A stretch of 41,572 nucleotides of DNA from NCBI GenBank assembly GCA_005893305.1, contig VBOZ01000033.1:1-41572 (forward strand), given 5' to 3'. The notes under the pieces are model-generated. The model was not told the DNA's origin. It made no database searches and worked only from the letters and a program-made list of their open reading frames with translations. Source of the DNA: Candidatus Eisenbacteria bacterium (lineage in GTDB: Bacteria; Eisenbacteria; RBG-16-71-46; SZUA-252). Position 1 is the stretch's first letter. Each line of letters starts with the position of its first letter. Positions 1-41,572 of this stretch are shown one piece after another. Position numbers and translations under genes: made by a program.

Positions 1-201
1 ACCAACCAGGAGACCCGCTTCTATCCCTACCAGCTTCGTGTCAGCTTCGGCGGCTCCCCCGAGATCCTCCGCTACGCCGGGAAGGCTGACATAACATTTA
101 GGAGGGGGAACGACGGGCAGTGGAGGATCACGGATTGGGTAGACCACCGCAGCACCGTGACTGACTCCACCTGGGGCCTCCTGAGGGCTGACCACCCCTA
201 A
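1..201 (+). CDS. C-terminal fragment of an exported/lipoprotein-like protein (paralogue of the next gene)
   Basis: The open frame enters from the left edge and ends at TAA 199-201, leaving 66 residues. The tail contains the pattern W-R-I-T-D-W-V-D (about residues 47-54), typical of the last beta-strands of small NTF2-like or lipoprotein domains. The next gene ends with a similar W-x-I-x-x-W-R-E-T-R arrangement, so I infer a tandem pair of related genes. The N-terminus lies outside the window, so signal peptide and family cannot be judged. Function unknown. Confidence 0.6.
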   Translation, partial: TNQETRFYPYQLRVSFGGSPEILRYAGKADITFRRGNDGQWRITDWVDHRSTVTDSTWGLLRADHP

Positions 202-251
202 TTTCAGCGCCATCGCGCGCGAAACGTGGACCCTGCGCAACGGCTCTGGGG

Positions 252-280
252 TTGACTTTAGACGTCCGTAGAGGTAGTAT
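252..280 (+). promoter_or_regulatory. sigma70-type promoter of the lipoprotein gene
   Basis: TTGACT (252-257), a 17-nt spacer and TAGTAT (275-280) form a good housekeeping -35/-10 pair. Transcription would start near 287. That places an upstream ATG at 283 outside the message and supports the ATG at 364 as the real start of the downstream lipoprotein gene. Confidence 0.65.
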
Positions 281-363
281 AAATGGAGCCGGTTACGCAC
301 CCCGAAGAGGTCTCTCCGATTCTGGCTCAGGCTCCCCTCAACAACCGACGCGACGGTGGCAAC

Positions 364-957
364 ATGTTGCGGTTCACTGCCTTGGCGGGAGTGTTAGTGC
401 TTCTGGCGGTCGTCGTCGCGGGCTGCGGCATTTTCGATCCCAAGAGGAGTTCGGGCAAACCCCCCGAGCTTCCCCCAGAATACGAAATTCCGTTCTATCC
501 CGGGGCCGTTCTGAGCAACCTGGAGATGGCCTACTCCCACCGGGACAGCGTCGGTTACAAGGCCCTCTACGACTCGAGCTACGTGGGGACGTCCCAGGAC
601 CTGAACGATCCGCCAGGGACCACGCCCATCTCGCTCACATACGCCGACGAGGTGGCTCACGTCGCCAGGCTGGCGAGCAAGCCGAGCATCACTTCTGCAT
701 ACATGAACCTGGGTCCCCAATCGAGTTGGACCCGGCTTGAGTCGAACGATCCATCGCACCCCGAGTGGGCTGTGATCCAGATCGCAGGCGCGAGCCTCAC
801 TGTTCGAGTCACGGAAGGGACCGACGAGTACGTGGCCACCGGATCAACTGAGTTCTTCGAATTCGCGTTCAAGCCCACGACGCCCGCTCCAATTTCTACC
901 ACGGACACGCTCTGGAATATCGTGAGGTGGAGGGAAACCAGAGCCGAGGGCCCCTGA
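364..957 (+). CDS. lipoprotein of unknown function
   Basis: The 197-residue product begins MLRFTALAGVLVLLAVVVAGC, a hydrophobic signal ending in the lipobox V-A-G-C, so it should be lipidated at Cys21 and anchored in a membrane. I chose the ATG at 364 rather than 283 because the promoter at 252-280 excludes the earlier ATG and because the signal peptide begins exactly here. The mature part resembles small alpha+beta NTF2-like domains and ends in a W-N-I-V-R-W strand, like the truncated protein before it. No catalytic motif is visible. It is probably the second member of a tandem duplication, and substrate or partner cannot be named. Export is well supported; function is not. Confidence 0.75.
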   Translation: MLRFTALAGVLVLLAVVVAGCGIFDPKRSSGKPPELPPEYEIPFYPGAVLSNLEMAYSHRDSVGYKALYDSSYVGTSQDLNDPPGTTPISLTYADEVAHVARLASKPSITSAYMNLGPQSSWTRLESNDPSHPEWAVIQIAGASLTVRVTEGTDEYVATGSTEFFEFAFKPTTPAPISTTDTLWNIVRWRETRAEGP

Positions 958-1006
958 GCGGCCCCCGTCCCTCGAATCTAGCCACCCCCCGCTCCCCCCG
1001 CCCGCC

Positions 1007-1036
1007 TTGACACCCCCTTCCGCCCGCCCCTAGACC
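1007..1036 (+). promoter_or_regulatory. possible promoter of the YibQ-like gene
   Basis: A perfect TTGACA (1007-1012) is followed after 18 nt by TAGACC (1031-1036), which keeps T1, A2 and A4 of the -10 consensus. The position, about 60 nt before the start of the next gene, is sensible, but the -10 is weak. Confidence 0.4.
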
Positions 1037-1096
1037 CGGTCCGGAGTCCCTTCGAGACTGCGGCTCACCCGGCGACCCCGAGACACCCGAGAACCT

Positions 1097-2386
1097 TTGG
1101 CCCGAAAATCACGCAAGGCAGCCCGCCGCGGCGGCATGCCGTCCCGTTGGCTCTGGATCGCGGGGGCCGTCCTCCTGATTACGATCGTGCTCCTGGTTGG
1201 GCGCCGTGACCGTCCATCTCTCTTTCAACCCTCCAAGCTCGACCGCTCGGCCGGTGCCCAGGCCGACTCCCGCCGCAGCGACGCCGACCGTTCGGCCACG
1301 CTGGTCATCGACTCGGATTGGGACAGGCTCCGTCTCCGGATCTCTTCCGAGTTTCTGCGCGTCTTCCGGCCGGGCGACCGCGCCGCGCTCAACCGCCTGA
1401 CCAGCCGCACCCTGCGGGGCGCGCTCGAGGAGATCGGCATCAGCCGCGAGCTGATCGACGAGCGCCCGGGGACTGCGGCCGCGGCGGGGGTCGGCCGCGC
1501 GCCGGTCCAGTGGAAGATCCAGGTTCCGCCCCGCGCCTCCCTCTTCCGCATCAACGACGCGGTGACCCAGGCGATCCTGACCCTGGGCGGGCGCGTCGTC
1601 CGCGGCGTCGAGCGGCCCGCGCAAACCGCCGGGGTCGCGCTCGACCTGCGAGTGGGATACGGCGATCGCGTCACGCACGCGATCGTAATCGAGCCGAACC
1701 CGGCGATCGCCGATGCGGGAACGCAGATCGCGTTCATCGTTCTCGACCTGAACCAGGACTCCGAGCCCCTCTTCCGGGCCTTCCTCGAGAGCCCGATTCC
1801 CCTTACGTTCGCCCTGCGCCCGGGGCAGCCGCGCGTCTCTCGCACCGCCAAGGAAATCCGGGAGGCCGATCGGGAGGTATTCGTGCAGCTCCCGATGGAG
1901 CCGATCGGCTACCCCAAAGTCGATCCGGGGAAGGACGCGATCCTCCTCGACCTCTCCAGGGTGGAGATCGAGGACCGTATCAACCGCTGCCTCGCCTCCG
2001 TCGGCTCGGCGCGAGGGATCATCACCCGGATGGGCGGCGCGGCGGTCAACGATCCGGACGTGATGCGCGCGGTCCTGGGCGAGGTGAAGCGGAGGGATCT
2101 GCTCTTCGTCGACGCGCACGGCGGGGGACCGACGCTGGTCGAGGAGATGGGCGAGGAAATGGGAGTCAAGACTCTGACCCTGGGCGGCACGCTCGACATC
2201 AGCGGGGCGAACGCGGCCGGCATCCGCGCGCGGCTCCGGCAGCTGCTCACGACCGCGGCGCAGCGTGGGACGCTCGTCGTCAGCTTCAAGGCGAGCATAT
2301 TGACGCTGGGTGTGATCGAGTCGGAGCGGGCCAGTCTCGCCGAGCAGGGGATCGAGATCGTGCCGGCGTCGAAGCTGGTCCTCTGA
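1097..2386 (+). CDS. divergent polysaccharide deacetylase (YibQ/DUF610-like), probably inactive
   Basis: The 429-residue protein has a basic N-terminus, one membrane anchor (about residues 17-36), a linker and a C-terminal domain (about 210-429) matching the YibQ-type divergent polysaccharide deacetylase family. The landmark Q-L-P-M-E-P corresponds to the family's HLPM. Several metal or catalytic positions known in the family look replaced: the D-D strand reads V-L-D-L, HLPM reads QLPM, NNHMG reads ITRMGG and GHPHP reads SFKAS. It may therefore be a non-enzymatic envelope protein, perhaps binding peptidoglycan or glycan. The start used is TTG at 1097; ATG at 1136 is an alternative that keeps the anchor. 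It lies 54 nt before pdxJ and may be co-transcribed with it. Confidence 0.72.
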   Translation: MARKSRKAARRGGMPSRWLWIAGAVLLITIVLLVGRRDRPSLFQPSKLDRSAGAQADSRRSDADRSATLVIDSDWDRLRLRISSEFLRVFRPGDRAALNRLTSRTLRGALEEIGISRELIDERPGTAAAAGVGRAPVQWKIQVPPRASLFRINDAVTQAILTLGGRVVRGVERPAQTAGVALDLRVGYGDRVTHAIVIEPNPAIADAGTQIAFIVLDLNQDSEPLFRAFLESPIPLTFALRPGQPRVSRTAKEIREADREVFVQLPMEPIGYPKVDPGKDAILLDLSRVEIEDRINRCLASVGSARGIITRMGGAAVNDPDVMRAVLGEVKRRDLLFVDAHGGGPTLVEEMGEEMGVKTLTLGGTLDISGANAAGIRARLRQLLTTAAQRGTLVVSFKASILTLGVIESERASLAEQGIEIVPASKLVL

Positions 2387-2440
2387 TGACGTCGATCGGA
2401 TGGCGCCGATCGTGATGGCACCGAACGGCCGGGGCCCGCG

Positions 2441-3163
2441 ATGAAGGCCGAGCTCAGCGTCAACGTCGACCACGTCGCCACGCTCCGTAATGCCCGCGGC
2501 GGCGACGAGCCCGATCCGGTCCGCGCCGCCGCCTTGGCGCTCGACGCGGGAGCCGCGGGAGTCACCGTCCACCTGCGCGAGGATCGCCGCCACATCCGGG
2601 ACGACGATCTGACGCGGATTCGAGCGCTCCGCCGCGGCGTCCTCAATCTGGAGATGGCACTCACCGACGAGATGGTCGGGATCGCGCTCGCGATCCATCC
2701 GGACCGCGCCACACTTGTGCCCGAGCGAAGGGCCGAGCTCACCACGGAAGGAGGGCTCGATCTGAGCCGGGACGCGGAGGCGTTCGCCGCCCGGTGCGGC
2801 CGGCTGGTCGAGGCCGGGATCCCGGTCAGCCTCTTCCTCGATCCGGACGAGAGCATCGCCGAGGCGGCCGTCCGAACGAAGGCCACGATCGTGGAGATCC
2901 ACACCGGCCACTACGCGAACGCGCGGGGCGCCGACAGCGTCGATCGCGAGCTCACGCGGATCGAGCGCGCGGCCCGGCGCTTCCACGAAGTCGGCCTCAG
3001 GCCCCACGCGGGACACGGCCTCAACGTCGTCAACATCCGCGCGCTGCTCAAGCGATATCCGTTCCGCGAGCTCTCCATCGGACACTCGATCATCGCGCGC
3101 GCGATCGAGGTGGGGATGGCCAAGTCCGTGCGCGAGATGATCGCCGCGATCGAGGCCGCTTAG
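2441..3163 (+). CDS. pdxJ: pyridoxine 5'-phosphate synthase
   Basis: This cytoplasmic enzyme condenses 1-deoxy-D-xylulose 5-phosphate with 3-amino-2-oxopropyl phosphate to form pyridoxine 5'-phosphate, the ring-closing step of the DXP-dependent vitamin B6 pathway. The 240-residue TIM barrel is full length for the family. Visible hallmarks are N-V-D-H-V-A-T-L-R-N-A-R-G at residues 8-20, catalytic His44 in V-H-L-R-E-D-R-R-H, Glu71 in L-N-L-E-M and His192 in H-A-G-H-G-L. These match the His/Glu/His catalytic set of the E. coli enzyme. The ATG at 2441 starts the conserved first beta-strand directly. Ends with TAG. Confidence 0.97.
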   Translation: MKAELSVNVDHVATLRNARGGDEPDPVRAAALALDAGAAGVTVHLREDRRHIRDDDLTRIRALRRGVLNLEMALTDEMVGIALAIHPDRATLVPERRAELTTEGGLDLSRDAEAFAARCGRLVEAGIPVSLFLDPDESIAEAAVRTKATIVEIHTGHYANARGADSVDRELTRIERAARRFHEVGLRPHAGHGLNVVNIRALLKRYPFRELSIGHSIIARAIEVGMAKSVREMIAAIEAA

Positions 3164-3202
3164 GAACACTCGCTACCGCTTTACGTTCCCCCCGAAACCG
3201 GC

Positions 3203-3257
3203 TGTAACCCCGAAGTCAGTGCGTCGAAACAACCCCGTCACGCCGCGGCGATATCCT
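3203..3257 (+). promoter_or_regulatory. predicted PhoB box array and -10 before the Ig/PKD surface-protein gene
   Basis: 7-mers spaced by 11 bp: TGTAACC (3203), a poor match AGTCAGT (3214), CGAAACA (3225), CGTCACG (3236). They are followed by a -10-like TATCCT at 3252-3257, 49 bp after the first 7-mer and 16 bp after the start of the last. The same spacing recurs at 5667, 11910 and 20019(-). No -35 hexamer is needed at activator-dependent Pho promoters. Inferred TSS is near 3264. Confidence 0.6.
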
Positions 3258-3354
3258 CCCCGCCTTGATGCATGTAGCGACTGAATTTGTCGCATCCACG
3301 GCGGAAGGCAGCGCGCCGGTACGCCACACGCACCTCACCGGAGGACGGACACCT

Positions 3355-5619
3355 ATGTCACGCAGCTTTCGGTTCGCACCACTCATGCTGACCGCGCTCG
3401 CCTGGGCTGCATTCACAGGCTCCGCTCGGGCCGAGGAGGGAGCACTGGCCGTGGCGCTCTCGGAGCAGGCCGCCACGCGGGCAACGGCGGTCAGCACGCC
3501 CGAGATCGCCGCTCCGGTCGGCGTGAGCGCGATCGCGGATCAGGCAATCACGATCCAGGCCGACGCCACCGACCCGAATGCGGGAGACATCCTGACCATC
3601 ACCCAGTCGGGCGCCCCCGCGAGCCTCGTTTTCTCGCACACGCCCGACGTGTCGCCCGTTTCGGCGACTCTGAGCGGGACGCTGACCGCCGCTGATGTCG
3701 GTACCTACAACATCCTCTGGGAAGTATCGGACGGGACCTTCTCCGCTTCCGCGTCGACCGCCCTGGACGTGACCGCGAATCACGATCCCACGATCGACGC
3801 CCCCGCGACCTACCTGGGCGCGGCCACGATCGATATGAGCTTCCCCGTCACGGTATCGGACCCGGATAACGACCGGGTCAACTCCATCGCCGCGACGCCG
3901 CTCCCTTCAGGGGCGACCTTCACCGTCAACGCCCTTCGGACCTCCGGCGAGTTTCACTGGGTCCCCGCCGTCGGCCAGGAAGGCGACTACAGCGTGACCT
4001 TCGCGGTGGCATCCGGATCGCCGGAGCGCACCGCCTCAGCCGTGACCGCGATCCACGTCATGACGCAGGATCATCCGCCGATCGTGAACTCGCCTGGCAC
4101 CGTGAACGCGGTCGCGGGCCTTCCCATCTCGGTCACTGCGACTGCCTCGGACCCTGACGGGGACCCGATCACGGAGTTCGTTGCAGAGGGCACGCAGAGC
4201 ACCGACCTCCCGGCCGGGGCGGTGTTCACGACCAATGCCTCCAATACCGCGGGCACGCTCGACTGGACGCCCACCCTCTCGCAGATCGGCAACGTGGGCA
4301 TCAACATCATCGCGCGCTCCGGTGTGGTTCCGACCTCCGGCCAGATCGGGCTTCGCACGGTCAAGGTAACGAGAATCGTGGTGAGGGCCGATCGGGCTCC
4401 GGTCGTCACGGCGCCGGCGACGGTGTCGGCGATGGAGGGAAGCCTGCTCACGGTCAACGTCACGGCCTCCGATCCGGACGCCCAGACACCGATCGCCTCG
4501 CTCACGGCGGCACCGCTCCCTCTGGGCGCGGCCTTCTCGTCCAATCCCGCTCATACGTCGGGGACCCTCAGCTGGACCCCGGATTTCTCGCAAGGCGGCA
4601 CGTACAACGTCGTGTTCACCGCGGCGAACGCCTTAACGGGCACCGCGACGACATCGATCGTCGTGGGGAATCAGAATCGCGCGCCGAGCGCGAATGCCGG
4701 TGGTCCTTATAACGGAACGGCAGGGGCCATGGTGAGCTTCAACGGCTCGGGCTCCTCCGACCCGGACGGCGACGTGTTGACCTACGCTTGGGGCTTCGGC
4801 GATAGCCATACCGGCAGCGGCGCGAACCCCTCGCATGCGTATGCCGCGGGCAGCACCTACAACGTGACGCTTCACGTGACGGACCCGGGCGCTCTCTTCG
4901 ACGACGCCGCCACGACGGCGACCATCGTGTCCCAAGTTAGCGCCGAGATTCTCCTTGAGAGCTTCGGGTCGACGATCGATGTGAGAAAGACGGGTAACCG
5001 GTTCACGAAGATCGGCCTGGAGGAGACGACGTTCCCCTATACGGATCTGATCCCGAGCTCGATCCGAGTCTCGACCACCTTCCCGAATTCGGGATTCGTC
5101 ACCGAATGCGCCGCGGACCCGAGGAGCTTCGTGAGCGGCGACCTGAACGCAAACGGAATCCCTGATATCGACATTCGCTTCGGGAACAAATGCCTCGCGA
5201 ACCTATTCAATAACGTTCCGGACAACACCCTCGCAACGGTCGTGATCACGGGCCAGTTCTCGCCCTCCGGCATCACGGTCCCGCTTCAGGCCCAGCGCGA
5301 CCTGACGGTCCGGGTGAAGCACCGCACCAGCCCCATCCTCGCCAGCGCTTCTCCGAATCCGTTCAACCCGGAAACCGCGATCTCCTACACGGTCATGAAT
5401 CCGGGCTCGGTCACGATCAAGGTGTACTCGGTGGATGGCCGCCTCGTCCGGACGCTGAAGCAGGGCGAGTCGTCGGGCGCCGGAACCTACGAAGTGACGT
5501 GGAACGGCACCGACGACACGGGGCACCACGTTTCCTCGGGCATCTACTTCGTGAAGTCGAGCCAAAGGGCCGGAACGGTCGAGACCTCCAACATCTTGAA
5601 GGTGACGTTGGCCAAGTAG
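3355..5619 (+). CDS. secreted Ig/cadherin-like and PKD repeat protein with C-terminal FlgD-like sorting domain
   Basis: The start is ATG 3355, preceded by GGAGGA at 3340-3345; the frame extends 30 codons upstream but lacks such a ribosome site. The 754-residue product has a signal peptide ending near A-R-A (about 26) and several about 90-residue Ig/cadherin-like repeats with D-P-D-G-D or D-P-D-N-D calcium-type motifs. Next come a PKD domain (S-S-D-P-D-G-D-V-L-T-Y-A-W-G-F-G-D), a unique segment and a C-terminal FlgD-like domain. That domain contains A-S-P-N-P-F-N-P-E-T and V-S-S-G-I-Y-F, as in type-A sorting domains. I infer a secreted or surface-exposed adhesive or scaffold protein. The array at 3203-3257 suggests induction by phosphate starvation. 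No catalytic domain is evident. Confidence 0.85.
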   Translation: MSRSFRFAPLMLTALAWAAFTGSARAEEGALAVALSEQAATRATAVSTPEIAAPVGVSAIADQAITIQADATDPNAGDILTITQSGAPASLVFSHTPDVSPVSATLSGTLTAADVGTYNILWEVSDGTFSASASTALDVTANHDPTIDAPATYLGAATIDMSFPVTVSDPDNDRVNSIAATPLPSGATFTVNALRTSGEFHWVPAVGQEGDYSVTFAVASGSPERTASAVTAIHVMTQDHPPIVNSPGTVNAVAGLPISVTATASDPDGDPITEFVAEGTQSTDLPAGAVFTTNASNTAGTLDWTPTLSQIGNVGINIIARSGVVPTSGQIGLRTVKVTRIVVRADRAPVVTAPATVSAMEGSLLTVNVTASDPDAQTPIASLTAAPLPLGAAFSSNPAHTSGTLSWTPDFSQGGTYNVVFTAANALTGTATTSIVVGNQNRAPSANAGGPYNGTAGAMVSFNGSGSSDPDGDVLTYAWGFGDSHTGSGANPSHAYAAGSTYNVTLHVTDPGALFDDAATTATIVSQVSAEILLESFGSTIDVRKTGNRFTKIGLEETTFPYTDLIPSSIRVSTTFPNSGFVTECAADPRSFVSGDLNANGIPDIDIRFGNKCLANLFNNVPDNTLATVVITGQFSPSGITVPLQAQRDLTVRVKHRTSPILASASPNPFNPETAISYTVMNPGSVTIKVYSVDGRLVRTLKQGESSGAGTYEVTWNGTDDTGHHVSSGIYFVKSSQRAGTVETSNILKVTLAK

Positions 5620-5646
5620 CTTCGTAGAACGGTCCCGGGAGGACCT

Positions 5647-5661
5647 GCGCAGCGGCTGCGC
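5647..5661 (+). terminator. small GC hairpin between two genes
   Basis: GCGCAG / CTGCGC (5647-5652 and 5656-5661) can form a 6-bp stem with a 3-nt loop, 27 nt after the preceding stop codon. There is no T-run, so termination is only a possibility. Confidence 0.25.
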
Positions 5662-5666
5662 GACGG

Positions 5667-5721
5667 CGTAACAGGGATGAGCGCTAACGGAAACAGGTTC
5701 GTTACAGCCGCTCCGTACGCT
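5667..5721 (+). promoter_or_regulatory. predicted PhoB box array and -10 before the beta-helix/TonB-receptor operon
   Basis: CGTAACA (5667), a poor copy (5678), GGAAACA (5689) and CGTTACA (5700) sit at exact 11-bp steps. TACGCT (5716-5721) follows, 49 bp from the first 7-mer, the same distance as at the porin and phoB promoters. Predicted TSS is near 5728, giving a leader of about 70 nt before ATG 5797. Confidence 0.65.
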
Positions 5722-5796
5722 GCGCGGGTCATCTTCCGGCGGGATTCACTCAGACACGAAACTCGGCTGCGGACGATGACAACGAGGGAGACAACA

Positions 5797-7529
5797 ATGA
5801 TGCGAAGGATTCTGACGACCCTGGCTCTGATCGGGGCGACCATCGCCGTGGTGGACGGCGCCCTCGCGGCGAGCACGCCGGAGCGGATCGTCTTCGACGG
5901 GAACGTGCTCTGGAAGAATTCGCAGGACGGAACCACCCCGCTGCCGTGGGCGTCGGGCTCCGGCCCCTGCACCACTTCCGTGGCCATCACCTACACCACG
6001 ACCGATCTGGGAACGTCGTTCTTCACCCATAACCGGACCAACATCGATCCGATGCTCGTGGATCCGTTCAATCAGACCAACCCTCGCTTCGACCCAACGA
6101 TCACCAGCCCCGTCCGCTGCAAGTACCAGGGCGGCGCGGTGGTTTTGAACGTGACCTCGCTCGACCCGTTCTTCCAGCAGGTCGATTACGTCGGCGCGGT
6201 CCCAGCGCGCATCGCCGACCCGGCGTCGGATTGGACGACCGGATGGACCCTGGTCAACCGGTCCGGCGGGCTCGGACGGACGGACATCAACTATTCGAAG
6301 CCGGTGGTGACCCTGACCGGCCCCCAGACGGTGTCCGCGACGCTCTCCGCAACCAATAACTACCTGCTCCGCGGCAAGGTGGAATACGTGGCCGGCACGA
6401 CCCTCACGATCCCGGCAGGCACCTACCTCTTCGGGGAGAAGGCCACGACCGGGTATCTCACCATCGATCGCGGGGCGAAGATCTTCGTCAACGGCACGAA
6501 GACCGCTCCGGTCGTTCTTACCAGCGATCAGGATCCGACGGTCGGCGCCATGGCCCCCGGCGATAACGGCGGGCTCGTGATCCACGGGCGGGCGATCGCC
6601 AACTGCGCCGACACCGCGCACGGCGATTCGTGCGTCTCGGAGGGAGGCGCCGGGTTCTACGGCGGCGCGAACGACGACGACAACAGCGGCGCCATCAAGT
6701 ACATGCGGATCGAGTACTCGGGCAAGGTGATCAGCCCCGATAACGAGCTCAACTCGCTCACGATGAACGCCGTGGGCCGGGGGACCTCGATCGAGTACGT
6801 GCAGACGCTCGAGGGGAGCGATGACGCATTCGAGTGGTTCGGCGGTACGGTGAATGCCAGTCACTTGGTCGGGATCGGCGGAGGGGACGACGGGCTGGAT
6901 TGGCAGCTGGGCTACCGCGGTCGCGTGCAGTTTGCGGTCATACAGCAGACGCCGCTGGAACCGGACAAGGGAATCGAGGCCGACAACAGCGAATTCAATT
7001 TCGCGGCCCCGAACCGGTCGAATCCCATCTTCTCGAATATCACGCTCATCGGGACGAATCCCCCCACCCCCGGGCTGGGGAGCACGAACATCGGCGTCCA
7101 CCTCCGGCGCGGCACGGCCGGAACCATCGTGAACAGCATCATCCTCGGCTTCCGGGGACCGGGCCTGACCCGGAGACGTTCGCGAATTGCCCCGGCACGG
7201 CCCCGGCCGTGTACTGCACGCCCACGATCTCCGCCGTCGATGAGTCGCCGCTCAACAAGCGGGGGATCTACATGGCCACGAGCCCGAACCCGCTCAACGC
7301 GTCGACGCAGGTTCTGCTCGGCATGCCGGCGGATCGCCAGCACGTTTTGGCGCGGGTATTCGATGTCCGGGGTCGTCTGGTCAAGACACTCGCCGAGGGT
7401 CCGATGACCAAAGGCATCCACATGCTCACGTGGAGTCCTCCGCGCAACCTTCCGACAGGCTCGTACTACCTCCGCGTCGAGTCGGAGGGGGGCCTCCATA
7501 CGAGCAGCAAGCTGATCTTGGTGAGGTAG
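5797..7529 (+). pseudogene. frameshifted gene for a secreted beta-helix surface protein with FlgD-like C-terminal domain
   Basis: Starts at ATG 5797 after GAGGGAG (5784-5790), with signal peptide MMRRILTTLALIGATIAV to about A-L-A-A. The body, about 470 residues, contains repeated beta-strand turns, including the family-like runs G-D-N-G-G-L-V-I-H-G-R-A and E-G-S-D-D-A-F-E-W-F-G-G, suggesting a right-handed beta-helix. The first frame runs past 7155 into arginine-rich nonsense and stops at 7407. The natural continuation, P-D-P-E-T-F-A-N-C-P onward, is one base out of register and ends at TAG 7529 with a P-N-P-L-N / FlgD-like sorting domain. One missing base between about 7155 and 7168 explains this; repaired length is 577 residues. 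The TonB receptor follows 25 nt later, so I infer it is the receptor's surface partner. Real lesion or sequencing error cannot be told. Confidence 0.75.
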
Positions 7530-7554
7530 CGCGATCGCCAATCTCGCACGTAGA

Positions 7555-10464
7555 GTGTTGCGCGCATGGGAGCGGCCCCTCCGGGGGTCGCTCCTTTGGC
7601 TCGTTTTGCTCTGCGGGCTCTCGGCGGCTCTTCCCCGGGCCGCCTGGCCCCAAGCGGATTCGACGAACGGCGTCATCCTAGGGGTCGTGCTGGATCAGGA
7701 AGATCGCCAGCCGATGCCCAACGCGCGCGTGGGAATCTACCGGGTGCTCCCTGCCGACTCGGAGTGGACGATGGTGAAGGGCGCGCTTACCGGCCCGGAC
7801 GGCTCCTTCCGATTCGAGGTGCCCCCCGCGACCTATCGCGCGATTTTCAACTACCAGTCTTACTCCGTGCTCGTTCGGGATGATGTCAAAGTCGTCGCGG
7901 GCGGCACGATCGACCTGACCGTCACCCTGACGCCGAAGCCCCTTCAGATCAAAGGCGTGGACGTGAAGGGACAGGAGCGGCAGAGCTCCGAGGCGACATC
8001 CCTCGTCAAGCAGAAGAAAGCCGAATACGTCACCGACGCGATCACCTCGGAGCAGATCTCGAAGTCAACCGATTCGAACGCCGCGGAAGCGCTGCAGCGG
8101 GTCACGGGCCTCTCGGTGGTCGGAGGCCGCTACGTGTACGTCCGGGGCCTCGGAGAGAGGTATAGCTCCACGCAGGTGAACGGCGCGAGTGTCGGGACCC
8201 CGGAGCCCAACAAGAAGGTCGTACCGTTGGATGTCTTCCCCTCAGGCTCACTCGATAACATCGTCGTGCAGAAAACCTACACGCCCGATCAGGAGGGCGA
8301 GTTCGCCGGCGGCGTGATCGATTTGAACACCCGCGACCGCACGGAAGGAAAGAGCGTCTCGCAGAACATCACCATGGGCTACTCCGCGAGCGTGTTGGAT
8401 CGAAAGTTTCTGACGTACAAAGGCGGGGGCCTCGACTTCCTCGGGTTCGACGACGGGGCACGCAGCTATCCTGACTTTTTCAAGAAATTGGCCGGCGAGC
8501 GGCGGGTAGTACAACGAGGCGTCTTCGGCGGGGACGGCTTTACTCGGGAGGAAGTGCAGGCTCTGGGGAGGTCCTTCAACAAGACGTATAGCCCGGAGCG
8601 GACCGGAGGCAAGCCGAATTACAGCTACGCGGGGAGCTATGGCCGGGGCTTCAGCTTCTTAGGCAAGCAGGTCGGTGTCTTAGCGGCGCTCACGCTCAGC
8701 AACAGCTTCACGACGCTGGACCGCGACAACAACGCCTACTCCGGCACGAGCGCGAGGCTGACGCCGCTCTATCTGTACAAGGTCGCCGAGTCCAAGGCAA
8801 ACGTTCTGGGGGGCGCGATCACCAACCTCAGCCTTCGGCTGAGCGAGTCGCATTCCATCCAGTTCCGCGGCCTCTACACGCGGAGCGCCGAGGACAATGC
8901 GCGCGTGATGCAGGGCCCCAATTTCAATTTCGGCACCGATCTGGTTCGGATCTCGAGCCTCGATTACATCCAGCGGGGGCTCTTTCTGGGGGTCCTGAGC
9001 GGCACGCACGGCTTCCACGCCTTGGGCGACCTCCAGGCCGACTGGCGGGCCAGCTACTCGGAGGCGGCGCGCGGGGAGCCGGATCGACGCGAATCGATCT
9101 ATGAGTCGGATGGACGCGGTGGGGTGCAGCTCTCCGGGCGCGCGTCGATTCCGCTCACGCGAACCTTCGGCGATATGAATGAATACGACCGCGCCGCGGC
9201 CGGAAGCCTGGCGCGGTCCGTCCATCTCTGGGAGGGCCGCGACCTCAAGTTGAAGATCGGCGGCGCGTACCGGAGCAAGAATCGCCTCTCGTCGTTCCGG
9301 CGCCTCGGGTTCCGGCTCGGATCACAGGGTCGGAGCCAGCTCGATCTCTCGCTGCCCCCGGAATCCTTGATCGTGGACGAGAACATCAAACCCGGATTTT
9401 TCGAGCTTCAAGAGGAGACGCGCGAAAACGATACCTATCGGGCCTCCCAGCAGATCCGCGCCGGCTACGGCATGGCGACGATTCCGGTTCTCGCGAAGCT
9501 CGAGATTCTCGCTGGGGCCCGCGTCGAGGACTCGCGCCAATTCGTCGAGGCCAAGAGCCCGTTTGTCACCACCGTGGCCCCCGTGGACGTCGCGCTGAAG
9601 GACGAGGACCTCCTGCCCGCCCTGAACGCGACCTACCGACTGAGTGACCGGATGAACGCGCGCGGCGGGTACAGCGTGACCGTTTCGCGGCCCGAGCTGC
9701 GGGAGATGAGCCCCTTCGACATCTACGACTACGAGACCGGCTATTCCGAGATCGGGAATCCGGAGATCAAGTCCACGCGTATCCAAAACTACGACGCGCG
9801 ATGGGAGTTCTTCCCCGGCACGCGCGAGCTTCTGGCGGTGAGCGGCTTTCGGAAGGTCCTGTTCCAACCCATCGAGAACGTTGTCGAGGGCTCGAGCGGC
9901 GGCTACATCCTCTCACCCCGGAACGGACGCGACGGACGCCTCAGGGGGGTCGAGATCGAGACCCGCGTCGGCGTGAGAAGCATCTGGGACGCGCTCGACC
10001 GGGTCCTTCCGATTCCGGCCTCCTCGAGCACGCTCGACCATTGGGCCCTCAACTTCAACTACTGCCGGGTGGGGTCGAGCGTTCGCGTGCGGACCACGAC
10101 GGACGCCGCTGGAATCCCTGTCTTTCGGAAGGGGCCGCTTCAGGGCCAATCCACGTACGCGCTCAACGCCGGCATCTATTACGGGGCCTCGGCGATTCAA
10201 GGATCGATCATGTTGAGCCGGTTCGGCCAACGCCTCGCGCAGGTCGGAGCCGGCGCCTACCCGAGCAGCTTGCCCGACATCTACGAGCATCCCCCCACCA
10301 CTTTGGACATGACGATGACGAAAGGGCTCGGCTCCATGCTCACGCTCCGCCTCACCGCCGAGAACTTGCTCAACGATGCGACCGAGTTTCGACAGCTCGG
10401 GCTGGTCGTGCGTCGCTTCAACATCGGGCGCTCCTACTCACTCTCCCTGAACATCAAGGGCTAG
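7555..10464 (+). CDS. TonB-dependent outer-membrane receptor with carboxypeptidase-regulatory-like N-terminal domain
   Basis: The 969-residue protein has a signal peptide (hydrophobic about 10-27) and a carboxypeptidase-regulatory-like beta domain (about 38-125). The plug domain follows (about 145-260), with Y-V-R-G-L-G-E-R-Y and V-P-L-D-V-F-P, then a long beta-barrel ending in an aromatic-rich strand (S-Y-S-L-S-L-N-I-K-G). Such receptors import scarce ligands across the outer membrane using TonB/ExbBD energy. The start is GTG 7555, 25 nt after the beta-helix gene; an exported protein follows 15 nt after its stop, so the three look like one operon. The shared upstream PhoB-type array and the neighbouring pst genes suggest a phosphorus-containing ligand. 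This is inference; no residue identifies the substrate. Confidence 0.92.
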   Translation: MLRAWERPLRGSLLWLVLLCGLSAALPRAAWPQADSTNGVILGVVLDQEDRQPMPNARVGIYRVLPADSEWTMVKGALTGPDGSFRFEVPPATYRAIFNYQSYSVLVRDDVKVVAGGTIDLTVTLTPKPLQIKGVDVKGQERQSSEATSLVKQKKAEYVTDAITSEQISKSTDSNAAEALQRVTGLSVVGGRYVYVRGLGERYSSTQVNGASVGTPEPNKKVVPLDVFPSGSLDNIVVQKTYTPDQEGEFAGGVIDLNTRDRTEGKSVSQNITMGYSASVLDRKFLTYKGGGLDFLGFDDGARSYPDFFKKLAGERRVVQRGVFGGDGFTREEVQALGRSFNKTYSPERTGGKPNYSYAGSYGRGFSFLGKQVGVLAALTLSNSFTTLDRDNNAYSGTSARLTPLYLYKVAESKANVLGGAITNLSLRLSESHSIQFRGLYTRSAEDNARVMQGPNFNFGTDLVRISSLDYIQRGLFLGVLSGTHGFHALGDLQADWRASYSEAARGEPDRRESIYESDGRGGVQLSGRASIPLTRTFGDMNEYDRAAAGSLARSVHLWEGRDLKLKIGGAYRSKNRLSSFRRLGFRLGSQGRSQLDLSLPPESLIVDENIKPGFFELQEETRENDTYRASQQIRAGYGMATIPVLAKLEILAGARVEDSRQFVEAKSPFVTTVAPVDVALKDEDLLPALNATYRLSDRMNARGGYSVTVSRPELREMSPFDIYDYETGYSEIGNPEIKSTRIQNYDARWEFFPGTRELLAVSGFRKVLFQPIENVVEGSSGGYILSPRNGRDGRLRGVEIETRVGVRSIWDALDRVLPIPASSSTLDHWALNFNYCRVGSSVRVRTTTDAAGIPVFRKGPLQGQSTYALNAGIYYGASAIQGSIMLSRFGQRLAQVGAGAYPSSLPDIYEHPPTTLDMTMTKGLGSMLTLRLTAENLLNDATEFRQLGLVVRRFNIGRSYSLSLNIKG

Positions 10465-10479
10465 GGGCCCGGCGAGTCG

Positions 10480-11268
10480 GTGAGTCGCTCGAGGCTGGTG
10501 ACGCCCACACGCGTCGGCGTGGCCTTGGCGGTCGGGATCGCGGCGGTAGCGACCGCCTCGGCCCTGCTTGCGCCGTCGCGGCGGCCGGCCGCGACGCGGG
10601 CACCGGCCGCCAACGGGCAATCCGGAATCGACAATCCGCCGAATCCCAATCGAAACGTCAGGGCGGCATCCGCTGCCGCGCGTCAGGGCCCGATGGGGCG
10701 GAGGGTCACGGGATCCGCCTCCGGGATCGCGTTGCCTCGACTCCACTCGCCGCTCGAGCGGTCGCCTGGCTACTACCCGCCGGACGATCCCGAGTCGATG
10801 TCGGTTATCACGGGGCACCGGGACGCGCCGCTCGTCGATCTGGAGCTGACGGGTGGAGGCGCCTCCATCGATCAGCTCGGCAGGATGCTCGTCGCGGGGA
10901 TCAACGCCCGGGACGAGGCGGCGCTCCACGCGCTGGGTGTGACTCGAAAGGAATTCGAAATCATTCTATGGAGGGAATTCCCGGAGAGCAGGCCGATAAC
11001 CCACATCACGGCGGACGACGCATGGGAAATGGCGAGCATTCAGAGCCACGCCGGTGTCAGCCGCACGGCGGGAAGTTTCGGCGGTCGCAATCTCGAATTC
11101 ATACGAATCGACTGCGGGCCGCCCATCCCGTACCGCAATTTCACGCTCCACCGCCAGGTGGAGATCGCCACGAAGGACCCCTCCACGTCCCAGGAGGTGC
11201 GCCTCAACTTCGCGCCTTCGTTCGTCGAGCGCCACGGCCGATTCAAGGTGCTCACGTTCAAGGATTGA
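10480..11268 (+). CDS. exported or membrane-anchored protein of unknown function, third gene of the receptor operon
   Basis: A GTG start at 10480, 15 nt after the receptor stop, gives 262 residues. There is a hydrophobic N-terminal segment (about residues 11-31) that could be an uncleaved anchor or a signal peptide, then a low-complexity Pro/Asn/Arg linker to about residue 85. A compact C-terminal part (about 105-262) ends with beta-strands such as R-F-K-V-L-T-F-K-D. I do not recognise the family. Its position suggests a periplasmic accessory of the TonB receptor. Codon use resembles its neighbours, and no other reading frame here is better. Confidence 0.65.
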   Translation: MSRSRLVTPTRVGVALAVGIAAVATASALLAPSRRPAATRAPAANGQSGIDNPPNPNRNVRAASAAARQGPMGRRVTGSASGIALPRLHSPLERSPGYYPPDDPESMSVITGHRDAPLVDLELTGGGASIDQLGRMLVAGINARDEAALHALGVTRKEFEIILWREFPESRPITHITADDAWEMASIQSHAGVSRTAGSFGGRNLEFIRIDCGPPIPYRNFTLHRQVEIATKDPSTSQEVRLNFAPSFVERHGRFKVLTFKD

Positions 11269-11337
11269 GGGCCCCCGCGAGGATGAGGGTTCGCGAGGAT
11301 TGAGCCCGACGCCGACGGCCTGCTCACCCCCAGGAAC

Positions 11338-11392
11338 CGTAACCTCGAAGTGAAGAGCCCGAAATCGCATCGAAATCACCGTCGCGTAGTCT
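11338..11392 (+). promoter_or_regulatory. possible weak PhoB box array and -10
   Basis: CGTAACC (11338), a poor copy (11349), CGAAATC (11360) and CGAAATC (11371) are 11 bp apart. TAGTCT (11387-11392) lies 49 bp from the first, the spacing seen at the stronger sites. The two inner copies match CGTAACA at only 4 of 7 positions, so this site is less certain. Predicted TSS is near 11399. Confidence 0.4.
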
Positions 11393-11400
11393 TCCCGGCA

Positions 11401-11775
11401 ATGAGAGCGAAAACGATGTTTGCCCTCAAGGAGCGCGCCGGGGTTGCAGCCCACTCCGAACTTCATCCCGCCCCTCTTGCGGACCTCGGCGCCTCCTTTT
11501 CCACTTGGATCGAGACGGATCTCTACCTTGCCGCGCTGGTCGCTGCGTCCACGTCCTCGCCGTCGCCCGAAACTCCCACCCGTTCTTTGGACGTGCCCGG
11601 GGGATCGAGTGAAATCGACCGGACGGGCGATTCGGCGTGGCAGGGAAAAGTGTTGTTCCGCGTCCCCGGCGGCACGGCGCCGGACGGCGCAACGGGTGGC
11701 GGCTCGAGCCCGGGGTACACGTGGAGCTCAAGACTACGACGGAAGCTTCTCGCGCGGCGCCGACGACCGTCGTAA
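11401..11775 (+). CDS. doubtful small open frame, 124 codons
   Basis: ATG 11401 to TAA 11775. The product has no recognisable domain; its last 20 residues are arginine-rich, which is common in spurious frames of GC-rich DNA. There is no Shine-Dalgarno, and the predicted start site of the upstream array falls almost on the ATG. It could be a leaderless gene, a broken gene, or noncoding. I list it because the array at 11338-11392 implies that something is transcribed here. Confidence 0.2.
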   Translation: MRAKTMFALKERAGVAAHSELHPAPLADLGASFSTWIETDLYLAALVAASTSSPSPETPTRSLDVPGGSSEIDRTGDSAWQGKVLFRVPGGTAPDGATGGGSSPGYTWSSRLRRKLLARRRRPS

Positions 11776-11797
11776 CCCATGAACCCGAAATCGGAAC

Positions 11798-11822
11798 GCC
11801 CGGGGGCTTGGCCCCCCCGGGC
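11798..11822 (+). terminator. strong GC hairpin, possible terminator
   Basis: GCCCGGGGG (11798-11806) pairs with CCCCCGGGC (11814-11822) in a 9-bp stem with a 7-nt loop. It lies just after the doubtful frame and about 90 nt before the porin promoter. There is no T-run, so it may be an atypical terminator. Confidence 0.4.
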
Positions 11823-11900
11823 GGCCGCGCCATTTGGAGCGAGGCGCACCAGCCGCCTCCGACCTCCCGAACGGGCCCGCCAGCCCCTGACGCCCAGCCA

Positions 11901-11964
11901 TGTTACGAACGTAACAATGAAGGCATGGGTCCGTAACATTTCGTTCACACGCCACCCCTATCTT
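11901..11964 (+). promoter_or_regulatory. predicted PhoB box array, palindrome and -10 of the porin-pst operon
   Basis: CGTAACA occurs at 11910-11916 and again at 11932-11938, exactly two 11-bp steps apart; GTTCACA follows one step later (11943). TATCTT (11959-11964) lies 49 bp from the first copy. The first copy also forms a perfect inverted repeat with the preceding TGTTACG (TGTTACGAACGTAACA, 11901-11916), so a second, back-to-back site may exist. Predicted TSS is near 11971. Confidence 0.7.
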
Positions 11965-12048
11965 TACGATAAGAACGCGGGAAAGAGAGCGGCCGGGGGA
12001 ACGCCCCGGCGCGCGAACGAAACCCCGCCTCGAAGCCAGGGAGGTGTG

Positions 12049-13152
12049 ATGAAGTTACGGAAGTGGTGGCTCGCCGGAGCCGTCGTGGTGGTCCTGGGCA
12101 GTAACGGGCTGGCCTTTGCACAGCAGGTGCCGGCTACGGAGCCGGATTTCCCGCGCGGGCGAATCAGCGGTTACCTGTTCGGGGATCTTTATTACAACGT
12201 GACCGGTGATCCCGTGCACACGTACAGCGGGTCGGGAGCCGACTTGGGCAAGGCGAACATCGACGGCGCGCCGGGCCTGATCGGAAAGGATCTGAATGGA
12301 ATGCAAATACGCCGGATTTACTTCCAGGCGGACAATGACCTCTCCATCAAGTTCTCGACACGCTTCCGGCTCGAGGCGGACAGCAAGGCGCTCACCTCCG
12401 ACGGGAAGATCGGTGTCTACGTGAAGGCGGCGTATCTCCAGGCCAAGAACGTCTACCCCGGCGGGACCTTCTTCGTCGGGATGATCCCGACCCCGATCTT
12501 CGAGACGGCGGAAGACCTCTGGGGCTACCGGTCGCTCGAGAAGACGATCGCCGATTTTCGCGGCCTCGCCAGCTCGGCCGACCTGGGAGCGGAGTTCAAG
12601 GGCAGCATCGACCCGGGGAAGAAGATCCAGTACGCCGCGATGATCGGAGACGGGACCGGCCAGAAGCCGGAGACCAACCGGTACAAGCGTGTCTACCTGG
12701 CGCTGCCCACGCGGCCGAACGATATGTTCCTTCTGGAGCCGTACGTCGACTACGAGGCCGGTCCGAACAACGAGGAGCACACTACCTACAAGGGCCTCGT
12801 GGGAGTCGATCACCGGCGCGGGACCTTGGGCGTGGAGGTCGTGGACCGGATCAACCATGTGGGCGGAGTGACCACCGAGCCGTTCGGGATCTCGGCGTAC
12901 GCGCGGGGGCACGTCCATCCCAAGCTGGGATGGGTGGCCCGCTACGACCGGTGGCAGCCGAATACCCGCGCGGCGAACCGGATCGACACAGACATGTACA
13001 TAGCGGGCCTTGACTGGGAGCCCTTCAAGGACGTCCACTTCATTCCGAACGTGGAATCCGCCCAGTATCGCGCGCGGGGCACGGCCTTGGCGCCGTCACA
13101 TCACGACCTCCAAGCGCGCCTCACCGTCTACTATCGTTGGAGCAAGCCTTGA
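12049..13152 (+). CDS. outer-membrane porin, probably phosphate-starvation induced
   Basis: ATG 12049 follows GGGAGGTGTG; the frame is open 90 codons further upstream but overlaps the promoter, so this start is preferred. The 367-residue product has a signal peptide (to about A-F-A, residue 24) and then alternating amphipathic beta-strands with tight turns, ending in V-Y-Y-R-W-S-K-P. Strands such as R-R-I-Y-F-Q-A-D and F-S-T-R-F-R-L-E-A-D resemble the OprP/OprO-like phosphate-selective porin fold. I infer that it passes phosphate or related anions into the periplasm for PstS, encoded 26 nt downstream. The PhoB-type array upstream supports this. Selectivity for phosphate cannot be proven from the sequence. 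Confidence 0.8.
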   Translation: MKLRKWWLAGAVVVVLGSNGLAFAQQVPATEPDFPRGRISGYLFGDLYYNVTGDPVHTYSGSGADLGKANIDGAPGLIGKDLNGMQIRRIYFQADNDLSIKFSTRFRLEADSKALTSDGKIGVYVKAAYLQAKNVYPGGTFFVGMIPTPIFETAEDLWGYRSLEKTIADFRGLASSADLGAEFKGSIDPGKKIQYAAMIGDGTGQKPETNRYKRVYLALPTRPNDMFLLEPYVDYEAGPNNEEHTTYKGLVGVDHRRGTLGVEVVDRINHVGGVTTEPFGISAYARGHVHPKLGWVARYDRWQPNTRAANRIDTDMYIAGLDWEPFKDVHFIPNVESAQYRARGTALAPSHHDLQARLTVYYRWSKP

Positions 13153-13178
13153 AGCTCGGAAATAACTGGAGGAACATC

Positions 13179-14261
13179 ATGAAGATGAAAACGATCCTAA
13201 ATCTGATGGGCCGCGCCGCGACGCCGGTCGCGCTTGTGGCGTCAATGGCGATGCTCAGCGCTTCGTTCGGCTGCGCCTGGGCCGACGTCAAGTTGACGGG
13301 TGCCGGGGCGACGTTCCCCTACCCGCTCTACTCGAAGTGGTTCGACATGTACAACAAGAAGACCGGAGTCGAGATCAACTATCAGTCGATCGGGAGCGGC
13401 GGCGGAATCCAGCAGGTCAAGGCCGGAACGGTCGACTTCGGCGCGAGCGACGCACCGCTGACGAACGCGCGGCTCAAGGAAATGCCGCGGAACGTGATCC
13501 ACTTCCCGACCGTGGCGGGGGCCGTGGTTCTGGCGTACAACCTTCCGTCGGTGAAGGAGCCGATCCAGCTTACGCCGGATGCGGTCACCGGGATCTACCT
13601 AGGCAAGATCACCATGTGGAACGACAAGAGGATCGTGGCCGCGAACCCGGGTGTGGCGCTCCCCGGCGCGCCGATCCTGCCCGTCCATCGCTCGGACGGG
13701 AGCGGCACGACGTACATCTTTGTTTCCTATCTCTCCGCCGTGAGCCGGGAATGGAAGGATCTGGTCGGCGCGAACACTTCCGTGAGCTGGCCCGTGGGAA
13801 TCGGCGGGAAGGGGAATGAGGGCGTCGCCGGGCTAATCCGACAAACCCCGAACTCGATCGGCTATGTCGAGCTGGCGTACGCGAAGCAGAATAACTTCAC
13901 CGTCGCACGCGTCCAGAACAGCTCCGGCAAGTTCATCGAGCCGTCGCTGGCCTCGACCACGGCGGCGGCGGCGGGCGCGGCCGCGGCGCTCGCGAAGGAT
14001 GTCCGCACCCCGATCGTCAACTCCCCGGCGCCCGACGCCTATCCGATCGCGGGGCTCACGTACCTCCTCGTTTACCAGGAGCAGAAGGACGATGCGAAGG
14101 CCAGGGCGCTGCGTGACTTCATCGCCTGGGCGAACACCGAGGGACAGGAAGTCGCGGAGACCCTCGATTACGCAAGATTGCCGGAGCCCGTGGTCCAGGT
14201 GAACGAAGCCAATCTCATGAAGCTCACGGTAAGGGGCAAGCCGATTGTCGCTTCAAAGTAG
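13179..14261 (+). CDS. pstS: periplasmic phosphate-binding protein PstS
   Basis: PstS captures inorganic phosphate in the periplasm and hands it to the PstCA channel. The start ATG 13179 is preceded by GGAGGA at 13168-13173. The 360-residue protein has a signal peptide ending near C-A-W-A (about 35). The binding motifs follow: T-G-A-G-A-T-F-P-Y-P, S-I-G-S-G-G-G, D-F-G-A-S-D-A-P-L and H-R-S-D-G-S-G-T-T, all hallmark phosphate-ligating loops. It lies 26 nt after the porin and overlaps pstC by 17 nt, so porin-pstS-pstC-pstA form one operon. The Cys before A-W-A is not in a good lipobox, so I favour a soluble protein. Confidence 0.96.
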   Translation: MKMKTILNLMGRAATPVALVASMAMLSASFGCAWADVKLTGAGATFPYPLYSKWFDMYNKKTGVEINYQSIGSGGGIQQVKAGTVDFGASDAPLTNARLKEMPRNVIHFPTVAGAVVLAYNLPSVKEPIQLTPDAVTGIYLGKITMWNDKRIVAANPGVALPGAPILPVHRSDGSGTTYIFVSYLSAVSREWKDLVGANTSVSWPVGIGGKGNEGVAGLIRQTPNSIGYVELAYAKQNNFTVARVQNSSGKFIEPSLASTTAAAAGAAAALAKDVRTPIVNSPAPDAYPIAGLTYLLVYQEQKDDAKARALRDFIAWANTEGQEVAETLDYARLPEPVVQVNEANLMKLTVRGKPIVASK

Positions 14262-15177
14262 ACGGCTCCCCGCGGACGAAATTTATCGGGGGCTTCTCCT
14301 CGCCGCCGCGACCAGCGTCTTCCTCGTCGTCGCCTTGATCGTCTTCGAGGCGGCGCGAGGGGCGGGGCTCTCGATCCGTACGTTCGGCTTTGGGTTCTTG
14401 ACCGGCACCGACTGGGATCCGGTCGCGGACCACTACGGTGCCCTGCCGTACATCTACGGCACCGTCGTGACGTCGGCGATCGCCTTGATCCTGGCGGTCC
14501 CGGTCGGAATCGGCAGTGCCGTCTTCCTGGCGGAGCTCGCCCACCGGCGCGTCGGCTCCGCCGTCTCCTTCGTCATGGAGCTTCTCGCGGCGATCCCCAG
14601 CATCGTGTACGGCATCTGGGGCTTCTTCGTGCTGGCGCCTTTCCTTCGCGGTGCGATCGAGCCGTGGCTGATCCAGCACTTCGGATTTCTCCCGCTCTTT
14701 CGAGGGGCTCCCTTCGGCATCGGAATCCTGAACGCGGGAATCATCCTGGCGATCATGATCGTCCCGACCATCATCTCGATCTCGCGGGAGGTCCTGCTCG
14801 CGACGCCGCAATCCCTCCGCGAGGCGTCCTTGGCGCTCGGCGCCACGCGCGCCGAGGCCATCGGCGTGACTTTGGGCGCGGCGCGGCCGGGCATCCTCGG
14901 GTCCGTCATCCTCGCCCTCGGGCGCGCCCTTGGCGAGACGATGGCGGTGACCATGGTGATCGGCAACACCAACCGGATCACCGGCTCGATCCTCGATCCC
15001 GGCGCCACGATGGCCAGCGTGATCGCGAACGAGTTCACCGAGGCGACCGGGACGCTCTACCTCTCCGCGCTGATCGAGATCGCCCTGGTGCTCTTCGCGG
15101 TGACCATCGTCGTGAACGCGATCGCCCGCGTACTCGTCTACTGGGCGACGGGCGGAAAGCGTGAGGCCGTCGCGTGA
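14245..15177 (+). CDS. pstC: phosphate ABC transporter permease PstC
   Basis: One of the two inner-membrane channel subunits of the Pst importer. The 310 residues show about six transmembrane segments and the binding-protein-dependent permease (EAA-like) motif E-A-S-L-A-L-G-A-T-R-A-E-A at the cytoplasmic loop that docks onto PstB, followed by A-L-G-R-A-L-G-E-T-M-A. The TTG start at 14245 lies inside the end of pstS (17-nt overlap), suggesting translational coupling. The gene ends in a GTGA overlap with pstA. Confidence 0.95.
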   Translation: MSLQSRRLPADEIYRGLLLAAATSVFLVVALIVFEAARGAGLSIRTFGFGFLTGTDWDPVADHYGALPYIYGTVVTSAIALILAVPVGIGSAVFLAELAHRRVGSAVSFVMELLAAIPSIVYGIWGFFVLAPFLRGAIEPWLIQHFGFLPLFRGAPFGIGILNAGIILAIMIVPTIISISREVLLATPQSLREASLALGATRAEAIGVTLGAARPGILGSVILALGRALGETMAVTMVIGNTNRITGSILDPGATMASVIANEFTEATGTLYLSALIEIALVLFAVTIVVNAIARVLVYWATGGKREAVA

Positions 15178-16070
15178 CGCGGGCCCGCTCCACCGCGGCC
15201 GCCGCCGCCGTCGTTCGCTCCGCCGGTGGCGGCTTCCTGCGCGTCCGGCGGAACCTCTGGGACCGGCTCGTCGTGGTGGCCTGCTACATGTCGGTCGCCC
15301 TCGTTCTTCTTCCGCTCGCCCTCATCATCTGGCACCTGCTGGCGCATGGAATCTCGGGGCTGTCGATCAAGTTCTTCACCCACATGCCCGCGCCGGTCGG
15401 CGAGGCGGGTGGGGGCATGGCGAACGCGATCGTGGGGACGCTCATCGTGGTAACGGCGGGCGCGGTCATCGCGGTTCCGCTCGGCATCGCGGCGGGCGTC
15501 TACTTGGCCGAGTTCGGCCGCAACCCCTTCGCCGGGATGGTCCGGTATACGACCGATCTCCTGAGCGGCGTTCCGTCGATCGTCGTCGGGGTCGCCGCGT
15601 ACGGCCTGGTGGTCTTGTCGATGGGGCGTTTCTCCGCCATCGCGGGCGGCGTGGCCCTCGGGATTCTCATGCTGCCGACGGTCATCCGCTCGACCGAGGA
15701 GATGGTGCGCCTCGTGCCGCAGTCGTACCGCCACGCCGCGCTCGCGCTGGGGGCGCCCCGCTGGAAAGTCACGCAGCAGGTGGTGTTGCCGGCCGCCCGC
15801 GCGGGGATCGTCACGGCCAGCATGCTCGCGGTCGCTCGGGCCGCGGGCGAGACCGCTCCGCTCCTCTTCACCGCGCTGGGCAATCGATTCTGGTCGACGA
15901 AGCTCGACCAGCCGATCGCCACGCTGCCCGTGTTCATCTACGACTACGCTCGGGCTCCCTACGACGATTGGAACAGGCAGGCGTGGACCGGCGCGCTGGT
16001 CCTCGTTCTGGTGGTGACGCTGATCTCGGGGGTGCTGCGGGTTACGGCGAGGCGGGTCCGGAGCCGGTAG
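15174..16070 (+). CDS. pstA: phosphate ABC transporter permease PstA
   Basis: Partner channel subunit of PstC. The 298-residue protein has a first transmembrane helix after a basic N-terminus, then five more, and the permease loop A-A-L-A-L-G-A-P-R-W-K-V with A-R-A-A-G-E-T-A-P-L-L-F, diagnostic of PstA. The GTG start (15174) overlaps the pstC stop by 4 nt. Its 3' end overlaps the 3' end of phoU, encoded on the other strand, by 29 nt; no terminator separates the two convergent units. Confidence 0.95.
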   Translation: MTRARSTAAAAAVVRSAGGGFLRVRRNLWDRLVVVACYMSVALVLLPLALIIWHLLAHGISGLSIKFFTHMPAPVGEAGGGMANAIVGTLIVVTAGAVIAVPLGIAAGVYLAEFGRNPFAGMVRYTTDLLSGVPSIVVGVAAYGLVVLSMGRFSAIAGGVALGILMLPTVIRSTEEMVRLVPQSYRHAALALGAPRWKVTQQVVLPAARAGIVTASMLAVARAAGETAPLLFTALGNRFWSTKLDQPIATLPVFIYDYARAPYDDWNRQAWTGALVLVLVVTLISGVLRVTARRVRSR

Positions 16071-16743
16071 CGGCGTCGATCGGGTGATCCTCGGCGTGGT
16101 GCTTGATGACCCGCGCCTCCGTCACGAAGATAGCCTCCTCCGCGATGTTCGTCGCCAGATCGGCGACCCGCTCCAGATTACGGCTCACCAAGACCAGCTC
16201 GAGAGACCGCGGCACGGTTTCCGGATCGTGCAGCATGGCGCTCACGAGCTTCGCGTGGATCTGCGCCTTCAACGTATCGATCTCCGCGTCGCGCTGGCAG
16301 ATCTGGCGCGCCAGCGTCGGGTTCCCGGAGAGCCACGCGGAAACCGAGTCGCGGAGCATCGCGATCGTGCGGTCCGCCATGCGCGAAAGCTCTTCGATCG
16401 GCTTCCCTTGCGGAAGGCCGCTCAGCTTGGTGGCGCTCTGCGCGATGTTCACGGCGTGGTCGCCGATCCGCTCGAGGCAGCTCGAGACCCGGATCGCCGC
16501 CACGAGAAACCGTAAATCGCGCGCGACCGGCTGCTGGAGACCCAGGAATCGCAGGCATTGGCTCTCGACCTCGACCTCGAGCCGGTCGATTGCCGCGTCC
16601 TCGGCGACCACTTCCTTGGCGAGATTCGGATTCCGGGTCTTGAGCGCCTCCATCGACTTCGTGAGGGCGGTCTCCGCCCGGCCCGCCATCTCGCTCAGGC
16701 GGTCGTGCAGTATTTCGAGATCGTGGTGAAAGTGCCGTTCCAT
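16042..16743 (-). CDS. phoU: phosphate signalling regulator PhoU
   Basis: PhoU couples Pst transport state to PhoR and represses the Pho response when phosphate is plentiful. The 233-residue helical protein has the two tandem three-helix PhoU repeats. The metal-binding E/D-x-x-x-D-type motifs are visible as E-R-I-G-D-H-A-V-N-I and E-R-V-A-D-L-A-T-N-I. Its ATG abuts the stop codon of pstB with no gap (TAA then ATG), so the two are translationally coupled. The tail overlaps pstA on the opposite strand. Confidence 0.95.
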   Translation of the reverse strand: MERHFHHDLEILHDRLSEMAGRAETALTKSMEALKTRNPNLAKEVVAEDAAIDRLEVEVESQCLRFLGLQQPVARDLRFLVAAIRVSSCLERIGDHAVNIAQSATKLSGLPQGKPIEELSRMADRTIAMLRDSVSAWLSGNPTLARQICQRDAEIDTLKAQIHAKLVSAMLHDPETVPRSLELVLVSRNLERVADLATNIAEEAIFVTEARVIKHHAEDHPIDAATGSGPASP

Positions 16744-17687
16744 TTATCCAAACCTTCCGGTGATGTAATCCTCTGTGAGGCGCTCGCGCGGCTGCGTGAA
16801 CAGAAGCTGCGTCGACCCCGTTTCGACGAGGCGCCCCGACATCAAGAACGCCGTGCGATCGGAGACTCGCGCCGCCTGCTGCATATTATGAGTCACGACC
16901 GCGATCGTCACACTCGATTTGATCGCGACCAGAAGCTCCTCGATCTTCGCGGTGGCCGTCGGATCGAGCGCCGAAGCGGGCTCGTCCAGGAGCAGCACCT
17001 CGGGCTCGACCGCCAAGGCTCGCGCGATGCAGAGCCGCTGCTGCTGTCCGCCCGAAAGGCTCAAGGCGGATCGATTGAGCCGATCCTTCACCTCGGACCA
17101 GAGGGCGGCCCTCGTGAGCGCGGACTCCACCAGCTCCTCCAGCCGCGCCTTCGAGCCCACGCCCAGGAGCTTGGGACCGTACGAGACGTTCTGGAAGATC
17201 GTCATCGGGAACGGATTCGCCCGCTGGAACACCATCCCCACGCGGCGACGCAGCTGCACGAGATCGGTTCCGGTCTGAAGCACGTCGTGTCCGTGAAAAC
17301 GGGCGGTGCCGGCGTACCGCACCGGCGGGAAGAGATCGTTCATCCGGTTGAAGCAGCGCAAGAGCGGCAGCCGGACGGTCCGATGATCGCGGTGATCTCG
17401 TGCTGGCGAATGTCCAGATCGATCGCGTTGAGCGTCTGGTTGGCGCCGTACCAGAGCGAAAGCCCTCGCGCCTCGAGGACCGCGCACCCGTCCTCGGTGC
17501 CGGGAGAATCCGGCTCGCCACGCCTCGCCTCCACGGCGACGCCAGGCCGGCCCGAGAGGCCGGGCCGCACGGCGTGCGATGAGGCCGGCAGGTCGGACCC
17601 TTCTAGCTCGTCGTTCACCGACTCCTCCGGCGGGAGGGTGGCGGTGTCATGGCGAGGATCGTGCCGATCGGACATCGTGTGCTCCAT
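16744..17687 (-). pseudogene. pstB: pstB, phosphate transporter ATPase, broken by a 10-bp deletion in the Walker A motif
   Basis: PstB is the ATPase of the Pst importer. The upstream frame (from ATG 17687) reads to I-I-G-P-S-G-C and then goes out of frame. The downstream frame resumes with [11 protein letters not shown] and carries Q-loop, signature L-S-G-G-Q-Q-Q-R, Walker B V-L-L-L-D-E-P and switch H (V-T-H-N-M). Comparing with the invariant G-P-S-G-C-G-K-S-T, exactly 10 nt are missing near 17366-17371 (between TGC and CGCTC). This removes the P-loop Gly-Lys-Ser-(Thr) and shifts the frame. Either the ATPase is dead or the assembly dropped 10 bases. Repaired, the protein would be 317 residues with an unusual N-terminal extension of about 70. 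A PhoB-type array precedes it. Confidence 0.85.
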
Positions 17688-17720
17688 TCAAGGGCTTCCG
17701 CATCGCTAATTTCCAACCTG

Positions 17721-17776
17721 AGCCTAGACCGTCCGCGCCGGGCGGGCAATAACGCCGATATTACAATCCGGTTACG
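17721..17776 (-). promoter_or_regulatory. predicted PhoB box array before pstB
   Basis: Read on the minus strand: CGTAACC (17776-17770), TGTAATA (17765-17759) and CGTTATT (17754-17748), three consecutive 11-bp steps. TAGGCT (17726-17721) lies 50 bp from the first copy, one base off the spacing at the other sites. It overlaps the phoR stop codon and would give pstB-phoU its own phosphate-responsive promoter inside the phoB-phoR-pstB-phoU run. Confidence 0.55.
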
Positions 17777-19151
17777 AGCGGAGATGGGGGCCATCGGGCG
17801 AAATCTCAAACCAGAACGAGCTGCCCTCTCCCACCTTACTGTCGACGCCCACGCGCCCCCCGTGCAGCTGAATCGCGTGTTTCACGATCGCGAGCCCCAG
17901 GCCCGTCCCCCCCAGGGCCCGCGACCGCCCTTGGTCGACCCGGTAAAAGCGTTCGAAAAGCCGCGGCAGATGCTCGGGCTCGATGCCCCTGCCGGTGTCG
18001 GAGACGCTCACCCGAATCGCCGACGAGGTCCGTTCCACGCGGAGCGTGACCACGCCCGTGTCGGTGTACTTGACCGCATTGTCGAGGAGGTTCCGAAGCG
18101 CGACCTCGATCCGCTTGCGATCGACCCGGGCGCGGATCCCGGGGCGGGCCTCCACCTCCAGCCTGAGCCCACGCCGTGCCGCCAAATCCTCGAACGTCGA
18201 CGCGATGTCCCGGACGATCGCCGAGGCATCCCAGTCCTTGAGGTCGAGCGGCGCGTCGGGGCGCTCGAGGTCGGCCAGCTGGAGGAGATCCTCCACCAAG
18301 GCCTCGAGCCGCTCGGCTTGGGTGCGGATCGTCTCGACGAACCGCGCCCGATTCGGCTCGTCCTCGAGCCCGCCCGAGAGCAGCGTCTCGGCGTAACCGC
18401 GAATCGAGGTCAGCGGCGTTTTCAGCTCGTGGGAGACGTTGGCCACGAACTCCCTTCTTAGATTCGCCATCAGCCGTTCCGGTCTCAAGTCCTCGATCGA
18501 GAGAAGCCACGCCCGCGGACCTCCCTCTCCCCGGACCGGCACGACGGAGACCTCGTACTCGCTCCGTTCTTCGACGTAAATCGAGATCTCCCGGATGACC
18601 CCTGAGCCCGACCGGATCGCTTCCTCGGCCACCTCCTCCAGCACGGGCTGCCGCGCGGCGGCGAGGCGGGGCCCCCCCGTGGGACGCTCGATTCCGACGA
18701 TCGACCAGAATCGAGGGTTCGCGTGATGGATCGTCAGATCGCTCGAAAGGAGCGCGATCCCCTGCCTCAAATTGCCCAGCACCGCTTCACCCGCGTCCCG
18801 CTCGCGCCTGAGCTCTTCGAGCTTCTCCTCGAAGCGCGCCGCGACCGCGTTCAGGCTTCGGCCCAAGGCGGCCAGCTCGTCGTGCGAATCGACGGGGACG
18901 CGCACGCCGGGTTCGCCTAGTCCCAGGGCATCCGCGGAGGCGCGGAGCGACTCGAGCCGATGATCCACTTGTCTGAGGAGGAGGTAGGAGCCAAAGGCGA
19001 CCGGGACTAGAAGCACTGCGAGGACGACCCACATGTAGATGTTGAATTCCGCCGAGCGGTTCTCCAGAACGAAGCCGGCGATGAGGAGGGAGCTGGCGAC
19101 GAGGACCAAGAAGGAGCCGAAGAGCCGGCCGGAAAACGAGGTCACGGCCAC
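17772..19151 (-). CDS. phoR: phosphate-regulon sensor histidine kinase PhoR
   Basis: The 459-residue inner-membrane kinase has two transmembrane helices (about 11-29 and 38-59) with only a very short loop between them, as in PhoR kinases that read Pst/PhoU rather than a ligand. Then come a HAMP-like linker (about 60-115), a PAS-like domain (about 120-220) and the catalytic core: phospho-acceptor His241 in V-S-H-E-L-K-T-P-L, N-box Asn358, G1 D-T-G-R-G-I (385-390) and G2 G-G-T-G-L-G-L (414-420). The GTG start at 19151 lies 51 nt after the phoB stop, so phoB-phoR form an operon. phoU/pstB linkage makes the PhoR assignment secure among similar kinases. Confidence 0.93.
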   Translation of the reverse strand: MAVTSFSGRLFGSFLVLVASSLLIAGFVLENRSAEFNIYMWVVLAVLLVPVAFGSYLLLRQVDHRLESLRASADALGLGEPGVRVPVDSHDELAALGRSLNAVAARFEEKLEELRRERDAGEAVLGNLRQGIALLSSDLTIHHANPRFWSIVGIERPTGGPRLAAARQPVLEEVAEEAIRSGSGVIREISIYVEERSEYEVSVVPVRGEGGPRAWLLSIEDLRPERLMANLRREFVANVSHELKTPLTSIRGYAETLLSGGLEDEPNRARFVETIRTQAERLEALVEDLLQLADLERPDAPLDLKDWDASAIVRDIASTFEDLAARRGLRLEVEARPGIRARVDRKRIEVALRNLLDNAVKYTDTGVVTLRVERTSSAIRVSVSDTGRGIEPEHLPRLFERFYRVDQGRSRALGGTGLGLAIVKHAIQLHGGRVGVDSKVGEGSSFWFEISPDGPHLRS

Positions 19152-19202
19152 ACACTACCACCAACGGCGCGCTCCGGTCCCTGCTCGGGCTCGGAGGGCC
19201 GA

Positions 19203-19901
19203 TCAGGCCTTGGGAATCTCCGCGGAGTAGCCGACGCCGGTCACGGTGCGGATCAGCTTGGAGTCCTTCCCCAGCTTGGAGCGGAGGCGGCGGACGTGGA
19301 CGTCGACGGTCCGCGTCTCGCCGAAATAGCCTAGCCCCCAGACTTTGTCGAGAAGCTGCTCCCTCGAGAAGACGCGCCCGGGGCGCTGAAGCAGGTACTC
19401 GAGCAGCCGGAACTCAGTCGGCGTGAGGTGAATCTCACGCGAGTGGAGCAGGACCTGGTGCCGCTCCCGGTCGAGCTGGAACGGCCCGATCTTGGTGGGC
19501 GCCGCGGCCTCGTCTCCGCGCGTGCGGCGAAGGATCGCCCCGACGCGGGCGACCAACTCTTTGGGTGAGAACGGTTTTGTCAGGTAATCGTCGGCGCCGC
19601 GCTCGAATCCCACGAGCTTGTCCATCTCGGTGCCCCGTGCCGTGAGGATGAGCACGGGGAGCGAGCGCGTGCGGGGTTCGGACCGGATCGCCTGGAGCAC
19701 CTCGAGGCCGCTCAGCTTGGGCAGGAGGAGGTCCAGGATCAGGAGGTCGGGCGGGGACTTGAAGACCCGGTCCAGGCCCGATTCCCCCTCGCGCTCGGAG
19801 AGGACGCGGTAGCCCTCCCGGGCAAGGTTGTAGGTCACGAGCTCGCAGATCTCGGGCTCGTCGTCCACGACCAGGATGGTGGAGCGCGCGGTCTTGGTCA
19901 C
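19203..19901 (-). CDS. phoB: phosphate-regulon response regulator PhoB
   Basis: OmpR/PhoB-family activator that binds tandem 11-bp repeats upstream of phosphate-starvation genes. With the GTG at 19901 the protein has 232 residues: receiver domain with D13/D14, phospho-acceptor Asp57 (L-I-L-D-L-L-L-P), Thr87 and Lys109 (L-T-K-P-F). A winged-helix domain follows, with the recognition-helix region E-T-R-T-V-D-V-H-V-R-R-L-R-S-K-L. The frame is open upstream (GTG 19958 is an alternative), but the predicted transcription start falls at about 19958, favouring 19901. An array at 20019-19980 suggests autoregulation. Confidence 0.94.
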   Translation of the reverse strand: MTKTARSTILVVDDEPEICELVTYNLAREGYRVLSEREGESGLDRVFKSPPDLLILDLLLPKLSGLEVLQAIRSEPRTRSLPVLILTARGTEMDKLVGFERGADDYLTKPFSPKELVARVGAILRRTRGDEAAAPTKIGPFQLDRERHQVLLHSREIHLTPTEFRLLEYLLQRPGRVFSREQLLDKVWGLGYFGETRTVDVHVRRLRSKLGKDSKLIRTVTGVGYSAEIPKA

Positions 19902-19964
19902 CTTGGCCCGGAACGATACGACGGGGCGGTCTTCTTTGGCGAGGTCCGTGGGTGCCACGGCCGA

Positions 19965-20019
19965 AGCGTGGGGGCGGGAGGTTACCGGATCGCGTCGGCG
20001 GGGTTTCAACCTTGTTACG
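19965..20019 (-). promoter_or_regulatory. predicted autoregulatory PhoB box array and -10 of phoB
   Basis: On the minus strand: CGTAACA (20019-20013), TGAAACC (20008), a poor copy CGACGCG (19997) and GGTAACC (19986-19980), all at 11-bp steps. CACGCT (19970-19965) lies 49 bp from the first 7-mer, differing by one base from TACGCT at the receptor operon. Confidence 0.6.
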
Positions 20020-20056
20020 GCGGGGCCCCCGGTTCCCGGCATTCTCGCTTGCGGCA

Positions 20057-20085
20057 TTGACTTCCTGGGTACCGTTCGGTAGCCT
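20057..20085 (+). promoter_or_regulatory. sigma70-type promoter of secD-secF
   Basis: TTGACT (20057-20062), a 17-nt spacer and TAGCCT (20080-20085). It sits between divergent phoB and secD, facing secD, and repeats the TTGACT/17/TAG layout seen at 252-280. Predicted TSS is near 20092. Confidence 0.5.
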
Positions 20086-20135
20086 CCCGGGTCTCTGTCC
20101 ACGTGGCAACATGCGCGCAGGCTTCGGGGATCGCG

Positions 20136-21758
20136 GTGACCCAGACCGATCAGAGAAAATTCTTCGGCACGATAATCGGGGTGGCCGTCTGCCTTTACAC
20201 GCTGTGGCCGACGTTCCAGTTCTATACCTTGAGCCCCGAGAAGCGCCAGGAAGTGCTCCGCGCCCGGCCCGCGGACGCGAGGGACGAGGGCGAGCGGACG
20301 CGCCTCGAGAAGCTGGCCAAGCTGCGCGAGAAGGCGATCAAGCTTGGCCTCGATCTCCAGGGCGGGATGTATCTCCTGCTCGAGGTCGACAAGTCCAAGC
20401 TGGGCCCGGCGGAAGCGAAGAACGCCGTCGACCAGGCGATGCAGATCATCCGGAATCGAATCGACCAGTTCGGTGTCGCCGAGCCTTCGATTCAGAAGCA
20501 GGGCGACAACCGGATTCTGATCCAGCTCCCCGGGCTTCTGGACCGGGAGCGCGCGAAGGAGCTGATCGGTCAGACGGCCCTCCTCGAGTTCAAGCTCGTC
20601 AAGACGGACGAGGAGACGCGCGCCATCCTCGACAGGATCGACTCCTACTTCGCGAGAAAGAAACTGGGCGTCGTACCCGACACGACCGCGCCCGACTCCC
20701 TCCGCCACCCGCTCACGTCGCATTTCCTGTTCGTCGGCCAGCGCTCCGAGAGCTTCGCCTTGAGCTCGGAGGTCGCCGCGATCGACTCGATGCTCTCGGC
20801 GCTGCGCGCGGACTCGACGTTCGCGCTCGACGCCACGCTCGCGTGGGACGCGCATGAGACCGACATCCAGGGCCGGACGGGCCGCGTCCTCTACGTGTTG
20901 ACAAAGGAGCCGCTCATGCGGGGCTCCGAGGTGGCCAGCGCCCAGATGCGCCTCGATCTCGATCAGGAGCGGCCCGGGGCTCCGGGCGTCTCCTTCACGC
21001 TGACCAGCCGCGGCGGAGCCATCTTTGCCGACATCACCGGCGCCAACGTCGGCCGCCGGCTCGCGATCGTGCTCGACGGCAGAATCCAATCCGCCCCGAA
21101 CATCCAGGAGCGCATCCCGCGCGGCCAGGGCTCGATCACGGGCTCCTTCACCGAGGAGGAGGGGCAGAATCTGGCGATCGTGCTCCGGTCGGGCGCGCTT
21201 CCGGCTCCGGTCAACATCGTGGAAGAGCGGACCGTGGGCCCCTCGCTGGGCCAGGATTCGATCCAGAAGGGCCTGCACGCCGGGGCGATCGGCACCCTTC
21301 TGGTGGTGCTCTTCATGATCGTCTACTACCGCCTGTCCGGCGTCGTCGCGGTCGTCACACTCCTCCTCAACATCATCGCCCTGCTCGCGGCCATGGCAGG
21401 GTTCCACGCGACGCTGACGCTCCCGGGCATCGCGGGGATCGTCCTCACGGTAGGCATGGCGGTCGACGCCAACGTGCTCATTTTCGAGCGCATCCGCGAG
21501 GAGCTTCGCAACAAGAGGACCGTACTGGCCGCGATCGACACCGGCTATTCGAGGGCGTTCCGGACGATCGTCGACGCCCACGTGACGACGCTCCTCTCGG
21601 CGGTCGCGCTCATGTGGTTCGGGACGGGGCCCGTGCGTGGCTTTGCCGTCACGCTTTCGATCGGCCTCATCATCAACATGATCACCGCCGTGGGCGTTTC
21701 CAAGATGATCTTCGACGCTTGGTCGCTGCGGCGGAAGGTCAGCTCCATCAGCATCTAG
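20136..21758 (+). CDS. secD: protein translocase subunit SecD
   Basis: SecD, with SecF, uses the proton-motive force to complete protein export through SecYEG on the periplasmic side. The 540-residue protein has one N-terminal membrane helix, then the periplasmic P1 region beginning with the signature G-L-D-L-Q-G-G. A large periplasmic domain follows (to about residue 370), then a C-terminal bundle of five helices including M-A-V-D-A-N-V-L-I-F-E-R-I-R-E-E. I prefer GTG 20136 (CGGGGA just upstream) over GTG 20103, whose extra 11 residues are not hydrophobic. secF follows after 9 nt. Confidence 0.95.
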   Translation: MTQTDQRKFFGTIIGVAVCLYTLWPTFQFYTLSPEKRQEVLRARPADARDEGERTRLEKLAKLREKAIKLGLDLQGGMYLLLEVDKSKLGPAEAKNAVDQAMQIIRNRIDQFGVAEPSIQKQGDNRILIQLPGLLDRERAKELIGQTALLEFKLVKTDEETRAILDRIDSYFARKKLGVVPDTTAPDSLRHPLTSHFLFVGQRSESFALSSEVAAIDSMLSALRADSTFALDATLAWDAHETDIQGRTGRVLYVLTKEPLMRGSEVASAQMRLDLDQERPGAPGVSFTLTSRGGAIFADITGANVGRRLAIVLDGRIQSAPNIQERIPRGQGSITGSFTEEEGQNLAIVLRSGALPAPVNIVEERTVGPSLGQDSIQKGLHAGAIGTLLVVLFMIVYYRLSGVVAVVTLLLNIIALLAAMAGFHATLTLPGIAGIVLTVGMAVDANVLIFERIREELRNKRTVLAAIDTGYSRAFRTIVDAHVTTLLSAVALMWFGTGPVRGFAVTLSIGLIINMITAVGVSKMIFDAWSLRRKVSSISI

Positions 21759-21767
21759 AGGGAACCG

Positions 21768-22682
21768 GTGTTTCAGCTCCTACATGGAACCAACGTCGAC
21801 TGGATGCGCCGGAGGCACATCGCCTACTGGTTCTCCGGGCTCTGCGTGCTCGCGTCGCTCGTTTCACTGATCCTCCACGGAGGACCTCGGTACGGCGTCG
21901 ACTTCACGGGAGGGACGCTGCTCGAGATCCGGGTCACTCCCCCTCCGCCGGTCGAGACGATCCGCGAGGCGGTCGACAAGGCCGGCTTCCTGGGGAGCGA
22001 GATCCAGCGGCTGGACAAGCCGGGGCAATTTCTGATCCGGCTCGGGGCGCATCAGGACGCGAAGAACTCGGCGTCCGGGATCCGGACCGCGATTCAGGCC
22101 GCGCACCCCGCCTCGACGTTCGAGCTGCTCCGCGTCGAGTCGGTGGGGCCGCGGGTCGGGGGAGAGCTTCGCGGCGCCGCGCTCAAGTCCATCTTCCTGG
22201 CCCTGGGGCTGATCCTCGTCTACGTCGCGATCCGGTATGATTGGCGCTATTCCATGGGCGCCGTGGTCGCGCTGTTCCACGATGTCTTCATCGCGCTCGG
22301 GGCTCTTTCGATCACCAATCGCGAGGTCACGCTCACCGTCGTGGCCGCGCTGCTCACCATCGCGGGTTTTTCGATCAACGACACCATCGTAGTATTCGAC
22401 CGGATCCGGGAGCGGAAGCAAACGTTGAGGCGGGAGCCGGCGGAGAAGGTGATGAACATCGCGGTCAACGAGACGCTCAGCCGGACGATCATCACCTCCT
22501 TCACCGTCTTCCTCACCGTGCTTTCCCTCTTCCTGCTCGGCGGGGAAGTGATCCACGACTTCTCCTTCGCGATGCTCGTAGGCGTCGTCTTCGGGACCTA
22601 CTCCTCCGTGTACGTGGCGAGCGGGCTCGCGCTCGATACGCAGCTCTACCTCGAACGCCTGGCGTCGCGCCGCAAGCAGTAA
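21768..22682 (+). CDS. secF: protein translocase subunit SecF
   Basis: Partner of SecD, 304 residues with six predicted membrane helices. Hallmarks are the V-D-F-T-G-G-T motif after the first helix, a periplasmic loop and the conserved F-S-I-N-D-T-I-V-V-F-D-R-I-R-E segment of the proton-conducting core. GTG start at 21768 preceded by AGAGGG; it follows the secD stop by 9 nt, so both genes are read from one message. Confidence 0.96.
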   Translation: MFQLLHGTNVDWMRRRHIAYWFSGLCVLASLVSLILHGGPRYGVDFTGGTLLEIRVTPPPPVETIREAVDKAGFLGSEIQRLDKPGQFLIRLGAHQDAKNSASGIRTAIQAAHPASTFELLRVESVGPRVGGELRGAALKSIFLALGLILVYVAIRYDWRYSMGAVVALFHDVFIALGALSITNREVTLTVVAALLTIAGFSINDTIVVFDRIRERKQTLRREPAEKVMNIAVNETLSRTIITSFTVFLTVLSLFLLGGEVIHDFSFAMLVGVVFGTYSSVYVASGLALDTQLYLERLASRRKQ

Positions 22683-22753
22683 CGCCGCGGCGCCCTCGGC
22701 TCGGGCGGCGCGGAGCTTCCGGCGCGCCGGCGCGCGGAGCGGGAGGTAATATC

Positions 22754-23266
22754 GTGCGTACCGTTCGCATCTCGATCATCGCGATCGCGATCCTCGTGCT
22801 CCTCGGGACGGGATCTCTTTGGACGCAGCTCGCCCGGGCCGAGACCGTGGCCCAGGCGGCCACCGCGCTCCAGCCGCCGACACCTGCGTCCGACCTCGGC
22901 GAGACCTCCGCGATCCATCTCTACGCCGGCGTCGAGGAGGCGTGGGCGGCGTCCGACGCGGACCGGCTCGCTGGACTCGTGGACACGACGGTCGTGCGGA
23001 TCGCCCTGAAGCCGGGATCACCCCCGACCTCCGCGGTCACGCGCACCGCGGCCGCGTTTCTCTTTCAGGACCAGCTTCGGCTTGTCTCCACCCGGTCGTT
23101 CCGGATCGTCCGGGTCGATGCGACGAAGAAGGGAAAGGCGAGCGCGGAAGCCGAGTGGCTGGGCGATTGGGGCGGGCGCCAGGGCGTCCGGCAGGTCAAA
23201 GTCGTTCTCGCCGCCGAAAAGTCCGGGAACCGCTGGCTTCTGACCGAGGTTCGAGCAAACGACTGA
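22754..23266 (+). CDS. exported NTF2-like protein (DUF4783-like)
   Basis: The GTG at 22754 is preceded by GGGAGGT at 22741-22747. It yields 170 residues with a clear signal peptide or anchor (M-R-T-V-R-I then hydrophobic to about residue 24, A-R-A). The mature domain (about 50-170) starts with a helix Y-A-G-V-E-E-A-W-A-A-S-D-A-D-R-L and continues as strands ending W-L-L-T-E-V-R-A-N-D, the layout of small NTF2-like/DUF4783-type periplasmic proteins. No catalytic residues stand out. The longer frame upstream is a shadow of secF. Confidence 0.7.
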   Translation: MRTVRISIIAIAILVLLGTGSLWTQLARAETVAQAATALQPPTPASDLGETSAIHLYAGVEEAWAASDADRLAGLVDTTVVRIALKPGSPPTSAVTRTAAAFLFQDQLRLVSTRSFRIVRVDATKKGKASAEAEWLGDWGGRQGVRQVKVVLAAEKSGNRWLLTEVRAND

Positions 23267-23295
23267 CACCCGTCTCCTGCCTTCGAGCGTCCATC

Positions 23296-24174
23296 GTGTC
23301 TGATCCCCGATCCGTTCACGTCACCGCCGACGTCCTGTACGCGTCGGATCTCCACGGCCAGCGAAGCCTCTATCTCGATTTCTTCGAGATGGCGTGGCGC
23401 ACGCGCGCGCGCGCCGCGATTCTGGGGGGCGATCTCGCGCCCCACACGGACGTGACGGCCCAGCGGAAGTTCTACTCCGAATTCTTCCTGCCGCTCGTTC
23501 GGGAATACCTGGGCAAGCCCGGCTCCGCCGATCTCTACTACATCGCCGGGAACGACGACTGGAAGGCCTCCCTCACGGTCGTCGAGGAGGCGGGGATCGA
23601 CCGGCTCCGCTACATCCACGGCCGCTCGATCGAGTTTCTGGAAGGGACGTGGATCGCCGGGCTCGCCTCGGTCCCGATCACGCCGTTCGGAATGAAGGAC
23701 TGGGATCGCTGGGAAGAGGGGCTCTCGCCCGCCGCGCGCATGGAAGGATTCCGGAGCGAGCCCGAGGGAGGGCTCCGCGCCTTCACCTTCAAAGGCCGCG
23801 AGAGGCAGGAGTCGCTGGCCGCGGACCTCGAGGCGTTGGAGCGTACGCTTCCACCGGAGGGGACTCCGGTGATCTGCGTCTTCCACTGCCCGCCGTATGG
23901 AACCGCCCTCGACCAGATCGCGCGCGGCGTTCACGTCGGATCGCGGGAGACGCGGCGATTCCTGGAGCGGCGCCATCCTCTGCTCGGTCTTCACGGCCAC
24001 ATTCACGAGTCGCCCGCGGTCTCGGGGCGTTTCGTGGACCGCGTGGGGCCGACCATCTGCGTCAACGCGGGGCAGAAGATGGGGAGCGCGCTCCACGCGG
24101 CCTGGTTTCGCCTGGACGACCTCGAGGGAACGCTGGAGCACTCCCTTTTGGGCATGGCGACCTCCGCTAAATAG
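23296..24174 (+). CDS. calcineurin-like metallophosphoesterase
   Basis: The 292-residue cytoplasmic protein shows the full dinuclear-metal signature: D18-L-H20, G-G-D46, G-N86-D87, a histidine in V-F-H-C-P-P-Y-G, and H-G-H-I-H near the C-terminus. Such enzymes hydrolyse phosphomonoesters, phosphodiesters or nucleotides; the substrate cannot be inferred from these motifs. The start is GTG 23296, 29 nt after the preceding stop. It has no PhoB-type array, so I do not assign it to the phosphate regulon. No secretion signal is present. Confidence 0.9.
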   Translation: MSDPRSVHVTADVLYASDLHGQRSLYLDFFEMAWRTRARAAILGGDLAPHTDVTAQRKFYSEFFLPLVREYLGKPGSADLYYIAGNDDWKASLTVVEEAGIDRLRYIHGRSIEFLEGTWIAGLASVPITPFGMKDWDRWEEGLSPAARMEGFRSEPEGGLRAFTFKGRERQESLAADLEALERTLPPEGTPVICVFHCPPYGTALDQIARGVHVGSRETRRFLERRHPLLGLHGHIHESPAVSGRFVDRVGPTICVNAGQKMGSALHAAWFRLDDLEGTLEHSLLGMATSAK

Positions 24175-24356
24175 CGGCGGGGCTTCCCTCCGAACCGCGC
24201 TCCCCGCTTCGGAACCTCCCCTTCGTGCCGATAGTTATGCGATGTGGGAGGCTGCGGGCCCCGCTCCCCCTCTGGTATCCTTAATAGGATTTCCATCGAT
24301 GACGCCACCTACCCCGGTCGAGGTGCTCCCCGGTGTCCCATAATGCGTTGATAACT

Positions 24357-25106
24357 ATGAAGGTTAGGGTCTTCCTGAGCGCGCTCCTTGCGGGCCTGGT
24401 TGGGGCATTGGCCGCGCCCGGCCCGACCCCCGCGACGGCCCAGCCGGCCCCTGGCTTCGTGGAGCGCGCGGCCAGGCCGGTAGCGCGCGCCGGATTCGGC
24501 GAGCGCGCCGGAGGGTTCACGATCGCCCGGCTCAAGTACACGGGCGGCGGCGATTGGTACTCCGACGAGACGTCGCTCGTGAACCTCATTCGCACGCTAC
24601 GCGCGCGGGGCGAGGTGCGCGTGGGGCAGGAGAAGGAGGCGGTCGTCACCGCCGCCGATCCGGACCTCTGGAACTACCCGATGCTCTTCGTCACCGGGCA
24701 CGGAAACGTGAAGCTGAGCGAGGAGGAGACGCGCTCGCTTCGCCGGTACCTGGACCAGGGCGGCCTTCTCTGGGCGGACGACAATTTCGGAATGGACAAG
24801 TCGTTCCGCGAGCTCATGCGCCGCGTCTATCCCGAAACCCCCCTCGTCGAGCTGCCGTTCACGCATCCCCTCTTCCACTATCCGAACTCGTTTCCGAACG
24901 GCGCGCCCAAGATCCACGAGCACGACGGGGGCCCCGCGCGCGTCTTCGCCATTCTCCGGAACGGCCGCGTCGCGGTGATCTACACGTTCGACTGCGACAT
25001 CGGGAACGGCATCGAGGACGAGGGAATCCACGACGATCCGCCGGCGAAGCGGGAACAAGCCATGCGATTCGCGGTGAACGTCGCGACATACGCGGTGACG
25101 AATTGA
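24357..25106 (+). CDS. DUF4159 exported protein (glutamine-amidotransferase-like fold)
   Basis: From ATG 24357 the protein has 249 residues with a signal peptide ending near A-T-A-Q. The DUF4159 domain follows: F-T-I-A-R-L-K-Y-T-G-G-G-D-W-Y, M-L-F-V-T-G-H-G, L-R-R-Y-L-D-Q-G-G-L-L-W-A-D-D and the family's H-P-L-F-H / I-H-E-H-D-G-G segments. The fold is expected to be class-I glutamine-amidotransferase-like, but no nucleophilic Cys is placed for catalysis. It begins a tight four-gene cluster (31, -4, -4 nt spacing). An alternative GTG at 24333 adds 8 residues. Role unknown. Confidence 0.88.
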   Translation: MKVRVFLSALLAGLVGALAAPGPTPATAQPAPGFVERAARPVARAGFGERAGGFTIARLKYTGGGDWYSDETSLVNLIRTLRARGEVRVGQEKEAVVTAADPDLWNYPMLFVTGHGNVKLSEEETRSLRRYLDQGGLLWADDNFGMDKSFRELMRRVYPETPLVELPFTHPLFHYPNSFPNGAPKIHEHDGGPARVFAILRNGRVAVIYTFDCDIGNGIEDEGIHDDPPAKREQAMRFAVNVATYAVTN

Positions 25107-25137
25107 TCCGCGCGAACGGTAGCGCGGGGGACCGCCC

Positions 25138-28100
25138 GTGAAGCCCGCCTATGAAGCCCTCCTCGGGCGCCTCAAGAGCGCCCGCCGGATCCTCCTCTGG
25201 CGCGCGATCGAGCGCGCGGGGCTCGCCGCGATCGTGGGACTGCTCGCGATCGCGTTCCTGGCCCTGGTCGTGGCGCTCTTGGCGCCGCTTTACCGCGCGG
25301 AATACTCCGTGCTGCGCTTGGCGCTCCTCGGCGCCGCGGCCGTCTTCTTTTTCACAGCGGTCGCCCGGGTGCTCGCCTCGGAGGCGGCGCTCTCCGACGC
25401 CGCGCTGGCCGCGGGGAAGCTCGACGGGGACCGCGAGGACGAGCTCCTGTCCGCGCTCGAGCTTTCCCGTGACGATCCGGAACGGGGCGCCTGGACCTCG
25501 GGCGCGCTCCGCGAGGCCGCCGTGGAAGCCGCGGCCGCGCGCGCGGGCGGGATCGAGCTGGGTAGGCTCAAGCGCTGGGAGAAGCGCGGCCGGTGGCTGG
25601 GCGCGGCGGGCGTGGCGCTCCTTCTGATCGGCATCGCGAGCGTCGTGGGCGGCGCCAAGACCCCGCTCGTGCTCCAGCGCATCTCCGATCCGAGGCGAGC
25701 GCCGAAGGCGCCGATCCGAATCCGCGTCGAGCCCGGCACGCGGGACGTCGAGGGGGGAGAGTCCGTGGCGCTCCGCGCCTACGTCGCCGGCTCGGGGCGC
25801 AGGCCGGAGCTTCTGACGCGCGGACCGGCCGGCTGGCGCGAAAGCAATTTCGGAAACGCCGATGGAGCCGAGGGCGCCCGGCGGGGCGAGCGCGCCTATT
25901 CGCTCGTGCTTCGCAATCTGAACGAGGACGTCGTCTACCGCGTGCGCGTCGCCGACCAGGAGACCCCGACCTACGCGCTCAACGTGCGCGATCTGCCGCG
26001 CGCGACCGGATACCGGATCCTCTACGAATATCCCGCCTACACGGGGCTCAAGCCCGAGGTCAGCCAGGCCATCACCGGGGATCTCGCGGCGCCGCGCGGG
26101 ACGCGAGCGATCCTCGAGGTCTCGGTCAACCGCGCGGTCGCGAAGGCGACGGCGCGCTTCGAGGCAGCGGGCCAGGAGCTCCCGGGCCAACCCGGCGAGC
26201 GGAGCGCGCGGTTCTCGGTTCCGATACGCGCCGACGATCGCTACTCGATCCGCTTGGAGGACCAGCGGGGACGCCGCTCCGACCTTGGGCCGTTCGACCT
26301 GCGGGCGATCCCCGACCGGCCTCCGACCGTGACCGTGCTCGCGCCGGGCCCCGTGGAGGACGTGGCGCGGGACATGACCACGGTCGTCCTCGCGGGCGCG
26401 ACCGACGATCACGGCGTGAGAAAGATCCTGCTTCGCTACCGAGTGCGCCAGGAGCCCGAGCGCGTGGAGGTCCTCCACGAGGAGAAGGAGGGCGCCCGCG
26501 AGCTGGCCATCCGCTACACGTGGTCGCTCGGCGGCTATTCCCTCTTGCCGGGCGAGGAGGTCGAGTATCAGCTCGGCGCGGTGGATGGAGACGCGATCGA
26601 CGGGCCCCAGACCACCTGGTCCGACGAGCGCAGACTCCGCTTCCCGTCGGCGACCGAGATCCTCGCCTCGATGGCGGATGAGCGCGACGAGTCGATCGAG
26701 ACCTTGCAGGACGCGCTCAAGGGAGCCCGCGAGCTACAGCAGAAGTCGGACGAGCTTTCCCGCGACGTCGGGCGCTCTCGCGAGCTGAGCTGGGAGCAGC
26801 GCCAGGAGATCCAGAAGACGGCCGAAGGGCAGGAGCGGCTGCGCGAGCAGATCGACAAGGTCGCCCAGAAGCTCTCGCAGGACGCGGAGAAGCTCTCCCA
26901 GTCGCGCGCCTTGAACGCGGAGCTGGTGCAGAAGATTCAGGAGCTCCAGCAGCTCTTGAGCCAGATCAAGGACCAGAACCTCCTCCGGTCGATGCAGCGG
27001 CTCCAGGAGGCCATGAAGAAGATCTCGCCTCAGGAGATGGAGCGCGCCCTCCAGAATTTCAAGCTCTCCCAGGAAGAGGCGATGAAGAATCTCGAGCGGA
27101 CCATCGAGATGCTCAAGCAGATCCGCACGGAGGAGATGCTCGAGGCGGCCTCGGAGCGCGCGGCGGAGATGGAGCGCCGCCAGCTCGCGGTCAACGATTC
27201 CCTCTCGCGGGCGGGGCAAAAGGACGAGGTCAGCAAGCTCGCGGGAAGCGAGCATGAGATCGCCAAGATGGCGGACGAGGAGCGCGCCGCGCTCGATTCG
27301 CTCACATCGGAGCTCAAACCGCTCGACTCGGAGACGGCCGAGGAGTCGAGCCGCCTGAGCCAGAAGCTGGGGCCGCAGGGGATGCAGCCCCAATTCCAGC
27401 GCACGCGCGAGAAGATGGAGAGCGGGGAGCAGCAGGCGTCGCAGGATCAGGCGAAGGATCTGGCCCAGAATCTTCAAGAGCTTCGCAAGAGCGTCGACAA
27501 GATGCGCGAGGAGTTCGCCGCGAAGCGGAAGAACGAGATCGCGAAGAAGATGGAGCAGTCCGCGCAGGACCTCCTCGACATCGCCTCGATCCAGGAAGAT
27601 ATGCTGGGAGACGAGTCGAGCTCGCTGTCGAAGCGGGCCGAGACCCAGAAGGGGCTCCAGGAGTCGACCGAGGGGGCGACGAATCGGGTCGCCGAGGTCG
27701 CGAAGCAGACGCTCTTCATCACGCCCGACATCGCCCAATCGCTGGGGCGGGCGCTGTCGAATCAATCGAACGCGGTCGGCCGCTACTCGAATCAGGACCT
27801 CGCGGGCGGAATCACGGGAAGCAAGGAGGCCACGATCGCGCTGAGTCAAGCGGCCGGCGGGCTTCTGCGCCAGAAGGAATCGATGCAGGGCTCCAAATCC
27901 TCCACCGGCATGCAGGAGGCGATGGAGAAGCTGCAGAGCTTGGCGGGGCAGCAGGAGGGGCTGAACGAGGAATCGATGGGGATGATGCCGAGCCAGGGAG
28001 AAGGCCAACAGGGGAACAGCGGCCGCCTGCGCGAGGGGATGGGGAATGCCTTGGGCCGCATGGCCGCGGAGCAGGAGGCGATCCGCCAGGGCCTCGAGGA

Positions 28101-28479
28101 GGCGACGCAGAAGCTCGGCCAGAACGGAGGAACGCTCGGCAAGCTGGGCGACGTGTCGGAGGACATGAAGAAGGTGGAGCAGAACTTTCGCTCGGGCCGC
28201 CTCGATCAGGACACCGTCGACCGCCAGCAGCGGATCTTGAGCCGGCTCCTCGACGCGCCGCGGAGCGTCGAGAAGCGGGACTATTCGCGGCGGCGCGTTT
28301 CACGGCCCGGAGTCGACGTCGTGCGCTCCTCCCCGGGCGCCCTCTCGGGCGACCTCTTGAAATCCCGCCCGTCGCTCGCCGCCTTGCTCGCGCGCGGCAG
28401 CCGGGATCCGATCGCGCCGCGCTACCGCGCGACGGTCGATGAATATTTCCAATCGATTCTCGAAGGGAAAGCCCGATGA
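25138..28479 (+). CDS. DUF4175 membrane protein with long coiled coil
   Basis: A 1113-residue protein starting at GTG 25138. Two transmembrane helices lie near the N-terminus (about 24-50 and 54-76), a third at about 155-177. Beta-rich segments (about 180-500) include the DUF4175 hallmark Y-R-I-L-Y-E-Y-P-A-Y-T-G. From about residue 515 to 1000 the sequence is almost entirely charged Glu/Lys/Gln/Arg heptads, predicting a long coiled coil on the extracytoplasmic side. Such proteins are typical of Bacteroidota and relatives and are linked to DUF4159-type genes. Start and end overlaps with its neighbours point to a structural membrane complex. Function unknown. Confidence 0.9.
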   Translation: MKPAYEALLGRLKSARRILLWRAIERAGLAAIVGLLAIAFLALVVALLAPLYRAEYSVLRLALLGAAAVFFFTAVARVLASEAALSDAALAAGKLDGDREDELLSALELSRDDPERGAWTSGALREAAVEAAAARAGGIELGRLKRWEKRGRWLGAAGVALLLIGIASVVGGAKTPLVLQRISDPRRAPKAPIRIRVEPGTRDVEGGESVALRAYVAGSGRRPELLTRGPAGWRESNFGNADGAEGARRGERAYSLVLRNLNEDVVYRVRVADQETPTYALNVRDLPRATGYRILYEYPAYTGLKPEVSQAITGDLAAPRGTRAILEVSVNRAVAKATARFEAAGQELPGQPGERSARFSVPIRADDRYSIRLEDQRGRRSDLGPFDLRAIPDRPPTVTVLAPGPVEDVARDMTTVVLAGATDDHGVRKILLRYRVRQEPERVEVLHEEKEGARELAIRYTWSLGGYSLLPGEEVEYQLGAVDGDAIDGPQTTWSDERRLRFPSATEILASMADERDESIETLQDALKGARELQQKSDELSRDVGRSRELSWEQRQEIQKTAEGQERLREQIDKVAQKLSQDAEKLSQSRALNAELVQKIQELQQLLSQIKDQNLLRSMQRLQEAMKKISPQEMERALQNFKLSQEEAMKNLERTIEMLKQIRTEEMLEAASERAAEMERRQLAVNDSLSRAGQKDEVSKLAGSEHEIAKMADEERAALDSLTSELKPLDSETAEESSRLSQKLGPQGMQPQFQRTREKMESGEQQASQDQAKDLAQNLQELRKSVDKMREEFAAKRKNEIAKKMEQSAQDLLDIASIQEDMLGDESSSLSKRAETQKGLQESTEGATNRVAEVAKQTLFITPDIAQSLGRALSNQSNAVGRYSNQDLAGGITGSKEATIALSQAAGGLLRQKESMQGSKSSTGMQEAMEKLQSLAGQQEGLNEESMGMMPSQGEGQQGNSGRLREGMGNALGRMAAEQEAIRQGLEEATQKLGQNGGTLGKLGDVSEDMKKVEQNFRSGRLDQDTVDRQQRILSRLLDAPRSVEKRDYSRRRVSRPGVDVVRSSPGALSGDLLKSRPSLAALLARGSRDPIAPRYRATVDEYFQSILEGKAR

Positions 28480-29210
28480 GGCGGATCCGGATCGCTTCCC
28501 TAGCGGTTCTACTCCTCGGCGTGTGCGGCGCTTGGCGCGCGGCCGGGGCGGCGACGCAGCCTCCTCCTCAGGAGAAGGAGAAGGAGAAGGAGGCGACCGA
28601 CGTCTACCGCGCGATCGTTCGCGCCGCGGAGGTCCGCTCCCCGAGCGACACGCTCGGGAACGGCGTCTACACTGCCGCCAAGGAGGCCTTCTATGCCGGG
28701 AAGTTCGACGAGGCGATCGCGCACGCCGGGGAATTCACCAAGGCGTACCTGCGAAATCTCAACATGAACGACGCCCTCGAGCTGGTGCTCCTCATGCGCG
28801 GGTTCCGCGACTTCCAGGACGAGCCCCTGCGCGGCTACGCGAAGGTCTTGGCGCTCCGCGAAGGGGGGCGTCCCGATTCGGCGTCGGCCGTGGCCGCGCG
28901 GACGCTCGAGCGCTGGCCCGGCGCGAGCATCCGCTATCACCTCCACTACCAGATGGCCGAGCTGGCCCGAGATCGCGGCGACCACGCCGCGGCGGTGACG
29001 CACGCGATGGCGGTCGCCGACTCCTCGTCGAAGAGCCGGCTCGCGCCCGCCGCGCTCAAGCTGGCAGGCGACGAGACGATCGCGCTGGGCGAGGGGCGGG
29101 ATCGCGCGCTCAAGCTCTATCAGGAGCTGCTCGAGCGCTTCCCCGATTCTCCGCTCGCGCCGGGCGTGCGCTCGCAGGTGATCGAGATGCGAAAGGGGAT
29201 GCAGCTGTGA
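28476..29210 (+). CDS. exported helical-repeat (TPR-like) protein
   Basis: ATG 28476 overlaps the previous stop as ATGA. The 244-residue product has a signal peptide (to about A-A-G-A, residue 25) and a charged linker rich in E-K-E-K. Repeated pairs of helices follow, e.g. A-F-Y-A-G-K-F-D-E-A-I-A-H-A and a last repeat with L-K-L-Y-Q-E-L-L-E-R-F-P-D-S-P-L-A, which is a classic TPR second-helix pattern. It probably acts as a protein-protein adaptor for the DUF4175/DUF4159 proteins. Its TGA overlaps the next GTG start. Confidence 0.78.
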   Translation: MRRIRIASLAVLLLGVCGAWRAAGAATQPPPQEKEKEKEATDVYRAIVRAAEVRSPSDTLGNGVYTAAKEAFYAGKFDEAIAHAGEFTKAYLRNLNMNDALELVLLMRGFRDFQDEPLRGYAKVLALREGGRPDSASAVAARTLERWPGASIRYHLHYQMAELARDRGDHAAAVTHAMAVADSSSKSRLAPAALKLAGDETIALGEGRDRALKLYQELLERFPDSPLAPGVRSQVIEMRKGMQL

Positions 29211-30478
29211 GGAATCGCGCCCGCGGGCCTCTTCTCTCGGTGCTCGCGCTCCTGGTCGCCCTGTCGCCCGGGATCGCGTGGGCCAAGGTCCTGGTTCCGA
29301 TGGACGAGACCCAGACCGACCATCTCCGGGCCTACGGCCTCATGTACTGGGCCCTGGCGCGGGGGCTCCACGGCGAATGGCTGCTCAACTACCGCGGCGG
29401 ATCGTTCCTTCTGCCCGACGACCCGGCCGTCGCGGGCGAGGCGGTGATCCGGGGCGTGTCGGTCCAGTCGATCCCCGAAAGCGCGGTCGCGCAGATTTAC
29501 GCGGAGATCGCCGACAACAACATGGAGGTCATGAAGCTCGAGACGGCGCCGCGCATCGCGGTCTACGTCCCTCCCAGCGCGCCGCCCTGGGACGACGCGG
29601 TCCAGCTCGCCCTCGACTACGCGCAGATCCCGTACACGAAGCTCTGGGACGCCGAGGTTCTGGACGGCAAGCTCTCCGAGTACGACTGGATTCATCTGCA
29701 TCACGAGGATTTCACCGGGCAGTACGGGAAGTTCTTCGCGGCCTTCGCGGCGACCGACTGGTACCGCCGCCAGGTGGCCGAGAACGAGGCGATGGCGAAA
29801 CGGTACGGGTTCGCCAAGGTCTCGGAGATGAAGAAGGCCGTGGCGCGGGCGATCAAGCTCTACGTGGCGCAGGGCGGATTTCTGTTCGCGATGTGCTCGG
29901 CCACCGATACGTTCGACATCGCGCTCGCCGCCGAGCGGGTCGACATCGTCGGCCCCGAGTACGATCACGATCCGGCCGACCCCGACGCGGACGCGAAGCT
30001 CGATTTTTCGAAGACCCTGGCCTTCCGGGATTTCGAGCTGGAGGAGAACCCGCTCGTCTACGAGTTCTCGAACATCGATACGACCAATCGCGCATCCTTG
30101 CGCGGCCAGCGGAACGACTACTTCACGCTGTTCGATTTCTCGGCGAAGCAGGATCCGGTGCCGTCGATGCTCGTGCAGGACCACGTGGCCAACGTCCCCG
30201 GTTTCATGGGGCAGACGACCGGCTTCGAGAAGCGGCTTCTGAAGCCGGGGGTCACCGTGCTCGCCGAGACTCCCGGTGCCGACGACGCGAAGTACATCCA
30301 CGGCCACTTCGGGCAGGGGACGTTCACGTTCTACGGTGGGCATGACCCCGAGGATTACCAGCACGCCGTCGGCGATCCCCCGACCGATCTCGCGCTCCAT
30401 AAGCACTCCCCCGGCTACCGGCTGATCCTGAACAACGTCCTCTTCCCGGCCGCCGAGAAGAAGGAAAAGAAGACGTAG
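29207..30478 (+). CDS. conserved exported protein usually misnamed 'asparagine synthetase B'
   Basis: The GTG at 29207 overlaps the preceding stop by 4 nt. The 423-residue product has a signal peptide (about 1-24, A-W-A) and is strikingly conserved to the family I remember from Bacteroidota, with V-L-V-P-M-D-E-T-Q, W-L-L-N-Y-R-G-G-S-F, H-L-H-H-E-D-F-T-G-Q-Y-G, M-C-S-A-T-D-T-F-D-I and G-G-H-D-P-E-D-Y-Q-H. It lacks both the N-terminal Cys nucleophile and the S-G-G-x-D-S ATP site of real asparagine synthetases, so that name is wrong. Its Cys in F-A-M-C-S-A-T-D may be functional. It is the fourth member of the operon. Function unknown. Confidence 0.88.
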   Translation: MRNRARGPLLSVLALLVALSPGIAWAKVLVPMDETQTDHLRAYGLMYWALARGLHGEWLLNYRGGSFLLPDDPAVAGEAVIRGVSVQSIPESAVAQIYAEIADNNMEVMKLETAPRIAVYVPPSAPPWDDAVQLALDYAQIPYTKLWDAEVLDGKLSEYDWIHLHHEDFTGQYGKFFAAFAATDWYRRQVAENEAMAKRYGFAKVSEMKKAVARAIKLYVAQGGFLFAMCSATDTFDIALAAERVDIVGPEYDHDPADPDADAKLDFSKTLAFRDFELEENPLVYEFSNIDTTNRASLRGQRNDYFTLFDFSAKQDPVPSMLVQDHVANVPGFMGQTTGFEKRLLKPGVTVLAETPGADDAKYIHGHFGQGTFTFYGGHDPEDYQHAVGDPPTDLALHKHSPGYRLILNNVLFPAAEKKEKKT

Positions 30479-30497
30479 GCGGCACCGCAGTCCCGGC

Positions 30498-30527
30498 TTG
30501 AGCGGGGCGGGCCCGGGGGGCTACACT
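30498..30527 (+). promoter_or_regulatory. possible promoter of bioY (leaderless message)
   Basis: TTGAGC (30498-30503), an 18-nt spacer and TACACT (30522-30527). A start about 7 nt downstream would coincide with the bioY ATG at 30535, implying a leaderless or nearly leaderless transcript; no Shine-Dalgarno is visible before the ATG. Confidence 0.45.
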
Positions 30528-30534
30528 GGCCGCC

Positions 30535-31137
30535 ATGCTGACGCTTGCCGACGTATGGCGCCCGGCACCGGCGGAACCAAGGGCCGCCGGACCCCGCGCC
30601 CTCTCACTCGCCTTCGACCTCGCGCTCACGCTCGTGGGAAGCGCCTTGATCGCGCTCTCGGCCCGAATCGCGATCCCGCTTCCGTTCTCCCCGGTGCCCG
30701 TAACAGGCCAGACCTTCGCGGTGCTCTTGGTCGGCGCCGCGCTCGGCCGCTGGCGGGGCGCCGCGGCCGTGATCGCCTACCTCGCCGAGGGTGCCGCCGG
30801 TATCCCCGTTTTCGCGGGCCTCAACGCGGGGCCCGCCGTTCTGGTCGGTCCGACGGGCGGCTACCTCTTCGGATTCATCCCGGGCGCATGGCTCTGCGGC
30901 CTCCTTGCCGAGCGCGGCTGGGATCGCCGGGCCGGAACCACGATCCTCTCCATGATCCTGGGAAACGTCGCGATCTTCGCGGTCGCGCTCCCATGGCTCG
31001 CGCGCTGCGTGGGCTCTTCGAACGTGTGGGCGATGGGATTTTGGCCGTTCGTGCCCGGTGACGTCGTGAAGATCGGTCTGGCCGCAGCCGCGCTTCCGCT
31101 CGCGTGGAAGTGGCTCGGCCGGGGGGCCGGCCGATAA
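30535..31137 (+). CDS. bioY: biotin transporter BioY (ECF S-component)
   Basis: BioY is the biotin-binding membrane subunit of an energy-coupling-factor importer, sometimes working alone. The 200-residue protein has a basic/Pro-rich N-terminus and then about six hydrophobic helices. Diagnostic segments are P-F-S-P-V-P-V-T-G-Q-T-F-A-V-L-L, the G-A-A-L-G loop, A-Y-L-A-E-G-A-A-G-I-P-V-F and the G-P-T-G-G-Y-L-F-G-F segment lining the ligand cavity. No EcfA/EcfT genes lie nearby in the window. The ATG at 30535 is used because a promoter-like pair lies immediately upstream. Its end overlaps the next gene by 34 nt. Confidence 0.94.
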   Translation: MLTLADVWRPAPAEPRAAGPRALSLAFDLALTLVGSALIALSARIAIPLPFSPVPVTGQTFAVLLVGAALGRWRGAAAVIAYLAEGAAGIPVFAGLNAGPAVLVGPTGGYLFGFIPGAWLCGLLAERGWDRRAGTTILSMILGNVAIFAVALPWLARCVGSSNVWAMGFWPFVPGDVVKIGLAAAALPLAWKWLGRGAGR

Positions 31138-32111
31138 CGCCTTACTACGATCCGGCCGAGGACTACGCCACCGCGGTGCTCGTCACCGGGGCGACGGGCG
31201 CGATCGGCCGCGCGGTCTGCCGCGAGCTGGTCACGCACGGGTACCGGGTCCTGGGCCTCGCGCGAAACGCCGAGGCGAAGGCGCGTCTCGAATACGGCGT
31301 CGTCGCCGTGGCCGGCGACATTCGCGATCCCGCTCCGTGGGAATCGGCGATCGAGCGGTCGGACGTCGTGATTCACCTGGCGGTGCCTGCGGACATCGGC
31401 CAGGGGAAAGAGGAGCGCGAGGACGCCGAGCGCGACGCCGAGGAGCTCGCCGCGGTCCTCGACCGGCTCTGCGTGTTCGTGCGCCGCCACAAAAAGCGTC
31501 TCGTGAATACCTTCGGATCACTCCTCCACGAGCCTGGCCCCGACGGCTGGGTCCGCGACTCCTCGCCGATGTCCTCAGGGCGCGGCTTCGGGATCCGCCA
31601 CCGCAAGACCTACCCCGTGTTCGCCAGACACCGGAAAAAGGGCCTCCGCGCGATCAGCGTGAACCCGACGTTCATCTACGGGTCGGGCGGATGGTTCGAG
31701 CACGGTGTGCTCGAGCCGATGAGCCGCGGGCAGTCGAGCTTCATTGGCGACGGGACCCAGACGATGCACTACGTCGCGGCGAGCGATGCCGCGGTCGGCT
31801 ACCGCCTGGCGATCGAGAAAGGGCTCGACGGCGACGACTACCTCCTCGCCGACGACCGTCCCTCGACGCTCGGCGAGTTCACGCGGCTCGTCGCGAAGGA
31901 GATGCGCGCCCCCGAGCCCGTTTCCTTGCCCGAGGAGACGGTGATCCCGATCCTCGGCGCGTGGAAGGTGGACGCCTATACTTTCTGCCCGAAAGTCGAC
32001 TCATCCAAAGCCCGGGATGTCCTGGGTTGGAGACCTGTCTACCGCACGATCGAGGCCGGAGTTCCGGTCGTCGTCCGTGAATGGAAGCGGTCTCGAACCG
32101 CGGCCGCGTAG
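31104..32111 (+). CDS. NAD-dependent epimerase/dehydratase-like extended SDR, atypical active site
   Basis: The 335-residue protein carries the dinucleotide-binding V-T-G-A-T-G-A-I-G at residues 28-36, an A-G-D-I-R-D segment, V-V-I-H-L-A-V and N-P-T-F-I-Y-G-S-G-G, all hallmarks of extended short-chain dehydrogenases such as sugar-nucleotide epimerases. The usual catalytic Y-x-x-x-K is not found: the aligned region reads T-Y-P-V-F-A-R-H-R-K. It may bind NAD(P) without classical chemistry or use another base. GTG 31104 overlaps bioY; a shorter start at GTG 31110 or further in is possible, since the first 20 residues are not conserved. Confidence 0.8.
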   Translation: MEVARPGGRPITPYYDPAEDYATAVLVTGATGAIGRAVCRELVTHGYRVLGLARNAEAKARLEYGVVAVAGDIRDPAPWESAIERSDVVIHLAVPADIGQGKEEREDAERDAEELAAVLDRLCVFVRRHKKRLVNTFGSLLHEPGPDGWVRDSSPMSSGRGFGIRHRKTYPVFARHRKKGLRAISVNPTFIYGSGGWFEHGVLEPMSRGQSSFIGDGTQTMHYVAASDAAVGYRLAIEKGLDGDDYLLADDRPSTLGEFTRLVAKEMRAPEPVSLPEETVIPILGAWKVDAYTFCPKVDSSKARDVLGWRPVYRTIEAGVPVVVREWKRSRTAAA

Positions 32112-32135
32112 CGGGCGCCGCTTAGCCGGGTACCC

Positions 32136-32729
32136 TTGAAAAACCCCTTCCTGATCGGCGAGGGAATCTACCTCCGTCCCCTGGAGCGGGAGGACGCGGC
32201 GATCTTCGTCCCGTGGGTCAACGATCCGGAGATCACGCGAAACCTCATCCTCTACCGCCCGATGAACCGCGACATCGAGGAGGAGTTCATCGCGCGCGCC
32301 TCCAAGGAACAGGGCGGGATGGTCTTCGGCATCGCGCTCAAGAAGGACGACCGTCTGATCGGCAACACGGCGTTCCACGCGGTCCACGGGAAGGACCGGC
32401 ACGCCGGATTCGGGATCCTGATCGGCGACAAGACGGAGTGGGATCGCGGTTATGGGACCGAAGCGACGGCGCTCATGGTCGAGTACGGCTTCACGACCCT
32501 CAACCTGAACCGCATCTGGCTCCACGTCTACGAATACAACGCGAGAGGGCGGCGGGCCTACGAGAAGGTCGGGTTCCGCCTCGAGGGAACCTTGCGAAAG
32601 CACTGCTTCCGCGAGGGAAAGTACTGGGACGTGATCGTCATGGGGCTGCTGCGCGAGGAGTGGAGTCAGGCGCGACCCGCCGCCCCCTCCCGCAAGCGAC
32701 CCGGCTCCAGATCGCGATCCGGTAAGTAA
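32136..32729 (+). CDS. GNAT-family N-acetyltransferase (RimJ/RimL type)
   Basis: A 197-residue cytoplasmic protein starting at TTG 32136. The N-terminal signature is Y-L-R-P-L-E-R-E-D-A; the acetyl-CoA pyrophosphate loop region reads E-W-D-R-G-Y-G-T-E-A-T. It is followed by L-N-L-N-R-I-W-L-H-V-Y-E-Y-N-A-R-G-R-R-A-Y-E-K-V-G-F, the classic RimJ/RimL-like tail. These enzymes acetylate protein N-termini or small amines; the acceptor here is not inferable. The last 20 residues are basic and low complexity. A fresh promoter lies 37 nt after its stop. Confidence 0.88.
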   Translation: MKNPFLIGEGIYLRPLEREDAAIFVPWVNDPEITRNLILYRPMNRDIEEEFIARASKEQGGMVFGIALKKDDRLIGNTAFHAVHGKDRHAGFGILIGDKTEWDRGYGTEATALMVEYGFTTLNLNRIWLHVYEYNARGRRAYEKVGFRLEGTLRKHCFREGKYWDVIVMGLLREEWSQARPAAPSRKRPGSRSRSGK

Positions 32730-32765
32730 CCTCTCGCGAAGTACGCCTCTTGTGACGATGAACTG

Positions 32766-32771
32766 TATAAT
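32766..32771 (+). promoter_or_regulatory. perfect -10 hexamer before fadE
   Basis: TATAAT at 32766-32771 matches the consensus exactly in very GC-rich surroundings; no clear -35 hexamer lies 16-18 nt upstream. A start near 32778 gives a 44-nt leader to ATG 32822 and argues against TTG 32771 as start codon. Confidence 0.5.
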
Positions 32772-32821
32772 TGGGGTTCGTTGTCGGCCGTTTCGTCTTC
32801 CTCGACCTTTTTGGGATCCAC

Positions 32822-35101
32822 ATGCTTTGGCTGGTCCTGGTCCTGATTGCGCTGGCTCTCGTCTTCGCCGTCCCGCCACTCCGGGTGAGAACGGTGACTC
32901 GCTGGCTCATGCCCATGGTCGCGGGGGCCCTGCCCCGGATGGGCGAGACCGAGCGGATCGCGCTTGAAGCGGGCACCGTCTGGTGGGAGGCAGAGCTCTT
33001 CTCGGGGCGCCCGCGGTGGCGGAAGCTGCTCGATTTTCGCCCCAAGGCGCTGACCGAGAGGGAGCGAGCGTTTCTCGACGGTCCGGTCAACGAGCTCTGC
33101 GCGATGGTCAAGGATTGGGACGTGATCCGCGGAGGCGACTTGTCGCCTCAGGCGTGGGAGTTCCTCAAGAAGCAGCGGTTCTTCGGCATGATCATTCCGG
33201 AAGAGTTCGGCGGCCTCGGCTTTTCTGCCGCGGCGCATTCGGCGGTGATCGCGAAGCTCTCCAGCCGGAGCGTCACGGCGGCCGTCACCGCGATGGTGCC
33301 CAACTCGCTCGGGCCCGCCGAGCTGCTCCTCCGGTACGGGACCGACGCGCAGAAGCGTCACTATCTGCCGCGACTCGCTTCGGGAGACGAGATTCCGTGC
33401 TTCGCCCTCACCGAGCCCGAGGCGGGCAGCGACGCCACGGCGCTCCAGAGCACGGGAATCGTCTGCCGCGGAACCTACGAAGGGCGCGAGGTCCTCGGCA
33501 TGCGCCTTCACTGGAGCAAGCGGTACATCACGCTCGCCCCGGTCGCCACGGTCCTCGGTCTCGCCTTTCGGCTCCACGATCCCGATCGCCTGTTGGGAGG
33601 AAGCGAGGATCTGGGAATCACGTGCGCTCTCCTTCCCACGCACCTGCCCGGAATCCGGATCGGGGAGCGCCACGATCCGCTCGGCGTGCCGTTCCAGAAC
33701 GGTCCCACCCACGGAGAGAACGTGTTCGCGCCGCTCGATTTCATCATCGGCGGCTCCGCGATGGCCGGCAAAGGATGGCGGATGCTCATGGACTGCCTGG
33801 CCGCGGGCCGCGGCATCTCCCTCCCCTCCCTCGCGGTCGGTGCATCGGAGCTGGCGGCGCGCACCACGAGCGACTACGCGAGCGTGAGGGAGCAGTTCGG
33901 TCTCCCGATCGGGCGCTTCGAGGGGATCGAAGAGCCGCTCGCGCGGATCGGGGGGCAGACCTACATGATGGACGCCGCGCGCAAGCTCACGCTCGGCGCG
34001 ATCGACTCGGAGCAGAAGCCGGCCGTCGTCTCGGCGATCGTGAAGCGGTACCTGACCGAAGGCATGCGCTCCGTCGTGAACGACGCGATGGACATTCAGG
34101 CGGGCGCGGCCGTCTGCCGCGGTCCGCGGAACATCCTCGCGGCGGCCTACGCTTCGGTCCCGGTCGGGATCACCGTCGAAGGGGCGAACATCCTCACGCG
34201 CACGCTCATTATTTACGGGCAGGGGGCGATCCGCTGCCACCCCTTCGTCCAGGAGGAGATGCGCGCGATCGCGGCTCGGGATCTCGCCGCGTTCGATCGC
34301 GCCTTCTTCGGACATCTGGGGCACGTCCTGGGCACCGCGATCCGCGCCAAGTGGCTCGCGTGGACCGGGAGCCTGTTCGCGCCGCACCCGGTGAGCGGCC
34401 CGGCCGGCCCGCTCTTCGCGAAGCTCTCGCGGTACAGCGCCGCCTTCGCGCTCATCTCCGACGCCGCCATGGCCACGCTCGGCGGAACGCTCAAGCGTCG
34501 CGAGCGATTGAGCGGGCGCCTCGCGGACGCCCTCGCGTGGATGTACCTCGGGTCCGCGGCGCTCAAGCGATTCGTGGACGACGGCCAGCCCGCGCGGGAC
34601 CTTCCCTTCGCGCGGTGGTCCGCGGCGCACGCGCTCTACGAGATCGAGACCGCCCTCCGCGGCGTTCTCGACAACTTCCCGAATCGTCCCGCCGCGTGGA
34701 TCCTGCGACTCATGCTGTTTCCGCCGGGCTCCAGGCGGCGCGGGCCAAACGATCGCTTGAGCGCGGCGGTCGCGCATAGCCTGCTCACCGACCGGGACGC
34801 GGTCGAGCGTTTGACCGCGGACATCTTCTTTCCGCCGCCGGAAGAGGAAGGGCTGGGAAGGCTCGAGGCGGCCTACCGGAAGGTCGCGGCCGCCGCCTCC
34901 ATCGAGCGGAAGGTCAAGCAGGCGATTCGCGCGAAGACCATCGCGGAGGTGGAAGGCGACGCGCTCTACGACGCCGCGCTGCGCGCGGGGGTGATCACGG
35001 AAGCCGAGCGCTGCCATGCGCGCGAGGCGGCCGCGGCACGACGCGACGCGATCCAGGTCGATGCCTTCGACGCCGCGGAGTACCGGGGCCTTCGTCGGTA
35101 G
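32822..35101 (+). CDS. fadE: acyl-CoA dehydrogenase, FadE type
   Basis: FadE performs the first oxidation of fatty acid beta-oxidation, acyl-CoA to trans-2-enoyl-CoA, with FAD. The protein has 759 residues from ATG 32822, close to the roughly 810 of E. coli FadE. It has an N-terminal membrane helix (about 1-19), acyl-CoA dehydrogenase N, middle (F-A-L-T-E-P-E-A-G-S-D) and C domains, and the FadE-type C-terminal extension. The likely catalytic base is Glu453 in T-V-E-G-A-N-I-L-T-R, followed by the FadE-like Y-G-Q-G-A-I-R-C-H-P. Stands alone after a GNAT gene. Fatty acids are thus a probable carbon source. Confidence 0.93.
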   Translation: MLWLVLVLIALALVFAVPPLRVRTVTRWLMPMVAGALPRMGETERIALEAGTVWWEAELFSGRPRWRKLLDFRPKALTERERAFLDGPVNELCAMVKDWDVIRGGDLSPQAWEFLKKQRFFGMIIPEEFGGLGFSAAAHSAVIAKLSSRSVTAAVTAMVPNSLGPAELLLRYGTDAQKRHYLPRLASGDEIPCFALTEPEAGSDATALQSTGIVCRGTYEGREVLGMRLHWSKRYITLAPVATVLGLAFRLHDPDRLLGGSEDLGITCALLPTHLPGIRIGERHDPLGVPFQNGPTHGENVFAPLDFIIGGSAMAGKGWRMLMDCLAAGRGISLPSLAVGASELAARTTSDYASVREQFGLPIGRFEGIEEPLARIGGQTYMMDAARKLTLGAIDSEQKPAVVSAIVKRYLTEGMRSVVNDAMDIQAGAAVCRGPRNILAAAYASVPVGITVEGANILTRTLIIYGQGAIRCHPFVQEEMRAIAARDLAAFDRAFFGHLGHVLGTAIRAKWLAWTGSLFAPHPVSGPAGPLFAKLSRYSAAFALISDAAMATLGGTLKRRERLSGRLADALAWMYLGSAALKRFVDDGQPARDLPFARWSAAHALYEIETALRGVLDNFPNRPAAWILRLMLFPPGSRRRGPNDRLSAAVAHSLLTDRDAVERLTADIFFPPPEEEGLGRLEAAYRKVAAAASIERKVKQAIRAKTIAEVEGDALYDAALRAGVITEAERCHAREAAAARRDAIQVDAFDAAEYRGLRR

Positions 35102-35154
35102 CCGGGTCACTTCTCGCGCGTCAGCCCGTCCCCCGCGCCAACCAGACTCACGCT

Positions 35155-37803
35155 CTACTTTCCCCGCGCCAGCCGCTCCCGCGCCATCTTGAGCCCCAGA
35201 ACCGCCCCCTCGTTTCCCGCGGCCTTGGCGCGCCGGGCGGCATCGTCCAGAAGCGCCGCCGCGCGATCCCGATCCGGGACGATCGACGCCGCCAGATCGG
35301 CGGCGACATCCGGGGACCACGCCATTTCGTGCTCCGAGGTGGCTCCCGCGAGGAGGTCGAACGGGGCGCGGTGCTCCAGCCACCCGTTGTCGTCCGTGTT
35401 GATCGGTCCCGGCCCGGCCTCCGCCGCGACGCGGTCGAGCCGGCCGCGGTAGTAGCGCAGCAGGTCGGCCAGCGACTCCACGCCCACCCGGGCGAAGTCC
35501 CGCGCTACCTCCGGGCGCGCCCATGCTTCCGCCAGGCGATCGAGATCGAGAGGGACATCCCGGTCGGGCGAGGCGAGGATGATGAGATCGGCGGATTTGT
35601 CGACGAAGAAGAGCTGGCCGTGGGGAAAGGGGACCGCGAGGGTGCGGAAGATGGTCCGGAGCGTCGCGGGCGAAGTCTGGTAGCACTGCACCCACTGGCA
35701 GAAGATTCCCCCGGGCCGGAGCTTCGAGGCGGCGGTACGGTAGAAATCCCGTGTGAAGAGGTCCGCCATCCCCGCGATCCAGAGGTTCGACGGCTCCGAG
35801 ATGATCACGTCGTACGCGCGCCGCGTGGAGCGGAGGTAGGTGCCCGCGTCCTCGATCAGGAGACGGCTCCTCGGGTCCGCCAACGGTTCCCCCGCGTCCG
35901 CCCGGAACTGGGGCGCGGCCTCGATCACCGCGTCCTCCAGCTCGATCGTCAGCACTTCGTGAACCGGATGCGTGAGCACGGCGTGGGTCGTGACCCCGCT
36001 CCCGTAGCCCACCACGCAGACGTCCTTTCCGTCGTCCCGCAACATCAATAACGGGAGCTGGCCGACGAGCACCTGCTGCGCCATGTCTTCCCCGACCCCG
36101 GTCGTGGCGTCCGTCTTGCCGTTGATGAGGAGCGCGCGCCGTCCGCCGCTCTCGATGACGGTGACCGCGGCGGCCCGCCCCTCCTTATAGAAGAGGAGGC
36201 GCTCGAGCTTCGTGGATCTCCCGATCGCGTCGATCGTCCGGTGCGTCAGCGACTCGCCCCCGTACCAGTGCGACCTCAGGAGTCGAATCAAGCCCAGGCT
36301 CATCCGCTCCGCGTCCCACGTCGGCATCGCCAGCGCCGCGAACGCCACGGCGGACGCCGCGAGCACGGCCGCGGCGGATCGTCGGAGAATCGGACGGCCC
36401 TCGCCGGCCAGGAGTGCCGCGATCCCGATCGCGGCGTTGAGCCCCGCCGCGAGGAGGATCGACCGAAGGGTCCCGATCCACGGGATCAGGAGGAACGCGG
36501 TGAGGAGCGAGCCCGCGATCGACCCGATCGTGTTCGCCGCGTAGATCGTGCCGACCGATGCCCCGGCTTCGCGGCGCTTGAGCTGGTAGACCGCGACCGC
36601 CGTCGGGAAGAGAGCGCCGAGCGCGAGCGAAGCCGGGAGGATGATCCGCGCGGCGATCCCCACCTCGCCCAGAAGAAGCCTCCACGTGCTCCCCATCGAC
36701 GCCGCGATCGCGGTCGCTTCCCAGTGCGGGATGCGCTCGAAGAGGCGGCTGCCCAACGCGACCGCGGCCGCCAAGATCCCCTGGAGCACTCCAAACAGCG
36801 CGACGGGCGCCTTGACGTGCCGGAGAAGCCGCGCGGCCGCGGAGGCGCCCAGCGCGATGCCGACCAGGTAGATCGCGAGGATCGCCGAGAATGCGTAGAC
36901 CATCCCGCCGAATGGAACGGCGAGGATGCGCGTCCAGGCGACCTCGTAGAGGATCGCGGTGAATCCGGAAATCGCGAAGATGGGGAGGATCCACCCCGCG
37001 AACGCGGGCGCCTGGTGCGGGGCGCCCAAAGATTTCGGCCCCCGTGCGTCCGGCGCGGGCTCCGCGGCGACTCCCTCCCCCGCCGCGGCGACGGGCGCCG
37101 GAGGGCGGGCGAGGAGGATCGCGAGCACGACCGCCAGATCGATGCCGGCGGCGAGGGCCGCCGTCTTCCACAAACCCAGCGCGGGGATCGCGAGAAAGCC
37201 CGCGGCCGCCACGCCCGCGACCGCGCCCGCCGTGTTCACGGCGTAGAGGCGGGCCACGGCCGGCGACGAGCCCTTCGCGTCGCGGCGCGAGAAATCGGAG
37301 ACAAGAAGCGGCAAGCTCGCGCCCATCGCGATGGTGGGCACGAGGAGCGCCGCGAAGAGGACCAGGAAACGGAGGAACAGGAACGCCGCGCCGTGCCCGA
37401 GGAAGAGGGCGTTCAACGAAGCGAAGATGGGACGGGCGGCAAGATAGGCGACCGGGCTCAAGAGCCCCATCACCGCCACGATCAGCTCAAGCCGCGCGTA
37501 GAGGAGGAGCGGCTCCCTCGTGCGCGCGGCAAGGCGCCCGCCCAGCGAGGCGCCGATCCCGAGTCCTCCGAGGAACGCCGCAACGACGGTGGAGACGCCG
37601 TAGATCGAGTTCCCGAGGAGGAAGGAAAGGTACTTTGACCAGACGACTTCCAGGATCAAACCCGCCGCCCCGGAGGCGAAGAAGCAGCCGTAAAGAAGCG
37701 GCCGCCGGGTTTGGACCCCTGCGGGTCCCCTGCCTTTCGACTCCGATGCCCTCCCCATCGCTTGTGCCGGTAACGGCTTGCGGTTCCGCCTGGTACGGGG
37801 CAT
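35155..37803 (-). CDS. fused multi-pass membrane/spermidine-synthase-like protein
   Basis: An 882-residue fusion. The N-terminal two thirds (about 35-520) is a multi-pass membrane region with duplicated segments (F-F-A-S-G-A-A-G-L-I-L-E-V-V-W and F-A-I-S-G-F-T-A-I-L-Y-E-V-A-W), typical of the MFS-like half of these proteins. The C-terminal part (about 540-800) is a Rossmann domain like spermidine synthase, with V-V-G-Y-G-S-G-V and Y-D-V-I-I-S-E-P-S-N-L-W. The catalytic Asp-containing motif of true aminopropyltransferases is not seen, so polyamine synthesis is doubtful. Start ATG 37803; ATG 37758 is an alternative. It is divergent from the next gene, sharing about 95 nt. Confidence 0.85.
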   Translation of the reverse strand: MPRTRRNRKPLPAQAMGRASESKGRGPAGVQTRRPLLYGCFFASGAAGLILEVVWSKYLSFLLGNSIYGVSTVVAAFLGGLGIGASLGGRLAARTREPLLLYARLELIVAVMGLLSPVAYLAARPIFASLNALFLGHGAAFLFLRFLVLFAALLVPTIAMGASLPLLVSDFSRRDAKGSSPAVARLYAVNTAGAVAGVAAAGFLAIPALGLWKTAALAAGIDLAVVLAILLARPPAPVAAAGEGVAAEPAPDARGPKSLGAPHQAPAFAGWILPIFAISGFTAILYEVAWTRILAVPFGGMVYAFSAILAIYLVGIALGASAAARLLRHVKAPVALFGVLQGILAAAVALGSRLFERIPHWEATAIAASMGSTWRLLLGEVGIAARIILPASLALGALFPTAVAVYQLKRREAGASVGTIYAANTIGSIAGSLLTAFLLIPWIGTLRSILLAAGLNAAIGIAALLAGEGRPILRRSAAAVLAASAVAFAALAMPTWDAERMSLGLIRLLRSHWYGGESLTHRTIDAIGRSTKLERLLFYKEGRAAAVTVIESGGRRALLINGKTDATTGVGEDMAQQVLVGQLPLLMLRDDGKDVCVVGYGSGVTTHAVLTHPVHEVLTIELEDAVIEAAPQFRADAGEPLADPRSRLLIEDAGTYLRSTRRAYDVIISEPSNLWIAGMADLFTRDFYRTAASKLRPGGIFCQWVQCYQTSPATLRTIFRTLAVPFPHGQLFFVDKSADLIILASPDRDVPLDLDRLAEAWARPEVARDFARVGVESLADLLRYYRGRLDRVAAEAGPGPINTDDNGWLEHRAPFDLLAGATSEHEMAWSPDVAADLAASIVPDRDRAAALLDDAARRAKAAGNEGAVLGLKMARERLARGK

Positions 37804-37810
37804 CGGATTA

Positions 37811-37819
37811 TGCTATACT
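37811..37819 (+). promoter_or_regulatory. extended -10 promoter of the secreted FlgD-domain protein
   Basis: TGCTATACT: TG, one base, then TATACT (37814-37819), an extended -10 element. No good -35 is visible, as is usual for this class. Start would be near 37826, making the in-frame codon at 37778 unusable and pointing to GTG 37898. Confidence 0.5.
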
Positions 37820-37897
37820 ACTGGCGTTGTGGTGTGGGCCGGGAACGAGCCCAGCACCATTCGCGGATCGGAGCATTCCCCAGCTTTATCAGACAAC

Positions 37898-40798
37898 GTG
37901 CGGAGACCCGCGCCCATTACCGCTCATCCCGATCCCAGACTGCGGTCCTCGGGCCTTCCCCGGCTCGCCTCGGCCGCGGTTCTTTGCCTCTCCGTAGGCG
38001 TCCTAGCCTTGGCCGTCTCCGCGTCGGCAGCCCCGCTCGCGGGCGGCGCTACCCAGAAGACAGACCAGCCGGCGCCCGGCGTCTACCGCACCGAGGCCAC
38101 GGGTGAGACGCCCACCGGCCGTGTTTCCCGATCGTCCCGCCGCCCGCATTTCCCGCCGCCCCCGGTCGATGAGGTCTACGTCTTCCAAGACAGCCTCGAC
38201 GGCCACCCTCTCGACGACGAAGGAGGGTGGACGCACTACGACAACTCGGGGGGGCCGACCGCCTGGCACATCGATACCGTCCTGGGGTGCTCGGGGCACT
38301 CGTGGTGGTGCGGCATGGTGGACTCTTCCTGGATCTACGATTCGAACCGGGCCGGATACGACAACAGCTGGACCCAGTATCTAGGGAACTCGGTCAACCT
38401 CGCCGGCGTCCCGGCGGGCACGCCCGTCACGATCTCGTTCACCTACAAGATCAAGGCCGAGCCGAATTTCGATTTCGGCCGCGTCCAGGTTCAGGATCAG
38501 GTGGAGGACTGGGTCGGGCTCGGCGCAGGCTCCACCTTCACGGGGGAAATGCCGGTCGGCGGAAGCTGCGGCTTCTTCTCGGCCGTGATCCCCGAATCGA
38601 CCTGGATCGCTTGGAACAACGGACCGAACGGCCCAAAGCCGATGCCGTTCCGCTTCTCGTTCACCAGCGACATCGCATACTCGTCCGCGGACGGCCAATA
38701 CCAAGGCGACGGATTTGTCATCGACAACGTCCAGATCACCGCCGGCGCCACGGTCAAGTTCTTCGATGACATGGAGAGCGGGATGGGAGCGTGGACCCGG
38801 ACGACGCTCCCGCCGGTCGGGGACTATTACAACCTCGCCAACAACGTCATCACCGAGGATCTCTGCACCGACAATCGGACGAACCTCTAGGTCGCTTGGG
38901 ATCCGGTCGTCTTCTCGCTCGTGCCGCGGCTGGACGACCGGCTTCTCACGCCCCCTGTCTTCGTAAACCGGTCCTCCGAGGTCCTGGTCGCGTTCGACGT
39001 CTACCGGAATCTCCCGCTCGAGGATTGCTTCTACTACAGCGTCAATTACCGATACAAGAACGCCGGGGCGGTCTGGGGTCTATGGAGGGACCCGACCGGG
39101 CTCCTCTACTACGGGTCGAGCAAGGATTGGATTCGCCAAAAGATCATCCTGCCGGAAGCGGCGGGCAAGGATACCGTCCAGGTCATGTTCATCGTGAAGG
39201 ACTACGGGCAGATCTACTGCGGCGGCCCGGTCACGGCCTCGAACGTCTATCCGCTCTTCGACAACGTCGCGATCGGAATCAAGCAGGTCGCGCCGCCGAT
39301 CTTCATCCAGCGGGATCTCGACCTCTTCAACGATACGTTCCGGACGACGCCGTTCTTCGGCAATGACAATTTCAACACCCCTCTCGGCGACAGCGCGGTG
39401 GTACAGGTCACCACGAGCCGCGGCTACAAGAACGGCTTCATGTATTACCGCTTCAACAACGGCTCGTGGAACTCCGTGGCGCTTCAGCAGTCGGCTCCAT
39501 CGTTACCGACCTATCGCTACGGCGACGTTCCGCCTATCGCATACGCCGCCGGGACGAATCTCCAGTACTACTTCGCCGTCACCGACAGCGCCGACTCGGT
39601 CGGGTATCTGCCGAAGAGCGCACCGTCGACCCAGACATACTTCTCGGCCTCGATCCTCCCGTTGAAGACGGCCACCAATCCGGCTCTGGGCTGCACCGAC
39701 AGCCTCGCGCAGATTCTCTTCGTCAACAATAACTACGGACGCGAGACGGAATCGTCCCTGGGGAAGGCCATGACCGCGCAGGGATACAAGTTCGACGTCT
39801 GGGACGTGAACGGACCGACCACCGGGGCCGGCAACACCCCCGGTGGCTCCCCCACGAACGATCAGTTCTATCACTGGCCCGGCGCGACCACGAACGACCT
39901 GCTTCGCTATTCGACGATCGTCTGGCACGCGGGCAGCCTGAGTCAGTACACCCTCCGCCAACCGGATGAGGCGCTGCTCGAATCGTGGATCCAGCAGCCG
40001 GGGAAGAACCGGAACCTCTACATCGTGGGCGACAACGTCGCTTGGGAGCTCATCGTGAAGGGCGAGGACTACAACAGCTTCCTCGACTTCACCATGGGAG
40101 CCCGGTATCTCAGGAACCTCTGGGAGAATACCCCTCAGGACACGCTTCGCCCGGTGGTCACGGGGTACGCGGGCACTCCGACGGCCGGGCGGCTCATGCA
40201 CGCGAACTCGGATTGCCCGTTCATCGAGGACTTCGATCTCCTCACGACCTCGTCGGGAGCGCCGTCCCGAGGGAAGTCGGGCAACTTCCTGAAATTTCCA
40301 AACAATTTCCCCGCCGCCACGCGCTTCGCGACGAAGTACGTCTCGTTCGGAACGGATAGCGCGCGGAGCGTTCTGCAATCGTTCAACTTCAACAACATCG
40401 AGGAATTCGGAGAGCGGGTGAGCCTGATCAAGAACGTCCTGACGGATTACTTCCAGGTGCCCGCCTGCTACTACCCGACCGCGGTCGAGGAAGACCCCAC
40501 GTCGAGAGCGCCCGCGTTGCCGAGCAGGCTCTTCCAGAACGCGCCGAACCCCTTCAATCCGGAGACCATGATTCGCTACTCCCTCACGAACGCTGGCTGG
40601 GCGACGATTCGGGTCTACGGGGTGGGTGGGGCTCTCGTCCGGACTCTCGTCGACCGACACCACGCGGCGGGCATCTACACGGTGCGCTGGGACGGCAAGG
40701 ACGACCAGGGTCGGAGGCTCTCGAGCGGCGTCTACTTCTACAAGCTGGAGACCGCCTGGGGAACGAACGACGCGAAGAAGCTGCTGATGTTGAAGTAG
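37898..40798 (+). pseudogene. secreted surface protein with FlgD-like C-terminal domain, interrupted by one TAG
   Basis: From GTG 37898 the frame gives a signal peptide (hydrophobic about 26-43, A-S-A), a beta-sandwich region with D-N-S-G-G-P-T-A-W-H and immune-inhibitor/MAM-like character, and then TAG at 38888-38890 (codon 331). The same frame continues at once with V-A-W-D-P-V-V and runs to 40798, ending in a FlgD-like domain (N-A-P-N-P-F-N-P-E-T, S-S-G-V-Y-F). Without the stop it would be about 966 residues. A Trp codon (TGG) to TAG change fits the context. TAG is an ordinary stop elsewhere in the window, so recoding is unlikely. It could be a nonsense mutation or base error. Confidence 0.8.
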
Positions 40799-40823
40799 GA
40801 GTCTTTCCTACTTTTGCAGGGCA

Positions 40824-40847
40824 CGCCCGCCTCGCGCGGGCGTTTTT
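40824..40847 (+). terminator. Rho-independent terminator
   Basis: CGCCCGC (40824-40830), a 5-nt loop, GCGGGCG (40836-40842), then TTTTTGTT: a 7-bp GC stem with a U-tract, 26 nt after the surface-protein stop. The clearest intrinsic terminator in the window. Confidence 0.9.
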
Positions 40848-40851
40848 GTTC

Positions 40852-41144
40852 CCCGGCCTGTTCCCGCCCGCGCGGGCCAAACCGTCAACACTTGATGACA
40901 AAATTGGGCCCACTCCGACCCAATCGGGACACTGCTGCCCGGGATCGACAGCCGACCTGGCTCGACTTCGGGGGCCGCGTCAAGGCCAGCGTCTTGGCGG
41001 AAAGTCGCGGTATGACAATCGGTTACCTGCCGATCGCCTCCAAAATTGCCCCGGGTGGCACGGCCTTTGTTTATCTACCCGGCTGGAATCCGGGGTAGCA
41101 CGTCCCGGGTGGGGGTAGCCGAAAAAGTGGGGAGTCACATCAAG
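40852..41144 (+). other. unassigned intergenic region with short inverted repeats
   Basis: About 290 nt without a convincing gene. A 66-codon frame (40898-41098) has no recognisable content. ATTGGG/CCCAAT and CTACCCGG / CCGGGGTAG (41075-41098, one bulge) can form small stems. It probably holds the promoter and leader of the next gene; I see no known riboswitch. Confidence 0.4.
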
Positions 41145-41156
41145 AAGGAGGTGCCC

Positions 41157-41572
41157 ATGGATCGCAGAGATGTTCGACGCGCGGCGATGCCGTTTCACAT
41201 TCTCACGCGCGTCGCGAGTGCAGTGCTCTTGTTGATCGTGGTGCAGCCGAAGGCCGCGAGGGCGCTTGAGATCGTCCCGTCGGTCGGAATCACGCGATCG
41301 GTCGAGAGCGACGAAGTGACGAAGCAGGTGGGTTTGGCGCTGCGGAGCAACGTGGTTCCGCACGTGCTCAAGGCCGAGTTCGGCGGATCGTACCGGTCCG
41401 AGAAACGGGACGCGGGCGCGGTCGAAGCAAAGATGTGGCCCGTGACCGCGTCGCTCTGGCTCACGCCGATCCCGGTTATCTATGCGGGCGCCGGCGTCGG
41501 TTGGTATCACACGACGCTCCAGTACCGGCCGTCTCTGGCGCTGGAGGATCAGACCAGCCAGGACTTCGGCGT
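41157..41572 (+). CDS. outer-membrane beta-barrel protein, N-terminal part
   Basis: ATG 41157 is preceded by the near-perfect ribosome site AAGGAGGTG (41145-41153). The first 42 residues hold a long signal peptide ending K-A-A-R-A, followed by beta-strands with alternating hydrophobics (V-I-Y-A-G-A-G-V-G-W-Y-H-T-T) typical of small OmpW/opacity-type barrels. The gene runs off the right edge (138 residues visible). Likely an envelope porin-like or structural protein; function undetermined. Confidence 0.7.
   Translation, partial: MDRRDVRRAAMPFHILTRVASAVLLLIVVQPKAARALEIVPSVGITRSVESDEVTKQVGLALRSNVVPHVLKAEFGGSYRSEKRDAGAVEAKMWPVTASLWLTPIPVIYAGAGVGWYHTTLQYRPSLALEDQTSQDFG

Follow-up and report, generated by a model that had tools for sequence, protein, structure and literature searches.

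By what means might phosphorus compounds that exceed the size limit of porins enter through the outer membrane? The question is raised by a locus of Candidatus Eisenbacteria, a poorly known group, in which a TonB-dependent receptor gene is flanked by genes for two exported proteins (g1 and the small g3), all three upstream of the pst genes. The locus lies within the first 41.6 kb (41,572 nucleotides) of a 153-kb contig belonging to a 2.75-Mb draft genome, and that whole stretch is what is meant here by the window. Is the cluster part of the phosphate regulon, and if so, what might it do there?

Layout of the locus

The gene order is pdxJ, an exported protein with PKD domain and FlgD-like tail, g1, the receptor, g3, porin, pstS, pstC, and pstA (Table 1). 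Convergent to porin-pstSCA are phoU and pstB, followed by genes encoding a PhoR-like kinase and a PhoB-like regulator; the open reading frame of the latter extends further upstream, its true start lying near 19900. A homologue of the porin precedes pstS in many genomes of the class. The splitting of the pst genes is shared by the host's family, with porin-pstSCA on one strand and phoU, with or without pstB, convergent on the other (12049-17487 in the window; also loci L073-L076). The PKD/Ig protein at 3265-5619 carries a FlgD/T9SS-type tail and lacks its own Pho box; it too stands between pdxJ and the porin. No phosphatase gene adjoins the cluster, and a search of Rfam found no RNA element.

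The original prediction had the three genes of the cluster separated by 25 and 15 nt, which is correct (7529/7555 and 10464/10480). It also had them directly upstream of porin-pstSCA. Upstream they are, but not directly, as 780 nt intervene and the porin is preceded by a Pho box of its own. Nor is g1 a single open frame. In the assembly it is frameshifted near 7165-7180, so that the core is read from 5797 and the last 120 or so codons, up to 7529, are in a different frame, while in its relatives core and tail share one frame. A second break falls within the Walker A motif of pstB (17364-17381, minus strand), where GPSG and LLRCFN are in separate frames. That two genes 10 kb apart are both broken in a draft genome suggests small assembly errors, and the frameshift in pstB is probably one of them.

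Table 1. Positions of genes and regulatory elements within the window
Feature	Position	Strand	Remarks
Pho box of g1	5667..5706	+	CGTAACA-N15-GGAAACA-N4-CGTTACA; three units in 11-bp register (0, 22, 33)
Putative -10 element TACGCT	5716..5721	+	9 nt past the g1 Pho box; inferred
g1, ElpS-like exported protein, predicted right-handed beta-helix, with C-terminal T9SS-type sorting domain	5797..7529	+	Signal peptide, family alignments
TonB-dependent receptor	7555..10464	+	CarboxypepD_reg, Plug, and beta-barrel (Pfam, NCBIfam)
g3, exported protein, putative C-terminal NTF2-like domain	10480..11268	+	Predicted fold
Pho box of porin-pst operon	11910..11949	+	CGTAACA-N15-CGTAACA-N4-GTTCACA
Porin-like protein	12049..13152	+	First gene of pst operon; conserved in class; no Pfam match
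pstS	13179..14261	+	TIGR00975, 386 bits
pstC	14245..15177	+	TIGR02138, 303.6 bits
pstA	15174..16070	+	BPD_transp_1; downstream of pstC
phoU	16042..16743	-	PF01895, 171 bits
pstB	16744..17487	-	ABC_tran; frameshift at Walker A motif in assembly
PhoR-like sensor kinase	17772..19151	-	HAMP, HisKA, HATPase_c
PhoB-like response regulator	19203..19900	-	Response_reg and Trans_reg_C in last ~220 residues of the reading frame

Control by phosphate

If the cluster is under phosphate control, then the sequence preceding it should resemble what precedes the pst genes of related bacteria. In family members without g1, the porin-pst promoter repeats CGTNACA at 0, 22, and 33 bp and has a further, weaker unit at 11; a hexamer resembling a -10 element lies some 9 to 10 nt past the box. 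The array in front of g1 has its units at 5667 (CGTAACA), 5689 (GGAAACA), and 5700 (CGTTACA). Its distance to the putative -10 element is also the distance found before TATCTT in the window's porin promoter and before TACTCT in L076.

A consensus drawn from the pst promoters of L074-L076 alone (CGTAACA-N15-CGTAACA-N4-CGTTACA) was searched for with up to 3 mismatches. In the entire 2.75-Mb genome it matches just two sites, one beginning at 5667, before g1, and the other at 11910, before porin-pst. The box of g1 departs from the consensus of its relatives by 2 mismatches. Chance would provide 0.0004 matches in the genome at 2 mismatches or fewer and 0.009 at 3 or fewer, and the reversed consensus, used as a control, has none in the same genome. 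A scan of 47 genomes of the class produced six matches, each of them before porin-pst or before g1. Regions upstream of g1 in 13 relatives likewise outscore stretches taken at random from those loci when a heptamer matrix built from pst and pho promoters is applied. The enrichment concerns the 11-bp repeat, and its combined p of about 8e-7 is indicative only, since the random control windows took in coding sequence, the relatives are not independent, and part of the motif set was chosen by eye.

The array that had been called PhoB-type is thus a genuine Pho box, and it shares its type with the box that precedes porin-pst in the same genome. As judged from the sequence, control of the g1 cluster by the Pho system is close to certain.

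The three proteins

The N-terminus of g1, MMRRILTTLALIGATIAVVDGALAAST, contains no cysteine and so no lipobox, and the signal region of its relatives in the class ends in a sequence like ASAQ. The N-terminal part is poorly conserved. In the AlphaFold2 model the core (residues 160-455) is mostly beta, with pLDDT mostly 80-98, and nearly all of the top Foldseek matches are beta-helix proteins. These matches are weak (best E 5e-3, low TM-scores), which is partly due to the disorder of the first 160 residues as modeled. Pfam finds nothing in g1, neither a SusD family nor one of glycosidases or lyases, and sequence searches of solved structures with g1, the receptor, and g3 gave nothing useful. Two alignments agree in showing little or no variation at D342, D343, E346, D364, D365, D368, E394, and D396. 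A step of 22 residues amounts to one coil of a beta-helix, so these acids are probably stacked on one face of it.

The tail of g1, conserved in relatives, matches the type A T9SS sorting domain TIGR04183 (30.9 bits; cut-off 23), and the genome encodes the T9SS translocon protein SprA (TIGR04189, 539 bits, cut-off 200). In another genome (G029; L025, 724-4170) a peptidase of the C25 family, the family of the gingipains and of the T9SS sortase PorU, adjoins g1. Several Bacteroidota have tandem arrangements of at least two g1-like domains next to a receptor (L119, L126, L127, L133, L163, L166, and L172, the last having four).

The receptor resembles TIGR01782, scoring under that model's cut-off. 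A plasmid of Pseudoalteromonas (L179) carries a DUF3450-ExbB-ExbB-ExbD-TonB cluster followed by a g1 homologue and a receptor, which suggests an energy system dedicated to the pair. As for g3, neither Pfam nor NCBIfam recognizes it. Residues 120-262 are modeled with pLDDT of about 83-95, and its weak fold matches (best E 0.02) repeatedly include NTF2-like, epoxide-hydrolase, and isomerase folds. It is present in 11 relatives within the class and, along with the g1-receptor pair, in Acidobacteria.

The pair in other genomes

The g1-receptor pair is the constant; linkage to pho genes is frequent but not the rule. Homologues of g1 were found in 20 of 99 related genomes, using a narrower alignment of g1, as that of the full family is too diverse. 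Within the class, g1, receptor, and g3 follow one another on one strand in all members other than G016, wherever the contig permits. In half of the 14 carriers of the class, pho genes adjoin the cluster or share its contig: the window's genome, G041, G018, G023, G026, G001 (with phoR alone), and G025 (with pst at a distance of 17 kb). In G055, which belongs to another phylum-level group, the order is phoB-phoR-phoB-receptor-g1-pstSCAB-phoU. The 14 carrier genomes together encode about 146 receptors, a count that takes in a few fragments, and the four that lie within 25 kb of pstC are all partners of g1 (Fisher p 3e-5, which ignores relatedness).

Further afield, the pairing reaches Bacteroidota, Acidobacteria, and Proteobacteria. 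Of 80 named relatives, most of them Bacteroidota, 74 have a receptor no more than 2.5 kb from g1, and 12 have phoRB, phoB, or pst beside g1, where a rough chance expectation for pho genes in a 20-kb stretch is about 1%. Linkage thus recurs in the class and beyond it, yet the original prediction named a pair lying mainly away from pho genes as grounds for refutation, and this is partly the case: across the superfamily, 68 of the 80 sampled are unlinked. This majority does not exclude Pho control, since two of three paralogues in Flavobacterium are unlinked to phoBR and still strongly induced by phosphate depletion (PMC8115612). Pfam families around unlinked pairs in Bacteroidota form no recurring pattern, a few calcineurin-like phosphoesterases aside, and the neighbors of the closest unlinked clusters are unremarkable, apart from a C25 peptidase by one of them. 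Taken with the Pho-box test, the recurrence of pst and phoRB beside the pair in other genomes lends strong support to the placement of the cluster in the phosphate regulon.

Similar systems

A receptor of this type had been thought apparently uncharacterized. It is not, for related pairs have been published in both Caulobacter (PMC2996285) and Flavobacterium (PMC8115612). The locus in Caulobacter crescentus is cc0170 (elpS)-cc0171-gspC-N (Le Blastier et al. 2010, PMC2996285). ElpS is a surface-exposed protein, induced by phosphate starvation, that stimulates alkaline phosphatase, and in the proposal of its authors it is functionally linked to CC_0171, which might take part in phosphate uptake (PMC2996285). 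They reported cc0171 to be expressed in rich and poor medium alike and internal phosphate to be unchanged (PMC2996285). A Sphingomonas plasmid has a g1 homologue, then a homologous receptor, then gsp genes, i.e. the published order of Caulobacter. Compared with the Sphingomonas gene that occupies the place of elpS, a stand-in for ElpS itself, g1 shares 35% identity over 308 columns (E 6e-33), and the adjacent receptor is 28% identical to that of the window over 901 columns. ElpS, however, is a lipoprotein encoded beside type II secretion genes, while g1 has no lipobox, ends in a T9SS-type tail, stands beside pst, and has an extra partner in g3. No T2SS genes are found in the annotated part of the window; they are present in the loci of Sphingomonas and Indioceanicola.

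In Flavobacterium johnsoniae, PUSIV consists of phoR-phoB-Fjoh_0545 (receptor)-Fjoh_0546 (FII lipoprotein with pectin-lyase fold; Lidbury et al. 2021, PMC8115612). Fjoh_0545 and Fjoh_0546 are among the genes most strongly induced by phosphate depletion (transcript FC 8.0 and 9.9 in Table 1 of that work, apparently log2), and Fjoh_0546 is related to the Caulobacter protein (PMC8115612). PUSIV resembles the window in having a phoBR-linked receptor and a beta-helix surface protein, a match by layout and not by the sequence of Fjoh_0546. The layout itself, phoR, phoB, receptor, g1 homologue, recurs in a locus of Flavobacteriales (L136). PUSIV differs in that its surface protein is described as a lipoprotein and in having neither g3 nor adjacent pst genes.

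The SusCD and PusCD systems also join a TonB-dependent transporter to a dedicated surface partner, PusCD being phosphate-regulated as well, but their partner is a helical lipoprotein of the SusD type and not a predicted beta-helix protein like g1. PhoB is known to control several TonB receptors in Caulobacter (PMC11208175). The cluster in the window is a variant of the kind described for ElpS and its TonB receptor.

Origin of the cluster

Has the cluster always been part of this pst locus? A Pho box lies between pdxJ and the porin, with no g1, in G003, G004, G006, and G007, and pdxJ adjoins the porin in G005 also. With pdxJ directly next to the porin in relatives, the 8 kb or so that separate them in the window (the PKD protein and the cluster) amount to an insertion. 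An ancestral cluster, considered and rejected on these grounds, is opposed also by the congener G001, whose cluster is of another clade and located elsewhere in the genome. In the trees of receptor and g1 alike, the window groups with families f9/f7/f4, apart from the f8-type cluster of G001, from which it follows that linkage to pho genes arose in both clades. Base composition bears no mark of recent insertion.

A proposed role for the cluster

I propose that g1, the receptor, and g3 probably constitute a PhoB-controlled module of the ElpS/TonB-receptor kind for acquiring phosphorus at the outer membrane, inserted into the pst locus. Scavenging of phosphorus there is the most likely reading of what the cluster does. 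According to this model, depletion of phosphate would lead PhoR and PhoB to activate the promoters of g1 and porin-pst by way of the same type of Pho box. Intact g1 would be exported and carried to the cell surface by the T9SS, as its tail and SprA indicate. There the beta-helix, with its acidic ladder (D342-D343, D364-D365-D368, E394-D396), may capture or process a phosphorus-bearing ligand and pass it to the receptor, which would use TonB energy to bring it across the outer membrane. The exported g3 would serve as an accessory, probably periplasmic or lipid-associated, and phosphate freed in the periplasm would be taken up by PstSCAB. Counting against the model are the lack of a phosphatase gene beside the cluster, the majority of Bacteroidota pairs that lie away from pho genes, the reported expression of cc0171 in both media with internal phosphate unchanged, and the frameshift in g1.

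An alternative view is that traffic runs in the other direction: the receptor might help export or release the beta-helix protein, as Oar does for PopC in Myxococcus, leaving secreted g1 to serve a phosphorus function by, for example, activating or anchoring phosphatases. The TonB-dependent transporter Oar offers a precedent (PMC6434023), and a need for the receptor in export would suit both the nearly obligatory pairing across phyla and the circumstance that alphaproteobacterial pairs adjoin T2SS genes while ElpS reportedly does not need the T2SS to cross the outer membrane (PMC2996285). However, the T9SS-type tail of g1 and the SprA of the genome provide another route of export, and deletion of cc0171 left production of ElpS going, a result that concerns production, surface display being a separate matter (PMC2996285). 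I consider this view unlikely.

Could g1 instead be mainly an enzyme, a surface hydrolase of glycans or phosphodiesters built on a polygalacturonase-like scaffold, with the receptor importing its product, e.g. oligosaccharides of phosphorylated glycans? The weak fold matches of g1 to polygalacturonase, pectate lyase, and alginate epimerase point that way, as do its invariant stacked carboxylates, and Lidbury et al. suggest binding or hydrolysis of plant glycans by the relatives in Flavobacterium (PMC8115612). It is, all the same, quite unlikely, given that none of the Foldseek matches has E below 0.001, that g1 belongs to no glycosidase or lyase family of Pfam, and that glycoside hydrolases are not enriched among 116 neighboring proteins. 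A further idea is that the receptor serves some other nutrient (metal, vitamin, or polysaccharide) and fell under Pho control by the accident of insertion near pst. Most members of the superfamily are indeed unlinked to pho genes and the window's cluster looks inserted, but it has its own Pho box and does not depend on that of pst. Linkage, moreover, recurs outside the class as well as in two separate clades within it, and in two phyla a phosphate response is known for systems that are homologous or of matching layout, all of which makes the idea very improbable.

Significance

Pairs of receptor and surface protein induced by phosphate hunger were known from two model organisms, and the window adds a third phylum. 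Here the pair is tied to pst by an independent Pho box, unique genome-wide, and its insertion into a pho locus was a separate event. What sets the window's pair apart from the known ones is this linkage of independent standing in another phylum, together with its T9SS tail, a third conserved component in g3, and an acidic motif that can be mutated.

A broader view may be entertained tentatively, that the receptor/beta-helix pairs of Eisenbacteria, Bacteroidota, Acidobacteria, and Proteobacteria serve in general as an outer-membrane gate through which a macromolecule bearing phosphorus passes, the surface protein arriving by whatever secretion route the lineage possesses (T9SS tail here, lipoprotein or T2SS elsewhere) and g3 marking a new, three-part form. 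The prediction that follows from the finding is that the pair would be a system for acquiring phosphorus wherever it is found, including the many copies in Bacteroidota that lie away from pho genes.
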